Assembly (NCBI GenBank): GCA_036504035.1
Contig: DASXVV010000008.1
Coordinates: forward strand, 62,001-126,000
Direction: 5' to 3'
DNA: 64,000 nucleotides
From: Candidatus Deferrimicrobiaceae bacterium
GTDB lineage: Bacteria > Desulfobacterota > Deferrimicrobia > Deferrimicrobiales > Deferrimicrobiaceae
This document shows positions 1-64,000 of the stretch, one piece after another. Made by a program: the position numbers and the translations under genes. Every line of letters begins with the position of its first letter. The stretch's first letter is position 1. The notes below the pieces were generated by a model. That model saw only the letters and a list, made by a program, of their open reading frames with translations. It made no database searches and was not told the DNA's origin.

Positions 1-578
1 CACGTGAGAAGCTCGCGGAGATCCGGGAGCGCGAGGAACGCGCCTCGGCCGGGAAGCTCGGCGTCAAGAACATCGTGTTCCTCGGGCACGACGACTGCGA
101 GTTGCAGCCGACGATGGCGATCCGCCGCGAGCTGGTCCGGGAGATCCGCCGATTCCGGCCCGAGGTCGTCCTCTGCAACGATCCGCAGTCGCTCTTCATC
201 GAGGAGCACTACGTCAACCATCCCGACCACCGGGCCGCTGGAACCGTCGCGATCGACGCCGTCTTCCCGTGCGTCGAGATGGAGCTTCTTTGGCCCGAGC
301 TGGGGCCGGTCCACAAGGTGCACGCCCTCTACGTCAGCTCGACGCAGGCCCCTAACCGCTGGATCGACGTAACCGCCACGCTCGGGTTGAAGATTGCGGC
401 GCTCAACGAGCACCGGAGCCAGTTGGGCGAACGTGATATCTCCGACATGATCCGGGAATGGGCGATCGCGACCGCCGCCGCGGGACGCTGGGATGCGGAA
501 CCGGGCGCGCGCCCGAAATACGCCGAGGCGTTTCGCGTGATGAAACTTTTCAGGGAAGAAAAGGCGGGGGGCGGCTAA
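1..578 (+). CDS. PIG-L (LmbE) family deacetylase, 5' truncated by window edge
   Basis: The open frame enters from the left edge (first full codon at base 3) and ends at 576-578. The readable part matches the C-terminal two thirds of the PIG-L/LmbE zinc-dependent N-deacetylase family: a charged helix ending KLGVKNIVFLGHDDCEL, then VVLCNDP, then the characteristic NHPDHRAAG metal-site motif. The N-terminal HPDD-type motif would lie outside the window. Family members remove acetyl groups from sugars such as GlcNAc derivatives; the substrate here cannot be told. The stop overlaps the stop of the convergent CapA-like gene by a few bases. A GTG near base 75 is internal and is not a likely start, because the conserved helix begins upstream of it. 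Confidence 0.85.
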   Translation, partial: REKLAEIREREERASAGKLGVKNIVFLGHDDCELQPTMAIRRELVREIRRFRPEVVLCNDPQSLFIEEHYVNHPDHRAAGTVAIDAVFPCVEMELLWPELGPVHKVHALYVSSTQAPNRWIDVTATLGLKIAALNEHRSQLGERDISDMIREWAIATAAAGRWDAEPGARPKYAEAFRVMKLFREEKAGGG

Positions 579-1753
579 CGGATCGAGGCGGCCGGCGCCT
601 TCGCGACATTCTGCGGCAGCGGGCAAAGCGTGCCGTCGTCCCGGATGACGGCGCCGGTCGTCGGAAGGTCTTTGGCAGACAGGCGCCGAATGAGGCGCGT
701 CGCCCTGCCTGCCGGGTCCGGAAGCGGGATGCCCCGGCCCGATAGCGTCATCGGCATGATTCTCCCCGACAGGAAATTCCCCGTTTCGGGGTCGAGGTCG
801 GCCCGCAGGGCGTAGCCGAGGCCGCTGGCCCCCTTCAAGTTGAATCGCCCGAAGCCGAGGAAGTTGCCGAGCGAGTAAGCGATCAGCTTCCCCCGGTAGA
901 TCTCGATGGCGCGCGGGACGTGGGGGCCATGGCCGAGCACCGCGGCGGCGCCTGCGTCGATGGCCGCGTGCGCGAACCGTTCGACGTCGCCTCTCTTTTC
1001 CCCCGCGAACATTTCCATCTCGCCCGTCAGGTGGAGCGCATCCTTGCCTTCGGCGCCGCCGTGGAACGAGACGAGGACGAGGTCGTTCTCGGAGACCGCC
1101 TTCCGGATGCGCGCCTCGGCTGCCGCGATGTTCAGGATCGAGGCGCTGTAGGGGGAGGAGTGCGAGTAGGAGAAGCCGAGGATGGCCACCCGCTTGCCGC
1201 CGACGTCGATGCGGGCGACGTGATCCCCGCCGACCGGCTGGATGCCGAGTCCCGAGAGGACGGCCACCGTGTTGTCGATCCCTTCCCGGCCGAAGTCGAA
1301 CGCGTGGTTGTTCGCGATGTTCAGTGCGTTGAAGCCGGCGTCCTTCAGGTAGCGGCCATAGCGGGTCGGGGTGCGGAAGGCGAAGCACAGCTTCGGGTTG
1401 GGCGCCTTGTCGCACTTGTTTGCGACGCCGTTGTCGAGCAGCGGCCCCTCGAGGTTCCCAAACACAACGTCCCGGTCGCGCAACGCCCGGGCCGTGCGAC
1501 GGAAGAGGTCGCGACCGTCGTCGGGGGGCAGCATCCCTTCGGGCCATGCCGTCCCCATCATGATGTCGCCGACGGCGACGATGCCGATGACGGAAGGCGA
1601 CGGCGCCTCCGCCGGACGGCCGGTGATCGCGGCGATGCTCCAGCCGTTGCCCCAGGCGCCGGCGACATCCGCAAGGATCGCGGTCGCCAGCAGGACAATG
1701 AGAAAACTCGCGACGGGGAGGGAAGGGCGTTTCGAGGTGGATCGGGACGGCAT
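575..1753 (-). CDS. CapA family (poly-gamma-glutamate synthesis type) metallophosphatase-like protein
   Basis: A 392-residue exported or membrane-anchored protein. It starts with a basic stretch and a hydrophobic segment (about residues 10-32), then the PGA_cap/CapA fold with the family motifs in order: VAVGDIMMG, VFGNLEGPL, NIANNHAFDFG, LVSFHGG, LGHGPHVPRAIE and IAYSLGNFL. CapA-like proteins are calcineurin-like metal-binding enzymes linked to polyglutamate capsules, but most family members have no proven substrate. The ATG at 1753 was chosen because it precedes the signal-like segment and has an AGGA motif upstream. The frame continues open towards 2047, but that would run through the tmRNA gene. 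No capB/capC genes are adjacent, so a capsule role is not supported. Confidence 0.85.
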   Translation of the reverse strand: MPSRSTSKRPSLPVASFLIVLLATAILADVAGAWGNGWSIAAITGRPAEAPSPSVIGIVAVGDIMMGTAWPEGMLPPDDGRDLFRRTARALRDRDVVFGNLEGPLLDNGVANKCDKAPNPKLCFAFRTPTRYGRYLKDAGFNALNIANNHAFDFGREGIDNTVAVLSGLGIQPVGGDHVARIDVGGKRVAILGFSYSHSSPYSASILNIAAAEARIRKAVSENDLVLVSFHGGAEGKDALHLTGEMEMFAGEKRGDVERFAHAAIDAGAAAVLGHGPHVPRAIEIYRGKLIAYSLGNFLGFGRFNLKGASGLGYALRADLDPETGNFLSGRIMPMTLSGRGIPLPDPAGRATRLIRRLSAKDLPTTGAVIRDDGTLCPLPQNVAKAPAASIR

Positions 1754-1855
1754 GGATATCCTGTCCGGCGCCCGGTATCGGAGAGGGCGACCGCATCTTT
1801 CAGTATACGTGAACCGGCGTCCGGCAGCGACCGCGGGGGCGGGGGAGATTGATGG

Positions 1856-1861
1856 TATAAT
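1856..1861 (+). promoter_or_regulatory. -10 box of the tmRNA promoter
   Basis: A perfect TATAAT lies 14 bases before the first base of the mature tmRNA, in an otherwise very G+C-rich stretch. No good -35 hexamer is visible at 17 bp spacing. The short stretch between this box and 1876 would hold the transcription start and a short 5' leader removed by RNase P. Confidence 0.6.
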
Positions 1862-1875
1862 AGAAAAGTCATCAC

Positions 1876-2229
1876 GGGGGCGAAACGGATTCGACGTGGA
1901 CGTCGATGCTCCTGGGTTGCGTGCCGAGGCCCCGTTGTCCTCGTTAAAAGCGGGAACCAATAGTCGCCAACGACTATAGCTACGCTCTCGCGGCTTAGGC
2001 CGTGAGCGTCCGACTGCCGAGTTCCCTCGTAGGTAGAAGGGCGTCACGCTAGAGGGATAGCCCCAGTCTCCTGCCCGGGGGGAGGAATGGCGAAATCAAT
2101 CCGGGATTGCGCGGAGGGCACCCTGCCGATGGGGGGCCCCGAGGGCGAAACTTAAATCATCGGAAACGCACGTAGTGGCCCTGAGTAAAGAGTTTGCGGA
2201 CGGGGGTTCGACTCCCCCCGCCTCCACCA
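1876..2229 (+). ncRNA. ssrA: tmRNA (transfer-messenger RNA), one-piece
   Basis: A 354-base gene. The 5' end GGGGGCG pairs with the 3' strand CGCCTCC (one G-U pair) to form the acceptor stem, followed by discriminator A and an encoded CCA. The 5' part carries the conserved CGAAACGGATTCGACG element. The 3' part has a T-arm with GTTCGA. The resume codon is GCC at 1966, and the tag reads ANDYSYALAA followed by TAG at 1996-1998, which ends in the standard ALAA protease signal. tmRNA with SmpB rescues stalled ribosomes and tags the incomplete peptide for proteolysis. Its 3' end is a common target for integrative elements, and here the accessory region starts immediately downstream. Confidence 0.97.
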
Positions 2230-2308
2230 AGCGCACTTGGAAGCCCACCTCGAAAAAGATCGGGGTGGGCTTTTTCGCGCTTGGTGCCAACGGGGGGAGT
2301 CGAACTCC
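2202..2308. repeat. Long imperfect inverted repeat of the tmRNA 3' end around its terminator
   Basis: Bases 2203-2234 (T-arm, acceptor 3' strand, CCA and six following bases) are repeated in inverted orientation at 2277-2308 with about 27 of 32 positions matching. The shared blocks include TTCGACTCCCCCCG and CACCAAGCGC. The loop between the arms contains the tmRNA terminator. The right arm read on the minus strand also looks like the 3' end of a tRNA, with a T-arm and CCA, but no complete tRNA can be folded from it. Confidence 0.75.
2241..2275 (+). terminator. Rho-independent terminator of tmRNA
   Basis: The arms AAGCCCACC and GGTGGGCTT form a 9-bp stem followed by a run of T. It lies 12 bases after the encoded CCA, so it most likely ends the tmRNA precursor. 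Confidence 0.85.
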
Positions 2309-2444
2309 AAGGCGGCGCCGAGCGATTAGCAAGGAAGAGGCGCCATGGATGGCGCCGGAAGCCGCCGCGGCCGCCCCCGGAGCGAAGGCAGGATGCCGGA
2401 GCGAGAGGGGGTCGATACCTCCCGTCGACAATTACAAGATGACC

Positions 2445-2478
2445 AACGCCGACTTCCAGAAAACGGAGTCGGCGTTTT
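2445..2478 (+). terminator. Terminator-like hairpin
   Basis: A perfect 10-bp stem, AACGCCGACT with AGTCGGCGTT, is followed by TTTT. No recognisable gene lies between the tmRNA repeat and this hairpin, so its transcript is gone or lies elsewhere. Its core (GCCGACTTCC, then AAACGG) is very similar to the hairpin at 29677-29713. Confidence 0.7.
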
Positions 2479-2485
2479 GTGCTTG

Positions 2486-2905
2486 GTGGACGGCCGCGGG
2501 AATCTGTCGAACGAGGGTCTGGCGAGCTTCTGCCGTTTCTTCATCGACGTCTGCCTGGACCAGGTCGACTTCATGACGAAGCAGCTCGACCTTCCCGGGT
2601 TGCTGAAACGCGTCGAGGGTTATGTGGCGTTGCGGTCGACCGGGACGCTTCACTCGCCTGAAGAGGCCGGCGAACCGCTTCGGCCGGAAACATCTCGGAT
2701 GATCTGCGAAGCGCTTCTCCGGGGAGAGGTCGGTCGTGGCGACCTTGTCCGCGTCTCCGGCCTCGCCGAACGCACGGGCAGGAAACTCCTCGGCCGTTTG
2801 CTCGACGATAGGCTCCTCGCGTCGGACACGCCCAAAGGTTCCGTGCGCTTCGGTCTCCCCGCGCACGCCGCCGACTACATTATCCCCGGGCTGTCGAGCG
2901 GATGA
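2486..2905 (+). pseudogene. C-terminal relic of a Fic family protein
   Basis: From about 2486 the frame reads VDGRGNLSNEGLASFCRFFI and continues to a winged-helix region ending LGRLLDDRLLASDTPKGSVR, finishing near LPAHAADYIIPGLSSG. This order, with DGRGNLS, then a helix containing DQVDFM, then a C-terminal helix-turn-helix, is the tail of the Fic/DOC proteins that carry a DNA-binding end domain. The catalytic Fic core with HxFxDGNxR is missing, because the sequence upstream is the terminator hairpin and the tmRNA repeat. I therefore call it a remnant. The same frame stays open upstream to 2345 but shows no Fic-like sequence there. Confidence 0.7.
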
Positions 2906-3063
2906 GGGCGTCCGTCCTCCTCCGCTGTATGATCTCCTGCTTACTTGCTATCATCTCTTCATGACGACGTTGATTAGCAAAGGAGAGGCGAATTGAACGC
3001 AAATAGCCACGGGTGTAGCGGCAATTCGATCCGGCAAGCTGGCCGCATCCGGTGAGGATTTGG

Positions 3064-3969
3064 ATGAATCGTGAGAAAGTCCTTGCAGCCTTTGATCGAA
3101 TCCGAATCTGGCGAAAAGGCGGTCGGCGGGCGCCTCACAAGCCCCTGTTAATTCTGCTTGAACTGGGACGGATGGTGGCCGGCGGCGATGCGACAGTCGA
3201 GTTTGCCGCTGCCGATTCCAGACTGAAAGCATTGTTGGACGAGTTCGGGCCAGGAAATTCGGGCGCATCCCGCCACTACCCTTTTTGGCACCTGCAATCT
3301 GACGGCGTGTGGAGTCTGGAAGCTCCTTTTGAATTGCTGAACAGGCCAATGGGAGCTACGCCGACCATTGGGGAACTACGTTCGTCCAAGGTTCGCGGCG
3401 GATTCCCTGTCTGGATTCGAGAGGCATTTCAAAAAGATCCGGCACTGATTTCCATCGTGGCCCAACGGGTGGTTGCAGCCCACTTTCCGGAGTCGATCCG
3501 AGAAGATGTCCTTGAAGCGGCGGGGCTTGGTGATATTGAGATAAACGGGGAGAGTAGCGGGGCGGACAAGCCCAGACGCAGGGATCCTGCATTCAGGGAA
3601 AAAGTACTCCTCGCTTACGAGTATCGTTGCTGTGTTTGTGGTCATGACATGCGTCTGGGCCGGCAGTGTATCGGACTTGAGGCCGCCCACATTAAGTGGG
3701 TCCAAGCCAATGGCCCCGATATCGAGTCCAACGGGTTGGCGCTGTGTTCACTCCACCACAAGTTTTTTGATCTTGGTGTATTCACCGTGTTACCTGACCA
3801 ACATCGGATCGCGTTCAGCCGTCACGCGATAACCCATGATCGTGCGCTTTCATTGCACGGTGCTCATCTCTCCCTGCCGCCGGAACGTGAGTTATACCCT
3901 GATCCCGAGTATCTGGAGTGGCATCGGAAAGAAGTCTTCAAGGACCCGCCGAGAAGTTTTCATGCCTGA
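3064..3969 (+). CDS. Phosphorothioate-DNA-dependent type IV restriction endonuclease (SBD-HNH, ScoMcrA-like)
   Basis: A 301-residue protein. The N-terminal half (about 10-155) matches the sulfur-binding domain of ScoMcrA-type enzymes: RAPHKPLLILLELGRM near the start, then HYPFWHLQSDGVWSLE. The C-terminal half is an HNH nuclease with zinc-type cysteines (CCVCG, then CSLHH) and the central EAAHIKW motif, about residues 188-240. Family knowledge says such enzymes bind phosphorothioated (Dnd-modified) DNA, and many also recognise methylated sites, then cut nearby. The ATG at 3064 was preferred over the GTG at 3052 because GGTGAGGA sits 5-8 bases before it. No dnd modification genes are in the window, which fits a type IV enzyme guarding against modified foreign DNA. 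Confidence 0.85.
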   Translation: MNREKVLAAFDRIRIWRKGGRRAPHKPLLILLELGRMVAGGDATVEFAAADSRLKALLDEFGPGNSGASRHYPFWHLQSDGVWSLEAPFELLNRPMGATPTIGELRSSKVRGGFPVWIREAFQKDPALISIVAQRVVAAHFPESIREDVLEAAGLGDIEINGESSGADKPRRRDPAFREKVLLAYEYRCCVCGHDMRLGRQCIGLEAAHIKWVQANGPDIESNGLALCSLHHKFFDLGVFTVLPDQHRIAFSRHAITHDRALSLHGAHLSLPPERELYPDPEYLEWHRKEVFKDPPRSFHA

Positions 3970-4056
3970 TTGGAATTTCCGATCGCGGAAGCATGTCACG
4001 TGATCTGTAAACGCCCCAGTGGTTTGCAGTTCCGTAAAGCGGAGTAAGGTGTTTTG

Positions 4057-4470
4057 ATGACCCTGACGCCGCTTCCCGTCACCTGCGGAATCATCGAGCG
4101 GGCCGGCAAGGTGCTGTGCACCCGTCGCTCCGGGACGATGTCCCATCCGCTCAAGTGGGAATTCCCCGGCGGCAAGATCAAGGAAGGCGAGTCGCCCGAG
4201 GAATGCCTTCGGAGAGAACTTCGCGAGGAACTTGGCATCGAGGCCGAAGTCGGGCGCTCCCTCCCGTCGGTTACCCACGCATACCCGAATTTGTCGGTCA
4301 CGCTGTACCCCTTCCTTTGCCGCATGGCTCCCGATGCGTCCATAACACTCCACGAACACGACCGGGCGGTCTGGCTCGATCCGGAAGAACTGCCGTCGCT
4401 TGACTGGGCCGAGGCGGACGTCGGGGTCGTGGATGCGTACCTCCAGCGGCTGCGGGAAAGTGGGCGGTAA
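4057..4470 (+). CDS. NUDIX hydrolase, MutT-like (8-oxo-dGTP diphosphatase type)
   Basis: A 137-residue protein with a complete Nudix box, from GGKIKEGESPEECLRRELRE through EELGI (about residues 39-61), giving the GX5EX7REUXEEXGU pattern. The front end (VTCGIIERAGKVLCTRRS) is typical of the (deoxy)nucleoside triphosphate pyrophosphohydrolases related to MutT. It would hydrolyse oxidised or unusual nucleoside triphosphates in the cytoplasm. It ends 4 bases before the start of the large helicase, so the two are almost certainly co-transcribed, and the role may be tied to that helicase rather than to general housekeeping. The ATG at 4057 follows an AAGG; a TTG directly before it is less likely. 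Confidence 0.85.
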   Translation: MTLTPLPVTCGIIERAGKVLCTRRSGTMSHPLKWEFPGGKIKEGESPEECLRRELREELGIEAEVGRSLPSVTHAYPNLSVTLYPFLCRMAPDASITLHEHDRAVWLDPEELPSLDWAEADVGVVDAYLQRLRESGR

Positions 4471-4474
4471 GCGG

Positions 4475-7400
4475 ATGAGCGACTTCCTCCCGGGAATCTA
4501 CGAGGAGCTGCTGCACGAGAATCTGAGGGCGCACCTCGAACGCCACCCCGAGCTTCGCGCGATTCTGGGGAAAGTCGATCCCGAGGAAGAACCGTCCCGC
4601 TACTCGGCCTTTCTCGGCAAGCTGGCGGAGTTGGCGCTGAAGCAGGTCGATGGCACGGAGGACCGGATCAACCTCTGCAATGATCTGATCAAAACCCTCC
4701 TGGAGCGCGTTCCCGGTTTTTCCCGCTTCGGTCCCCTGGTTCGCGAGGACAAATCGATGCTGATCGAGATTCCGCATCCTTCCTTCGCGGGAAAACGCTT
4801 CACTCGACCCGAGACCCCCCTTTATAGAAGCAGTCTCTTCACCGGCGCCCCCGGCAATCCCCAACTCGTCCACGAACTCGCGGCGGAAATGGCCTCCGCG
4901 GATTCGGTCGATGTGCTCGTCTCGTTCATCAAGTGGACCGGTCTGCGCCTGCTCGGACCGGCATTCAAGGAGCTCGAGGAGCGCAGCGTACCGGTCCGGG
5001 TGATCACCACTTCCTACATGGGCGCGAGCGACGCGACGGCCGTCGAGTGGCTGGCCAAGCTGGCAAACGTTCGAGTACGGGTCTCCTACGACACCGAGCG
5101 GACCCGCCTTCACGCCAAGGCGTACCACTTCCAACGGAAATCCGGCTATTCCACCGCCTACGTCGGATCGGCCAACATGTCCGGCGCGGCAATGACGGAA
5201 GGGCTCGAGTGGAACCTGAAGGTGACCGCCGAGGACATGCCGCACATCCTCGACAAGTTCACCGCCGAATTCGACACCTACTGGAACAGCCGCGAATTCC
5301 AGCCGTTCGATCCGGCGGATCCGATGCCTTTCCGCAACGCGATCGCCAGGGCCGGAAAAAAGGGGGAAGGTTCCACTACTTTCACCTTTTTCGACCTGGT
5401 CCCGCATCCGTTCCAGGAGCGGATCCTCGATGCCCTCGAGTCCGAACGCACGGCGCACGACCGGTGGAGAAACCTCGTCGTCGCCGCGACCGGCACCGGC
5501 AAGACCGTCGTCGCCGGATTCGACTTCCGTCGCTTCAACGAGGGTTTCCGGAGGGAGAACGGCCGCCCGGCCCGTCTGCTCTTCGTCGCCCATCGGCAGG
5601 AGATTCTCGAGCAGGCCCGACACACCTTCCGCAACATCCTGCGCGACCCGAATCACGGGGAGCTGCTGGTCGGCGGGCAGTCGCCCGATCGCCTCGATCA
5701 TCTGTACTGCTCGGTCCCGATGGTTACGACGCGCAGGCTGTGGGAGCAGGTCGGAAGCGGTTTCTACGATTACATCGTGGTCGACGAAGTCCATCACGGA
5801 CCGGCAAGAAGCTATCGGCCGGTGTTCGAGCAATTTTTCCCCAAGGTGCTGCTAGGCCTAACCGCCACGCCGGAAAGGCTGGACGGGGAATCGATTGCAG
5901 CCGATTTCGGCCACCGGTTCGCGGCGGAGATTCGCCTGCCGGAAGCGCTCGCGGAAAAGCTGCTGTGTCCGTTTCACTATTTCGGCGTTTCCGACCCGGT
6001 CGGTCTCGATGCGGACCGGTTCTGGCGGAACGGGAAGTATGTCGAGTCGGAATTGGAAAACGTTTATACGGGCGCCCACGCGCTTGCCGGTCAGCGGTTG
6101 CGCGCGATCGTCGATGCCCTCTACCGGTACGAACCGGACCTTTCCAGAGTCCGGGGAATCGGCTTCTGCGCCGGTGTGCGGCATGCGGCTTTCATGGCGG
6201 AATCGTTTTGCCAGGCCGGAATCCCGTCCGCTTTCCTCACGGGTACCACGGGGGACGAGGAACGAAGGCGACTTCAGGAATCGTTGAGGAACGGCGAGCT
6301 CCGGTTCCTATTCACGGTGGACGTGCTGAGCGAGGGCGTGGATCTACCCGAGGTCAACACGGTGTTGTTCCTTCGGCCCACGGAGAGCCTTACCGTGTTC
6401 CTGCAGCAGCTCGGGCGCGGATTGCGCCACGCCCCCGAAAAGGAATGTCTCACCGTCATCGACCTAGTCGGTCAGGCCCATCGAAAGTACCGGATCGACC
6501 GGAAGCTGAAGGCGCTCCTCCCGAGACACCGGTACGGCATCGAGCGGGAGCTGGAGCAGGATTTCCCCCATCTGCCGTCGGGTTGCGCAATCCGGCTCGA
6601 GCGGGTGGCCCGGGAACATGTCCTCGCGAATATCCGGGAGAATCTGCGGAACCTGTCCGAACAGGTGACCGAGCGGATCCAGTCGTTCGTCGCGGAAACC
6701 GGTGGGCAGAAGCTGACCTTCGGGAATTTCCTGCAATACCACGACTACGAACCGGAGCAACTTCTGGTGGCGGAAAGCTGGAGCGGGTGGAAAGCCAAGG
6801 CGGGCATCGTTCCTCCTTCGGCCGATCCGGATCCGGGCGAAATGAAGAAGGCGATGGTTCGCGCCGCTTCGATCAAGGGGCCGGCCGAGATCGAGCGTTT
6901 GCGTAGCTTGGTCACCAATCTTCGACAAGGGCAGGGCGATGGGGCCGAGGCATTGAGCGACCGCAATGCATTGACGGCCTCGTATCGCGTTTGGGGAAGA
7001 AGCGCCGCCCGAAGGTTCGAATCGGCAACGGATTCCTTCGCACGTTTCGCGGAAAACCCTTCGGCGCTGGCGGATCTGGAGGAAATCCTGGAATGGGCGG
7101 CCGAAAATTCGCGCATTGCCGGCATCCGTCCCGAACTGCCGTTCCCCTGCGAGCTGGAACTGCACGGGACCTATTCGAGCCTGGACATAAACGCGGCGCT
7201 CGGGCTGGCTTCCTTTCTGACGACGGGGCCGACTGGGCAGGGGGTTATCCCTGTCCACGAATTGCGGGCGTATGTCCTCCTCGTCACGTTCCAGAAGACC
7301 GAGCACGATTTTTCCCCGACCACGATGTACGCGGACTACCCGATCAGCCGGGAGCTGCTTCATTGGGAGTCGCAGGCAAACGCGACGCAGGAAGGGCGGC

Positions 7401-7618
7401 AGGGGCAGGAGCTGATCCACTTCGATTCGCGTGGATATTCGGTGCTGCTGTTTGCCCGGGATGTGAAAGCGCGAAACCGCGCGACAGTGCCGTACACCTA
7501 CCTGGGGCCGGCAGCCGAACTCGTGCGATACGAAGGGGAGAAACCGATCCGGATGGTCTGGCGCCTTCGCCACCCGATGCCCGCCGAAATGTTCGAGGAA
7601 AATCGCAGGGGCGGGTGA
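4475..7618 (+). CDS. PLD-nuclease/superfamily II helicase with DUF3427-type C-terminus
   Basis: A 1047-residue protein with several domains. An N-terminal helical part is followed by a phospholipase D-like nuclease module with a single HxK-type motif (RLHAKAYHF, then YVGSANMSGAAM, about residues 210-235). Next comes a helicase core with Walker A (ATGTGKTVVAGF, about 340-350), Walker B (VVDEVHHGPA, about 436) and motif VI (QQLGRGLRHAPEK, about 643). The last 350 residues match the DUF3427 region. It should translocate on DNA and may cut it through the PLD site, probably as a dimer because only one HxK motif is present. The upstream NUDIX gene is 4 bases away. Both sit among restriction genes, so an antiphage role is likely but inferred. 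Confidence 0.85.
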   Translation: MSDFLPGIYEELLHENLRAHLERHPELRAILGKVDPEEEPSRYSAFLGKLAELALKQVDGTEDRINLCNDLIKTLLERVPGFSRFGPLVREDKSMLIEIPHPSFAGKRFTRPETPLYRSSLFTGAPGNPQLVHELAAEMASADSVDVLVSFIKWTGLRLLGPAFKELEERSVPVRVITTSYMGASDATAVEWLAKLANVRVRVSYDTERTRLHAKAYHFQRKSGYSTAYVGSANMSGAAMTEGLEWNLKVTAEDMPHILDKFTAEFDTYWNSREFQPFDPADPMPFRNAIARAGKKGEGSTTFTFFDLVPHPFQERILDALESERTAHDRWRNLVVAATGTGKTVVAGFDFRRFNEGFRRENGRPARLLFVAHRQEILEQARHTFRNILRDPNHGELLVGGQSPDRLDHLYCSVPMVTTRRLWEQVGSGFYDYIVVDEVHHGPARSYRPVFEQFFPKVLLGLTATPERLDGESIAADFGHRFAAEIRLPEALAEKLLCPFHYFGVSDPVGLDADRFWRNGKYVESELENVYTGAHALAGQRLRAIVDALYRYEPDLSRVRGIGFCAGVRHAAFMAESFCQAGIPSAFLTGTTGDEERRRLQESLRNGELRFLFTVDVLSEGVDLPEVNTVLFLRPTESLTVFLQQLGRGLRHAPEKECLTVIDLVGQAHRKYRIDRKLKALLPRHRYGIERELEQDFPHLPSGCAIRLERVAREHVLANIRENLRNLSEQVTERIQSFVAETGGQKLTFGNFLQYHDYEPEQLLVAESWSGWKAKAGIVPPSADPDPGEMKKAMVRAASIKGPAEIERLRSLVTNLRQGQGDGAEALSDRNALTASYRVWGRSAARRFESATDSFARFAENPSALADLEEILEWAAENSRIAGIRPELPFPCELELHGTYSSLDINAALGLASFLTTGPTGQGVIPVHELRAYVLLVTFQKTEHDFSPTTMYADYPISRELLHWESQANATQEGRQGQELIHFDSRGYSVLLFARDVKARNRATVPYTYLGPAAELVRYEGEKPIRMVWRLRHPMPAEMFEENRRGG

Positions 7619-7640
7619 GGAGGAAACAGCCGACTGGCCT

Positions 7641-8045
7641 TCAAGCCGCTTTCCGCGTCTTCCTCGCCCGGCGCTTCGCGCTCTCTGCGATCACGCCCGA
7701 CATGTCTTCTACGGGGCGTATCTCGAAAGGGCCCGCCTTGATCCCGGGGTGGTTCGAGATCAGCGCGACGGCCTCGTCGAGGTTCTTCGCCTCAAGGATC
7801 AGGATCCCGCCCAGTGACTCCTTCGCCGTCGCGTAAGGCCCGTCGGTCACGACCGCCTTGTCCCGCTTCCACTGGACGGTCCGGGTCTCGCCCGTGCCCT
7901 TCAGGCCGTCCCCGCCCCCGAAGTGTCCGCCCTTCTTCAGCAGCTCATCGTACGCGAAACATTCGTCCGTGAAGGCCTCGCGCTTGGCTTCGGGGGATTT
8001 CTCCCACTTCTTCTCGTCGTAATATCCAAGGCAATAGAATTTCAT
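7641..8045 (-). CDS. YCII/DGPF-domain protein
   Basis: A 134-residue cytoplasmic protein beginning MKFYCLGYYDEKKWEK, with the family signature VTDGPYATAKESLGG (DGPF-type motif) and a C-terminal LDEAVALISNHPG stretch. The end is basic (AKRRARKTRKAA). Members have the ferredoxin-like YciI fold; most have no proven function, and some are found near ECF sigma factors. The start was set at 8045 because the minus strand shows GGAGGA about 5 bases before the ATG. It is convergent with the PLD-helicase gene. Confidence 0.8.
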   Translation of the reverse strand: MKFYCLGYYDEKKWEKSPEAKREAFTDECFAYDELLKKGGHFGGGDGLKGTGETRTVQWKRDKAVVTDGPYATAKESLGGILILEAKNLDEAVALISNHPGIKAGPFEIRPVEDMSGVIAESAKRRARKTRKAA

Positions 8046-8130
8046 GACTTCCTCCGGTGGAATCCTCCTCACGCTGATTCGATTCCATCGGGACTACCTC
8101 CGATTCCGGTCTGGCCGGTCCCTCCCATGA

Positions 8131-8214
8131 GATCTCCGTGACGTCCGAACAGTGGAGCGTGCTGGGGAACGTCTGGCACGAGAACGGGCAATCGCAACGC
8201 GCACTGGCGGGGAA
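8131..8214 (+). pseudogene. Fragment of a MarR family regulator gene
   Basis: The stretch reads ISVTSEQWSVLGNVWHENGQ then SQRALAGKN. This closely matches residues about 40-68 of the intact MarR protein at 25088-25534 (VTSEQWSVLVNVWQENGLPQ), and the DNA match is also strong (for example AGTGGAGCGTGCTGG is identical). Both ends of the gene are missing, so it cannot be functional. Confidence 0.7.
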
Positions 8215-8321
8215 GAACGCCATGTTGCATTTATCAGATGGGGCCTGGCCGAAATCCAACCGCGGGTCGCCCGCCAGGCCGGTGTAGGTGCTATCCTTCT
8301 ATTCCGTGAATTCCTTGCTGA

Positions 8322-8489
8322 CCTTCGCCTCAGGCGTGGTGGCAGCGCCCGTCGGACCACGCAACCGGAAACGTGGGGAAGCCGTGGCAATACCTGCTGA
8401 TCCCTCACGATGCCATCGCGGAAAACATGACATTGGATGGATTGGTCTCCTCTTTTGTGAGACCGTCCACGACACTGGTAACAGAGTAA
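8322..8489 (+). pseudogene. 3' fragment of a type III Res-like restriction gene
   Basis: In one frame the sequence reads WQRPSDHATGNVGKPWQYLL, IPHDAIAENMTLDGLVSSF and ends TLVTE plus TAA. This is nearly the same as the C-terminal end of the intact Res protein in this window (about 39550-39690: RRASDHATGNGGKPWQYLL, IPHDVIAENMTLDGL). The rest of the gene is absent and the frame is closed just upstream at 8319. It is a relic of a second, related restriction gene or of a duplicated copy. Confidence 0.75.
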
Positions 8490-8560
8490 CCATGTTCTCT
8501 GGAAAATCCGTGGCAATTGGCGATCAGTGGAACATGGGACCGACAATTTTTGGGGGCAAC

Positions 8561-9787
8561 ATGAAGTTGATAATTTATCGAAGAACATATTTAGCCATCG
8601 TCGCGCTTTCGATCGTTCTCCTTCTGGCTTGCGGTGGCGCTTTCGCTGCCGACCAGCATGACATCGAAGTTCTCGTCGATACGCTGAATTCCTCAATCCC
8701 CGCCGAAGCGGTCAGGCGGGCGCAAGAGTTCGACGACAAGCTGTTATCGACCGGCGAATTCGATGGGGGGAAGGTCTACCTTGTTACCGACGATCGAGTT
8801 AAAAAACTCGACGCTCTTGTCAATAAGCTTCTGGGCGCCATGGGGGCTGACACCAGTAGCTGGATCGTTCGGGTTCTCGATACCGACCCACGGATGGTCA
8901 ATGCGTTCGTGGCAGGCGGGAAGTACATCTACATTTACACCGGCCTGCTTGCGCAGGCCACCAGCGATGATGAACTGGCGTTCGTTCTGTCACATGAACT
9001 CGGGCATTCTCTTCTTCAGCATCGTATCCGCTCCCAGAAGGACGGTTCCTCCACCGTCGCTGGCTTGGCCGTCATCGGTGCCGCATTATCGAAGAAGAAC
9101 AGGGGGGCCCTTCTCGATTTCGCGAAGACGACTACCGCCTCATATTCCCGCCTCGACGAAGAAGAAGCGGATGCCATCGGAGTCGCCATCGCCCGCAAGG
9201 CGGGCTTCGATTCGATCCGGGGCGCTGACTTCTTCAGTCGGTTGAAGCGGCAACAGGAGAAAGAACTTGCCGCTATGAAGCAGGAAGTCGTCAAGGGGCA
9301 AGCAGATTGTCAACAGAAAGTGAAACGGTTCAATTCGTCCATCTTCAATCAGACGACAGCCAGGAGGAACGAAGTTAACGCGTTCTGTCAGGATGTCGAG
9401 AACAAGCGACTTGCCTATATCGCGCGAGTGGAAAATTCCGGGGAGAACTCGGTGGCCTACAGCAACCACCCTATGGATCAGAATCGGATTGCAGCTATCG
9501 CGGTCATCAACGATTACCTCCAGAAACGTCGCGAGTTGGATACATTCAAGCAGTATCAGCAGAGCTATCGGGTCATGGTTGCGCTCAACAAGGTGGACAG
9601 CGTGCTCCTCAAGTCCCCGGAGAAAGAAGTATCGGCCGCCCCTTCCAAGGTTGAGGAAACGGCGAGACCGGGATCAGGGCAAAATCTCGTGGATCAGTTG
9701 GCGCTCCTCAAGAAGGCCAAAGATCAAGGGTTGCTGACCGACATGGAATACGAGAAGAAAAGGGAAGACATCCTGAGTCGGTTTTAA
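8561..9787 (+). CDS. M48 family metalloprotease with C-terminal SHOCT segment
   Basis: A 408-residue exported protein. It has an N-terminal signal (about 1-28, ending AFAADQ; an LLAC sequence inside makes a lipoprotein possible). The M48 catalytic motif is SHELGHSLLQHR (HELGH at about 145-149), and the downstream zinc ligand helix EEEADAIGVAIARKAG lies near 200. The C-terminus (NLVDQLALLKKAKDQGLLTD and MEYEKKREDILSRF) is a short SHOCT domain. A charged region of about residues 225-290 may be a coiled coil. It should be a zinc endopeptidase acting outside the cytoplasm or at the membrane. The next gene, a membrane-bound Mrr nuclease, starts 17 bases later, so the pair forms an operon whose role is unknown. 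Confidence 0.85.
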   Translation: MKLIIYRRTYLAIVALSIVLLLACGGAFAADQHDIEVLVDTLNSSIPAEAVRRAQEFDDKLLSTGEFDGGKVYLVTDDRVKKLDALVNKLLGAMGADTSSWIVRVLDTDPRMVNAFVAGGKYIYIYTGLLAQATSDDELAFVLSHELGHSLLQHRIRSQKDGSSTVAGLAVIGAALSKKNRGALLDFAKTTTASYSRLDEEEADAIGVAIARKAGFDSIRGADFFSRLKRQQEKELAAMKQEVVKGQADCQQKVKRFNSSIFNQTTARRNEVNAFCQDVENKRLAYIARVENSGENSVAYSNHPMDQNRIAAIAVINDYLQKRRELDTFKQYQQSYRVMVALNKVDSVLLKSPEKEVSAAPSKVEETARPGSGQNLVDQLALLKKAKDQGLLTDMEYEKKREDILSRF

Positions 9788-9804
9788 TAATCGCAGAGGG
9801 GATT

Positions 9805-10689
9805 ATGGCGAGGAAAAAGAACAAAAGCACACTTGAAGAACTTTATGAAATCGCCGCCCTGCTGCCTTGGTGGATTGATTGCGTTTTGGCTCTCATTGCA
9901 TATCTTGTCCTCCACTGGTACGCAACCGCGGCGGTATCTTCCAGCGCCGCTCCAGGGCAAGTGGGCCAATTAATGGTCACCAGTGTTTTCAAGGGTCTCG
10001 CCGCGTTCGCCCAGTACGTGGTCCCCCTGATGTTTCTGGCCGGCGCAGTCGCATCGCTCCTGGGATCCCGCAAACGTCAGGGGCTTGTCCGCGACGTTGC
10101 CAACGATCAATCCGGCAATGCGCTGCGAAATATGTCTTGGGGCGATTTCGAACTTCTCGTGGGGCAGGCGTTCCGGATGCGAGGATACGCGGTCACGGAA
10201 ACCGGTGGTGGCGGTGCGGACGGCGGCGTCGATTTGAAGCTCAGCCGGGACAACGAGGTATTCCTGGTCCAATGCAAGCAGTGGCGCGCCTACAAAGTAT
10301 CCGTCAACATCGTCCGGGAACTTTTCGGCGTGATGGCTGCTGAGGGAGCGACCGGCGGTTTCGTCGTGACCTCCGGCGTTTTCACCGCCGAGGCGCAGTC
10401 ATTTGCAAAAGGCCGGAACATCGAACTGATCGATAGCACGGCGCTCGCGAGAATGATCGACAGGGCGCGCATCGCCATGGAGATCCACAAGACAGACCAA
10501 GACAACCGGGCTTCAGGCCTCGCTGCGCAGTCAGCACAAGTTGCCAACGCCCCTGTCCTCGCTCCCATATGTCCCCGTTGCGGGGGTGCAATGGTGAAAC
10601 GGGTAGCCAGACAGGGGGCGAATGCCGGAAAGGGATTCTGGGGCTGCATCACGTATCCGAAATGCCGCGGTGTGCAGGATGCAGAGTGA
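9805..10689 (+). CDS. Membrane-anchored Mrr-type restriction endonuclease with topoisomerase zinc ribbon
   Basis: A 294-residue protein. Two hydrophobic segments (about 22-42 and 65-86) are followed by an Mrr catalytic domain (about 108-235) with the PD-(D/E)XK pattern ADGGVDLKL then VFLVQCKQW (D143, Q156-x-K158). A C-terminal C4 zinc ribbon of topoisomerase IA type follows (CPRCGG, then GFWGCITYPKC, about 262-287). Mrr enzymes usually cut modified DNA. The two membrane segments would place the nuclease at the inner membrane facing the cytoplasm. AGAGGGG precedes the ATG. It is co-directional with the M48 protease gene 17 bases upstream. Confidence 0.85.
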   Translation: MARKKNKSTLEELYEIAALLPWWIDCVLALIAYLVLHWYATAAVSSSAAPGQVGQLMVTSVFKGLAAFAQYVVPLMFLAGAVASLLGSRKRQGLVRDVANDQSGNALRNMSWGDFELLVGQAFRMRGYAVTETGGGGADGGVDLKLSRDNEVFLVQCKQWRAYKVSVNIVRELFGVMAAEGATGGFVVTSGVFTAEAQSFAKGRNIELIDSTALARMIDRARIAMEIHKTDQDNRASGLAAQSAQVANAPVLAPICPRCGGAMVKRVARQGANAGKGFWGCITYPKCRGVQDAE

Positions 10690-10707
10690 TCGCCAAGGTG
10701 ATCCGTT

Positions 10708-10829
10708 CTACGCCCTCGCTTCAGCCGTCGATTGCCGAAGCTTCGCGAAGTCCCGCAATGGTGGAGCTGTTTCCGGACTTGCAGGGGGCTCATCAGGGCG
10801 ATCATCGACCGGAAATGGTGGTGGAACTC
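10708..10829 (-). pseudogene. Internally deleted 3' relic of an AraC regulator gene
   Basis: On the minus strand the sequence reads FHHHFRSMIALMSPLQ, then KQLHH, then after a jump RSFGNRRLKRG and a stop. It matches the 3' end of the intact AraC gene at 15513-16457 in two blocks: the HTH core, and the last 18 or so codons including the TAG. About 125 bp between the blocks is missing. Together with the intact copy it forms a direct repeat around the 1190-residue protein and RhuM genes. Confidence 0.75.
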
Positions 10830-10856
10830 CACGGTGGCGTAAGGGGGCCTGCATCA

Positions 10857-13800
10857 ATGGCTGAGAGTCAAACGGATCTTTTAGAGACTGGCCCCATCGA
10901 GTTGACGCCGACGCAACAACAAGTCATCGAGATTCTCGGAAGTGTCAAATCTACAAAATACCCTCTGGGCGATTGGTATCTCGGGGCCATTTATGCGGTA
11001 AAGAATACCTATAATCCAGATCGGTACGCTCAAGCGGCTCAGTCATTGAGAGAACTCCTGGAAAAGCTGCCCCGCGTTTTCGGTGAAACTGAGATTCAGG
11101 AATCCAGGCCAGGTTTCCGGGGGATGAGAGACAGTCTTTACTCCCGATTAAGTTCTGACAAGAAACGTTACGATGGCGCATGGAAGGGGAAAAAAATTGA
11201 TACAGGATTGGATAAAACCATTCGCAACGTGGATCGTTATCTTGAGTTAAACCAGATACCAGCAAGGAAAGATCAGATCCATGCCGTGATGAACCAGCTT
11301 GATCCAATGTATGAAACATTGGACCAAGGCATCAAGTCAGAGAAATCAGAACGATTTCACAACTTATGGAATACATTTGAAGGGTTTGCGCACCACAAGA
11401 TTAAAATTGACGATGTTTTTTTTGGCCAGCAGCTTTCTCTGGCCGAGCGCTTGATTATCGGTCTGCTGGCGCCGATCACCGCGCAAGACCAGGGCGCTAT
11501 TCAGGCGATTCTCTTAAAGCCAAACCCGGATCAAGATGATTTTGATAAGCTATTTGAATTGATCAAGCGTCGTGGTGCCAATTACGCATTTTTCTTTAAG
11601 AATGTTGACAACCCTGCCTGGATTGCTCCACTCGCCCAGAATGGCTTTTTCAACCTCCCCCCTAATGTCGAAGCTACGGGGGATGGGCAGATTCTCGCCC
11701 CGATCTGGTGGCCCATTTTTTACCTTCAAAAAGTTTCCGTGCGTTCGGCAGAACAGGTTGTTGACATTATTCTCGGCCTGAAACCGACAGATAATCCCCG
11801 TATCTTGCATGAAATATTTTCCATTGGTTGTGATCTGCCGGATCTTGGTCTATCGCTTCGCCTCAAGCCATTGATCAAGAAGTTTCTCCAATCTCCATAT
11901 CGGTGGGGCGAAGACGAGTTAATCGTAAACATCCTTCAAAAATGGGGGGGCGAGTCTGGGAAGCCACTTGCCGCTGCTCAAGAGATCGTTCAATACGTAA
12001 TTGCATTTCAACCTGACCCAAAAGAAGAGGAAAAGCGTTCTCGCCGCAAAGAAAATCCGGAAGCCCGGAATACCGCACTTGAACCGGTCCCTCGTTTTGA
12101 TCCATGGGAATATCAACAGATCATTGAAAAAGGTGTTCGCCCATTAGCCGAGAGAGAGCCTTTTCATGTTGCCCGTATATTGATTGCCGCGACCGCAAAC
12201 ATGATTCGGATGGGAACGCACACGGAAGATCTCGACACAAGCCGTGGTGAAGACTATTCCGAAATCTGGTGCCGCAGGTTGGACAAGCTGAATCCTGACT
12301 ATCAGAACGTCAAGGACACCTTGGTTCATACGATGGCCTTTGCCTGCGGGCAAGTTTACGACAAGGATCCGCAATCCATTGAAGTGTTGGATCGTGTATT
12401 ACGAAGCCAGCGCTGGAAAGTGTTCAGACGTCTGCGTCAGCTACTCTACGCAACACATCCGAACGATCAAACTTTTCCCTGGATACGCGAACTGATCCTT
12501 GGTCACGACGATTATTCGAAGTGGGAGCATCACTACGAGTTTCAACTGATGGTCCGGAAAGTCAGCGAGCATTTTGGTCTCCGTTTACTCAGCGAGGGCG
12601 AGCGAACAGCCATTTTTGACGCCATCCTCAGCGGCCCATCTAAAGAGGATTTCCGTGAGTGGATGGGCGAGCGTTACAGCGAAGAGGCTTTTCAACAACG
12701 CCAACGTCATTTCCATCGCATGCAGCTACGCCCGTTCGCAGCATTGCTGACCGGAGAGTATCAACGCTCTTTCAATGAGTTGGAGGGTGAAGCGCAGGCC
12801 GAATCCATTTCTGATGACAGCTATTCGCCTTATGGCGAGATGAGCGGCGGTGTCGTCACCTACCGGAGTCCGAAATCCTCCGAAGACCTTGAAATTCTCA
12901 AGGACGACGAGCTTCTGGCCTACTTGAATGAATGGAATGAGGGGTCTCGGGAAAAGGACAATTGGCTGGTTGAAATCAATATCTCCGCGCTTTCCGGTGT
13001 TTTTCAGTCCCTGTTCAGTGAGAGGATTGCTCCAGATGCTGCGCGCCTGGCTTTCTGGATGGCACATCGTGACAAGATTGCACGGCCGATCTATGTCTCC
13101 GTCATGGTCAAATCCATGCAGGAATTCGTCAAGGACAAGAATGTCGAAAAACTGGATCAATGGATCGAATTCTGCGCGTGGATTTTGTTGCATCCGGACC
13201 CGGAGCGAGTGGAAGGCCTGCCCAAGCCGCGGGATGAATCACGCGATCATCCGGACTGGGGAAGTTCACGGCGTGCAGTGGTTGATTTCATCGACGCATG
13301 CGTGAACAAGGATACGGGCGTCCCGGCTACCGCTAGGGACGGTCTCGCCAATCTGCTCCAACATGTGTGCATCCAGTTTGACTGGCGGCTAGACCGCGAC
13401 CGCCCCGTACTGCTCAACCGTGACGATCAAATCACCGAGGCCATCAACAACACCCGCAGCCGGGCGCTTGAATCTCTCGTTAATTTTGGTTTCTGGATTC
13501 GCCGACAAAATTCTGAAGATACCGTGCCGGAGGTGACGGACATTCTCTCGAAGCGCATGTCCAAGGATGCCGAATTGCCCCTAACCCGGCCCGAACATGC
13601 GCTATTGGGGATGCACTTTGGGAACCTCTGCGTCCTCAATCGGGATTGGGCCATTGAACAAAGAAAAGTTATGTTCCCTAAAATTAATGAGCCTATTTGG
13701 CGCGATGCATTCGAGAGCTATATTCGATATAACCCGCCGGTCAAGCGGACTTTTGAGGTTATGCGGGAGGATTACGAATACGCTCTTGACCATTTGAATG

Positions 13801-14429
13801 TTCTGACGGCCACAAAAAACGATGGTAAGGATCTTGTCGACAAGCTGGGCCAGCACTTATTCACCTACTACCTTTGGAAAGTCCACCCCCTGACGGGGGA
13901 CGAAAGCCTTCTGGCGCGTTATTACGACAAGACCAGCGATGATCGGCAACGTTGGGCGCAACTCTTCGACCATGTCGGCCGCACCCTGAGAAACAGCAGC
14001 AAAAACCTGGACAAAGAGTTGGTCGATCGCGTCATCGCCTATTTCGATTGGCGTCTTGATGGCGCTGAGCGGCTGGAACTTCAAAAATTCACCTATTGGC
14101 TGGAAGCGGAATGTCTGGATCCCGAGTGGCGTTTGCGCTCTTACTCGAAGATTCTTGATTTCGGGCGCGAAAAGAATGCGGGGCTTTCCATGGAGCTGAG
14201 AACCTTGAACAAACTGCTCCCATATTCCCCGCCTTTAGCCGTTGAATGTTTTGCGAAAATCATTGAAGCCATGGCCCGAGACACCCATATGTACGTTTCC
14301 GCTGACGAGGCCAAGTGCATTCTAAAAGCTGGCTTGAAAGCTGAAGACCCTCAGGCTCGTGAAAATGCAGAACGTGCCAGAGAAAATCTTTTGCGGTGCG
14401 GCCGCTTCAATTTTCTGGACATGGAATGA
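10857..14429 (+). CDS. Very large uncharacterised protein of a defence-type locus
   Basis: A 1190-residue protein whose family I do not recognise. It begins MAESQTDLLETGPIELTPTQ and has an N-terminal part (about 15-140) with short motifs such as KYPLGDWYLGAIYAVKN. The rest appears almost wholly alpha-helical with many aromatic and charged residues, suggesting a solenoid or scaffold. No Walker A, no nuclease signature, no signal peptide and no clear membrane segment are visible. The ATG at 10857 follows AAGGGGG; the frame is open further upstream, but that part overlaps the Mrr gene and the AraC relic. Base composition (roughly 50% G+C) is clearly below that of the core genes. The RhuM gene starts 14 bases after its stop, so the two form a unit lying between AraC repeats. 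Confidence 0.8.
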   Translation: MAESQTDLLETGPIELTPTQQQVIEILGSVKSTKYPLGDWYLGAIYAVKNTYNPDRYAQAAQSLRELLEKLPRVFGETEIQESRPGFRGMRDSLYSRLSSDKKRYDGAWKGKKIDTGLDKTIRNVDRYLELNQIPARKDQIHAVMNQLDPMYETLDQGIKSEKSERFHNLWNTFEGFAHHKIKIDDVFFGQQLSLAERLIIGLLAPITAQDQGAIQAILLKPNPDQDDFDKLFELIKRRGANYAFFFKNVDNPAWIAPLAQNGFFNLPPNVEATGDGQILAPIWWPIFYLQKVSVRSAEQVVDIILGLKPTDNPRILHEIFSIGCDLPDLGLSLRLKPLIKKFLQSPYRWGEDELIVNILQKWGGESGKPLAAAQEIVQYVIAFQPDPKEEEKRSRRKENPEARNTALEPVPRFDPWEYQQIIEKGVRPLAEREPFHVARILIAATANMIRMGTHTEDLDTSRGEDYSEIWCRRLDKLNPDYQNVKDTLVHTMAFACGQVYDKDPQSIEVLDRVLRSQRWKVFRRLRQLLYATHPNDQTFPWIRELILGHDDYSKWEHHYEFQLMVRKVSEHFGLRLLSEGERTAIFDAILSGPSKEDFREWMGERYSEEAFQQRQRHFHRMQLRPFAALLTGEYQRSFNELEGEAQAESISDDSYSPYGEMSGGVVTYRSPKSSEDLEILKDDELLAYLNEWNEGSREKDNWLVEINISALSGVFQSLFSERIAPDAARLAFWMAHRDKIARPIYVSVMVKSMQEFVKDKNVEKLDQWIEFCAWILLHPDPERVEGLPKPRDESRDHPDWGSSRRAVVDFIDACVNKDTGVPATARDGLANLLQHVCIQFDWRLDRDRPVLLNRDDQITEAINNTRSRALESLVNFGFWIRRQNSEDTVPEVTDILSKRMSKDAELPLTRPEHALLGMHFGNLCVLNRDWAIEQRKVMFPKINEPIWRDAFESYIRYNPPVKRTFEVMREDYEYALDHLNVLTATKNDGKDLVDKLGQHLFTYYLWKVHPLTGDESLLARYYDKTSDDRQRWAQLFDHVGRTLRNSSKNLDKELVDRVIAYFDWRLDGAERLELQKFTYWLEAECLDPEWRLRSYSKILDFGREKNAGLSMELRTLNKLLPYSPPLAVECFAKIIEAMARDTHMYVSADEAKCILKAGLKAEDPQARENAERARENLLRCGRFNFLDME

Positions 14430-14443
14430 GGGGTGGGAATGTC

Positions 14444-15493
14444 ATGACCGACCACGACAAAAAGCTGATTCGCAACTCCACGGCGGAGTTTCTCATCTTC
14501 ACCGGCCAGGCCGGGGAACAAAGTATCGAGGCGCGCTATGAGGCCGAAACCGTTTGGCTAACGCAGAAGCTGATGGCCGAACTGTTCGCAGTGGATGTGC
14601 GTACGGTCAGCGAGCACCTGAAAAACATCTATGAATCCGGGGAACTGACGCGGGAGGCAACTCTCCGGAAATTCCGGACAGTTCAAGCCGAAGGTGGCCG
14701 GCAGGTGGCCAGAAATGTTGAGTTCTACAACCTCGACACCATCATCTCCGTCGGTTACCGGGTCAGCTCGGTGCGTGCAACCCAGTTTCGCCAGTGGGCA
14801 ACCCAGGTGCTGCGGGAGTTCGCCATCAAGGGTTATGTGCTGGACAGGAAGCGCATGGAGAACGGCGCGTTTCTGGGCGAGGATTATTTCGAGCGGCTGC
14901 TCGAAGAGATCCGCGAGATCCGCCTCAGCGAACGGCGCTTTTACCAGAAGATCACCGACATCTACGCCACCAGCGTCGATTACAATTCCGAGGCGCCGAC
15001 CACCAAGTCCTTTTTTGCCAAGGTCCAGAACAAGCTGCACTTTGCCATTCACGGTCACACCGCTGCCGAGTTGATCCTGCGGCGGGCCGACAGCACCAAG
15101 GTCAATATGGGACTGACCACATGGGAAAAGGCCCCCGACGGCAAGATCGTGAAAACCGATGTGGCGGTGGCCAAGAACTACCTGACCAAGGAGGAACTGG
15201 GAGCCCTGGGACGCATCGTCAACGCCTATCTCGACCTGGCCGAGGAGCGCGCCCTGCGGAAGATTCCCATGACCATGGAGGACTGGGCCAAGCGGCTGGA
15301 TGCCTTCCTGGAGTTCACCGAGCGCGACATCCTGCAAAATGCCGGCAAGGTCACGGCGGAACTGGCCAAGGCCCATGCCGAGAGCGAATTCGAAAAGTAT
15401 CGCATCGTCCAGGACCGGCTGTTTGAAAGCGATTTCGACCGGATCGTGAAGCAGATCGAATCTGCCGCAGGCGACAAACCCTCCGAAGAATGA
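14444..15493 (+). CDS. RhuM family protein
   Basis: A 349-residue protein of the Virulence_RhuM family. The N-terminal part (about 25-110) is the shared DNA-binding-like region with TVWLTQKLMAELFAVDVRTV, then EHLKNIYESGEL, then YNLDTIISVGYRV and TQFRQWATQVL. The C-terminal part is the RhuM-specific region containing FYQKITDIYATSVDYN and FFAKVQNKLHFAIHGHTAAE. The biochemical function is unknown. The family was named from a Salmonella pathogenicity island and is often found next to restriction or toxin-like genes. It follows the 1190-residue protein by 14 bases. A second protein with the same N-terminal region, fused to Fic, is at 35954-36991. Confidence 0.88.
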   Translation: MTDHDKKLIRNSTAEFLIFTGQAGEQSIEARYEAETVWLTQKLMAELFAVDVRTVSEHLKNIYESGELTREATLRKFRTVQAEGGRQVARNVEFYNLDTIISVGYRVSSVRATQFRQWATQVLREFAIKGYVLDRKRMENGAFLGEDYFERLLEEIREIRLSERRFYQKITDIYATSVDYNSEAPTTKSFFAKVQNKLHFAIHGHTAAELILRRADSTKVNMGLTTWEKAPDGKIVKTDVAVAKNYLTKEELGALGRIVNAYLDLAEERALRKIPMTMEDWAKRLDAFLEFTERDILQNAGKVTAELAKAHAESEFEKYRIVQDRLFESDFDRIVKQIESAAGDKPSEE

Positions 15494-15512
15494 TACGAGC
15501 GGAGCCGGCGGC

Positions 15513-16457
15513 CTACGCCCTCGCTTCAGCCGTCGATTGCCGAAGCTTCGCGACGTCGCGCAATGGCGGCGCCCCGAATGTGCGGTTGTACTCGCGGCTG
15601 AACTGAGAGGGGCTCTCGTAGCCGACCTGGAACGCGGCGGTCGCGGCGTCCATCTGCTCCGACAGCATCAGGCGCCGGGCTTCCCGCAGGCGGAGCTGTT
15701 TCTGGTATTGCAGGGGGCTCAGGGCGGTCATCGACCGGAAATGGTGGTGGAACGTTGAAGCGCTCATGCGCGCCTGCCCGGCGAGCTCGTCGATCCGCAA
15801 CGGCCGCGCGAAGTTCGCCTTCATCCAGTCGATCGCCCGCGCGATCTGGTGGCTCTGGCTTCCCGCCGACGCGATCTGCCGCAACCGCGCCCCCTGGTCG
15901 CCCACGAGCAGGCGGTAGACGATCTCCCGCTGGATGATCGGCGCCAGGATCGGGATGTCCGCCGGTTCGCCCAGCAGGTCGATCAGCCGCTGGAAGGCGG
16001 TGAGCAGCGGCAGCGTAACCTCGCCGGTCGCCATGCCCCGGCTTGACTGCTGCGCCCGCGGCGGCGGGAGATTGCTGTCGACCATCAGCTGGGAAATCTC
16101 GCGCGGATCGAGCATCAGCCGGAGTCCCAGGTAGGGCTTCTCCCGGCTTGCCTCGATGATCTGGACGATCGTGGGCAGGTGGACGGACGTGATCAGGTAA
16201 TGCTGCGCGTCGTAGACAAACGCGTCGTCCCCGAGCAACACGCGCTTGGCGCCCTGGGCGACCAGGCAAACGCTCGGTTCGTACACGCCGCTGATCGGTT
16301 CGGACGGCTCCTCCCGGCGGAACAGGGATAGCCCCGCGACGGCGGATGTGTGCAACTCGCCCTTGTCGGTCCATCGGGCAATGCTTCTCGCGAGGGATTC
16401 AATGGCGAATCCCGTGCCGTCACCCTCATTCTGTCGCTCCAAGGCCTCGTATTTCAT
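15513..16457 (-). CDS. AraC family transcriptional regulator (YqhC-like)
   Basis: A 314-residue regulator beginning MKYEALERQNEG. The N-terminal ligand domain is of the AraC_N type (SEPISGVYEPSVCLVAQGAK, then YLITSVHLP). The C-terminal double helix-turn-helix starts at about residue 215 (IARAIDWMKANFARPLRIDE, then MSASTFHHHFRSMTALSPLQ, then VGYESPSQFSREYNRTFG). The minus-strand AGGAGG fits the ATG at 16457 better than the one 18 bases upstream. It is divergent from an alcohol dehydrogenase and aldo/keto reductase set, the arrangement known for YqhC, which activates aldehyde-detoxifying reductases. It is the likely activator of 16623-20458. Confidence 0.9.
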   Translation of the reverse strand: MKYEALERQNEGDGTGFAIESLARSIARWTDKGELHTSAVAGLSLFRREEPSEPISGVYEPSVCLVAQGAKRVLLGDDAFVYDAQHYLITSVHLPTIVQIIEASREKPYLGLRLMLDPREISQLMVDSNLPPPRAQQSSRGMATGEVTLPLLTAFQRLIDLLGEPADIPILAPIIQREIVYRLLVGDQGARLRQIASAGSQSHQIARAIDWMKANFARPLRIDELAGQARMSASTFHHHFRSMTALSPLQYQKQLRLREARRLMLSEQMDAATAAFQVGYESPSQFSREYNRTFGAPPLRDVAKLRQSTAEARA

Positions 16458-16516
16458 GAAATCCTCCTGTATCAATGCTACCCGACCCTCCTTCGCGATA
16501 CAACGGCTATCCGGCG

Positions 16517-16528
16517 GATCGTACGATC
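16517..16528. promoter_or_regulatory. Palindrome in the AraC/alcohol dehydrogenase divergent region
   Basis: GATCGTACGATC is a perfect 12-bp palindrome in the middle of the 165-bp space between the two divergent genes. It may be an operator or part of one. AraC family sites are usually direct repeats, so the assignment is tentative. Confidence 0.3.
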
Positions 16529-16537
16529 AGGCAATAA

Positions 16538-18691
<2,154 letters not shown>

Positions 18692-18710
18692 GTCGGGCAA
18701 GGGTGACGAC

Positions 18711-19877
18711 ATGGCAATCAGCGAAGCGGCCAACAGGAATCACGACGCGCTTTTCCCGAACCACAAGTCGACCTTGAAGGTGACGGACCCGGAGTTGATC
18801 GAGCTCTTCGACAACTTCGCGTTCGATGAAGTCCTTCGTCACGGAACGCTGGATGCCATGACAAGGTTGATCGTCATCCTCGGGTCGATGATCGCGAGCC
18901 AGGCCTTGGGCGAATACAAGGTGATGCTGGGCGGTGCACTGAACATCGGGGTCACCCCGGTCGAAGTGAAGGAAATCGTCTACCAGGCAGTCCCTTACGT
19001 GGGCATCGCGAAGGTCTACGATTTCATCCACGCCACGAACGAAATCCTGGCAGGCAGGGGGATCAAGCTGCCGCTGGAAGGCCAGTCCACGACGACGCCG
19101 GAAACGCGGCGCGCGAAGGGGCTGGAACTCCAGAAGGCGATCTTCGGCGACCTGATCGACCGGATGTATCGGGACTCGCCGCCCGATCAGCTTCACATCC
19201 AGGAATATCTGTCGGCGAACTGCTTCGGCGACTACCTGACGCGGACGGGACTGGAGATCGGGACGCGCGAGCTGCTGACGTTCTCCATGATCCTGTCGCT
19301 GGGCGGATGCGAATCACAGCTGAAAGGGCATATCCAGGGCAACATCAACGTCGGGAACGGCAAAGAGCTGCTGCTGGACGTCGTCACCCAGCTGCTGCCG
19401 TATGTCGGATATCCGAGGGCATTGAACGCGATCGGGTGCATCAACGAGGCCGGGAATGCGCCCGTTCCCGGCGAGGGCACGGAGGATCCGCAGGCGATCC
19501 GCATCACGCGGAGCGGGGTGCAGCCGTCCACCCAGGGGCCGGATGAATATTTCACCGGCTCGGTGCGCGTGACGATGCTCGTCAATCCGACGGGCCCGGC
19601 GCGCACATCGGTCGGTCGCGTGACGTTCGAGCCCGGGGCCCGGACCGCATGGCACACCCATCCGTTCGGGCAGACGCTGATCGTGACGGAAGGGGTGGGG
19701 CGGATCCAGCGTTGGGGCGGTCCGGTCGAGGAGATCCGGCCGGGGGATGTCGTCTCGATCCCTTTCGGAACGAAGCATTGGCATGGCGCTTCGAACGACT
19801 CCGCGATGACGCATCTTGCCATCCAGGAACATCTGGACGGCAAGGCCGCCGAGTGGATGGAAAAAGTCTCCGATTGA
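18711..19877 (+). CDS. Carboxymuconolactone decarboxylase-like double domain plus cupin
   Basis: A 388-residue fusion. Two CMD/AhpD-like helical domains occupy about 25-125 and 130-245 (MTRLIVILGSMIASQALGEY, and TRELLTFSMILSLGGCESQL). A C-terminal cupin (about 265-380) carries ARTAWHTHPFGQTLIVTEG and GTKHWHGA metal-ligand motifs. The CMD domains lack an obvious CxxC, so a peroxidase role is not evident. Genes of this build often accompany aldo/keto reductases and quinone or flavodoxin genes under AraC control. It may act on reactive carbonyl or lactone substrates, which is inference. Confidence 0.85.
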   Translation: MAISEAANRNHDALFPNHKSTLKVTDPELIELFDNFAFDEVLRHGTLDAMTRLIVILGSMIASQALGEYKVMLGGALNIGVTPVEVKEIVYQAVPYVGIAKVYDFIHATNEILAGRGIKLPLEGQSTTTPETRRAKGLELQKAIFGDLIDRMYRDSPPDQLHIQEYLSANCFGDYLTRTGLEIGTRELLTFSMILSLGGCESQLKGHIQGNINVGNGKELLLDVVTQLLPYVGYPRALNAIGCINEAGNAPVPGEGTEDPQAIRITRSGVQPSTQGPDEYFTGSVRVTMLVNPTGPARTSVGRVTFEPGARTAWHTHPFGQTLIVTEGVGRIQRWGGPVEEIRPGDVVSIPFGTKHWHGASNDSAMTHLAIQEHLDGKAAEWMEKVSD

Positions 19878-19915
19878 ACGTGCGGTGCACAAACTGACAG
19901 ATAGAAGGGGATGAC

Positions 19916-20458
19916 ATGATGGCAAAGAAGGTGCTGGTTTTGTCCGCAAGCCCGAGAAAGGGCGGTAACTCCGACCTCTTGTGCGACCAGTTCACGCTCG
20001 GGGCAAGGGAAGTGGGACACGAGGCGGAAAAGATCTTCTTGAGGGACAAGACGATCAATTACTGCACCGCATGCGATGCCTGCCAGGGCAACGGCGGCAA
20101 GTGCGTCCACGAGGACGACATGGCGGAGATTCTGGAGAAAATGATCGGCGCCGACGTGATCGTGATGGCCACACCGGTCTGGTTCTTCAGCATGAACGGG
20201 CAGATGAAGACGTTGATCGACCGGACGGTCGCGAGATATACCGAGATCCGGAACAAGGAAATGTATTTCATCATGACTGCGGCAGTCGGGCAGAAAGCGC
20301 TGCTGGATCGGACGCTCGAGGGTTTTCGGGGGTTCGTCGACTGCCTGGAAAAGGCCCGCGAAAAAGGGGTCGTCTACGGGACCGGGGCGTGGAAGGTCGG
20401 CGAGATCGTGGGGAGTCCGGCGATGAAGCAGGCGTACGATCTGGGGAAAAGGGCGTAA
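19916..20458 (+). CDS. Flavodoxin family (NADPH-dependent FMN reductase type) protein
   Basis: A 180-residue flavoprotein. The FMN phosphate loop is VLVLSASPRKGGNSD, then the cysteine-containing YCTACDACQGNGGKC segment seen in iron-sulfur flavoprotein relatives, then TPVWFFSMNGQMKTLIDR. It should use FMN to reduce quinones or other small electrophiles in the cytoplasm. AAGGGG precedes the tandem ATG codons at 19916 and 19919, so either could be used. It is the last intact gene of the AraC-linked set. Confidence 0.88.
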   Translation: MMAKKVLVLSASPRKGGNSDLLCDQFTLGAREVGHEAEKIFLRDKTINYCTACDACQGNGGKCVHEDDMAEILEKMIGADVIVMATPVWFFSMNGQMKTLIDRTVARYTEIRNKEMYFIMTAAVGQKALLDRTLEGFRGFVDCLEKAREKGVVYGTGAWKVGEIVGSPAMKQAYDLGKRA

Positions 20459-20464
20459 AGGGGG

Positions 20465-20602
20465 ATGGAATGCTTCGCTTGGCCATTTGCGCCTCCGGCC
20501 AAGCACATCGCGCTGGCGGATACGCGGCACCATCTGGGAACGGCGGATCCGGCGAAGATCGAGATCGTCCGGATCGGATACGACAAGGATTCGCTGGTCT
20601 AG
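20465..20602 (+). CDS. Short unassigned reading frame, possibly a gene remnant
   Basis: A 45-residue frame beginning MECFAWPF and ending IEIVRIGYDKDSLV, 6 bases after the flavodoxin stop. I do not recognise it. The C-terminal half looks like the end of a folded protein rather than random sequence, and the next segment is a clear SDR relic, so a remnant is more likely than an independent small gene. Confidence 0.25.
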   Translation: MECFAWPFAPPAKHIALADTRHHLGTADPAKIEIVRIGYDKDSLV

Positions 20603-20620
20603 TCCAAAAAGGAAATTCCA

Positions 20621-20719
20621 ATGAGCGACGTGATTGTTGTCATCGGGACAGGTTCGATCGGTCAGGCGATTGCCCGACGCGTGAGCGCAGGGAAGACCAT
20701 TGTCCTGGCGCCGTCGTGA
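20621..20719 (+). pseudogene. N-terminal relic of a short-chain dehydrogenase (SDR) gene
   Basis: The frame reads MSDVIVVIGTGSIGQAIARR then VSAGKTIVLAPS and a stop. The start has a good AAAGGAAA upstream. TGSIGQAIARRVSAGK is the glycine-rich NAD(P)-binding loop of SDR proteins; the remaining 220 or so residues of a normal SDR are missing. Confidence 0.75.
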
Positions 20720-20751
20720 TCGAACCCCGCGCCGGGTTGCTTGAATAATTT

Positions 20752-20773
20752 TCGGACGGGAGTTCGATCCCGG
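20752..20773 (+). other. tRNA/tmRNA T-arm-like sequence
   Basis: The sequence CGGACGGGAGTTCGATCCC matches the tmRNA T-arm region (CGGACGGGGGTTCGACTCC) at 16 of 19 positions. No complete tRNA can be built around it. It may be a relic of an attachment site or of a lost tRNA gene. Confidence 0.35.
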
Positions 20774-20834
20774 AACCCATGCAGCAGCCGGATAATCAGA
20801 TGTACATCATTGGCTTATGGTCATTGAGGGCGGT

Positions 20835-21524
20835 TCATTCCTCCGTGGCGCCGATCATGCGGTAGATCACGGCGCCGAGAAGGGCGCCCGCGATCGGTGC
20901 GACCCAGAAGAGCCAGAGCTGTGCGATCGCCCAGTCTCCGGCGAACAGCGCGACACCCGTGCTGCGGGCCGGATTGACCGATGTATTGGTGACCGGGATG
21001 CTGATCAGGTGGATCAGGGTGAGCCCCAGGCCGATGGCCAGCGGGGCGAAGCCTTGCGGTGCCCGCTTGTCGGTTGCGCCGAGGATGACGAGCAGGAACA
21101 TCATGGTCATGACGACTTCGCAGACCAGGGCGGACAGCAGGGAATACCCGCCGGGCGAATGGGCGCCGTAGCCGTTGGAAGCAAAGCCCCCGGCAACATC
21201 GAAGCCGACCTTTCCCGAGGCGATGACGTAGAGGACCGCTCCCCCGGCAACCGCGCCCAGGACCTGCGCGACGATGTACGGGACGAGCTCCGCGGTGGGA
21301 AAGCGACCGCCCGCCCACAGCCCGACGGAAACCGCCGGATTCAGGTGACAGCCGGAAATATGCCCGATTGCGTAGGCCATCGTCAGGACGGTCAGGCCGA
21401 AGGCCAGGGCAACGCCGAGCAGGCCGATGCCCACGCCCGGAAAAGCGGCGGCCAGGACGGCGCTCCCGCACCCGCCGAGAACCAGCCAGAACGTGCCGAA
21501 GAACTCCGCGCCATACTTTTTCAT
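20835..21524 (-). CDS. aqpZ: Aquaporin Z-like water channel
   Basis: A 229-residue major intrinsic protein with six membrane segments and both NPA boxes: [18 protein letters not shown] and [15 protein letters not shown]. The Arg after the second NPA and the AqpZ-like spacing point to a water-selective channel in the inner membrane. The start [12 protein letters not shown] has AAGGAG upstream on the minus strand. It is divergent from mscL across a 110-bp shared control region, so both osmotic-stress genes may be co-regulated. Confidence 0.93.
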
Positions 21525-21634
21525 TCCCGTCTCCTTTCGGCTGATGAAATTTACATCATATTGCAGACGGGGCCAGGATATGTCATGTCTTATGTATCGC
21601 GGTTGAATAAAAAATCCGGACGGGGAGGTGTCGC

Positions 21635-22078
21635 ATGCTGAAGGAGTTCAAGGAGTTCGCCATGAAAGGCAACGTGGTCGACATGGCTATCGGCATCATG
21701 ATCGGCGGTGCTTTCGGGAAGATCATCACGTCCGTCGTCGGCGACATCCTGATGCCGCCGCTGGGGCTGATTCTCGGCAAGGTCGATTTCTCGAACCTGT
21801 TCATCGACCTGTCCGGAAAGGGATTCGCCTCGCTTGCCGACGCGAAGAAGGCGGGGGCTGCAACCATCAACTACGGCCTGTTCGTCAACACCGTGATCGA
21901 CTTCGTGATCCTCGCCTTCGTCCTGTTCCTCCTGATCCGCCAGGTCAACAAGATGAAGGCGCCGGCCCCCGCGCCCGCGGCGCCGACGACCCGTCCCTGC
22001 CCCTGGTGCCTGACCGATATCCCGCTCCAGGCCAAGCGGTGCGGCCATTGCACCTCGGAAGTCGTCCCGGCCGGCTGA
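21635..22078 (+). CDS. mscL: Large-conductance mechanosensitive channel with C-terminal zinc ribbon
   Basis: A 147-residue protein. The N-terminal [20 protein letters not shown] and pore helix [19 protein letters not shown] are diagnostic for MscL, and the second membrane helix is [20 protein letters not shown]. After a Pro/Ala-rich linker there is an added [18 protein letters not shown] knuckle that should bind zinc. MscL opens under high membrane tension to release solutes during osmotic downshock. GGGAGG precedes the ATG. It is divergent from aqpZ. Confidence 0.95.
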
Positions 22079-22106
22079 TCATCCAAAGACCCAAAGGAGA
22101 TACGGC

Positions 22107-22844
22107 ATGCTCAACAAATGGATCATCTTCGTCTGCCTCTCCCTGCTTGCATGTGCCGGCACCGCTTCCGCGGCCGACGATAAACCCGCAAAGGCGCTGA
22201 GCGACCAGGCCGAGCTCAGCTACGTCCAGACGTCCGGAAACACGAAAACGCAGACGCTGGCGGCGAAGAACCTGCTGAAATACAAGTTTTCGGATCCGCT
22301 GACCGGTTCCTGGTTCGTCGGGGCCATGTTCTCGAAGGACAAGGGCGCGACGACTACGGAAAACTATTCGACCGAGCTGCGGCTCGATTACGCCTTCACC
22401 GAAAGGATCTACAGCTACGCCCTCGCGGGCTGGAACAAGAACCGGTTCGCCGGGCTTGATCAGCGCTACTACGGCGGCCTCGGGGCGGGCTACAAGCTGC
22501 TCATCGGCCCCGCCCATTTCCTGCTGTGCGAGGCGGGCCTGAACGAGACGAAGGAAGATTACACCGACAACACGAGCAAGACGTTTCTCACGGGGCGCGC
22601 CTTCGGGAAGTACGAATACGCGCTTTCCCCCAAAAGCCGGTTTTCGCAGACCGCCGAATACCTGCACGATTTTTCCAATTCGAAGCACTACAGGGTGATC
22701 TCGGAGACGGCGCTTACCGCATCGTTGACCGACATCCTGTCGATGAAGACGAGCTATCTCGTGAAATACGACCACGAACCGTTCCCGGCCACGTTGAAAC
22801 AGACCGACACTGTTCTGGCCGCGGCGCTCGTATTGAATTACTGA
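22107..22844 (+). CDS. DUF481 family outer-membrane protein (YdiY-like)
   Basis: A 245-residue exported protein with a signal peptide (about 1-22, ending TASAADDK). The mature part is rich in alternating aromatic beta strands (for example ELSYVQTSGNTKTQTLAAKN, LRLDYAFTERIYSYALAGWN) and ends in ALVLNY, suitable for an outer-membrane barrel. The family is salt- or osmotic-stress-linked in some bacteria, with no known substrate. AAAGGAG lies upstream. It is 28 bases after mscL and probably in the same transcript. Confidence 0.82.
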   Translation: MLNKWIIFVCLSLLACAGTASAADDKPAKALSDQAELSYVQTSGNTKTQTLAAKNLLKYKFSDPLTGSWFVGAMFSKDKGATTTENYSTELRLDYAFTERIYSYALAGWNKNRFAGLDQRYYGGLGAGYKLLIGPAHFLLCEAGLNETKEDYTDNTSKTFLTGRAFGKYEYALSPKSRFSQTAEYLHDFSNSKHYRVISETALTASLTDILSMKTSYLVKYDHEPFPATLKQTDTVLAAALVLNY

Positions 22845-25031
<2,187 letters not shown>

Positions 25032-25064
25032 TCGGTGGCTTGACCGTTGCTTGACCTGAATGGA

Positions 25065-25089
25065 ATATGGTTCCACAGTGAAACCATAT
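25065..25089. promoter_or_regulatory. Operator-like inverted repeat over the MarR start codon
   Basis: ATATGGTT (25065-25072) and AACCATAT (25082-25089) form a perfect 8-bp inverted repeat with a 9-bp spacer. The right arm runs into the MarR ATG at 25088. This size and placement fit a MarR autorepressor site. Confidence 0.5.
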
Positions 25090-25534
25090 GAGAAAACCTT
25101 CATCGAAGTATACGTTGCAGGATTCCCTGGGCAATCTCGCTACCCAGTTTTCGCGGGCTGCCCTGAAGCGCATCAACCTGGAATTGCCCCTCAACGGGAT
25201 TCCCGTCACGTCGGAGCAGTGGAGCGTGCTGGTGAACGTCTGGCAAGAGAACGGGCTGCCGCAGTGCGCGCTGGCTGCGAAGCTCGACAAGGACAAGGCC
25301 ACGTTCACCCGGATCATCGCGGGCATCGAGGCACAGGGGTTGGTCGTTCGCGTGCCCGGTCCCAAGGACGCCCGGGAAAAGATCGTTTCCCTGACCGACG
25401 ACGGGAAACGGGTCATGGATCGGGCGACCGAGATCGTGCAGGGCATCCTCGAAGTTGCCAAGCGCGGAATCCCCGAAGACGATCTTCGCATCTGCAAGGG
25501 GGTGCTGCGCAAGGCGTACGCAAACCTGAGATGA
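25088..25534 (+). CDS. MarR family transcriptional regulator
   Basis: A 148-residue winged-helix protein. The recognition region is QCALAAKLDKDKATFTRIIA, followed by a wing with RVPGPKDAREKIVSLTDDGK. N- and C-terminal helices would dimerise. MarR proteins respond to phenolics, oxidants or metals. The position between katG and yceI and the repeat at its own start codon suggest control of itself and perhaps the downstream YceI gene. A fragment of a very similar gene is at 8131-8214. Confidence 0.9.
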   Translation: MRKPSSKYTLQDSLGNLATQFSRAALKRINLELPLNGIPVTSEQWSVLVNVWQENGLPQCALAAKLDKDKATFTRIIAGIEAQGLVVRVPGPKDAREKIVSLTDDGKRVMDRATEIVQGILEVAKRGIPEDDLRICKGVLRKAYANLR

Positions 25535-25589
25535 ATATTTAATGTCCATATAGTTGCATCAATCAACCATTGACCGAGAGGAGCAACAC

Positions 25590-26198
25590 ATGAAAAAGTT
25601 CGTGCTTCCCGCCGCACTGTTCGCGTTCCTGGCTTTCACCGGTTCCGCATTCGCCGGTTGGGATCTCGACCCCAACCATACGGCCATCCAGTTCAAGGTC
25701 AAGCACCTGATGGTCTCGTCCGTGAAGGGCGACTTCGAAAAGTTCAGCGGCAAGGTCGAGTACGACCCGAAGAACGTGCTCAAGTCGACCGCCGACATCA
25801 CGATCGACGCGGCTTCGCTCAACACCCGCATCGCCAAGCGCGACGAGCATCTCAAGAGCCCCGATTTCTTCGACGTGGCGAAGTACCCGACGATCACCTT
25901 CAAGTCGACGGGCGTGAAGAAAGCCAGGGGCGGCAAGCTCGATATGGCGGGCGACCTCACGATCCACGGCATCACGAAGCCCGTGGTCCTCAAGATCGAC
26001 GGACCGTCCAAGATCGCGAAGGATCCCTGGGGCAACTCCCATGTCGGCGGTTCCGCTTCGACGAAGTTCAACCGGAAGGACTTCGGCCTGACCTGGAACA
26101 AGGCGCTCGAGACCGGCGGCGTCATGGTCGGCGACGAGATCGAAGTCACGATCGACCTCGAGTTGCTGAGCGAAGCGCCGAAACAGGCATCCAGGTAG
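25590..26198 (+). CDS. YceI family periplasmic protein
   Basis: A 202-residue protein with a signal peptide (about 1-22, AFTGSAFAG) and the YceI lipocalin-like fold: WDLDPNHTAIQFKVKHLMVS, GDFEKFSG, SADITIDAASLNTRIAKRDE, HLKSPDFFDVAKYPTITFKS and GDLTIHGITKPV. YceI proteins bind isoprenoid lipids in the periplasm and are induced by base or stress. The ATG at 25590 was chosen because GAGAGGAG lies upstream. An A+T-rich 55-bp stretch before it is a probable promoter. Confidence 0.93.
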   Translation: MKKFVLPAALFAFLAFTGSAFAGWDLDPNHTAIQFKVKHLMVSSVKGDFEKFSGKVEYDPKNVLKSTADITIDAASLNTRIAKRDEHLKSPDFFDVAKYPTITFKSTGVKKARGGKLDMAGDLTIHGITKPVVLKIDGPSKIAKDPWGNSHVGGSASTKFNRKDFGLTWNKALETGGVMVGDEIEVTIDLELLSEAPKQASR

Positions 26199-26229
26199 AG
26201 CCCGCCCGGGCAGTGCGAGGGGGGATGGC

Positions 26230-28020
26230 ATGACCGTCAACGACTTCTCGATCACCGTGGCCACGGTCAACGGTTCCGGCAGCCAGACCGCCAACAACAC
26301 GCTGATCCGCGCCATCCACAAGATGGGCGTCCCGGTCAGCGGGAAGAGCCTCTTCCCCTCCAACATCCAGGGGCTCCCCACGTGGTTCACGATTCGCGTG
26401 AGCCAGGAGGGATACATGGCCCGGCGCGAGCAGGCCGAGATCCTGGTGGCGATGAACAAGGCGTCGATGCCGGATGACATCCGGAAGCTGGCGCCGGGCG
26501 GCATCTGTCTCCATCCGGTCGACGACCCGCTCCCGATCCGGCGCGACGACGTGACCTTTTATCCGATGCCGGTGGATGCGTTGGTCAAGCAGTCCGGGGC
26601 GGACGCCAAGCTCAAGCCGTACGTCGCCAACATGGTGTACGTCGGCGCGTTGGCCTACCTGCTGCACATCGACCTGAAAGAGATCGAAGCGGCGTTGTCG
26701 CACAGCTTCAGCGGGAAGCAGAAGGCGATCGCCCTGAACTATGGAACGGCCAAGGCCGCATACGATTGGGCCGCGGCGAATCTGGCCAAGACCGATCCGT
26801 TCCGCGTCGAACGGATGCGCAAGACCGAGGGGACCTTCCTGATCGACGGCAACAGCGCTGCGGCGCTAGGCGCGGTCTTCGGCGGCGTGCAGTTCGTGGC
26901 CTGGTACCCGATCACGCCGTCCACCTCCATCGTCGACAGCCTGAGCGAGTATCTCCCACGGTTTCGCCGCGACGCCGACGGCAACGCCACGTACGCGATC
27001 GTGCAAGCGGAAGACGAGCTGGCGGTGCTCGGCATGGTTGTCGGAGCGGGGTGGGCCGGCGCCCGGTCGATGACGGCGACTTCAGGGCCGGGGTTGTCGC
27101 TGATGACCGAATTCGCGGGGTACGCCTACTTCGCGGAGATCCCTGCCGTCATCTGGGACGTCCAGCGCATGGGGCCGTGCACCGGTTTGCCGACGCGCGT
27201 GGCGCAGGACGATGTTCTGGCCGCGTACACGCTCGGCCACGGCGACGGCAAGCACATCTGCCTGATTCCCGCCTCGATCGCCGAATGCTTCGAATTCGGC
27301 GGCGCCGCGCTGGACCTGGCCGAGCGGCTGCAGACGCTCGTGATCGTGCTGAGCGACCTCGATCTCGGCCTGAACCTTTGGCCGGCGAAACCGTTCGAAT
27401 ATCCCGACAAGCCGCTCGATCGCGGCAAGGTGCTGTCGGCCGAGGATCTCACGCGGATGAAGGGGGAATGGAAGCGTTACGCCGATGTCGACGGCGACGG
27501 GATCGGCTACCGGACGCTGCCCGGCACCAACCATCCGGCGGCGGCGTATTTCACGCGCGGCACCGGTCACAACGAGGCCGCGGCCTACAGCGAGCGTCCC
27601 GAAGACTGGTCGACCAACCTGATCCGCCTGGCGAAGAAGCACGATCACGCGCGCACGATCGTGCCGGGGCCGCTGGTCGATCCGGTCGACGGCGCGCAAG
27701 TCGGGCTCGTCTCGTACGGCACCAACGACCCCGCCATCCGGGAAGCGCGCGATCTCCTGAAGGCGGCCGGCATCCCCACGTCCTACCTCCGGCTGCGGGC
27801 GCTGCCGCTGGAGAACGGGCTGGTGAAATTCGTGAAGACGCATCCGCGCGTGTACGTGGTCGAAAACAACCGGGACGGGCAGATGCATTCGCTGGTGCAG
27901 CTGCATGCGCCTGCCGAAGCGGAGCGCATCGTCTCCATCGCCAAATGCGACGGCCTCCCCCTGACCGCGCAATGGATCAGCGAATCGGTGCTGGCGCAGG
28001 AAGCGAAGGTGAAATCATGA
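26230..28020 (+). CDS. 2-oxoacid:acceptor oxidoreductase, fused gamma-alpha subunit
   Basis: A 596-residue protein. The first 190 residues are the gamma domain (VATVNGSGSQTANNTLIRAI). The alpha (pyrimidine-binding) domain follows from about 210, with GVQFVAWYPITPSTSIVDSL, QAEDELAVLGMVVGAGWAGA and MTATSGPGLSLMTEFAGYAY. It works with the beta subunit to oxidise a CoA-dependent 2-oxoacid (2-oxoglutarate or branched-chain types are most likely) with ferredoxin as acceptor; the exact substrate cannot be read. The start has GAGGGGG upstream. Its stop overlaps the next start as ATGA. Confidence 0.9.
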   Translation: MTVNDFSITVATVNGSGSQTANNTLIRAIHKMGVPVSGKSLFPSNIQGLPTWFTIRVSQEGYMARREQAEILVAMNKASMPDDIRKLAPGGICLHPVDDPLPIRRDDVTFYPMPVDALVKQSGADAKLKPYVANMVYVGALAYLLHIDLKEIEAALSHSFSGKQKAIALNYGTAKAAYDWAAANLAKTDPFRVERMRKTEGTFLIDGNSAAALGAVFGGVQFVAWYPITPSTSIVDSLSEYLPRFRRDADGNATYAIVQAEDELAVLGMVVGAGWAGARSMTATSGPGLSLMTEFAGYAYFAEIPAVIWDVQRMGPCTGLPTRVAQDDVLAAYTLGHGDGKHICLIPASIAECFEFGGAALDLAERLQTLVIVLSDLDLGLNLWPAKPFEYPDKPLDRGKVLSAEDLTRMKGEWKRYADVDGDGIGYRTLPGTNHPAAAYFTRGTGHNEAAAYSERPEDWSTNLIRLAKKHDHARTIVPGPLVDPVDGAQVGLVSYGTNDPAIREARDLLKAAGIPTSYLRLRALPLENGLVKFVKTHPRVYVVENNRDGQMHSLVQLHAPAEAERIVSIAKCDGLPLTAQWISESVLAQEAKVKS

Positions 28021-29063
28021 CGACTCCCGCAACGCCTCAATCTCCCGCCGTCAACGGCGTCGGCCTGAGCAAGGCCGATTACAACGGTGCGCCGTCGACC
28101 CTCTGCAACGGCTGCGGCCATTACGCGATCGCCAACGTGATCGTCGGCACCGCGTACGAACTCTCGCTCGATCCGACGCGCATCGCCAAGTTCAGCGGCA
28201 TCGGTTGCTCCAGCAAGAGCCCGACCTACTTCCTCGGGCGCTCGCACGGTTTCAACGGCCTGCACGGGCGCATGCCCTCCATCGCCACCGGTGCGACCAC
28301 CGTCAACCGGGATCTGACGGCCATCGGCGTCAGCGGCGACGGGGACACCGGCTCGATCGGCCTGGGGCAATTCAAGCACCTGATGCGCCGCAATGTCGAC
28401 ATGGTCTACATCATCGAGAACAACGGCGTCTACGGCTTGACCAAGGGGCAGCTCTCCGCGACCGCCGACCTGGGCCAGAAGCTGAAACACGGCGGGCTGA
28501 ACGAAACGCCGCCGCTCGATCTCTGCCTCGAGGCGATCATCGCCGGATGCGGATTCGTCGCCCGGTCGTTCGCCGGCGATCCCAAACAGTTGCAGGCGCT
28601 GCTCAAGGCGGCGTTTTCGCATCGGGGCACGGCGGTGCTGAACGTCCTGAGTCCCTGCGTCACGTTCAACAACGGTGAAGCGTCGACCAAAAGTTATGTG
28701 TGGGGAAGGGAACACGAGCTGCCGCTGCACGAGATCGACTTCCTTCCGATGGAACATGACGAGATCCGGGCCGATTACGAACCCGGCGAGACTCGCGAAG
28801 TGGCGATGCACGATGGATCCGTCATCCGCCTGAAGAAGATCGGCCGGGAGCACGATCCGACCGACCGGATGGCGGCCATCCGGTTGCTGGAAGAAGAGCG
28901 AGCGGAACATCTGTTCACCACGGGATTGCTCTATGTGAACGAAGCGCGGCAAACGCTGGTCGAGCAGTCAAAGCTGGTCGATGCGCCGTTGGTCCGTCTG
29001 ACCGAAGAAACCTTGCGCCCGTCGAAAGCGGCGCTGGACGAAATCAACGCCGAATATCTGTAA
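28017..29063 (+). CDS. 2-oxoacid:acceptor oxidoreductase, beta subunit
   Basis: A 348-residue thiamine diphosphate-binding subunit: [27 protein letters not shown], the ThDP motif ISGDGDT-type sequence [20 protein letters not shown], and [19 protein letters not shown]. No extra 4Fe-4S cluster domain is present beyond the few cysteines of the beta fold. It forms a complex with the fused gamma-alpha protein, to whose gene it is coupled by an ATGA overlap. Confidence 0.9.
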
Positions 29064-29082
29064 ACCTCAAAAGGAGGAAGGA

Positions 29083-29625
29083 ATGAAGAAGTACGTCTGT
29101 ACCGTTTGCGGCTATATCCACGAAGGGGACGCTCCCCCGCCCCATTGTCCCCAGTGCAAGGCGCTAGCGGCCAAGTTTGTCCTCAAGGAAGAGATCGGCC
29201 TCGGTTGGGCCGACGAGCACGAGATCGGCGTCGCCGAAGGCGTCGACCCGGAAATCCTCGAAGGGCTCCGGCGGAACTTTACGGGCGAATGCACCGAAGT
29301 CGGCATGTACCTGGCGATGAGCCGCCAGGCCGACCGCGAAGGGTATCCCGAAGTGGCCGAGGCGTACAAGCGGATCGCCTTCGAGGAAGCCGAGCACGCC
29401 GCCAAGTTCGCCGAGTTGCTGGGCGAAGTGGTCAAGGCCGACACCAAGACCAACCTCCAGATGCGCGTCGACGCCGAAAACGGCGCCTGCAAGGGCAAGA
29501 AGGATCTGGCGACCAGGGCCAAGCAGCTCAACTACGACGCCATCCACGATACCGTCCACGAGATGTGCAAGGACGAAGCCCGCCACGGGCAGGCGTTCGC
29601 CGGGCTGCTGAAGCGATACTTCTAG
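29083..29625 (+). CDS. Rubrerythrin with N-terminal rubredoxin (reverse type)
   Basis: A 180-residue protein. The rubredoxin iron site comes first ([10 protein letters not shown], then CPQCK), followed by a diiron four-helix domain with [37 protein letters not shown] and [17 protein letters not shown]. Reverse rubrerythrins reduce hydrogen peroxide with electrons from NADH or rubredoxin reductases in anaerobes. AAAGGAGGAA precedes the ATG. It follows the ferredoxin-type oxidoreductase by 19 bases, so both may share an operon. Confidence 0.93.
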
Positions 29626-29676
29626 GCGGCGCGGATGTCGCAGGCGGCCTGACCTCCTGCGCCCGGTCCCTAACGA

Positions 29677-29713
29677 ACAAGGCCGACTTCCGGGAAACGG
29701 GAGCCGGCCTTGT
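29677..29713 (+). terminator. Strong hairpin after rubrerythrin
   Basis: The arms ACAAGGCCG and CGGCCTTGT pair, and the inner CTTCCG/CGGGAG extends the stem. The T-tract is weak. It sits about 50 bases after the rubrerythrin stop and just before the SNF2 defence operon. It resembles the hairpin at 2445-2478. Confidence 0.65.
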
Positions 29714-29760
29714 CGCGTTCGGGGCTTGTGATTCGGGAATACCGCGGGAGTTCAGGCGAG

Positions 29761-29766
29761 TATACT
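29761..29766 (+). promoter_or_regulatory. Candidate -10 box for the SNF2-led operon
   Basis: TATACT lies 57 bases upstream of the helicase ATG. No clear -35 hexamer is visible, so this is a weak call. Confidence 0.3.
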
Positions 29767-29822
29767 GCTGGCGGGATGGGAATAGCGCTTGCGGGGCCGT
29801 ATAAGGTGACGCCAACTTACGA

Positions 29823-32687
29823 ATGATCACCGACTATCACGCCAAATATTTCGCCCACGAATTGACGCGCCGCTATGCTTCCGACAGTCCGGATAAACTT
29901 GCCGGGGCGGTTGCTGGCGCTCAGGTGGATCTGAACCCGCATCAGGTCGATGCGGCCTTGTTTGCTTTTCGGTCCCCGTTTTCCAAGGGGGCGATTCTGG
30001 CGGACGAAGTCGGTCTCGGGAAAACGATCGAAGCCGGTCTCGTGATCTCTCAGAAATGGGCCGAGCGCGCCCGTCGCATCCTCGTCATTACTCCGTCCAA
30101 TTTGCGCAAGCAGTGGCACCAGGAACTGTCCGAAAAATTCTTTCTCCCTTGCCGGATTCTGGAGAGTCGCTCGTATAACGAAACCGTTAAGCGGGGAGGC
30201 GTTCCTCCGTTCGCTGCAACGGATTCGATCCTGATCTGCTCCTACCAGTTTGCCCGCAACAAGGCCGCTGACGTACAGGCCACGCCGTGGGATCTCGCCG
30301 TCATCGACGAAGCTCATCGTCTTCGCAATGTCTACAAGCCCTCCAACATCATCGCGAACACGTTGAAGCAGGCGCTTGCGTCCAGGCACAAGCTGCTGTT
30401 GACCGCCACACCCCTTCAGAATTCGTTGCTTGAGTTGTACGGCCTTGTCGGTTTCATCGACGAACACACCTTCGGCGACCTGAAAAGTTTCCGTGAGCAA
30501 TTTTCGAATCCGAATCAGGAGCACGTTTTCCAGTCTTTGCGGAACCGGCTGAAACCGGTTTGCCACCGCACGCTTCGTAGGCAAGTCAGCCAATACGTTC
30601 CGTACACCGAGCGGCGGCCGATTCTGCAGGAATTCACGCCAGAAGAGAGCGAAGATCACCTGTATGAACTCGTCTCGGAATATCTTCGCCGTCCGAGTCT
30701 TCAGGCGTTGCCGGCCGGTCAGCGCACGCTCATCACGCTGGTTCTTCGCAAGCTGCTCGCGTCGTCGACGTTTGCCATCGGAGGTGCGCTGGAGTCGATG
30801 TCTCGGCGATTGAAAACCCGGCTTAAAAAACAGACCCAGGCGGATACCCTCGAACAGGATCTGGATCAGGATTACGAGGCTCTCGACGAGACGGCCGAGG
30901 AATGGTCCGAGGAAGAGGTCGCCCCCCCGTTGTCGGTGGCTGATCGACTCGCGCTCGAACAGGAGATTGCCGATCTTGATTCCATTGCGCAGCTGGCTGT
31001 CTCCATCGAACAGAACGCCAAGGGGAGGGCGCTCCTGACCGCTTTGGAGGTCGCATTTCGGAAAGCCGTCGATCTTGGCGCCGCGAAGAAGGCCATCATT
31101 TTTACCGAATCCCGGCGGACGCAGGATTATCTGTTGCGCGTGTTGGCCGACAGTCCGTTTCGGGACGGCATCGTGCTTTTCAACGGATCGAACACCGACG
31201 ACCGTTCCAAGGCGATCTATTCGGCATGGCTTGCGCGCCATACGGGAACAGACCGCGTCACCGGCTCGAAAACTGCCGACATGCGCTCTGCGCTCGTGGA
31301 CTATTTTCGCGAGGAAGGTCACATCATGATTGCGACCGAGGCCGGCGCAGAAGGGATCAACCTTCAGTTCTGTTCGCTGGTGGTGAATTACGACCTTCCC
31401 TGGAATCCGCAGCGGATCGAGCAGCGAATCGGTCGATGTCACCGATACGGTCAGAAGCACGATGTCGTCGTCGTGAATTTCCTCAACCGGAAAAACGAAG
31501 CCGACCGTCGCGTTTACCAATTGCTTTCGGAAAAGTTCCGCCTGTTCGAAGGGGTGTTCGGGGCCAGCGATGAAGTGCTCGGCGCCATCGAATCCGGTGT
31601 GGATTTCGAAAAACGGATCGCATCCATCTATCAATGTTGCCGGCGAACCGAGGAAATCAAAACAGCCTTCGACCAGCTTCAACTTGAACTGAGTTTCGAA
31701 ATCAGCCAGGCCATGGCGAACACCCGCCAGACCCTTCTCGAAAATTTCGACGACGAGGTTAGAGAGAAGCTGAAGATTCGCGACGAAGCCTCGAAGGCGT
31801 TCCTCAACCGATTCGAGCGATTGCTGATGCGCCTGACGCGCCACGAACTGGGTGGGCACGCCAAATTTCCAGACGACTCTTCTTTCCGTCTCGATTCCTC
31901 CCCGTTTTCCCACGCTGACGGCGCCATCCCTCTTGGGCTTTACGAGTTGCCCCGCCGTACGGGTGAAGCGCACCTGTATCGACTAAATCACCCACTGGCG
32001 GAAGCGATTCTCGCTCAAGCGAAGCGGCGCGATTTGCCGGCAGCCGAAATCCTTTTCAGTTATGGGGACCATGAAGGCAAGATTTCGATCCTGGAGCCGC
32101 TTATCGGTCAGTCCGGTTGGCTCACTCTTTCCCTGTTCACCGTCGAATCGCTCGACCAGGCGGAAGATCACCTGATCTTTTCGGCGATCACCGATGATGG
32201 AGAGGTCCTGGATGGGGACACCGCCCAAAAGGTGTTCTCGTTGCCGGGTGTCGTAGAGGGTAATGTAGCCCTGACCGGACCAATCGCCGCACGCTTGGAT
32301 GGGTTCGAGAAGAAGCGTCAATCCGAAATCCGCTTGGACGTATCGGACCGGAACGCCCGGTTCTTTGAAGTCGAGGCCGACAAGTTGGATGGTTGGGCGG
32401 ATGACCTGAAACTCGGCCTCGAACGCGAGATCAAGGAGATCGACCGCCAGATCAAGGAAGTCCGCCGCACAGCCACCGCGGCGCAGACTCTTGAGGAAAA
32501 GCTGATAATCCAGAAGCAGGTTAAGGCGCTTGAATCCCAGCGCAACCAGAAGCGACGGACCCTCTTCGACGCTCAGGATGAAGTCGACCGGAAACGAGAC
32601 GAACTGATCGCGGAGATCGAGGGGAAGATGCAGCAACGGATGGGGATGACCCAATTGTTTTTAATCCGGTGGCGGTTAGAAGTGTGA
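29823..32687 (+). CDS. SNF2/RapA-like DEAD-box helicase of a restriction operon
   Basis: A 954-residue helicase. Walker A is ILADEVGLGKTIEAGLVISQ (about 60-75), the DEAH box is VIDEAHRLRN (about 161), LLTATPLQNS is motif III, and motif VI is RIEQRIGRCHRYGQKHDV (about 525-540). The region between the two helicase lobes holds an acidic insert (about 335-375), and the C-terminus is a long coiled coil (about 850-945). It belongs to the SWI2/SNF2 branch seen with bacterial methyltransferases. It leads an operon with a Mod methyltransferase, RhuM-Fic and Res, interrupted by kwaAB. It would move on double-stranded DNA to help restriction; this is inferred from context. Confidence 0.88.
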   Translation: MITDYHAKYFAHELTRRYASDSPDKLAGAVAGAQVDLNPHQVDAALFAFRSPFSKGAILADEVGLGKTIEAGLVISQKWAERARRILVITPSNLRKQWHQELSEKFFLPCRILESRSYNETVKRGGVPPFAATDSILICSYQFARNKAADVQATPWDLAVIDEAHRLRNVYKPSNIIANTLKQALASRHKLLLTATPLQNSLLELYGLVGFIDEHTFGDLKSFREQFSNPNQEHVFQSLRNRLKPVCHRTLRRQVSQYVPYTERRPILQEFTPEESEDHLYELVSEYLRRPSLQALPAGQRTLITLVLRKLLASSTFAIGGALESMSRRLKTRLKKQTQADTLEQDLDQDYEALDETAEEWSEEEVAPPLSVADRLALEQEIADLDSIAQLAVSIEQNAKGRALLTALEVAFRKAVDLGAAKKAIIFTESRRTQDYLLRVLADSPFRDGIVLFNGSNTDDRSKAIYSAWLARHTGTDRVTGSKTADMRSALVDYFREEGHIMIATEAGAEGINLQFCSLVVNYDLPWNPQRIEQRIGRCHRYGQKHDVVVVNFLNRKNEADRRVYQLLSEKFRLFEGVFGASDEVLGAIESGVDFEKRIASIYQCCRRTEEIKTAFDQLQLELSFEISQAMANTRQTLLENFDDEVREKLKIRDEASKAFLNRFERLLMRLTRHELGGHAKFPDDSSFRLDSSPFSHADGAIPLGLYELPRRTGEAHLYRLNHPLAEAILAQAKRRDLPAAEILFSYGDHEGKISILEPLIGQSGWLTLSLFTVESLDQAEDHLIFSAITDDGEVLDGDTAQKVFSLPGVVEGNVALTGPIAARLDGFEKKRQSEIRLDVSDRNARFFEVEADKLDGWADDLKLGLEREIKEIDRQIKEVRRTATAAQTLEEKLIIQKQVKALESQRNQKRRTLFDAQDEVDRKRDELIAEIEGKMQQRMGMTQLFLIRWRLEV

Positions 32688-32711
32688 GAGGGAATAGAAC
32701 TGTCTCCTCGA

Positions 32712-32789
32712 ATGCGACAGGGCGATAATACGATTCATGTAACGGAAAGCCCATGGGTAACCGAGCAAGCCCGCGAGGAGTTCCGATGA
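32712..32789 (+). CDS. Small unassigned frame between the helicase and kwaA
   Basis: A 25-residue frame, ending VTEQAREEFR, lies in the 115-bp gap between the helicase stop and kwaA. It could be the remnant of a gene cut when kwaAB arrived. No homology is recognised and it may be chance. Confidence 0.2.
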   Translation: MRQGDNTIHVTESPWVTEQAREEFR

Positions 32790-32802
32790 GTGAGGATCTG
32801 TC

Positions 32803-33366
32803 ATGAAACTTCGCTTTTTTGCCTCAGTTTTTATGTTCATAAGTTCCTATTTTCCCTTGGCTCTTATATTTATCATAAAGGATATTGATGAAAAAACATT
32901 TCTTCCTAAACACATTATTACGGCGGCAGTAATCGCCGTAACTGTTATAATTGCATGCTGCACTACTATGCTCGCCGCACAAAAAATTGAAAATGGTATT
33001 CCTGTAAATATATTAAAGGCATCTAACAAGTCTGGTGATATGTTTACGTATACGATTCCATACATGATATCTTTCTATAATTTTAACTTGGGTGATTGGA
33101 AGACCTTGTTGAGTATGGGTGTCTTTATGCTTTTGATGTTTTCCTTGTCTTATAGGACCCAAAATATTTTTGTGAATCCGGTCCTTGCCCTTGCAGGGTA
33201 TGGGCTATACGATTGTCAACTAAAGTTTGGCGAGCGTGAGATGCAGGGAATGCTCATTTCTAAAGAAGAGTTTCATGTCGGCGATACGTGTGTTGTCGAA
33301 CAACTTTCAAGATTCTTATATTTTGTTGCCAGCATTCAGGTGAAGGAGAAACGAGATGGTAACTAA
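32803..33366 (+). CDS. kwaA: Kiwa antiphage system membrane protein KwaA
   Basis: A 187-residue protein with about four hydrophobic segments (near 6-27, 36-57, 100-117 and 123-137). A KwaA-like C-terminal part follows (NPVLALAGYGLYDCQLKF, then MLISKEEFHVGD). The base composition is strikingly A+T-rich (about one third G+C by eye) against its surroundings. It overlaps kwaB by 11 bases. Kiwa is a known two-gene defence system in which membrane KwaA senses phage attack and KwaB binds DNA to block replication and late transcription. The family call rests mainly on the KwaB partner and on topology. Confidence 0.82.
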   Translation: MKLRFFASVFMFISSYFPLALIFIIKDIDEKTFLPKHIITAAVIAVTVIIACCTTMLAAQKIENGIPVNILKASNKSGDMFTYTIPYMISFYNFNLGDWKTLLSMGVFMLLMFSLSYRTQNIFVNPVLALAGYGLYDCQLKFGEREMQGMLISKEEFHVGDTCVVEQLSRFLYFVASIQVKEKRDGN

Positions 33367-34294
33367 ACTTGGGAAAAAAATGACGTATTTACGCCAAGTC
33401 GATTATAAGCATTGGATCACGACCCTTTGGCTGGTTAAAAGGACACTGGATCTAAATAAAATAGCCCATTACACAGTTTTACGTGTAGATCTTGATACTA
33501 AACTTAAGAATAAGTTGAAAAGGGCAGTTGTGGACCGAATTAATGGTGCCGACTATAAACTTGAAGCATACGATTTCCTGACAGCAGACCTTGATGATGG
33601 GCTTCTGACGATTGATTCATCTGAAACTGATTTCGTCCGAGTTCAAAATGAGATAGACAAAGGATTTGGAAACAAGAAAGTAGATAACTATGACGAGCTG
33701 TTGGATTCATGGGCATATGTTATAGATATTCGGCATGATGCTAATGTTATATATGGCGTTAGAAAAATAAATAAATTTACAAAAGCTGCAAAAATGAAAG
33801 CCGTTTCATTTCTGATTTTCAGAGATAAAGTCCTATCCGATCTTGATGACGAAAAAGTTTTCGTGTTGGATACGCATATAGATTTTTTCGTATTCGAAGG
33901 GACAACGTTTATATCAAATAAGAAAGAGTTCGAAAGTGCCATGAATTTCCGTCAAGGCATGGAGGATAACAGGGACACAATTATGACGGAATTTGTTGGA
34001 TTGAAGATATTTAATGACGTGGAGCCAATTCGAAAAATAGTTGGATCGAATTTGAATTTCTTGAGAAAAATATCTGCTATCCAGAAAAGTGGCTACTATA
34101 AAGACAAGTCATACTTCAATAACCTGATTAGGTTGAATAAAGAGGAAAAGTGGGGGCTGACGATAAAGGATGGTGTGATCGTGGTAAATGAAGATAACGT
34201 CGAATTAATTTTGACCTTGTTGAATAATAATCGACTTAAGTCTCCAATTAACCAAGAGGTATTCGACGCCTCCGTTAAGAAAAAAGTCGGTTGA
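33356..34294 (+). CDS. kwaB: Kiwa antiphage system DUF4868 protein KwaB
   Basis: A 312-residue protein matching DUF4868: YDFLTADLDDGLLTIDSSET, DELLDSWAYVIDIRHDANVI, ALDT-type strand VFVLDTHIDFFVFEGTTFIS and NKKEFESAMNFRQGMED. It starts with GAAGGAGAA upstream and overlaps kwaA. It shares the low G+C content of kwaA and differs sharply from both flanking restriction genes, so the pair was acquired as a block. KwaB is the DNA-binding effector of Kiwa. Confidence 0.88.
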   Translation: MVTKLGKKMTYLRQVDYKHWITTLWLVKRTLDLNKIAHYTVLRVDLDTKLKNKLKRAVVDRINGADYKLEAYDFLTADLDDGLLTIDSSETDFVRVQNEIDKGFGNKKVDNYDELLDSWAYVIDIRHDANVIYGVRKINKFTKAAKMKAVSFLIFRDKVLSDLDDEKVFVLDTHIDFFVFEGTTFISNKKEFESAMNFRQGMEDNRDTIMTEFVGLKIFNDVEPIRKIVGSNLNFLRKISAIQKSGYYKDKSYFNNLIRLNKEEKWGLTIKDGVIVVNEDNVELILTLLNNNRLKSPINQEVFDASVKKKVG

Positions 34295-34307
34295 TGGGCA
34301 GTCAAAG

Positions 34308-35957
34308 ATGATCAAAAAGAAACTCGAACTGACCTGGATCGGGAAGGAGAATCGTCCGCGGCTCGAGCCGCGGATTCTTCTTGAGGATCCAGCGAATTCG
34401 CACCATGCGGCGCACCGGGTGACCGGGGGTGACCTCTTCGACAACCGGCTCATCTTCGGCGACAACCTGCTGGCGCTTAAGGCGCTGGAGCAAGAGTTCG
34501 CGGGGAAGGTGAAGTGCGTCTTCATCGACCCACCGTACAACACCGGCAGCGCGTTTACTCACTACGACGATGGGTTAGAGCACTCCCTTTGGCTGTCGTT
34601 GATGCGGGACCGGCTCGAACTCATCCGAACTTTGCTGTCGGATGACGGTTCGCTTTGGATCACGATTGACGACAACGAGGCGCACTACCTCAAGGTGGTG
34701 TGTGATGAAGTGTTCGGCCGAGTAAATTACAAGACAACCGTGACATGGCAACGGAAATACAGCGTGAGCAATAACTTTCAAGGCATTGCAACTATTTGCG
34801 ATTTTGTTTTAGTCTATTCAAAGAGCGAAAAATTTATGAACAACTTACTTCCAAGAACGGAAGAATCCGCAGCCAGATATTCAAACCCTGATAACGACCC
34901 GAGGGGACCATGGAAAGCAGTAGATTATTTGAATCAAGCCACGCCAGATAAACGGCCAAATCTTTGTTATGACATCATTAATCCAAATACAGGTAACATA
35001 GTTAAGAACGCTAAGAAAGCATGGAAGTACGACCCACAGACCCATAGTCAGCATGTAGAGGAAAAACGGATTTGGTGGGGGCGAGATGGACGCAATTCCG
35101 CGCCTGCCGTGAAGCTCTTTCTTTCTGAGGTTCGGGATGGAATGACGCCGCACAACTGGTGGCCTCATGATGATGTTGGGCATACTGATGAAGCCAAAAA
35201 AGAAATGATCAGCCTATTCGGTGCTCGTGATGTATTCGACACTCCCAAACCTGAACGTCTGATTAAACGCGTTTTAGAGATCGCCACCAACCCAGGCGAC
35301 CTCGTCCTCGACTCCTTCGCCGGTTCCGGCACGACAGGCGCCGTGGCGCACAAGATGGGGCGGCGCTGGATCATGATCGAATTGGGCGAGCATTGTCACA
35401 CGCACATCATCCCGCGGATGCAGAAGGTGATCGACGGCGAGGATCCCGGCGGGATCACAAAGGCGGTCGACTGGAAGGGGGGCGGCGGGTTCCGCTACTA
35501 CCGGCTCGCGCCGTCGCTGCTCGAAAAGGACAAGTGGGGGAACTGGGTCATCAGCAGCGAGTACAACGCCAACATGCTCGCCGAGGCGTTGTGCAAGCTC
35601 GAAGGGTTCACCTATGCGCCGAGCGAGGCGATCTACTGGCAGCACGGCCGATCCACCGAGCGCGACTTCATCTACGTGACCACGCAGAACCTGAGCGCCG
35701 ACCAGCTTCAGCAGCTTTCCGACGAAGTGGGGGGCGACCGGTCGCTGCTCGTCCTCTGCACCGCCTTCCGGGGGAACCCCGACCGCTACCCGAACCTCAC
35801 GGTAAAGAAGATCCCGCACCAGGTGCTCTCCCGCTGCGAATGGGGCCACGACGACTACAGCCTGAAAGTGGAGAACCTGCCGCAGGCGCCGCCGAAACCG
35901 GGCCAGCAGACGCTCGATTTCGGGGAAGGGAAACCGGAACGGGAGGATGAACCTTGA
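34308..35957 (+). CDS. Type III-like site-specific DNA methyltransferase (Mod)
   Basis: A 549-residue beta-class adenine-type methyltransferase. Catalytic motif IV is CVFIDPPYNTGSAFTHYDDG (DPPY at about 74-77). A target-recognition region spans about 140-320, and the AdoMet motif I is DLVLDSFAGSGTTGAVAHKM (about 333-352). It would methylate the sites that the Res subunit restricts. The central part, about 34725-35270, is much richer in A+T than both ends, pointing to replacement of the target-recognition domain. There is no strong ribosome site before the ATG, possibly because kwaAB was inserted just upstream. Confidence 0.9.
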   Translation: MIKKKLELTWIGKENRPRLEPRILLEDPANSHHAAHRVTGGDLFDNRLIFGDNLLALKALEQEFAGKVKCVFIDPPYNTGSAFTHYDDGLEHSLWLSLMRDRLELIRTLLSDDGSLWITIDDNEAHYLKVVCDEVFGRVNYKTTVTWQRKYSVSNNFQGIATICDFVLVYSKSEKFMNNLLPRTEESAARYSNPDNDPRGPWKAVDYLNQATPDKRPNLCYDIINPNTGNIVKNAKKAWKYDPQTHSQHVEEKRIWWGRDGRNSAPAVKLFLSEVRDGMTPHNWWPHDDVGHTDEAKKEMISLFGARDVFDTPKPERLIKRVLEIATNPGDLVLDSFAGSGTTGAVAHKMGRRWIMIELGEHCHTHIIPRMQKVIDGEDPGGITKAVDWKGGGGFRYYRLAPSLLEKDKWGNWVISSEYNANMLAEALCKLEGFTYAPSEAIYWQHGRSTERDFIYVTTQNLSADQLQQLSDEVGGDRSLLVLCTAFRGNPDRYPNLTVKKIPHQVLSRCEWGHDDYSLKVENLPQAPPKPGQQTLDFGEGKPEREDEP

Positions 35958-36991
35958 AAGGCACTCCGCCCAAGGCGCCGGATTCCCGGCTTATTTCCGA
36001 GACACCGTCATGGAAATCGGATGCCTCCGGAAATATCGAGTTGTTCCAGTTCGAGGACGGGACTACGGCGCTTGAAGTCCACCTGAACCAGGATACAGTC
36101 TGGTTGACGCAAGCGCAGATGGCCCTGCTTTTTCAAAGAGAAAGATCGGTCGTCACCAAGCACGTCCAAAATGTGTTCCGTGAAGGCGAGTTGGACGAAA
36201 AAAGCAATGTGCATAATTTGCACATTGCTCATTCCGACAAGCCAGTTGTCGTTTATAACCTCGACGTCATCATTTCGGTCGGCTACCGGGTCAAGTCGAA
36301 GCGGGGCACCCAGTTTCGACAGTGGGCGACTCGGGTGTTGCGTGACCACATCGTGCGCGGCTATACCCTCAACGAGCAGCGATTCCGGGAGCAGGAAGAA
36401 AAGATGGCCGACCTGCGAACCGCAGTCGGATTGCTGGAAAAGACGCTTAGCCATCAGCCGGTTGGCCTTGATGAAGCCAGGGGACTTCTCAAGGTTCTCG
36501 GCGATTATGCTTATGCCCTGACCACGCTGGATCGGTATGACCACGGAACCTTGGCGATCGAAGATACGACGCGGGAAACGCCCTGGCTCCTCACGTACGA
36601 GGATGCGCAGTCGGTCATCGAGCCCATGCGCAACGAATTCGGTGGGCTTTTCGGATTGGAAAAGGATCAGGGGTTCAAGAGTGCTGTTGCGACAATCTAC
36701 CAGACGTTCGGCGGCGACGAGCTTTACCCGAGCATCGAGGAAAAAGCGGCGAACCTGCTCTACTTCGTCGTGAAGAATCATGCGTTCAGCGACGGCAACA
36801 AGCGGATCGGCGCAGCCCTGTTCATTTATTTTCTGGCCGGGTGCGGTGTGCTTTACAGGGAGGACGGGTCGAAGCGGATCGGCGACAACGCGTTGGTGGC
36901 GTTGACGCTATTAATCGCTGAGAGTCGCCCGGAGGAGAAGGATACGATCGCCAAGGTGATCGTCAGTCTGATCAACCGGAGGAACGGCTGA
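35954..36991 (+). CDS. RhuM-like N-terminal domain fused to Fic/DOC domain
   Basis: A 345-residue fusion. Residues about 35-150 carry the RhuM-type region (TVWLTQAQMALLFQRERSVV, HVQNVFREGEL, YNLDVIISVGYRV, TQFRQWATRVLRDHIVRGY). A short coiled coil follows, then a Fic domain with the catalytic motif VVKNHAFSDGNKRIGAALFI (about 271-290). The Fic core transfers AMP or related groups to proteins. The TTG start at 35954 overlaps the Mod stop and has GGGAGG upstream. The gene sits between mod and res, the usual place for an accessory regulator or toxin in such operons. Confidence 0.88.
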   Translation: MKGTPPKAPDSRLISETPSWKSDASGNIELFQFEDGTTALEVHLNQDTVWLTQAQMALLFQRERSVVTKHVQNVFREGELDEKSNVHNLHIAHSDKPVVVYNLDVIISVGYRVKSKRGTQFRQWATRVLRDHIVRGYTLNEQRFREQEEKMADLRTAVGLLEKTLSHQPVGLDEARGLLKVLGDYAYALTTLDRYDHGTLAIEDTTRETPWLLTYEDAQSVIEPMRNEFGGLFGLEKDQGFKSAVATIYQTFGGDELYPSIEEKAANLLYFVVKNHAFSDGNKRIGAALFIYFLAGCGVLYREDGSKRIGDNALVALTLLIAESRPEEKDTIAKVIVSLINRRNG

Positions 36992-36993
36992 CC

Positions 36994-39747
36994 ATGAACC
37001 GTCACGTCAACGCGATCGCCGGTCGATTGAGTCTGCGGCCGGCGCAGCGGCAGTCGCTCGAGATTCTCGACCGAATCACCGGGATCGTTCCTCCACGGAA
37101 AGGGATCGACGTGGAGGCGGCGCTGGCGACGATCCGGAGCGAGTTTCCGTCGGTCACCGATTTTGAGCGTGAGTTTCCGTCGCTCTGTTTTGCACTGGCG
37201 ACCGGTGTCGGCAAGACGCGGCTGATGGGAGCGTTCATCGGGTATCTGCATCTGGCACACGGAATCAACAACTTCTTCGTGCTGGCGCCGAACCTGACTA
37301 TCTACAACAAGCTGATCGCCGATTTCACGCCGAACACCCCGAAATATGTTTTCAAGGGAATCGCCGAATTTGCGGTCGACGCGCCTCGGATCATCACCGG
37401 CGACAACTACGACAAATGCGATCCCGTCTCCGGCATGCTGTTCGGCGGCGTCCGCATCAACATCTTCAATATCTCGAAGATCAATTCCGAAGTGCGCGGC
37501 GGGAAGGCACCTCGGATCAAGCGGCTCTCCGAATACATCGGCGAAAGTTATTTCGACTACCTTGCCGGATTGCCCGATCTCGTGTTGATCATGGACGAGT
37601 CGCACCGCTACCGGGCATCGGCCGGCGTGCGCGCGATCAACGATTTGAAGCCGGTGATGGGGCTGGAACTGACTGCGACGCCTTTCGTGGAATCAGCACG
37701 CGGTCCCGTGTCGTTCAGGAACGTGATTCTCGACTATCCGCTGGGAAAGGCGATGGCAGACGGCTTCGTGAAGGAACCCGCTGTCGTCACGCGGAAGAAT
37801 TTCAACCCGGTCGGGATGGCGCCCGAAGAGATTGAGCGTCTGAAACTGGAGGACGGCATCCGCCTGCACGAAAGCGTGAAGGTCGAGCTGGAAACGTATG
37901 CCCGCGAGAGTGGCAATCCGATCGTAAAACCCTTCGTCCTCGTTATTGCCCGTGACACGACCCATGCCTCGCAATTGATGACCTTAATCGCTTCCGACGC
38001 TTTTTTCGAGGGGCGCTACAAGGAGAAGGCGATCCAGGTCGATTCCAGCAGGACGGGTACCGAGGAAGACGAGATGGTATCGCGTCTGCTCCGAGTGGAG
38101 CACACGGACGAACCAACCGAGATCGTCGTCCACGTCAACATGCTGAAAGAGGGCTGGGACGTGACGAACCTGTACACGATCATCCCGTTGCGCGCGGCGA
38201 ATGCCCGAACGCTGATCGAACAGTCGATCGGTCGCGGTCTCCGGCTTCCCTACGGGAAACGGACCGGCGTATCGGCGGTGGATCGGCTCAATATCGTGGC
38301 GCACGACAAATTCCAGGAAATCGTCGATGAGGCCGGCAAGCCCGACTCGACCATCCGGTTGCAGCAGGTTGTTCTGGATACGGACGCGATTGGCAGGAAA
38401 ACGGTCACGGTCGTGTCTCAGTCGACGCTGGCCACTCGCTTGGGTATACGGCCGCCGCAGGTAGGCACAGCAGGCGCATCGGTTGTCGGGGGAGGGGAAG
38501 CACCCGCCTTCGAGACCGAGGCCGAACAACAGGTTGCACGGGTTACTTACGAGGCGATCCGCGCACTCGAAAATTGGCCGAAAGAGGTGCCGGGCGTAGC
38601 GTATCTGCGAGAGCCGGATGTCCAGGCGCGTCTGGTCCGGGAAGTCCGTGCGCAACTTCAGCCGTCGCAATTAACGATGGAAGGTATTCTGCCTCAAACG
38701 GACATCGCCGCTGTGGTGGCGAAGGTCTCGGAGATGGTGGTCGGACAAACGATCGATATCCCACGAATTCTTGTACTGCCGAAGGGAGAAGTTCGTACCG
38801 GGTTCAAGCCGTTTTCCCTGGACCTGAAGACGCTTAATTATCCGGCTCCCTCGGACGACCTTTGGATCCAGCATTTGCGAACGAACCAGTTCGAAATCCT
38901 CGGATTGGGAGAGGGCGGCATCGACGAGGCCCGGATGGAGGATTTCATCGTTCGAGCCTTGGTGGACTTCAACGATGTCTCGTACGACGATCACGCCGAA
39001 TTGCTGTATGACCTCTCGGGCCAAGCGGTCAGGCATTTCCGGGGCTACCTGTCGGAAGAAGATGTGCGGAAGGTTCTTCGGCTTCATCAAAAAGAAATCG
39101 CCCGTTTCATCCACGCCCAGATGCAGGGGCATTATTGGGAGGACGGAGTTGAATACGAAGTGAAGGTCTGGCAGGGGCTCACGGTGCTGAAGGATAGCGC
39201 ATACACCGCACTGGCGGGCGACTCTCCGTTGGATTTCCGGCAACCACCTCAAGACAAGAGCAACATGGCGCGGTATCTGTTCGGCGGGTTCCGACGCTGC
39301 CTGTATCCGACACAGAAGTTCCATTCCGACCCCGAACGGCGGCTGGCGGTCATTCTCGACCGGGAGACCGAGAAATGGTTCCGCCCGGCGAAAGGGCAGT
39401 TTCAGATTTATTACAAATCGGGCGCGGATCATCCCGAGTACCAGCCCGATTTCGTGGCGGAGGGGTCGAAGGCGATCTACATGCTCGAACCCAAGGCGCA
39501 CAACGAAATGGAATCGCCCGACGTGCTCGCAAAGAAGGAAGCAGCTGAGACGTGGTGCCGGCGCGCGTCGGACCACGCCACCGGAAACGGCGGGAAGCCC
39601 TGGCAATACCTGCTGATCCCCCACGACGTCATTGCGGAAAACATGACGCTGGACGGATTGGCGTCGACTTTCGCGAAGCCGGCACCGGGAGGTCGGGGGA
39701 TTACAAGCAGAACCGATGCCGATTACCGCGGCGGGTTCGACGGGTGA
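36994..39747 (+). CDS. Type III-like restriction subunit Res (helicase-nuclease)
   Basis: A 917-residue superfamily II helicase-nuclease. Walker A is FALATGVGKTRLMGAFIGYL (about 66-85), the DESH box is LVLIMDESHRYRAS (about 196-209), and the later helicase motif is ARTLIEQSIGRGLRLPYGK (about 405-425). The C-terminal nuclease has YQPDFVAEGSKAIYMLEPK (about 816-834), a PD-(D/E)XK pattern. It should restrict DNA lacking the Mod methylation after ATP-driven translocation. The ATG has GGAGG upstream and follows RhuM-Fic by 2 bases. A relic of a near-identical C-terminus lies at 8322-8489. Confidence 0.9.
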   Translation: MNRHVNAIAGRLSLRPAQRQSLEILDRITGIVPPRKGIDVEAALATIRSEFPSVTDFEREFPSLCFALATGVGKTRLMGAFIGYLHLAHGINNFFVLAPNLTIYNKLIADFTPNTPKYVFKGIAEFAVDAPRIITGDNYDKCDPVSGMLFGGVRINIFNISKINSEVRGGKAPRIKRLSEYIGESYFDYLAGLPDLVLIMDESHRYRASAGVRAINDLKPVMGLELTATPFVESARGPVSFRNVILDYPLGKAMADGFVKEPAVVTRKNFNPVGMAPEEIERLKLEDGIRLHESVKVELETYARESGNPIVKPFVLVIARDTTHASQLMTLIASDAFFEGRYKEKAIQVDSSRTGTEEDEMVSRLLRVEHTDEPTEIVVHVNMLKEGWDVTNLYTIIPLRAANARTLIEQSIGRGLRLPYGKRTGVSAVDRLNIVAHDKFQEIVDEAGKPDSTIRLQQVVLDTDAIGRKTVTVVSQSTLATRLGIRPPQVGTAGASVVGGGEAPAFETEAEQQVARVTYEAIRALENWPKEVPGVAYLREPDVQARLVREVRAQLQPSQLTMEGILPQTDIAAVVAKVSEMVVGQTIDIPRILVLPKGEVRTGFKPFSLDLKTLNYPAPSDDLWIQHLRTNQFEILGLGEGGIDEARMEDFIVRALVDFNDVSYDDHAELLYDLSGQAVRHFRGYLSEEDVRKVLRLHQKEIARFIHAQMQGHYWEDGVEYEVKVWQGLTVLKDSAYTALAGDSPLDFRQPPQDKSNMARYLFGGFRRCLYPTQKFHSDPERRLAVILDRETEKWFRPAKGQFQIYYKSGADHPEYQPDFVAEGSKAIYMLEPKAHNEMESPDVLAKKEAAETWCRRASDHATGNGGKPWQYLLIPHDVIAENMTLDGLASTFAKPAPGGRGITSRTDADYRGGFDG

Positions 39748-39770
39748 AGGACAGTGCGGTAACAAGACGA

Positions 39771-39803
39771 AAGGCCCACCCGCCTGGTCGCGGATGGGCC
39801 TTT
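39771..39803. terminator. Bidirectional terminator between res and a convergent gene
   Basis: The arms AAGGCCCA and TGGGCCTT, with inner CCGC/GCGG, form a strong stem with short A and T runs on both sides. It lies between the convergent Res gene and the small periplasmic protein gene and can serve both. Confidence 0.8.
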
Positions 39804-39810
39804 GGCAATC

Positions 39811-40098
39811 CTACTTCTTCTTGGCGGCCTTTCCTGTGGCCTTTTCGGCCTTCACATCGACGGTGGCCGCGGTCATCGTGTATTCGATCGTCACCTTGGC
39901 GCCGACCTTGAGGTCGCCCGTGACCTTCGTGCCGGCGGCCTTGACGATCTCCCACTTGTCCTTGCCCTTCTGGATCACGATGATGTCGCCCTTGATCTCG
40001 AGGACGGGGCCCGTCACCTGGTAGGTCTTCGGGCCGGCGGCGAAGGCCACCGAGGCGGCGAACAAGACGGCGATCGCGAGCAGCAGCGTGCGTTTCAT
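39811..40098 (-). CDS. Small secreted protein of unknown function
   Basis: A 95-residue protein with a signal peptide (MKRTLLLAIAVLFAASVAFA). The mature part (GPKTYQVTGPVLEIKGDIIV, IQKGKDKWEIVKAAGTKVTG, VGAKVTIEYTMTAATVDVK) looks like a small beta-barrel or OB-like fold, followed by a lysine-rich tail. Similar proteins are common in deltaproteobacteria next to other small exported proteins. AAGGAGA on the minus strand fits the ATG at 40098. Confidence 0.75.
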   Translation of the reverse strand: MKRTLLLAIAVLFAASVAFAAGPKTYQVTGPVLEIKGDIIVIQKGKDKWEIVKAAGTKVTGDLKVGAKVTIEYTMTAATVDVKAEKATGKAAKKK

Positions 40099-40128
40099 CG
40101 GCAATCTCTCCTTGTCGTTTTTGTGGCG

Positions 40129-40710
40129 TTATCGGACGGTGATCATTCCCTCGATCTTCTTGTAGATCCCCTGCTTGATCCCCCGGACCTTCATGATGTC
40201 CTCGGGCTTCTGGTACGGCCGGCCGTCGATGATGGCCTGCGCCTTGACCGGGCCGATTCCCGGCAGCGCCTCGATCTGCTCCCTGGTCGCGCTGTTGATG
40301 TTGACGGGGCCTGCCGGCGCGGCGGCCTTGGCGGCTTTCCGGGCTTCGGCCGGAGCGGCCTTCGCGGCCTTGGCGGCGGAAGATTTCGCGGCGCCCGCCG
40401 CGGCCGGAAGCTGGGCGGCCGGCGTCCCGCCGACGGTGACCAGCGGGCGGATCTTCGCGAGCTTGGCCTTGCCGATTCCCTTGACCTTGGCGAGGTCGTC
40501 CACGGTCTTGTACGGCCGACCCTTGACGATGTCCTGGGCGACGGCCGGGCCGACGCCGGGGAGCGATTCGAGCGCCTTCTGGTCGGCCGAGTTGAGGTCG
40601 ATCAGACCGGCGGCCAGGGCGCTCCCCGCCGCAAGTGCCAGGACCAGTCCCATGACGATTGCGATCAGCTTTCCCCTCCGCGATCCACACGCCTTGAACC
40701 GATTCTCCAT
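40129..40710 (-). CDS. ComEA-like protein with two helix-hairpin-helix domains
   Basis: A 193-residue protein with an N-terminal membrane or signal segment (about 14-34, LIAIVMGLVLALAAGSALA). It has two ComEA-type HhH repeats: DLNSADQKALESLPGVGPAV with IGKAKLAKIRPLV (about 38-90), and NINSATREQIEALPGIGPVK with IKQGIYKKIEGMI (about 136-191). They are joined by an Ala/Lys-rich linker. ComEA proteins bind double-stranded DNA in the periplasm during uptake. The double repeat is less common than a single one. No other competence genes are adjacent. Confidence 0.85.
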   Translation of the reverse strand: MENRFKACGSRRGKLIAIVMGLVLALAAGSALAAGLIDLNSADQKALESLPGVGPAVAQDIVKGRPYKTVDDLAKVKGIGKAKLAKIRPLVTVGGTPAAQLPAAAGAAKSSAAKAAKAAPAEARKAAKAAAPAGPVNINSATREQIEALPGIGPVKAQAIIDGRPYQKPEDIMKVRGIKQGIYKKIEGMITVR

Positions 40711-40826
40711 CTCATGCCTCCTTCATCTCGGGAATGCCGCGCAGCGTTCTCAGCGCGTCTCTTTCAATGATAGTAGAATGCGATTATGCAGTATAAGGTT
40801 TTTAAATATATTTTACGGAGGGCGCG

Positions 40827-41246
40827 ATGGGATTCCTGGATGACGTGGTCGGCAAGGTGTCGAGTGCGGTCGGCGGGAGCGGGGGCGAAAAGTCGACCCT
40901 GGTCGACGGAGTTCTTGGATTGCTCTCCGGCGGAGGATCGGGCGGCGGTCTGCAGGGGTTGGTCCAGTCGTTCAAGGAGAAAGGGCTTGGCGATATCGTA
41001 TCGTCGTGGGTCGGCACGGGGCAGAACCTCCCGATCGACGCGGAGCAGCTGAAAAACGGGCTCGGGCCGGAGGTGATCGGGCAAGTGGCTGCCAAGGCGG
41101 GAATTTCGACCGACGACGCCACGGAAAAGCTGAAGGAGCTTCTGCCCTCCCTCGTGGACAAGCTGACCCCCGACGGGAAGGTTCCCGAGTCCGGGCTGCT
41201 GGCCCAGGGGCTCGACTTCCTCAAGAACAACCTGACGAAAGGCTGA
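40827..41246 (+). CDS. YidB family (DUF937) protein
   Basis: A 139-residue protein: MGFLDDVVGKVSSAVGGSGG, a glycine-rich stretch, then GLQGLVQSFKEKGLGDIVSS, WVGTGQNLPIDAEQLKNGLG and VAAKAGISTDDATEKLKELL. It fits the YidB/DUF937 family, whose function is unknown. It has a good GGAGGG ribosome site and an A+T-rich upstream stretch that is a plausible promoter. Confidence 0.85.
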   Translation: MGFLDDVVGKVSSAVGGSGGEKSTLVDGVLGLLSGGGSGGGLQGLVQSFKEKGLGDIVSSWVGTGQNLPIDAEQLKNGLGPEVIGQVAAKAGISTDDATEKLKELLPSLVDKLTPDGKVPESGLLAQGLDFLKNNLTKG

Positions 41247-41363
41247 TCCCGGCGTCGGACACTGCCGATCCCCCGCAAGGCGTCGGATCGGCAGTGGAAT
41301 ATGCGTGCTAGAATCGCGTGTCCGCCGTTCGCGTGGTCACAGACTCTATCGAGGACGAACAGC

Positions 41364-44018
41364 ATGCCGGTTTCCGCCGTATCCCGACTGCGTAATGCCC
41401 TCGTTCCGCTCCTTTGCGCCTTCCTCGCGCTCGCCGCCTCCTGTCGTCCGTCGTTCGCCCTCGAGCAGGTGACGCTTCAGCTCAAGTGGCTCCACCATTA
41501 CCAGTTCGCCGGATATTACGCGGCGAAGGAAAAGGGATTCTACCGGGCCGCGGGGCTGGACGTCGCGATCCGCGAGGGCGGCCCGTACGTCGAGGTCGAA
41601 AAAGAAGTCAGCGACGGCCGGGCCGACTTCGGCATCGGTACGTCGGCGATCCTCCTGCATCTCGCCCACGGCGAGAAGTTGGTGGTGCTCGGGCAGATAT
41701 TCCAGCATTCCCCCGCCATCTTCCTGACCCCCCGGAAAACCGGCATCCGCACCATCGCCGAAATGGCGGGCCGCAAGTTCATGTATTCGAACCAGCACGG
41801 CGACCTGATGGCGGTCCTGAAGAAGTACGGGCTCGACGAGCGCAAGATCGTCCAGATCCCGCATCACGGCGATGTGGCCGACCTGCTCGCCGGCAAGGCC
41901 GACGTGATGATCGCCTACGCGTTCAACGAGCCGTTCGTCTTCGAGCAGGCCGGAGAGCCGTACCTCCGTTTTTCTCCGCTCACCGAGGGCGTCGATTTCT
42001 ACGGCGACAACTTCTTCACGACGCGGGACACGGTCGAGCATCGCCCCGAGCTCGTGAAGGCGTTCCGCGAAGCCACCCTCCGCGGGTGGAGCTACGCGAT
42101 GACGCACAAGGAGGAGGTCGCCGACCTCATCCGCGCGAAGTATTCGAAGGCGAAGAGCCGGGAATGGCTCTTGTACGAAGCCAACCAGATGGAGGTGTTG
42201 ATCCAGCCGACGCTGGTCGAGCTCGGGTACCAGAGCCCGAAGCGCTGGCGCGAGATCGCCGACACCCTTGCCGACCTCGGCATGGTCAGGCCCGGCTTCG
42301 ATCCCACGCCCGTCATCTATGCTCCCGAACCGCACCGGGACTATCGTGCGCTGATCGGGACGGTCTTCGTGTCGAGCCTCATCATCCTCGTCCTGGCCGG
42401 ATTGCTCCTGATCTTCCGGCGGCTCAATCGCCGTCTCTCCGCCGCCCACGAAGAGCTCGTCCGCAGCGCCGAGCAGCTGCGGGCGCTCTTCGACAGCGCG
42501 CAGGCCGGCATCCTCATGGTCGATCCAGAAGGGAAGATCTCGGTCGTCAACCAGCGGATGACCGAGCTGTTCGCCTGCCCCCAGGAGGCGCTGGTCGGCG
42601 CCTGGTATCCCGACCTGCTTTTTCCCGACCAGAAGGAGGAGGGCAAGGACCGGATACGCGAGATCCTTGCGGGGGAGACCGACCGGGTCAGCACCGAGCG
42701 GCATTACATCCGCAAGGACGGGAGCGATTTCTGGGGATTCATCTCCGTCCGTCGTCATAACGATTCGAGAGGCGGGGTCCTCGGGCTCGTCTGCCACATC
42801 ACCGACATCACCGAGCTGAAGCGCGCCGAAGCCGAGCGGCAATTGCTCGACCGGCAGCTCCTGCATGCCCAGAGGCTCGAGAGCCTGGGCGTCCTCGCAG
42901 GCGGAATCGCCCACGACTTCAACAACCTCCTCGCCGGCATCCTGGGGAACATCTCTCTCGCCCGGATGTTCCTCGACCCCTCCCACAAGGCGTCGACGAT
43001 CCTGACTGAGGCCGAGAAGGCGTCCCGCCGGGCGTCCGAGCTCGCCCTCCGCCTCCTGACGTTCGCGAAGGGGGGAGAGCCGATCAAGAAGGCCGTCGAT
43101 GCGAAGCGGCTGGTGCGGGAATCCGCGTTGCTGGTCCTGAGCGGGTCCAATGTGAGGTGCGAATTCCACGTTCCCGACGACCTGCGCGCGATCGAGGCCG
43201 ACGAGGGGCAGATCGGGCAGGTGTTCAACAACATCGTGCTGAACGGGGCCCAGGCGATGCCGGCCGGGGGGACGATCACCATCGACGCCGACAATCTCGC
43301 GGTCGACGGCCGGGGATCGCCGCCGCTTCCCGCGGGCGACTACGTCCGGTTCCGGATCAGCGACCAAGGGTGCGGCATCTCGCCCGAGAACCAGAAACGG
43401 ATCTTCGACCCCTACTTCACGACCAAGGCCGGCGGGACCGGCCTCGGGCTGGCGTCGACCTGGTCGATCGTCGGCCGGCACGGCGGGAACCTCTCGGTCG
43501 CGTCGGAGCCCGGGTCCGGATCGACGTTCGAGATCGTCCTTCCCGCCAGCGACCGGGAACCGCCCGCCGTTCGGACGGAGATGCCGCTGCCGAGGCGCTC
43601 CGGGCCGCGCGGGCATTCCGTGCTCGTCATGGACGACGAGGCGATGATCCGGACGCTGGTCTCCGACATGCTGACGGAGCTCGGCTACTCCGTCTTGGCG
43701 TGCGGGGACGGGAACGAGGCGATTGCGTTGTGCAAGAAGGCGCTGGAAGCCGGGAATCCGTACTCCGCCGTCATCATGGACCTGACGATTCCGGGCGGGA
43801 TCGGGGGGAAGGAAGCCGCGGAGCGGATCCTCGCCGATGACCCGGACGCCTGCCTGATCGTCTCCAGCGGGTATTCGAACGATCCCGTCATGGCCGATTA
43901 TCCGAAGTACGGCTTCCGGGGCACGATGGCGAAGCCTTACGACATGACGCAGATCGAGCAGGTGCTGAGCGCGCTGATCGGCGGCGAGCAGCCATCCGAT
44001 GGGAGGATTTCGACATGA
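41364..44018 (+). CDS. Hybrid sensor kinase with NMT1/THI5-like periplasmic binding domain
   Basis: An 884-residue protein. The signal segment (about 1-32) is followed by a substrate-binding domain of the NMT1/THI5 type (VTLQLKWLHHYQFAGYYAAK, about 37-300). After a transmembrane helix (about 330-352) comes a PAS domain (about 370-490), then a histidine kinase core with GGIAHDFNNLLAGILGNISL, a HATPase domain (FRISDQGCGISPENQKRIFD and KAGGTGLGLASTWSIV), and a C-terminal receiver (VLVMDDEAMIRTLVSDML, YSAVIMDLTIPGGIGG). The binding domain suggests sensing of a pyrimidine- or thiamine-like, or other small, ligand. The next gene overlaps it as ATGA, so it may be the sensor for that redox cluster. 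Confidence 0.88.
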   Translation: MPVSAVSRLRNALVPLLCAFLALAASCRPSFALEQVTLQLKWLHHYQFAGYYAAKEKGFYRAAGLDVAIREGGPYVEVEKEVSDGRADFGIGTSAILLHLAHGEKLVVLGQIFQHSPAIFLTPRKTGIRTIAEMAGRKFMYSNQHGDLMAVLKKYGLDERKIVQIPHHGDVADLLAGKADVMIAYAFNEPFVFEQAGEPYLRFSPLTEGVDFYGDNFFTTRDTVEHRPELVKAFREATLRGWSYAMTHKEEVADLIRAKYSKAKSREWLLYEANQMEVLIQPTLVELGYQSPKRWREIADTLADLGMVRPGFDPTPVIYAPEPHRDYRALIGTVFVSSLIILVLAGLLLIFRRLNRRLSAAHEELVRSAEQLRALFDSAQAGILMVDPEGKISVVNQRMTELFACPQEALVGAWYPDLLFPDQKEEGKDRIREILAGETDRVSTERHYIRKDGSDFWGFISVRRHNDSRGGVLGLVCHITDITELKRAEAERQLLDRQLLHAQRLESLGVLAGGIAHDFNNLLAGILGNISLARMFLDPSHKASTILTEAEKASRRASELALRLLTFAKGGEPIKKAVDAKRLVRESALLVLSGSNVRCEFHVPDDLRAIEADEGQIGQVFNNIVLNGAQAMPAGGTITIDADNLAVDGRGSPPLPAGDYVRFRISDQGCGISPENQKRIFDPYFTTKAGGTGLGLASTWSIVGRHGGNLSVASEPGSGSTFEIVLPASDREPPAVRTEMPLPRRSGPRGHSVLVMDDEAMIRTLVSDMLTELGYSVLACGDGNEAIALCKKALEAGNPYSAVIMDLTIPGGIGGKEAAERILADDPDACLIVSSGYSNDPVMADYPKYGFRGTMAKPYDMTQIEQVLSALIGGEQPSDGRIST

Positions 44019-45070
44019 CCAAGACCAACGGCTTCGCGGCGCACGGGGCAACCGACCCGCTGGTTCCTTTCGCATTCGACCGGCGCGACCCGGGGACGAA
44101 CGACGTCCAGATCGAGATCCTTTTCTGCGGCGTCTGCCACTCCGACCTGCACACCGTCAGAAACGAATGGCACGGGACGACCTATCCCGTCGTGCCCGGC
44201 CACGAGATCGTCGGCCGCGTCGTCAAGGTCGGCGCGGGCGTGACGCGGTTCAAGCCGGGCGACCTCGCCGGTGTGGGATGCATGGTCGATTCATGCCGCA
44301 CCTGTCCCGACTGCCTCGACGGGCTCGAGCAATATTGCCGCAACGAGATCGTCTTCACCTACAACAGCCCCGACCGGCATTCGGGCGGGATGACCTACGG
44401 TGGCTACTCGGGCGGCATCGTCGTCGACGAGAAATTCGTCCTGCGGATCCCGGCAAAGCTCGATCTGCCCGCGGTCGCGCCGCTCTTGTGCGCCGGCATC
44501 ACGACCTATTCACCGCTGCGCCACTGGAAGGTCGGGAAGGGCAGCACCGTCGGCGTGGTCGGCCTCGGCGGCCTCGGCCACATGGCCGTGAAGCTGTCCC
44601 ACGCGTTCGGGGCCGAAACGGTGCTGTTCACGACTTCGGCGGGCAAGGCGGCCGATGCCAAGCGGCTGGGCGCCGACGAGGTGGTCATCTCGAAGGACGC
44701 CGAGGCGATGGGAAAGCAGGCCAACCGCTTCGATTTCATCATCAACTCGGTCGCCGCGCCGCACGATCTCGATCCGTACCTCGCCGCGCTCAAGCGCGAC
44801 GGCACGATGTGCATGCTCGGCGCGCCCGCGCTGCCGCACCCGTCCCCGAACGTCGGCAACCTGATCTTCGGGCGTCGGCAGTTGGCGGGGTCTCTCATCG
44901 GGGGGATTCGCGAGACGCAGGAGATGCTCGATTTCTGCGGGGCGCACGGCATCGTCTGCGACATCGAGAAGATCCCGATCCAGAAGATCAACGAGGCGTA
45001 CGAGCGGATGCTTCGGAGCGACGTGAAATACCGCTTCGTCATCGACATGGCGTCGCTGCCGAAACCCTGA
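44015..45070 (+). CDS. Zinc-dependent NAD(P) alcohol dehydrogenase (second copy)
   Basis: A 351-residue paralogue of the enzyme at 16623-17681. The catalytic zinc is in [17 protein letters not shown], and the full structural zinc set CRTCPDCLDGLEQYC has all four cysteines here. The nucleotide loop is [17 protein letters not shown]. It should interconvert aldehydes and alcohols with NADPH. Its start overlaps the stop of the hybrid sensor kinase, so it leads a redox cluster with FAD oxidoreductase, AhpD-like and ArsS genes. Confidence 0.92.
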   Translation: MTKTNGFAAHGATDPLVPFAFDRRDPGTNDVQIEILFCGVCHSDLHTVRNEWHGTTYPVVPGHEIVGRVVKVGAGVTRFKPGDLAGVGCMVDSCRTCPDCLDGLEQYCRNEIVFTYNSPDRHSGGMTYGGYSGGIVVDEKFVLRIPAKLDLPAVAPLLCAGITTYSPLRHWKVGKGSTVGVVGLGGLGHMAVKLSHAFGAETVLFTTSAGKAADAKRLGADEVVISKDAEAMGKQANRFDFIINSVAAPHDLDPYLAALKRDGTMCMLGAPALPHPSPNVGNLIFGRRQLAGSLIGGIRETQEMLDFCGAHGIVCDIEKIPIQKINEAYERMLRSDVKYRFVIDMASLPKP

Positions 45071-45078
45071 GCGCCGGC

Positions 45079-46593
45079 ATGGCGCACCTGCCCGGCGACC
45101 GGTACGACCAGGCACTCCAGGGGCACGTCCGGCCGCCCGGCTGGCCGGATCCCGAACCGGCGTGGCGGTACGATCTCGTGGTCGTCGGGGCCGGCACCGC
45201 CGGGCTTGTGACGGCTGCGGGCGCGGCGAGCCTCGGGGCGAGGGTCGCGCTGGTCGAACGAAACCTGATGGGCGGCGACTGCCTCAATTTCGGGTGCGTC
45301 CCCTCCAAGGGGATCCTTCGGGCGGCAAGAGCGGTCCACGACGCGCGGAACGCTTCGGAATTCGGCGTCGCGGGCGGCGAATGGCTCGTCTTCGATTTCC
45401 CTCGGGCGATGGAGCGGATGCGTCGGCTGCGGGCCGGGATCGGCGCGCACGATTCCGCGGCGCGGTTCCGGGATACGCTCGGGGTCGACGTCTTCATCGG
45501 GGAGGGCCGCTTCACCGGGCGGGACAGCCTTTCGGTTAACGGGAGGCGGCTCCGCTTCCGGAAAGCGGCGATCTGCACCGGCGCACGCGCCTCATTGCCT
45601 CCCGTGCCGGGGCTCGCCGAGGCGGGATGCCTGACCAACGAAACGGTCTTTTCCCTGACCGCGCTTCCGCCGCGCCTCCTGGTGATCGGCGCCGGTCCCG
45701 TCGGTTGCGAGATGGCGCAGGCGTTCGCGCGCTTCGGGAGCCGGGTGACGCTCGTGACGCGCGGGTCCGGTCTGTTGCCGCGGGAAGACCTCGACGCGAC
45801 GCGCCTCCTGCACGATGTCTTCGTCCGCGAAGGGATCACGGTCTGCCTGGGCGCCACGACGGAAAGCGTCCGTCGGGACGGAAACGAGATCATCGCCGCG
45901 ATCAGGACGGCGGGGGAGATGCAGGAAGTGCGGGTCGACGCGATCCTGGTCGGGACCGGGCGCCTCCCCAACGTCGAAGGGCTTGGCCTCGAGGCCGCCG
46001 GCGTCGACTTCGAGCCCGGCGTCGGCGTGAAGGTCGACGACCGGCTCCGAACGACGAACCCCGGCATCTTCGCCGCCGGCGACATCTGCTCCCGTTACAG
46101 GTTCACCCACGCCGCCGATGCCCAGGCGCGGATCCTCATCGCGAACGCCCTTTTTTTCGGCCGCCGGAAAGCCTCCGCCCTGACGATCCCCTGGTGCACC
46201 TACACCGATCCCGAGATCGCCCACGTCGGGATGATCGCGCGCGACGCGCAGGAAAAGGAATCGCAGGTGACCACGCTGACCGTGCCGCTGTCCGAGGTGG
46301 ACCGCGCCGTCCTAGACGGAGAGGCCGAAGGCTTCGCCCGAATTCACCTGATAAAGGGGACCGACCGGATCCTGGGCGCCACGCTTGTCGCCGCCCACGC
46401 CGGCGAGATGATCGGCGAGATATCGCTGGCCATGACGAACGGGCTCGGGCTGTCCGCCATCGGCAAGACGATCCATCCGTATCCCACGCAGGCCGAGGCG
46501 GTCCGGAAGCTGGCCGACGCCTACGCCCGAAACCGGCTGACCCCGTTCGTGAAGCGCCTGTTCTCCGCATGGTTCGGGTGGCGAACGGGTTAA
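45079..46593 (+). CDS. FAD-dependent disulfide oxidoreductase (mercuric reductase/dihydrolipoamide dehydrogenase-like)
   Basis: A 504-residue class I pyridine nucleotide-disulfide oxidoreductase. The FAD loop is LVVVGAGTAGLVTAAGAASL (about 33-52), the redox disulfide is GGDCLNFGCVPSKGI, the NAD(P) loop is LLVIGAGPVGCEMAQAFARF, and the FAD site is NPGIFAAGDIC. The C-terminal dimer domain has IHPYPTQAEAVRKLAD with the catalytic His. The vicinal C-terminal cysteines of true MerA are absent. It is 8 bases after the alcohol dehydrogenase. Similar genes accompany ArsS clusters in other bacteria, where the role is unproven. Confidence 0.88.
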   Translation: MAHLPGDRYDQALQGHVRPPGWPDPEPAWRYDLVVVGAGTAGLVTAAGAASLGARVALVERNLMGGDCLNFGCVPSKGILRAARAVHDARNASEFGVAGGEWLVFDFPRAMERMRRLRAGIGAHDSAARFRDTLGVDVFIGEGRFTGRDSLSVNGRRLRFRKAAICTGARASLPPVPGLAEAGCLTNETVFSLTALPPRLLVIGAGPVGCEMAQAFARFGSRVTLVTRGSGLLPREDLDATRLLHDVFVREGITVCLGATTESVRRDGNEIIAAIRTAGEMQEVRVDAILVGTGRLPNVEGLGLEAAGVDFEPGVGVKVDDRLRTTNPGIFAAGDICSRYRFTHAADAQARILIANALFFGRRKASALTIPWCTYTDPEIAHVGMIARDAQEKESQVTTLTVPLSEVDRAVLDGEAEGFARIHLIKGTDRILGATLVAAHAGEMIGEISLAMTNGLGLSAIGKTIHPYPTQAEAVRKLADAYARNRLTPFVKRLFSAWFGWRTG

Positions 46594-46615
46594 CATGGAT
46601 GCGGGAGGATCAAAC

Positions 46616-46948
46616 ATGGAGACCTATTACGATCCGGCCGACCTGGCGAAATTCGCGGAGATCGGGAAGGACGCCCCCGAGCTGTCGAAAAAGTTCTTCG
46701 ACTATTACGGCGCCGTGTTCGCGGAAGGCGCATTGACCGAACGGGAAAAGGCGCTGATCGCCCTCGCGGTGGCCCACGCGGTGCAATGCCCCTATTGCAT
46801 TGACGCCTACACACGCGCCTGCCTGGAAAAGGGCTCCAACCTCGCGGAGATGACGGAAGCGGTCCATGTGACCAATGCCATCCGCGGCGGCGCCTCGCTG
46901 GCGCACGGGATCCAGATGCGCAAGATCGCCGAAAAGATTTCCCTGTAG
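46616..46948 (+). CDS. AhpD-like protein of the arsenosugar-associated type
   Basis: A 110-residue carboxymuconolactone decarboxylase/AhpD-like protein. A catalytic-type CxxC lies in HAVQCPYCIDAYTRACLEKG, followed by MTEAVHVTNAIRGGASLAHG. In many genomes a small peroxidase-like protein of this shape stands directly before arsS, as it does here. GGGAGG precedes the ATG at 46616. The ArsS gene starts 4 bases after its stop. Confidence 0.87.
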   Translation: METYYDPADLAKFAEIGKDAPELSKKFFDYYGAVFAEGALTEREKALIALAVAHAVQCPYCIDAYTRACLEKGSNLAEMTEAVHVTNAIRGGASLAHGIQMRKIAEKISL

Positions 46949-46952
46949 CGCG

Positions 46953-47948
46953 ATGGCCGGAGCCGCATTCCGCAACGCCCTCGAAGGGCAGAGTCTGGTC
47001 TTGGCGCGCGGCGAGACCACGGCGCTGCAGGTCAACACCGGCTTCCTCTGCAACCTGTCCTGCCGCCACTGCCATCTGGAGGCCGGTCCCGGCCGGGCCG
47101 AAGTGATGCACCGGGACACGATGGATGCGGTCATCGCGGCCGCGCGGCGGTTTCCCTTCCGGGTGATCGATTTGACCGGCGGGTCGCTCGAGATGGTCCC
47201 GGACATCGCGTATCTCGTCTCGGCGCTGGCGCCCTTGACGCCGCGGCTGATCGTCCGCACCAACCTGGTCGGCCTGCACGATCTTGCGGATGACGGGCTC
47301 CTCGCCCTCTACCGGAAGGTGGGCGCCGTCGTTACGGCTTCCCTCCCGGCGACGAATGCGGGGCAGACCGAGGCGCAGCGGGGCAACGGCGTCTGGGGCA
47401 AGTGCCTCGCCATGCTCCGGCGGCTCAACGAAGCGGGATACGGGAGGGCGGGAAGCGGACTCGAGCTCGACCTGGTCGCGAACCCGCCCGGGGCTTATCT
47501 CCCTGCCGGACAGGCCGAGACGGAAAGGCGCTTTCGGCAGGAGCTGGCGGGGAAGCACGGGATCACGTTCGACCGGCTGTTTACCTTCGCGAACGTTCCC
47601 ATGGGGCGCTACCGGCGCTGGCTCGAAACCTCCGGCAACTCGGAGGCCTACCTGCGGCTGCTGGCGGAACGGTTCAACCCGGCGACGATCCCGGGGCTCA
47701 TGTGCCGCACGCAGCTTTCGGTGGACTGGGAAGGGCGGCTGTGGGACTGCGATTTCAATCTCGCGGCGGGATTGCCGCACGGGGCGCGCCGGACGCACAT
47801 CTCCGAGTTGACCGAGCTTCCCCCGCCGGGGACGCCGATCCGGGTCGGCGACCACTGCTTCGCCTGCACCGCGGGATCGGGCTTCACCTGCGGAGGCGCC
47901 ATCGCGCCACGGACAGGGGCGTCCCACATCGCCGAAACCACGAAATAG
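46953..47948 (+). CDS. arsS: Arsenosugar biosynthesis-type radical SAM protein ArsS
   Basis: A 331-residue radical SAM protein. The 4Fe-4S-AdoMet site is NLSCRHCHLEAGPGRAEVM, with the first Cys in FLCNLSC. The DUF3641-type C-terminal part has MCRTQLSVDWEGRLWDCDFN and the cysteine-rich end HCFACTAGSGFTCGGAI. ArsS is thought to convert dimethylarsenate into the arsenosugar precursor by adding the 5'-deoxyadenosyl unit. The usual partner ArsM, an arsenite methyltransferase, is not in the window, so the pathway would be split or the role different. It is convergent with the efflux operon 6 bases downstream. Confidence 0.9.
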   Translation: MAGAAFRNALEGQSLVLARGETTALQVNTGFLCNLSCRHCHLEAGPGRAEVMHRDTMDAVIAAARRFPFRVIDLTGGSLEMVPDIAYLVSALAPLTPRLIVRTNLVGLHDLADDGLLALYRKVGAVVTASLPATNAGQTEAQRGNGVWGKCLAMLRRLNEAGYGRAGSGLELDLVANPPGAYLPAGQAETERRFRQELAGKHGITFDRLFTFANVPMGRYRRWLETSGNSEAYLRLLAERFNPATIPGLMCRTQLSVDWEGRLWDCDFNLAAGLPHGARRTHISELTELPPPGTPIRVGDHCFACTAGSGFTCGGAIAPRTGASHIAETTK

Positions 47949-47954
47949 GGGTTC

Positions 47955-49349
47955 TCACTCCCATCCGCCGCCCAGCGCCTTGTAGAGTCGGACGAGATCG
48001 GTTGTGATCGTCCCCTCGCTCTGCACGCGCTGGTCGCGAAGGGCGAGGAGCGACCGCTCGGAATCCAGCACCGTCGTGAAATCGGTCATCCCCGCCGCGT
48101 ACTTGTCCTGGGCGAGCTGCGCCGCCTTTTCAGCAGCGGAGACGGACCGCCCGAGAGCGTCGCGGCGCGCCTTTTCCTCCGAATAATCCGACATCGCATC
48201 CTGCACTTCCTTCAAGGCGTCCAGCACGGTCGCGCGCCAGGCGATCAGCGCCTGCTCCAGCCGGGCGTCCTGCGCCGCGATGTTGCTCCGGACCGCCCCC
48301 CCGTCGAACAGCGCCCACGAGACGCCGGGACCCGCGCCGGCGGAGGCCAACGCAGGGGAAAGCAGCGAAACGCCCGAAAAGGATATCGCTCCGCTCAGTG
48401 CGAACTTGGGATACAAGTCGGCCGTCGCCACGCCGACCCGCGCGGTCTGGGCTGCCAGATCGGCTTCCGCTTTCCGGATATCGGGCCTCCGGCGCAGCAG
48501 GTCGGCCGGAACGCCGAGCGCCACCGTCAGCGGCACGGCGGGAACGGGGCCGCTCTCCCTGAGCGTTTTATGGAGGGTGCCCGGGTTCTCCCCGGTCAGC
48601 ACCGCGAGGGCGTTCATCGCCGTCTCGATCCCGGACCGGAGCGACGGGATCTGCGACCGGCTGCTTTCCAGGTTGGTGCGCGCCTGCTCGAGCGCCAGCT
48701 CGTCGGTCAGCCCCGCCTCGACGCGCGACTGCACGAGCCCCAGCGTTTCCTCCTGCATCTTGAGCGTGTCTTCGGCGGACGTCAGGCGCGCCTGGTCGAC
48801 GCGGAGCTGCACGTACGTCGAGGCGATCTCGGCGAGCAGCGTTACCCGGACGTCGTTGAGGTTCTCTCCGCCGGCCGCGAGGTCGGCGTCGGCCGCCTCG
48901 ATGGCGCGCCGGGTCCCGCCGAACAGGTCGATCTCCCAGCGGGCGTCGAATCCACCGCTGAACAGGCCGGTGCTGTTCCAGCCGATTCCCTTGGCGTGCG
49001 TCGCGTTCCGCGTGGCAGACGCGGATGCGTCGAGCGTGGGGGAGAGCCCCGCAACGCTGCCTTGTCGTTTCGCGCGTGCTTCCCGAACCTGCGCCCGGGC
49101 CGTCTTGAGCGTCAGGGCATTATCGAGCCCGCGTTCGACCAGGCGGTCGAGCAGCGGATCGTCCAGCGTCTTCCACCAGCGGGCGAGAACCTTCGGGTCC
49201 GCCGCTTCCGGCGAAACGCCGGCCGGCGGCGACCCGTGCCATTGCACAGGCGTGACGACTTCCGGCTTCCGGAAGTTCGGGCCGACGGTCGCGCATCCGG
49301 CGAGCGAAAGTCCCAGCAGCAGAGTTGCGATGACCCGGGTCGTTTTCAT
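47955..49349 (-). CDS. Outer-membrane efflux lipoprotein (NodT/OprM family)
   Basis: A 464-residue TolC-like channel. The lipobox is LLLGLSLAGCATVGPNF, followed by two OEP repeats rich in coiled-coil helices. Typical motifs include WWKTLDDPLLDRLVERGLDN, VPADLLRRRPDIRKAEADLA and YAAGMTDFTTVLDSERSLL. It would form the outer-membrane exit of a tripartite pump with the ABC permease, ATPase and adaptor encoded upstream in the same operon. It is the last gene of that operon; the ATG directly adjoins the permease stop. Confidence 0.93.
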   Translation of the reverse strand: MKTTRVIATLLLGLSLAGCATVGPNFRKPEVVTPVQWHGSPPAGVSPEAADPKVLARWWKTLDDPLLDRLVERGLDNALTLKTARAQVREARAKRQGSVAGLSPTLDASASATRNATHAKGIGWNSTGLFSGGFDARWEIDLFGGTRRAIEAADADLAAGGENLNDVRVTLLAEIASTYVQLRVDQARLTSAEDTLKMQEETLGLVQSRVEAGLTDELALEQARTNLESSRSQIPSLRSGIETAMNALAVLTGENPGTLHKTLRESGPVPAVPLTVALGVPADLLRRRPDIRKAEADLAAQTARVGVATADLYPKFALSGAISFSGVSLLSPALASAGAGPGVSWALFDGGAVRSNIAAQDARLEQALIAWRATVLDALKEVQDAMSDYSEEKARRDALGRSVSAAEKAAQLAQDKYAAGMTDFTTVLDSERSLLALRDQRVQSEGTITTDLVRLYKALGGGWE

Positions 49350-50558
49350 CTATTCGTGCCTCAGCGCTTCGATGGGATCGAGCTGCGCGGCTTTCCGCGC
49401 CGGGAAGTAGCCGAAGATCACGCCGACCGCCGCCGAAAAGAGCAGGGCGACGACCACGATCGACGGGTTAAAGAGGAACGGCACCTGCAGCACGCCGGCC
49501 AGCCCGTAGCAACTTGCGAGCGCGATCGCGATGCCGATCACCCCGCCCAGCGAGGACAGCGTCACCGCCTCGACGAGGAACTGGAGCAATACTTCGCGCT
49601 CGAGCGCTCCGATCGCCAGCCGGATGCCGATCTCCCGCGTCCGCTCGGTCACGGACACCAGCATGATGTTCATGATGCCGATCCCGCCGACCAGCAGGCT
49701 GACGGTCGCGACGGCGCTCAGGAGTGAGGTCAGCACCTTCGTCGTGCCGGACATGGCGGTCGCCAGCTCCTTCATGTCCATCACGCTGAAGTCGTTCTCG
49801 GCCGATGGTGCCAGGTGGCGCCGTTCCCGCATCAGCGTCTCGAGGTCCTGCTTCGCCTTGGTCGTCGAGGCGCCGTCCCGGGCCGAGACCTGGATGAGCG
49901 GGACGTCCTGCTTGCCCGAGATCCGGCGCTGGAACGTATGAAGCGGGATCACGATGACGTCGTCCTGGTCCTGACCCATCGCGGCCTGCCCCTTCGACTT
50001 CAGGGTGCCGACGACCTGGACCGAGAATTTCTGGAGCCGGATCGTCGCCCCGACCGGGTCCTGCCCGCCGAACAGCTCCTTGCGCACCGTGCTGCCCACG
50101 AGGCAGACGGCCTTGCCCGCCCGAAGCTCGCTGTCGGTGAACGGGCGTCCCGCGTCGAGCGACCAGTTGCGGACCCGCAGGAAGCTGCCGTTGCTGCCGG
50201 TGACCGATGTGGACCGGTTCCGGTTTCCGCTGACCGCGTTCATACTCGTCGTCGCGACCGGCGCGGCGGCGGCGACGGAAGAGATCTCACGCGAAACGGC
50301 TTCGGCGTCGGCCTCCTTGAACGGCTGCACGGAGGCAGTCGCGCCGCCCGGCCCCCGGAACTGACCGGGCATCACCATCAGCATGTTGCTGCCCAGGCTC
50401 GAGATCTCTTCCGTCACCTTGGCCGTGGCGCCGCCGCCCAGCGTCACCATGACGATGACGGCGGCCACGCCGATCACGATGCCCAGAATGGTCAGGAAGG
50501 AGCGCAGGACGTTCCGCCGCACTTCCCGAATGGCCAGAAGCAGTGCGTTCCAGATCAT
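49350..50558 (-). CDS. MacB-like ABC transporter permease
   Basis: A 402-residue permease of the MacB/FtsX type. There is one N-terminal membrane helix (about 20-42, SFLTILGIVIGVAAVIVMVT), a large periplasmic domain with VTGSNGSFLRVRNWSLDAGR, and three C-terminal helices (LLVGGIGIMNIMLVSVTERT, REIGIRLAIGA). The ATPase domain is a separate protein here, unlike E. coli MacB. It works with the adaptor and outer-membrane channel to export drugs, toxins or lipopeptides. The start overlaps the ATPase gene stop. Confidence 0.92.
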   Translation of the reverse strand: MIWNALLLAIREVRRNVLRSFLTILGIVIGVAAVIVMVTLGGGATAKVTEEISSLGSNMLMVMPGQFRGPGGATASVQPFKEADAEAVSREISSVAAAAPVATTSMNAVSGNRNRSTSVTGSNGSFLRVRNWSLDAGRPFTDSELRAGKAVCLVGSTVRKELFGGQDPVGATIRLQKFSVQVVGTLKSKGQAAMGQDQDDVIVIPLHTFQRRISGKQDVPLIQVSARDGASTTKAKQDLETLMRERRHLAPSAENDFSVMDMKELATAMSGTTKVLTSLLSAVATVSLLVGGIGIMNIMLVSVTERTREIGIRLAIGALEREVLLQFLVEAVTLSSLGGVIGIAIALASCYGLAGVLQVPFLFNPSIVVVALLFSAAVGVIFGYFPARKAAQLDPIEALRHE

Positions 50559-51259
50559 CGGGCCGCCTCCTCTTTCCCGTTGCGCGTATCGATTTCGACC
50601 CGCCCGTCCTTGAAGTGGACGATCCGCTTCGAATAAGCCGCCATGTCCGGCTCGTGCGTGACCATCAGCACGGTGATTCCCATCGTCCGGTTCAGATTGC
50701 AAAGCAGTTCCATGATCTCGACGCTTCGGGCCGAGTCGAGGTTGCCCGTCGGCTCGTCCGCCAGCAGCACCTCCGGCTCCGTCACGATCGCCCGCGCGAT
50801 GGCGACGCGTTGCTGCTGCCCGCCGGAGAGCTCGCCCGGCGTGTGATGTTCCCTGCCTTCCAGCCCCACGTCGGCCAGCGCCTTCCGCGCCCGTGTCCGC
50901 CGATCGCCTGCCGGGATGCCGCGATAGAGCAGCGGCAGCTCCACGTTCTCGAGCGCCGAGGTGCGGTTGAGAAGGTTGAAGCCCTGGAAGACGAATCCCA
51001 GGTAGTGGCGCCGCAGCAGTGCGCGCTGGTTTCGTTCCAGCCGGTTCACCTCGACGCCCTTGAAAAAGTAGGCGCCGCCGGTCGGCACGTCGAGGCAACC
51101 GAGGATGTTCATGCAGGTCGACTTGCCGGAACCGCTCGGGCCCATGACGGCGACGAATTCGCCCGCGTCGATGCGGAGATCGATCTTCCTGAGCGCAGCG
51201 ACTTCGGCCTGCCCCCGCCCGTAAACCTTTTCGACCCCTCGCAATTCGATCAGGCTCAT
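50555..51259 (-). CDS. ABC transporter ATPase of a MacB-type exporter
   Basis: A 234-residue ATPase. Walker A is [19 protein letters not shown], the signature is [14 protein letters not shown], Walker B is [12 protein letters not shown], and the switch His is in [12 protein letters not shown]. It belongs to the LolD/MacB group that drives mechanotransmission rather than direct transport. It overlaps the genes on both sides by 4 bases. Confidence 0.94.
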
Positions 51260-52548
51260 TTTGCGACGCTCGCGCTGTCGACGATCAGCGCCATCCCCGG
51301 CTTCACCTCGCCGGAGAGGATCTCGGTCATCTTCCCGTCGGTGAGGCCGGTCGTGACGGCGATGGGCGTTGGGACGCCGTCCTTCAGCAGCCAGACCTTC
51401 CGGTTGTGGTCGACGTTATTCGCTTCGACGGTTTTCCTGGGTGAGGAGGCGGGCGGATGGGGCATCAGGCTTCCCAGCAATCCCTCGCTTTTTTTCGCCG
51501 CCGTTCCCGGCTCGGGCGGCGTGAAGCGGAGCGCCGCGTTGGGAACGAGCAGCGCGTTGCCGACCTGTTGGACCGTAATGTCGGCGGTCGCGGTCATCCC
51601 CGGCCGCAGCGCGAGGTCTGGGTTCGAGACGGCGATCACGGTCTCGTACGTGACCACGCCGTTGGTGGTCGTGGAGGCGAGGTGGACCGCGGTGATCCGC
51701 CCGGGGAAGGTGCGGTCGGGCCAGGCGTCGACTGTGAATCTCGCGCTCTGCCCCTTCCTGATCTTGCCGACATCGGCCTCGTCGACCGAGACGTGCAGCT
51801 CCATCTGCGACAGCTTTTCGGCCATCGTCAGCAGGACGGGGGAGGACAGCGACGCCGCCACGGTCTGCCCCGGCTCGATCGACCGCGTCAGGATGATCCC
51901 GCTGATCGGGGCCCGGATGGTGGCCTTCGACAGATTCGTCCGGTCCGCCGACAGATTGGCCTCCGCTTCCGCGACCTGCGCCCGGGCGGCCGCCTCGTCG
52001 GCAAGCGCCCGCGCATGCGTCGCTTCCGCCGCATCGAGGTCCTGTTTCGAGACCGCCTTCCCGCCGCTCAGCCCTGCGGCATGCTGGAGCCGCTTGAGCG
52101 ACTTGTCGCTTTCGGAGGTGGTCGTCTGCGTCTGGAGCAGCTTCGCCTGCGCCGATGCGAGCGCCGCGCGCGACTTTAGAATCTCCGCATCGAGTTTCTC
52201 GGTGTCCAGCCGCACCAGCACCTGCCCCGCCCTGATCCGATCGTTGTAGTCCGCCTCGACCGCCTTGACGGTTCCGGACACCTCGGTGCCGATATCGATC
52301 GAATTGACGGGTTTCAGGTTGCCGGTCGCGGAGACGGTGACGGTGAGCGGCCCCTTTTCGGCGTCGGCCGTCGTGTAGCGGATCGTCTCGGTCTTCTTCG
52401 CGCCGGAGAGCAGGGCGGCCGCGATCACCAGCGCAAGCACGAGCAGCCAGGAAAGCCCGCTGCGCCAGCGCCGTTTTCCGGCTTTACCGTTTCCGGCCCC
52501 CAGCGTTTCCCGGATGTCGTCTTTATCCGTCTTTTCGATTTCGTCCAT
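51256..52548 (-). CDS. Periplasmic adaptor protein (MacA/HlyD type)
   Basis: A 430-residue membrane fusion protein. There is a cytoplasmic tail and one membrane helix (about 30-48), then the lipoyl half motifs SATGNLKPVNSIDIGTEVSG and ATIRAPISGIILTRSIEPGQ. A long alpha-hairpin (about 120-200) and beta-barrel parts with VGKIRKGQSARFTVDAWPDR follow. It links the ABC permease to the outer-membrane channel. It is the first gene of the efflux operon and divergent from the two-component system genes. Confidence 0.92.
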   Translation of the reverse strand: MDEIEKTDKDDIRETLGAGNGKAGKRRWRSGLSWLLVLALVIAAALLSGAKKTETIRYTTADAEKGPLTVTVSATGNLKPVNSIDIGTEVSGTVKAVEADYNDRIRAGQVLVRLDTEKLDAEILKSRAALASAQAKLLQTQTTTSESDKSLKRLQHAAGLSGGKAVSKQDLDAAEATHARALADEAAARAQVAEAEANLSADRTNLSKATIRAPISGIILTRSIEPGQTVAASLSSPVLLTMAEKLSQMELHVSVDEADVGKIRKGQSARFTVDAWPDRTFPGRITAVHLASTTTNGVVTYETVIAVSNPDLALRPGMTATADITVQQVGNALLVPNAALRFTPPEPGTAAKKSEGLLGSLMPHPPASSPRKTVEANNVDHNRKVWLLKDGVPTPIAVTTGLTDGKMTEILSGEVKPGMALIVDSASVAK

Positions 52549-52697
52549 CTCGAGATTCCTTTCGGGATCGTTCTTGCCGCATCGACGAGATCAGGATGAC
52601 AACCGAATGTGGACGAAATGTGGAGGAAATGAGGAAATCCGCGGACGGGACGCCGTTGGACTGGTTTTTCCCGATGCTCCTGTGCTATTCCGGAATC

Positions 52698-54104
52698 ATG
52701 ACGCTGCGCATCCGGACCAAATTGTTCCTGACGCTTCTCTCCACCGCAGTCGCGGTGGCGGCCTGCATGTTCCTCGTGATGCGCTGGAGCTTCGACCGGG
52801 GCTTTCTGAATTTCATCAACCGCCTCGAGCTGGCTCGCCTCTCGGCGCTCGCGCAGAAGCTGGAAACCGGATATGCGTCGGGCGGCTCGTGGCGCTTCGT
52901 CGCGGACGACCCGGCCGCGTGGCCCGGGCTGATCTCCGAGTTCGATCCCGACCGCCACGAGGAGCGGGAGCCTCAGCGCACCGGCGATCCGCCGCGGCCC
53001 AGCCCGCCGAAAGTCTCCCCCTTTGCCGGGCGCGTGGTGCTGCTCGACGCCGCAGGGAAACGGATCGCGGGGCCGGACGCCTCCGCGGGAAAGATGGCGC
53101 TTAGACCGCTGGCCGCGGGGGGGGCGGTTGTGGGGCAGCTCGGACTCCTGCCGCCCCGGATCCTCTCCGATGCCCACCAGACCCGTTTCGCCGAGGAGCA
53201 GCGGCACGCCTCCGCCCTGATCGCGCTGGCCATCGTCTGCCTCGCCGGGTTGCTCTCGATCCCGCTGGCCCGCCAGATGGGCGGACGGATCGATACGCTG
53301 GCGGAGGGGACGCACCGTCTCGCGTCCGGCGATTACCGCGCACGCGTTCCCGAAACCGCCACCGACGAACTGGGGAGGCTTGCGCGCGACTTCAACGCGC
53401 TGGCGCTGACGCTCGAAAGCAACGAGGCGGCGCGACGACAGTGGGTCGCCGACATCTCGCACGAGCTGCGAACGCCGCTGTCGGTGCTGCGCGGCGAGAT
53501 CGAAGCGCTGCAGGACGGCGTGCGTCCCCTCACGACGCAGGCCGTCGCCATGCTCCACGGCGAGGTGATGCGTCTTGGCCGGCTGGTGGACGACCTCTAC
53601 GAGCTGTCGCTGTCCGACATCGGGGCGTTGACGTATCGCAAGCGGGAAACCGATCTGTCCGGATTGCTTGCCGCGGCGATTGAATCGTTCCGGGCCGATT
53701 TCGAGGAAAAGGGAATCGCGCTCGTAGCCGATTTCCGGGTCGGCGCGGCCTGTCCTGCGTTCGTCGATCCCGAGCGGCTGCACCAGCTCTTCTCGAACCT
53801 GCTCGAGAATTCCCTGAAATACACCAACGCGGGGGGGAGTCTGAAGGTGGCTCTCGCGCAAAAGGACGGGATGGCCGTCATCGTCTTCGGCGATTCGGCG
53901 CCGGGCGTGCCGGCCGACGCCATCCCCAGGCTGTTCGATCGCCTCTACCGGGTGGAGGGTTCCCGGAGCCGCGAGACGGGGGGGGCGGGACTCGGGCTGT
54001 CGATCTGCCGCAACATCGTCCTGGCGCACGGCGGCCGGATCACCGCGGGTCCATCGGTGTTGGGCGGGCTGTCCGTGACGGTCGAATTGCCGGCGGAGGG
54101 ATAG
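52698..54104 (+). CDS. Sensor histidine kinase (BaeS-like)
   Basis: A 468-residue sensor beginning MTLRIRTKLFLTLLSTAVAV. Two membrane helices (about 8-30 and 170-195) enclose a periplasmic part. HAMP follows, then the phospho-acceptor VADISHELRTPLSVLRGEIE and the ATPase region (FSNLLENSLKYTNAGG, GGAGLGLSICRNIV). ATG 52698 was preferred over one 102 bases upstream because the first membrane helix starts here. It is divergent from the MacAB-type operon by about 150 bp and couples to the response regulator that follows, so it likely senses envelope stress and controls efflux. Confidence 0.9.
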   Translation: MTLRIRTKLFLTLLSTAVAVAACMFLVMRWSFDRGFLNFINRLELARLSALAQKLETGYASGGSWRFVADDPAAWPGLISEFDPDRHEEREPQRTGDPPRPSPPKVSPFAGRVVLLDAAGKRIAGPDASAGKMALRPLAAGGAVVGQLGLLPPRILSDAHQTRFAEEQRHASALIALAIVCLAGLLSIPLARQMGGRIDTLAEGTHRLASGDYRARVPETATDELGRLARDFNALALTLESNEAARRQWVADISHELRTPLSVLRGEIEALQDGVRPLTTQAVAMLHGEVMRLGRLVDDLYELSLSDIGALTYRKRETDLSGLLAAAIESFRADFEEKGIALVADFRVGAACPAFVDPERLHQLFSNLLENSLKYTNAGGSLKVALAQKDGMAVIVFGDSAPGVPADAIPRLFDRLYRVEGSRSRETGGAGLGLSICRNIVLAHGGRITAGPSVLGGLSVTVELPAEG

Positions 54105-54105
54105 G

Positions 54106-54795
54106 GTGGACACAGGCCGAAAGATCCTGGTCGTCGAAGACGAGATGCGGCTGGCCGATTTGCTTCGAGACTACCTGGCGCAGGCGGGGTACGAGGCGCA
54201 CACGCTCGCCGACGGCCGGGACGTCGTCCCGTGGGTCCGGGACCACGCCCCGGACCTCGTGCTGCTCGACCTGATGCTGCCCGGCAAGGACGGCATGGAA
54301 ATCACGAAAGAGATCCGCGCCTTCTCCGCGGTGCCGATCGTCATGGTGACCGCGCGCATCGAGGAGATCGACCGGCTGCTCGGGCTCGAGCTGGGGGCCG
54401 ACGACTACGTCTGCAAGCCGTACAGCCCGCGCGAGGTCGTGGCGCGCGTGAAGGCGGTGCTTCGGCGCACGGCCGGACAGTCGATTCCCCCGGGCGGCGA
54501 GCCGCTCCAGCTCGACGTCGACCGGTGTCGTGCGACGCTCGACGGCCACGCGCTCGACCTGACCGCCGTCGAGTTCCAGCTGCTCCATATCCTGGCGGCG
54601 AGCCCGGGCCGCATCTATTCGCGCGGGCAGCTGATGGACCGGATCTATCCGGACCAGCGCATCGTCAGCGACCGCACGATCGACAGCCATGTGAAGAAGC
54701 TGCGCCGCAAGATCGCGGAGGCGGGCGTCGCGGGGGAGTGGGTCCACTCGGTCTACGGCGTCGGGTACAAGTTCGAGGGGCCGGCGGCGGGCTGA
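54106..54795 (+). CDS. OmpR-family response regulator (BaeR-like)
   Basis: A 229-residue regulator with a GTG start directly after the kinase stop. The receiver domain has ILVVEDEMRLADLLRDYLAQ, the phosphorylated Asp in LVLLDLMLPGKDGMEI, and VTAR and CKPY switch residues. The C-terminal winged helix reads LTAVEFQLLHILAASPGRIY and VSDRTIDSHVKKLRRKIAEA. It should activate the divergent efflux operon and possibly the kinase genes. Confidence 0.92.
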   Translation: MDTGRKILVVEDEMRLADLLRDYLAQAGYEAHTLADGRDVVPWVRDHAPDLVLLDLMLPGKDGMEITKEIRAFSAVPIVMVTARIEEIDRLLGLELGADDYVCKPYSPREVVARVKAVLRRTAGQSIPPGGEPLQLDVDRCRATLDGHALDLTAVEFQLLHILAASPGRIYSRGQLMDRIYPDQRIVSDRTIDSHVKKLRRKIAEAGVAGEWVHSVYGVGYKFEGPAAG

Positions 54796-54907
54796 TCGCC
54801 CGCGGATTGCTCAATTCGGGAGCCGATTCCTCTTTTAGGGAATTGCCTGTTGGCGAACCATCGGACTAAAAACCAATAAAATCAGTGTGTTGTTGTTATG
54901 TAAGCCC

Positions 54908-54923
54908 TTGGCACTCTTCTTGG
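54908..54923 (+). promoter_or_regulatory. Sigma-54-like promoter before the small basic protein gene
   Basis: The sequence TTGGCACTCTTCTTGG has the -24 TGGCAC element and, at the standard 5-base distance, TTGG in place of the usual TTGC. It lies about 50 bases upstream of the ATG at 54973. The one mismatch at the -12 site lowers confidence. Confidence 0.4.
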
Positions 54924-54972
54924 AATGGTATTGGACAGAAGTTAGACAACCCAACACCCCAGGAGGTGTCCC

Positions 54973-55206
54973 ATGAAAAAGCTTACCACTTCGCTCCTCG
55001 CCGCCATGATCTCGCTGTCCGTCGCCGGTCTTTCCATCGCCGCCGAGCCCGCTCCTGCCACGGCCCCGGCCGACCAGGCCGCTCCGGCCGTCAAGAAGGC
55101 CGCCAAGCCCGCGAAGAAGCACGTCCGCAAGCACGCCAAGAAGGCGGCCAAGAAGGCAGCGGCCCAGACCGCACCGGCTGCGATGCCCGAGACCCCCGCG
55201 AAGTAA
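54973..55206 (+). CDS. Small secreted Ala/Lys-rich protein
   Basis: A 77-residue protein with a signal peptide (about 1-23, LLAAMISLSVAGLSIAA) and a low-complexity mature part of Ala, Pro and Lys (AAPAVKKAAKPAKKHVRKHA). It is histone H1-tail-like in composition, but the signal places it in the periplasm or outside. AGGAGGTG is a strong ribosome site, and a strong terminator follows, so it is a self-contained transcript. Function unknown. Confidence 0.75.
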   Translation: MKKLTTSLLAAMISLSVAGLSIAAEPAPATAPADQAAPAVKKAAKPAKKHVRKHAKKAAKKAAAQTAPAAMPETPAK

Positions 55207-55234
55207 CCGGCGTCAATCAACCAACCACCCGACC

Positions 55235-55273
55235 GGCGCGGAGGGAATCATTTCCTCCGCGCCGTTTTCTTTT
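55235..55273 (+). terminator. Strong rho-independent terminator
   Basis: The 10-bp stem GGCGCGGAGG with CCTCCGCGCC is followed by GTTTTCTTTT. It lies 29 bases after the small basic protein gene and ends that transcript; it may also stop the convergent gene weakly. Confidence 0.9.
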
Positions 55274-55290
55274 GGTGCGCCCCCTCCGGG

Positions 55291-55884
55291 CTACTGCTTT
55301 TCCACCCGGGCGTATTCCTTCCGGATCCGCTCCAGTCCCTTCCGGTAGGCCTCGACGTCGCCGTATTCGAAGAAGCGGGGATAGCGGCCGTGCGCATCGC
55401 GGATCCGGCGCGCGTGCTTGATCGGGCACCAGTACTGCTCCGTGCGCCCCGTGACCTCCCGGAAAAAAGCCGACAGCCCGTTCGCATAGGAACAGTAGCC
55501 GCAGTGCAGCTTCTCGAGCACGTTCAGGTAGGGCAATTCCTCCCGGTCGAAAACCCAGTAATCCCGCCGCCGCACCTTGGGGATCCCGTAGATCGGGAAG
55601 CAGACCGCCTGGTAGATCATCGTGAACAGGTCGAGCATCACCATCGGCACGAGGCCGGCATAGATCAAGGGCGCCGTCAGGGCGACGAGCGGCCGGGAGC
55701 TGATCAGGTATCCGGGAAGACCCGCCCGAAGCCGCCGGCCCTGCGTCAGCATCTCCTCGGCGATCTGGAGCCGTTTGGCCTCGATCGACTGGAGAAACTC
55801 CACCCGCCGATTCCTGAAATCCTTCTCGATCTCTTCCTCGAGCGCCTTGGCGGCCTGGAGCAGGTCGTCGATTTGATGGACCAC
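55291..55884 (-). CDS. Membrane-associated protein of unknown function with conserved cysteines
   Basis: A 197-residue protein I do not recognise by name. Residues about 1-45 form a charged helix (DDLLQAAKALEEEIEKDFRN). A hydrophobic stretch follows (about 55-90, VALTAPLIYAGLVPMVMLDL), then a cysteine-bearing C-terminal part with LHCGYCSYANGLSAFFREV and YWCPIKHARRIRDAHGRYP. The CxxC plus third Cys may bind metal. The GTG at 55884 is preceded by AAGGAGG. Its position before a divergent FadE gene does not suggest a role. Confidence 0.7.
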   Translation of the reverse strand: MVHQIDDLLQAAKALEEEIEKDFRNRRVEFLQSIEAKRLQIAEEMLTQGRRLRAGLPGYLISSRPLVALTAPLIYAGLVPMVMLDLFTMIYQAVCFPIYGIPKVRRRDYWVFDREELPYLNVLEKLHCGYCSYANGLSAFFREVTGRTEQYWCPIKHARRIRDAHGRYPRFFEYGDVEAYRKGLERIRKEYARVEKQ

Positions 55885-56005
55885 GCGCACCTCCTTCGAA
55901 CTGTTCCATCTATAACATGATCCCGGCGGGAAGCCCGGCCGCAAGCCCGGCATCCAAGGAGAGGAATGCGGATGGAAAACCCATATCGCGGGAGAGGAGA
56001 TGTCC

Positions 56006-58375
56006 ATGACCGGTTGGATCCTGCTGTTGCTCGTCGTGCTCGCCGCTGTCGTGTTGGGCGTCGCACCCTGGCGCCGCCGCCTGTTCGGCCCCGCGCTCAT
56101 GGCGCTCTATCGTCGCAGGCTTCCGCCGATGTCGCAGACCGAGAAGGAGGCGATCGACGCGGGCACCGTCTGGTGGGATGCGGAGCTGTTCTCCGGGAAG
56201 CCCGACTGGCGCCGGCTGCTCGAGACGCCGCCGCCCCGGCTGACGCCCGAGGAGCAGGCGTTTCTCGAGGACGAGACCGAGGCGCTTTGCGCGATGTCCA
56301 GCGACTGGGAGATCGGGCAAAAGTACCACGACCTGCCTCCGCGCGTCTGGCAGTTCATCAAGGAGAAGGGTTTCTTCGGGATGATCATCCCGAAGCAGTA
56401 TGGTGGGAAGGGTTTTTCGGCGTTTGCGCACGCGCAGGTCATCACGAAGCTGGCGTCCCGGTGCGGGGATGCCGCGGTGACGGTCATGGTGCCGAACTCG
56501 CTCGGGCCAGCGGAGCTGCTGGTCCACTACGGGACCGACGCCCAGAAGGAATACTACCTGCCGCGGCTCGCGCAGGGGCTCGAGATCCCGTGCTTCGCGC
56601 TGACGGGGCCCACCGCCGGCTCGGACGCCGCTTCGATCCCCGATTCGGGCGTCGTCTGCCTGGGAACATGGGAGGGGCGCGAGACGCTCGGGATGCGGCT
56701 TTCCTGGAACAAGCGGTATATCACGCTCGGTCCGGTGGCTACGCTGATCGGGCTTGCCTTCCGGCTGTCCGACCCGGATCACCTGCTCGGGGAAAAGGAG
56801 GATCTCGGCATCACCTGCGCGCTGGTCCCGGCCGACGCCCCCGGCGTCGAGATCGGACGCCGCCACATGCCGCTCGGCGCGGCGTTCCAGAACGGCCCCA
56901 CCCGAGGGCGCGACGTGTTCCTGCCGCTCACGCAGATCATCGGCGGGCCCGCCATGGCGGGCCACGGGTGGCGGATGCTCATGGAGTGCCTCGCCACGGG
57001 GCGCGCGGTCTCGCTGCCGTCCACCGCCTGCGGCATGGGCAAGCTCGTCGTGCGCGCGACGGGCGCCTACGCGCGGGTTCGCCGCCAGTTCAAGGCGCCG
57101 ATCGGCCGCTTCGAGGGGATCGAGGAGCCGCTGGCGCGGATGGGCGGCAACCTCTATCTGATGGACGCGGCGCGGGTCATGACGACCGGCGCCATTGCCC
57201 TCGGCGAGAAGCCGTCGCTCGTCTCCGCCATCTGCAAATACCACCTCACCGAGCGCGAGCGCGCCGTGGTGACCGACGCCATGGACATCCAGGGCGGGAA
57301 GGCGATCAGCCAGGGGCCGAACAACCTGCTGGGCACGGCGTACCAGCACCTCCCGATCGGGATCACGGTCGAGGGGGCGAACATCCTGACGCGGAACCTC
57401 ATTATCTTCGGGCAGGGCGCCATCCGCTGCCATCCGTACGTGCTCAAGGAGATGCAGGCCGCATCCGGCGGCGACGTCGCGGCGTTCGACGCCGCGCTCT
57501 TCGGACATATCCGTCACGTGGCGGTCAACAAGCTGCGCGCCTTCGGGATGGCGCTGACCGGGTCGCGCCTCGTTTCGACACCCGCGGGGGCGGCGACGGA
57601 GACGGCCCGGTATTATCGCGACCTCACGCGCCTGTCGGCCGCCTTCGCCTGGCTCGCCGACGTCTCGATGCTGCTGCTGGGCGGTGCGCTCAAGCGCCGG
57701 GAGCGGATCTCCGCGCGTCTGGGCGATGCGCTCTCGATGCTGTATCTCGCCTCCGCCACGCTCAAGCGATATGAGGACGAGGGGCGGCAGAAAGACGATC
57801 TCCCGCTCGTCGACTGGGCGGTGCAGGACGCGCTGTTCCGCGCGGCGGACGCGCTGCACCTCGTGTGTGCGAACTACCCGGGCCGTTTGTTCGGAACGCT
57901 GCTGCATTTCGTGATCTTCCCGCTGGGGCGCCACTTCGCCCCGCCGTCCGATGCGCTGGGGCACGAGGTGTCGAAGCGGCTGATCGCACCCTCGGCGGCG
58001 CGCGACCGGCTGACCGCCGGGATGTTCCTGCCGAAGGGGGAGGACGAGCCGCTCGGCCTGCTCGAGGCGGCGCTGGATGCGACGATCGAGGCGGAGCCGA
58101 TCGAGGCCCGGCTGCATGGTGCCCGCAAGGCCGGCACGATCCGTGGGGAGGGCGAGGCGCTGACGCAGGCCGCCGTGGCCGCGAAGGTGATCACGGCGTC
58201 GGAAGGGGAGTTGCTGGCGCATGCGGCGCGGCTGCGAGACGCGGTGATCCGGGTCGACGACTTCCCTAAGGATCTGGGTTTCGGCGCGCGCGCGGCGGGG
58301 CCGGAGGTTATCGCTTCCGGAGACATCCCGATCGGGAAATCGGGCTCCCTGGGCGCGGGAGTGCGCTGGTTCTGA
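56006..58375 (+). CDS. fadE: FadE-type acyl-CoA dehydrogenase
   Basis: A 789-residue protein, long like E. coli FadE rather than the 380-residue classical enzymes. The N-terminal membrane helix (about 3-20) is followed by the dehydrogenase domains: SDWEIGQKYHDLPPRVWQFI, FGMIIPKQYGGKGFSAFAHA, FALTGPTAGSDAASIPDSG and the conserved GITVEGANILTRNLIIFGQG. A C-terminal DUF1974-type region follows. It catalyses the first oxidation step of fatty-acid beta-oxidation with FAD. ATG 56006 was preferred to 56000 because GGAGAGG lies 8 bases before it. A neighbouring electron-transfer flavoprotein gene is not seen. Confidence 0.92.
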   Translation: MTGWILLLLVVLAAVVLGVAPWRRRLFGPALMALYRRRLPPMSQTEKEAIDAGTVWWDAELFSGKPDWRRLLETPPPRLTPEEQAFLEDETEALCAMSSDWEIGQKYHDLPPRVWQFIKEKGFFGMIIPKQYGGKGFSAFAHAQVITKLASRCGDAAVTVMVPNSLGPAELLVHYGTDAQKEYYLPRLAQGLEIPCFALTGPTAGSDAASIPDSGVVCLGTWEGRETLGMRLSWNKRYITLGPVATLIGLAFRLSDPDHLLGEKEDLGITCALVPADAPGVEIGRRHMPLGAAFQNGPTRGRDVFLPLTQIIGGPAMAGHGWRMLMECLATGRAVSLPSTACGMGKLVVRATGAYARVRRQFKAPIGRFEGIEEPLARMGGNLYLMDAARVMTTGAIALGEKPSLVSAICKYHLTERERAVVTDAMDIQGGKAISQGPNNLLGTAYQHLPIGITVEGANILTRNLIIFGQGAIRCHPYVLKEMQAASGGDVAAFDAALFGHIRHVAVNKLRAFGMALTGSRLVSTPAGAATETARYYRDLTRLSAAFAWLADVSMLLLGGALKRRERISARLGDALSMLYLASATLKRYEDEGRQKDDLPLVDWAVQDALFRAADALHLVCANYPGRLFGTLLHFVIFPLGRHFAPPSDALGHEVSKRLIAPSAARDRLTAGMFLPKGEDEPLGLLEAALDATIEAEPIEARLHGARKAGTIRGEGEALTQAAVAAKVITASEGELLAHAARLRDAVIRVDDFPKDLGFGARAAGPEVIASGDIPIGKSGSLGAGVRWF

Positions 58376-58427
58376 GGCGGGGCTCGGATCGACAGCCGGG
58401 CAATGCGGGGGAGTGGAAGCCGCGGGT

Positions 58428-58446
58428 CGGCGCCCCACGGGCGCCG
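58428..58446. terminator. Hairpin between convergent fadE and lipoprotein genes
   Basis: The arms CGGCGCCC and GGGCGCCG with a 3-base loop lie in the 83-bp space between two convergent genes. There is no T-run, so termination would be weak or rho-assisted. Confidence 0.4.
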
Positions 58447-58458
58447 TCAGTTGCCGCT

Positions 58459-58815
58459 TCAGCTGTCCGCGACCTTGTTGATCTCGTATCCGTTCTTGCG
58501 GAAGGCATCCTTCAGGGCGGCATGTTGCTCGTCCGTCATGCCCTCCAGGACGGACAACAACGCTTTCTTTTCATTGCCGGAGGCGCACATGCGATCCCCA
58601 AGCGCATTCCGTAGAGGGGCCGGCAGGCCCGAATCGCCCAGGACGCGACCGATGTCCCCCGAATCGCAAAGGACCTGTTTCCGCCGCGCACAGTCGCTGG
58701 TCACGTAAAAAGCGGTTCCGTCCTTGTACACGATGAAATTCCGGGAACTGCAACCATCTGCGATCAGAGCGGCGATCAGTACGGCACTGCAGGACAGAAA
58801 CCGTTGAAGGATCAT
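58459..58815 (-). CDS. Small putative lipoprotein
   Basis: A 118-residue protein starting MILQRFLSCSAVLIAALIAD with a lipobox-like IADGC at about 15-19. The mature part has SDCARRKQVLCDSGDIGRVL and a helical C-terminus with LEGMTDEQHAALKDAFRKNG. I do not recognise a family. GGAGGG lies upstream on the minus strand. It is convergent with fadE. Confidence 0.65.
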   Translation of the reverse strand: MILQRFLSCSAVLIAALIADGCSSRNFIVYKDGTAFYVTSDCARRKQVLCDSGDIGRVLGDSGLPAPLRNALGDRMCASGNEKKALLSVLEGMTDEQHAALKDAFRKNGYEINKVADS

Positions 58816-58924
58816 CACCGACCCTCCCGTTGCGTGGCGGCGCGGGCGCGTGCGATGGAAACTGGTAGATGTATACAAATGCATTATAGCGCATCAGGGG
58901 AGGCGCGATGCCGCGAAAATAAAA

Positions 58925-58956
58925 ACGGGCGACCCGGAAACCCCCGGATCGCCCGT
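58925..58956 (-). terminator. Terminator for the minus-strand coiled-coil gene
   Basis: ACGGGCGA and TCGCCCGT pair, with inner CCGG/CCGG. On the minus strand the stem is followed by a run of T. It is about 140 bases downstream of the stop of the 471-residue coiled-coil protein, which is the likely gene it ends. Confidence 0.75.
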
Positions 58957-59096
58957 CCTTGTCGCGAAGTGGTGCGCCTTACCGGCCGAAGAAGGGCACT
59001 ACTGGGAGGTGATAGTTGCTCTATAGCATGCGGTTCTGGGTCAGCGGGAATAAATAAGCGGAAATCTTAACCGCATATTTATCCCTATCGGGCTGC

Positions 59097-60512
59097 CTAT
59101 GCGTCTTCCTCATTCGCTTCAAGACTTTTTTCCGCCTTCCTGTTTTCCTCTCGCATTATTTTGTTCGCTTTCTCAGACAAGGAGGAAGCCAACTTTGCAA
59201 GGCCTGGTATCCTTGATAGTTTTTCGACCGAATTTGTTAGTTTAATGCTTTTATCCAAAGCATCCATAATAGGATGGTCAGCTTTATTGTAATCTGATAT
59301 CAACTTGCCAGGATTTTCTGAGCTAACTTCCAATATTGCATATAGCAATTTCTCCCTCAGATCAATGGTCCCTGAACCATCCGGCAGCCCTTCAATTTGA
59401 GTAGATAGTCCCTCGTATGTTTTACTTATTGCCTCTTTATGTGAATACTCTTCAGCCAAGCGTTTGGATAGATTTATCCTTCTATTTGATGAATAGGCTA
59501 TCCATGTAACCGGTATATATAACGGAACAATTGCCAGTACTAATCGAGGAAGTCGCAATATCACTTCTGCCAATGGCACTTCCTGTAACAGCGATACTAT
59601 ACTCACAGTAACTGGAATTAATGAGACAACACTCATACCTAGAATTGCCCACCTAAATACAATTTCATGCTTTGCCCCTTCCCTCACTTCCTGTTCTTTT
59701 TTATCAGAATATGCATGGCTCAATCCGGCGGTTAATGCCTTTGGGAGCAACGCTTCTATTTTACCCCTAACCAATTCAAATTCGTTGACGAATTTGTTAA
59801 GCAAAACTTGTACATCATCTGATTTGGTTTTTTCGAAATTTGACATTCTCAAAGACAGTTCTTCTAGCGCTGAAGAGGTAATGGTTATATGCGATGAAAA
59901 TCCTGCTTTTAATTTTTTATATGTATCATCCAGTTCATCTTTAAGACCAGCGATATGTTTCGATTCCTTCGTTTTGTCGTCAGTCTCATCGTAGCCAAAT
60001 ATTTTATAGTAGACTTCATCGATTTCCCCATCTGCTGCCTCTACATTCTTATGCAATGACTCTATGTTGCTCGAAAGGGCCTTCGCCTTTTCGCATTGGG
60101 CATCAAACTCTTTCAATTTTGCCAGAACATTGGCATTGTCAGAATATACTCCCTGAATCTCCTCGAAATAATCCAACGCACTGTCGTGCCACAATTTTAA
60201 TTTTTCGACAGTCTGCGAAACTTCCTCAATCGACGCGGTCGCATTAGTGGCATCTGAAACCACCTTATCCTGTAGCTCTTTGATATTGGCCGCGGCAGCA
60301 ACAGATTCGTCGAATATTGTATTTATCTCATCTTGTTTGCCTGAAACATCTGACAAACTAGACGAAAGGCTATTCAATATATTCTTTGCGGCATCCACAG
60401 ATTTTTTCAGTTCAGACTCTAGCTCTGGGGTTTTTTGTTTTAACTCTAATTCCAGCGATTCTATTCTCCCCCATAATTTAAGCCTTTCTTCATCCAAGAA
60501 ATTATTGTCCAC
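59097..60512 (-). CDS. A+T-rich coiled-coil membrane protein of unknown function
   Basis: A 471-residue protein I do not recognise. Residues about 5-265 are mostly heptad-like coiled coil (RIESLELELKQKTPELESEL, then ELQDKVVSDATNATASIEEV). Two membrane helices follow (about 287-309 and 322-342: RWAILGMSVVSLIPVTVSIV, VLAIVPLYIPVTWIAYS). The cytoplasmic-looking tail has LAEEYSHKEAISKTYEGLST. Its G+C content is far below that of the core genes. The GTG at 60512 follows GGGAGG; a longer start is possible. It is the cargo gene of the decayed element next to tRNA-Arg, and a defence or membrane-sensor role is possible but unproven. Confidence 0.75.
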   Translation of the reverse strand: MDNNFLDEERLKLWGRIESLELELKQKTPELESELKKSVDAAKNILNSLSSSLSDVSGKQDEINTIFDESVAAAANIKELQDKVVSDATNATASIEEVSQTVEKLKLWHDSALDYFEEIQGVYSDNANVLAKLKEFDAQCEKAKALSSNIESLHKNVEAADGEIDEVYYKIFGYDETDDKTKESKHIAGLKDELDDTYKKLKAGFSSHITITSSALEELSLRMSNFEKTKSDDVQVLLNKFVNEFELVRGKIEALLPKALTAGLSHAYSDKKEQEVREGAKHEIVFRWAILGMSVVSLIPVTVSIVSLLQEVPLAEVILRLPRLVLAIVPLYIPVTWIAYSSNRRINLSKRLAEEYSHKEAISKTYEGLSTQIEGLPDGSGTIDLREKLLYAILEVSSENPGKLISDYNKADHPIMDALDKSIKLTNSVEKLSRIPGLAKLASSLSEKANKIMREENRKAEKSLEANEEDA

Positions 60513-60553
60513 ATATCCTCCCAATACATAATTAAATATTAGAACTGTAACCG

Positions 60554-60571
60554 TTGTGTCCTACGACACAA
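60554..60571. repeat. Perfect 7-bp inverted repeat upstream of the Rep genes
   Basis: TTGTGTCCTACGACACAA forms a hairpin with a 4-base loop in the 245-bp space between the divergent coiled-coil and regulator genes. It is a candidate regulator site or origin element. Confidence 0.4.
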
Positions 60572-60585
60572 ATTGGCTGATAGAA

Positions 60586-60610
60586 CCCCCCGTTTCGGTA
60601 ACACGGGGGG
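60586..60610. repeat. G+C-rich hairpin in the element control region
   Basis: CCCCCCGT and ACGGGGGG pair across a 9-base loop, 15 bases after the previous repeat. It may be a single-strand origin structure of the Rep element or a minus-strand attenuator. Confidence 0.4.
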
Positions 60611-60722
60611 CGCAAACTGCAAACCCCATCTCGAAACCTTGCTCACCCCCAACGGCATACTCCATATGCAGAATCATGTCAAAAAAATAATTGACTGCGA
60701 AATAAGTCCGTGAGAGTCTAGT

Positions 60723-60740
60723 GAATGTTGTAAGACATTC
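60723..60740. promoter_or_regulatory. Operator-like inverted repeat before the small regulator gene
   Basis: GAATGT and ACATTC with a 6-base spacer lie 17 bases upstream of the ATG at 60758. TTGACT at 60691 could be a -35 element. The repeat would suit autoregulation by the small DNA-binding-like protein. Confidence 0.45.
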
Positions 60741-60757
60741 ATGCGAAAGGTAACCGA

Positions 60758-61084
60758 ATGGACCCCAAAGACCTCAGCAAACTGTGGAGTGCCCCAGACA
60801 ATTCCAGATTAACCCCGAAACAAATTTCCATCCGGTTGCCTCTCCACGTCGCGGCCAAGATCAACGCTATCAGCGAAATGTTTCCCACAAAAACGAAGAC
60901 ACAAATCATCGGGGACCTGTTGGCCTCGGCGCTAGCTCAATTCGCTCAAGGGCTTTCACGTGAACCGTATCCGTATGAGGAGGAGAAAGACCCTGAATTC
61001 GAGCCATGCGGGCCGCACGCAAGGTACGAAAGTTTAGTGGCGAGTCATCTCGCGGAACTTGAGCAGGAAAAGGAAGGCGACTGA
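60758..61084 (+). CDS. Small putative DNA-binding protein of the Rep element
   Basis: A 108-residue protein. The central part LTPKQISIRLPLHVAAKINA then ISEMFPTKTKTQIIGDLLAS reads like a ribbon-helix-helix or CopG-type DNA-binding unit, followed by an acidic tail. The gene lies directly before the Rep gene, whose start is 10 bases after its stop, so it may control replication or excision of the element. The family assignment is by pattern only. Confidence 0.65.
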   Translation: MDPKDLSKLWSAPDNSRLTPKQISIRLPLHVAAKINAISEMFPTKTKTQIIGDLLASALAQFAQGLSREPYPYEEEKDPEFEPCGPHARYESLVASHLAELEQEKEGD

Positions 61085-61094
61085 GGACCAGGCG

Positions 61095-61889
61095 GTGACG
61101 TTACCCAATTCCAAAGGTCTGCTGCTCCACGGCATCGATACGCTTCAATGCGCGTACTACCTGAGTTCATTGGGTCGGTCGTGCGGGATCGACTTCACGG
61201 AGTTGCGGACGCTTCGGGAAACTCTACGCAACCGAAAATCCAAAGACCCCGAAATGATCACCCTCGGGGATACGCCATTTCTTCTCGCTTCGCATGGGAC
61301 AAGTTCAGGGTATCCCTTTCTTCTCACCAATGAAGATTTCAAGATCGAGTGCGGGGAATTCAATTCGCCTTCGTTCTTTGTGACGTTCAAGAGTCAGGCG
61401 CTCTGGAAGGAAACGGCATACGCGCTTCATGGCAAGTTCCTCGCTTGGGCGGCCAACCTGGGCTTCAAAGCGATTCGTCCGGAAACTCTTTCCCGCGTGG
61501 ATTACTGCTTCGACTATCACCTTCCTGAAATCGACTTCAATGAGGACTCGTTCGTCAGTCGGTCAACCAAAGACAGCCAGCATCGGGAAAACGGCAAGGT
61601 GCAAACCTTCACGCTCGGGCGCGGCGATATCGTGCTGCGCATTTACGACAAGGTCGCCGAGATAGCCGAGCAAAGCGACAAGGTCTGGTTCTTCGAACTG
61701 TGGAAGCAGGACCAGGACGTCTGGCGCATCGAGTGGCAAGTGCGCAAACCAATCTTGAAGCAATTCGGTATCGCGGCCTTTGATTCCCTGCGGCAAAGTC
61801 ACGGCGATCTTCTCCGGTATCTTGCCGAGGAGCACACAACGCTTCGGAGTCGGACTGAGAAGGGCACTACGTCGCGGTCGAATACATAG
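61095..61889 (+). pseudogene. Rolling-circle-type replication initiator, C-terminally truncated
   Basis: The 264-residue frame begins with a GTG that has GAGGA upstream. It shows the replication initiation factor pattern: LLLHGIDTLQCAYYLSSLG, ETLSRVDYCFDYHLPEIDF, FTLGRGDIVLRIYDKVAEIA and WRIEWQVRKPILKQFGIAAF. Related Rep proteins nick origins of plasmids or small integrative elements. After LLRYLAEEHTTLR the sequence changes abruptly to SRTEKGTTSRSNT, where the reading frame runs into a serine recombinase gene in another frame. The normal C-terminal end is therefore lost by a deletion. It may be partly active or dead. Confidence 0.75.
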
Positions 61890-62762
61890 AACCGGGGGCG
61901 TCGGCCACGGACGACCGGCGTCCTGTCTTTCAACAGATGATCTCGGAGGCAACTCTTTCGCCTTCGCCATTCGATGCCATCGTGGTTCATTCCCTCTCGC
62001 GTTTTTTCCGTGATTCATTCGAGTTCATGTTTTACGAGCGCAGGCTTCGCAAGAGCGGGGTCAAGGTCATCTCCATCACGCAGCAGACGAGCGATGATCC
62101 CGCCGGCGAGATGGCCCGAAAGATGTTCTCGATGTTCGATGAGTACCAGAGCAAGGAAAACGGAAAGCATACGCTTCGCGGGATGCAGGAAAACGCGCGG
62201 CAGGGATACTTCAACGGATCACAAAGTCGACGAAGCGGTACTCGCCACCCTTAAACAACGGGTTTTAACAGACGTCCGCGTGACACAGATGCTGCGCGAG
62301 TTGAAAGGGCGTCGATCCGCCACCGACGCAACCAAACAGGCGTACTTGAAACAATTAGGCGTGGAGTTGGAAAAGGTGCGGCAGGGCACGGATCGGCTTC
62401 ATGAAGCCGTTGCATCGGGCTTCCTGCCGATGGATTCCTCGCTCACAGAGAAGGCGCACAAACTCTCGACGCGGCGTCAGGAGATTCTGACCGAGATGGC
62501 CGGGATCAGGCGGGAAGCGGAGATGCCGAACGAGATGCTTTCTCCGAAGAACATCCATGCGTTTACCGAGGCGATGCGGAAACGGCTGAGCGATCCGGAA
62601 TGCCAGTTCGGCAAGGATTATCTGCGATTGTTGGTGAAGGAAATCCGGATTACAGGGAAGGAAGTCCGGATGCGCGGCAGTTATGCGGGGATCGCACACG
62701 CCATCGTGAAGAAAGAACTGGGCACGGCCTCGCAAGAGGGAGTGCCCAGTTTCATACCAGGA
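61862..62762 (+). pseudogene. Serine site-specific recombinase with large internal deletion
   Basis: From 61862 one frame reads GHYVAVEYIEPGASATDDRR and VHSLSRFFRDSFEFMFYERR, then VISITQQTSDDPAGEMARKM to GMQENARQGYFNGSQ, the N-terminal resolvase domain without its first 25 or so residues and catalytic Ser. Near 62221 the frame shifts into the C-terminal coiled coil (VDEAVLATLKQRVLTDVRVT, YLRLLVKEIRITGKEVRMRG). The middle recombinase and zinc-ribbon parts are missing. The C-terminal reading then passes into the tRNA-Arg, giving the well-known spurious RDSNPQPSDPKSD peptide. It was the integrase of the element but is now dead. Confidence 0.85.
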
Positions 62763-62838
62763 TGGTGCGCCCTGAGGGATTCGAACCCCCAACCCTCAGA
62801 TCCGAAGTCTGATGCTCTATCCGTTGAGCCAAGGGCGC
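62763..62838 (-). tRNA. tRNA-Arg (anticodon UCG)
   Basis: A 76-base gene on the minus strand with encoded CCA. The acceptor pairs GCGCCCT with AGGGCGC, the anticodon arm is TCAGA-CTTCGGA-TCTGA with anticodon TCG, and the T-arm contains GGTTCGAATCC. The G at the 5' end is at 62838. It is the likely attachment site of the element to its left, because the recombinase relic ends against its 3' end. Confidence 0.96.
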
Positions 62839-63173
62839 GTGGTTGCCATCATAACGCGACCGTGGGCGGCGCGGTAGGACTTTCGAGCATGATGGAAAAG
62901 AACGATATCGATTGGTTATGGAACGTGCGGCGACGGCCGGTCGGTTACGCCGGAAACCATGGACGGCAACTGCGGATAAGCAGGACCGGAGGATTCCCAA
63001 ACAGTAATCGTCCTTGTTCACCATATGCATCTTTTGGCAACATTTCGCAGTGCCCCCCGTAGTAACCCGCGATGACTTTCCCGAAGTCAGCAACCGATCC
63101 AGTATTCAGGAGTAATAGCCGCGGACCAAGACGGGAGCATCTGGCAGTTCAATTCCCGGCAGGAGGAATCTTG
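62839..63173. other. Intergenic stretch without a recognisable gene
   Basis: 335 bases between tRNA-Arg and the exported protein gene. The minus strand has TTATGATGG just upstream of the tRNA, a possible -10 region. The right end has AGGAGGAA for the next gene. A weak open frame across it is only the continuation of the recombinase/tRNA translation. No riboswitch or hairpin of note was seen. Confidence 0.6.
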
Positions 63174-64000
63174 ATGAAGAAGGCACTTGTCTTTTTTGCG
63201 TTGGCCGCGGTTCTAGTGTTTCCGCCCGTCCTCGCCCCGGCGGGGGCGACGGATCTGCTCGTCGACAATTTCGACGGTTATCGGGCCGGCGAGTCGATCA
63301 GCGCGAAAACGACCGGCTGGCTCCCTTTTTGGAACGCCGTGAACGATCCCGTGAACAACATCTGGACCGATCAGGCCGGGTCGGTTGATCCGGGTCGCGG
63401 AGTGGTCATGCAGGCCTACGGCGACCACGCCGGTTGCTGGGCAAGCGACTCCCTCCGGGAATTCGCCTATCCGGCGGATGCGAAGACGAAGATCTACATC
63501 CAATTCGACATGATGCCCAGCGGCGACATCCTGGCCACCGGGAACCAGGTATGCCCGGAAAACCGTTACGACATCGGCGCGCGGCTCTTCGCCGACACCA
63601 GCGGCAACTGGAACGGGAAGGTGGCCAACCTGGTCGTCGCAGGCATCGAGCAGGTCCATGACGGGCGGATGGTCATCGACAACGCCCTTGCTCCGAATCG
63701 CTGGTACCGGGTGTTGGTCGAGGTGGACCGGAGCACGGGCGCCAAGCGCCTCTGGCGTGATGGGTCCCCCTGGGCCGACCTGACCGGCTCGCCCGACCCG
63801 GCGCTGCTTTCCGACGGCTCCCCGGTGGGATACGTCTCCTTCACGAGCGGGGGCGGAAAGGGCTGGATCGATCGCGTCCGGGTGTTCACCGACACCGTCC
63901 CTCCGGTCACCCGGGTGAGCCTGGCCGGGAAGAAAAGTTGCGGGATCGATTCCTATTCGGGCGGCGTGACTGTCTCCCTTTCGGCCGTCGATGACGGGAC
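63174..64000 (+). CDS. Secreted protein with jelly-roll-like domain, 3' truncated by window edge
   Basis: The frame is open from an ATG with AGGAGGAA upstream to the window end (275 residues visible). There is a signal peptide (about 1-27, ending LAPAGATD), then a beta-rich region resembling laminin-G/concanavalin-like folds: LLVDNFDGYRAGESISAKTT, IYIQFDMMPSGDILATGNQV, NRWYRVLVEVDRSTGAKRLW and GWIDRVRVFTDTVPPVTRVS. The visible end (GGVTVSLSAVDDG) starts an OmpL47-type Ig-like repeat as found in large surface proteins. It is probably a cell-surface or secreted protein; its full size is unknown. Confidence 0.8.
   Translation, partial: MKKALVFFALAAVLVFPPVLAPAGATDLLVDNFDGYRAGESISAKTTGWLPFWNAVNDPVNNIWTDQAGSVDPGRGVVMQAYGDHAGCWASDSLREFAYPADAKTKIYIQFDMMPSGDILATGNQVCPENRYDIGARLFADTSGNWNGKVANLVVAGIEQVHDGRMVIDNALAPNRWYRVLVEVDRSTGAKRLWRDGSPWADLTGSPDPALLSDGSPVGYVSFTSGGGKGWIDRVRVFTDTVPPVTRVSLAGKKSCGIDSYSGGVTVSLSAVDDG

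Follow-up and report, generated by a model that had tools for sequence, protein, structure and literature searches.

Single-gene membrane proteins of prophages or islands that act against rivals are a kind already known. PrrC-type guard effectors sit inside Type I restriction-modification (RM) operons. In P2-like phages, the gpA-Q interval harbours old and tin and is a hotspot in which validated defence genes are located (PMC9122126), and four of the systems of a second study lie in this interval (PMC9519451). The P2 hotspot also holds partition and toxin genes, so not all of its occupants are defensive, and of eight additional systems cloned, three were protective (PMC9122126). SNIPE is a membrane-anchored defence protein encoded by one gene and equipped with a variable adapter region; its variable N-terminal regions mostly direct it to the membrane, and it encounters DNA during injection (PMC13190303).

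The gene described here lies in the window, i.e., the whole 64-kb stretch of DNA that was analyzed. It was tentatively read, with somewhat less than even confidence, as a single-gene inner-membrane protein of anti-phage defence (inter-element competition), in which a coiled coil may serve as sensor and a membrane module as effector of abortive infection. The gene, its carriers and its positions were observed directly, and its anatomy partly by prediction.

Cargo gene and host element

The cargo gene, encoding a 471-aa coiled-coil protein with two transmembrane (TM) helices, is located at 59097..60512 on the minus strand. The longest mechanical ORF, 59097-60524(-), has 475 aa from a TTG codon. 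The minus strand at the gene start reads TATTGGGAGGATATGTGGAC, where the Shine-Dalgarno sequence GGGAGGA stands immediately 5' of the GTG at 60512, and close relatives start at about the same position. For these two reasons GTG 60512 was preferred over TTG 60524. The gene is real and intact, and the extent given in the first-pass annotation stands.

The GC content of the gene is 39.8%, and its GC3 (0.379) ranks lowest among the 43 non-overlapping ORFs of at least 150 aa in the window; for comparison, the GC3 of the next-door fadE is 0.902 and that of the truncated replication gene (Rep) is 0.682. Therefore, the A+T-rich gene looks foreign to the chromosome and also to the remaining part of its own element. 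The same annotation had called it A+T-rich cargo and the only intact large gene of a decayed element. The composition, the Rep-recombinase element around it and the mobile carriers of its relatives agree with this description, and so does the decay of the other genes, i.e., a Rep of 276 aa against a 395-aa ORF in the IMG/VR contig L194, and a recombinase without its N-terminus and middle.

We call the host element a small decayed Rep and serine-recombinase element beside tRNA-Arg. Its order is a possible TGGTGCGCC repeat, the cargo gene (-) as sole intact sizeable gene, an intergenic region, a 108-aa ORF, the truncated Rep-like ORF, the recombinase remnant, and tRNA-Arg. The intergenic region of 245 bp, between the cargo gene and the divergent ORF, has two palindromes and a G+C-rich hairpin. 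The 18-bp palindrome TTGTGTCCTACGACACAA (60554..60571), upstream of the cargo start, is a possible operator, and the second palindrome, TGAATGTTGTAAGACATTCA, is at 60722-60741. The hairpin CCCCCCG...CGGGGGG (60586..60610), read by eye, may be a replication-origin hairpin. The 108-aa ORF (60758..61084, plus strand) matched no family in the libraries searched; from reading its sequence, we take it to be ribbon-helix-helix-like.

The truncated replication-initiation-like ORF (61059..61889, plus strand) and the serine recombinase remnant (61871..62669, plus strand, two frames) follow. In the remnant, Pfam Resolvase matches positions 34-143 from 61871, i.e., the domain begins only at profile position 34, and the phrog_95 match is split over two frames (stretches 156-242 and 379-561), with 62669 as the end of the second stretch. 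Relatives of the window Rep were found in IMG/VR contigs L194 and L196, with 58% and 42% identity over 253 aa. In both contigs the Rep relative lies immediately 5' of a serine recombinase. The recombinase of L194 is intact, and its best segment shares 75% identity with the window remnant. Because of this order, the pair is considered a native arrangement that decayed in the window. A small element family related to the window element is represented by L194/L198 and L196, in which a Rep-like ORF precedes that of a serine recombinase.

An assignment of the window element to filamentous phages was rejected because its Rep matches no phage record and adjoins a serine recombinase in the two IMG/VR contigs. 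The Rep showed a weak match to a small Mesotoga plasmid (E 2e-3), and two further Rep scans found no other element.

The right end of the element is tRNA-Arg (tcg) at 62763..62838 on the minus strand. The 9-mer TGGTGCGCC at 58970..58978 is a copy of the tRNA-Arg 3' end (other copy, 62763-62771) and a possible left attachment repeat. Three copies occur on the plus strand of the window, two of them at the element ends; therefore, the attachment-site reading is suggestive only. A 20-nt near-repeat (17/20) is present at 58983-59002 and 61851-61870, and its right copy ends exactly at the start of the recombinase remnant. It was set aside as attachment site since the left flank does not hold the missing recombinase start; TGGTGCGCC, located at the tRNA end, is preferred as the candidate. 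In the sister species G002, fadE is kept and then followed by different sequence on its contig, with no empty site readable. A second serine recombinase, a 513-aa open frame, was observed about 80 kb further along the same contig (G000:C8:206812-207243). In blastn, it and the window remnant shared nothing more than short words attributable to chance.

No recognized defence gene was found within the next few kb of the cargo gene. From reading ORFs by their motifs, we assume that a defence island occupies 8.3-36 kb of the window, presumably with a Mrr-like nuclease (9805-10689), a RhuM-like protein (14396-15493), a SNF2-type helicase (29823-32687) and a type III-like DNA methylase (34308-35957). 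Between the last two, two A+T-rich ORFs at 32803-34294, a membrane-like protein and an unknown one, follow the cargo gene as the ORFs with the next-lowest GC3 (0.39 and 0.388).

Protein anatomy and conservation

The AlphaFold2 model of the window protein was built on 72 aligned sequences (mean pLDDT 80.0, pTM 0.38). Helices were predicted at residues 3-125, 129-160, 190-309 and 314-374, and a short strand pair at 174-187. The C-domain modelled alone had a mean pLDDT of 80.7.

The variable N-terminal helical region, residues 3-160 (60033..60506, minus strand, as for all parts below), comprises the first two helices and is the proposed sensor. Its coiled coil is predicted from the helices and from weak matches to coiled-coil models. 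A short strand hairpin with its flanks (residues 161-200, 59913..60032; strands 174-177 and 184-187) is a conserved part inside the coil. By hydropathy, TM helix 1 was assigned to residues 290-308 (59589..59645) and TM helix 2 to residues 315-333 (59514..59570), followed by the invariant W337, and the two hydrophobic stretches fall within predicted helices 190-309 and 314-374. Next comes a juxtamembrane cytoplasmic helix of residues 341-374 (59391..59492) with the motif KRLxEEYxHKExxSKTxEGLSxQI, which is the most conserved part; K350, L352, E354, E355, Y356, K359, T365 and G368 are invariant in 72 rows. The cytoplasmic tail, residues 380-420 (59253..59375), has the motif SENPGKLISDYN, and its N400 and P401 are invariant in the same rows.

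Mean pairwise identity was 21% for residues 8-160, 40% for the strand hairpin (161-200), 41% for the TM pair, 76% for residues 341-374 and 60% for residues 380-420, and these figures apply to the closer 72-row set only. This set consists of the window protein and 71 of 95 full-length loci rows, with the IMG/VR rows except L011, one other-genome row of the phylum, the near-duplicate L110, and L078 excluded. By a simple hydropathy cut, two hydrophobic stretches were found in the window protein and in 84/108 family rows (those of at least 380 aa; 103 distinct sequences), one stretch in 19/108 and three in 5/108. The long N-terminal coiled coil, the two membrane helices and the conserved-looking tail that the first reading of the sequence had proposed were all recovered, the coiled coil as a prediction.

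Lysine and arginine residues averaged 4.9 before TM helix 1, 0.7 in the loop and 5.1 after TM helix 2 in the 72-row set. By the positive-inside rule, these basic flanks would place the coil and the tail in the cytoplasm, i.e., a predicted N-in/C-in topology with a very short outer loop between the two membrane helices.

Fold searches of the model gave nothing at E≤0.001. The best VIA fold rows had Z 10.0 (rmsd 4.1, 152 aligned) and Z 9.9 (rmsd 4.1, 159 aligned); a Z of about 10 lies in the range flagged as a possible common helical arrangement, and therefore no membrane-killing fold is shown. The alpha-pore-forming toxin chains SmhB and AhlB, among the top VIA rows, were discounted because BAR-domain and other helical proteins ranked equally high. 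In the PDB, searches by sequence and by fold gave helical proteins of a generic kind.

Family membership and distribution

The window protein matched PHROG 34659 (E 9e-6) over residues 148-415 of the 475-aa ORF. Of seven aligned members (alignment A1), all matched phrog_34659 (best E 6e-87) and three matched phrog_30912; both PHROGs are annotated as function unknown. Pfam, NCBIfam and PADLOC 2.0.0 gave no family for the window protein, with weak, mostly coiled-coil matches only. In PADLOC 2.0.0 its best E was 0.01 (coiled-coil part only), and the best of the seven members was 3.5e-4 (LmuB, one member). The matches to ZorA, JetC and LmuB were dismissed as coiled-coil noise. The P2-type members are distant from the window protein, as shown by its 18% identity with the Klebsiella member in alignment A1, a tblastn E of 8e-4 to the same member and the phrog_34659 E of 9e-6.

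In tblastn at E≤0.01, the window protein hit 35/72,556 plasmid records and 1/50,697 phage records. As a single query against genome contigs it found no homologue, but the three-row alignment A2 did find relatives, so absence would be the wrong conclusion from the single-query search. With A2, 89 loci were found in one-per-species genomes, and the best 80 of the 89 were kept. Exactly one match per genome was present in 40/40 genomes checked from these 80 loci. In the phylum of the window, the PHROG profile matched 2/395 genomes, which may be an undercount as this profile is weak for the window subfamily, and 0/14 control genomes. Among 59 near relatives, own genome included, the protein was found in the own genome only. 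Near-identical copies of the Klebsiella member occur in 12/5,426 E. coli genomes, four of the 12 being records of strain HS.

This sporadic distribution bears on the view that the gene encodes an ordinary cell-envelope or housekeeping protein mobilized by chance. Two-TM coiled-coil proteins are common in the cell envelope. However, the protein is present in one of 59 near relatives, few genomes of its phylum (within the possible undercount), no control genome and a small part of E. coli, and no recurrent cell-envelope neighbour or core envelope operon was seen around the relatives. This view was already disfavoured, and we consider it extremely unlikely.

A quick tree of 72 rows placed 69 rows under nine phylum labels, taken from record titles. 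The labels changed 14 times, against a minimum of 8 and a shuffled mean of 32.5; therefore, transfer between phyla is not rampant. The host labels are clustered yet mixed, which is no proof of transfer. The Leptospira and Campylobacter plasmids add two phyla. The window row was placed among Bacteroidota rows (support 86, not starred), and the loci of these rows, L037 and L051, have a GC of 32-34%, in keeping with an A+T-rich donor for the window gene.

As far as searched, the family is undescribed in the open-access literature. No paper on it was found there, although prior testing may be listed in supplementary tables (e.g., Table S5B of PMC9122126, DefensePredictor). The accessions WP_001583354, WP_020752723, PHROG 34659 and PHROG 30912 led to no papers in the same literature. 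In the DefensePredictor paper (PMC13092281), TM and CC appear in a figure key and are not linkable to this family.

Carriers and gene neighbourhood

In P2-like loci with the portal gene Q, the family gene adjoins Q in 11/11. The gpA gene is on the other, upstream side in ten of them; in the eleventh, L014, the contig begins within the gene. Between the family gene and Q there are 33-50 bp in 10 loci, whereas the gap in L189 is about 25 bp. L007, L014 and L015 are nearly the same in this region, so fewer than 11 of the loci are independent. The count excludes the IMG/VR loci L032 and L033 (weak gpA-like match, 29%; no Q in the stretch) and L190 (gpA, no Q), which is from the same genome as L014. 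The same gpA-gene-Q order is annotated in E. coli HS, where the member is ECHS_RS04510. The location of the P2 tin/old hotspot is thus occupied by relatives, not by the window copy.

Other carriers are the filamentous-phage-like contig L011/L115, a Zot-bearing region of a Vibrio plasmid, Providencia phage PSTCR8lys, a Tn7-like transposon on E. coli and Acinetobacter plasmids (a fragment in Acinetobacter), and plasmids of Vibrio, Leptospira and Campylobacter. The filamentous-phage label of L011 comes from a minor-coat-like ORF (four phage records of 6.7-7.7 kb, best E 8e-16) and from Zot-like and coat-like ORFs read by eye. These contexts cover some of the IMG/VR relatives, with L012, L018, L019 and L021 among those left out. 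On two Acinetobacter plasmids (L010:5932-6291 and L140:6844-7446), the family gene is a fragment near insertion-sequence genes, adjoining genes annotated adeR and adeS.

Temperate phages, filamentous-phage-like contigs and conjugative plasmids would all gain from excluding rivals. The main rival reading is therefore superinfection or entry exclusion, in which phage or plasmid DNA would be blocked at the inner membrane without killing, the coil touching an entry protein, e.g., tape-measure protein, in a SNIPE-like action on entering DNA. The variable cytoplasmic coil with a membrane anchor recalls SNIPE, and the same build recalls P22 SieA (PMC13190303; PMC10883804). However, the most conserved part of the protein is the membrane-proximal helix and tail, not a variable contact surface, the window protein has no nuclease domain, and carriage by a Tn7-like transposon and proximity to Type I RM genes are less expected under exclusion. 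Entry exclusion appears rather unlikely, and an abortive membrane effector is the reading preferred here.

The carriage by very different plasmids and phages could also reflect element maintenance or host fitness, i.e., membrane anchoring of the element, stress response or lysogenic conversion, and the P2 hotspot includes non-defence functions (PMC9122126). This non-defence role is judged quite unlikely, as no recurring coupling to rep, par or tra genes appeared and the gene is also chromosomal under many phylum labels, one per genome in all 40 genomes checked.

The nearest-neighbour ORFs of the chromosomal relatives (140 ORFs, 79/80 chromosomal loci) matched 280 PADLOC models at E≤1e-10, against 8 models for 130 control ORFs, which came from 39 stretches of the same contigs located 54 kb or more from the gene; these are counts of models, not proteins, and PADLOC models are redundant. 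The neighbour set was 140 of 142 eligible ORFs, with two L110 ORFs dropped and ORFs shorter than 120 aa or longer than 1,100 aa left out. The control set was a random subset, 130 of 148 ORFs, from 39 of 40 control stretches, one per chosen locus. The best 25 of the 280 models were mostly Type I and II methyltransferases, and they also included mad2, NERD-UvrD and GajB. Among the best 25 of 146 Pfam families in the 140 neighbours were NERD (4), Eco57I methylase (4), N6_Mtase (3) and GmrSD (2), and also plain enzymes, e.g., ribonucleotide reductase (2). Many neighbours were ordinary chromosomal genes that differ between loci.

Type I RM genes, with HsdM and HsdS assigned to their clusters by reading, were found within 1.6 kb in 6/80 loci (L065, L078, L081, L096, L100 and L110). 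Three of the six form one near-identical group, and most of the 80 loci have no such neighbour. In L100, L110 and L078, a 150-aa ORF with a hydrophobic start is placed 23 bp after the family gene and is followed by a HsdS-like gene; different small membrane-like ORFs adjoin the family gene in some other loci.

Neighbour clusters of at least four loci had a fixed place only in shared phage backbones, the shared Tn7-like transposon and the one Type I RM group, in a partner scan that covers ORFs of at least 60 aa and that very divergent partners would escape. No nucleotidyltransferase or other sensor-gene cluster was noticed when the clusters of at least four loci from 113 loci were read by eye.

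The same scan bears on a toxin-antitoxin pair with the membrane protein as toxin. Membrane effectors often need restraint, and in the window a divergent small DNA-binding-like ORF lies upstream of the gene. However, no partner cluster of fixed place was found across unrelated loci, and no adjacent antitoxin gene was seen among the neighbour clusters of at least four loci (ORFs of at least 60 aa). A toxin-antitoxin pair is thus very unlikely.

The first-pass annotation had described a single gene, with no described defence protein recognized in it, and had proposed a survey of homologues and their neighbourhoods for other mobile elements. As far as tested, the single-gene character held, and the library searches left the protein outside the described defence families. 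The antiphage activity that the annotation thought plausible is kept here as a putative one. The survey returned phage, RM, transposon, plasmid or variable chromosomal neighbours. Core cell-envelope operons, which the annotation had named as a possible main home of the homologues, were looked for and not seen.

Proposed function

A single gene with a variable coil, a fixed membrane module, mobile carriers and a position at an exclusion locus favours a defence or exclusion protein, and the family probably has such a function. Given defence, membrane perturbation is the slightly favoured mode, because the invariant part is the membrane-proximal cytoplasmic helix and tail, and also because the proximity to Type I RM genes recalls the PrrC guard effectors.

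In the proposed mechanism, the variable coiled coil would detect either a product of infection or the condition of a defence system encoded nearby. Sensing would rearrange a homo-oligomer, the membrane module would then perturb the inner membrane, and the infected cell would be stopped, i.e., abortive infection. We infer these steps, from sensing and oligomer change to membrane effect and anti-phage outcome, from the layout of the protein and the positions of its gene.

At the level of the family, the chance is nearly balanced that this is a widespread one-gene anti-phage family with a fast-changing cytoplasmic coiled-coil sensor and a near-invariant two-helix membrane effector, carried in at least nine phyla by filamentous phages, P2-like prophages, plasmids, Tn7-like transposons and restriction islands. 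If defensive, an unnamed family that ranges from Bacteroidota to Gammaproteobacteria would be added to the known bacterial immune systems, and its division into a variable sensor and a constant membrane effector could be tested. The natural P2-prophage copy in E. coli HS makes this a quick question for laboratory E. coli.

Comparison with known systems

SLATT/DUF4231 effectors of CBASS-like systems have the same shape, i.e., a two-TM hairpin and then a cytoplasmic helix. SLATT-named viral-library entries made up 6/50 listed rows for the full model and 3/50 for the domain, all weak and none at E≤0.001. Pfam SLATT/DUF4231 was absent from the eight families matched by the window protein at E≤1, and the C-domain matched 0 families; for the other 71 rows, the best 25 of 61 Pfam families were considered. 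Alignment by hhalign with one DUF4231 protein gave no match, and searches with DUF4231 and SLATT_1 found one protein each above the cut-off in 247 genomes, at the same place. SLATT membership, suggested by the shape and the weak viral-library rows, is therefore unsupported by the sequence tests.

With the PrrC-type guards, the family shares a place near Type I RM genes in the six loci mentioned above. However, the window protein has no nuclease or ATPase domain, and most of the 80 loci have no RM neighbour. The window subfamily differs from PHROG 34659 and PHROG 30912 in its large distance to their phage seeds, and its 80 closest kept loci are all on bacterial genome contigs.

The occupants of the P2 tin/old site share the gpA-Q interval of P2-like phages with relatives in the family, whereas the window copy is outside a P2-like phage; Old and Tin were set against the family via family libraries only. 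SNIPE is like the window protein in the role proposed for the latter, a membrane-anchored defence protein of one gene with a variable region (PMC13190303). The two differ in their domains, since SNIPE consists of DUF4041 and a GIY-YIG nuclease and the window protein has neither DUF4041 nor a nuclease domain. They also differ in TM layout, with two helices in the C-terminal half of the window protein and one helix near the N-terminus of SNIPE.
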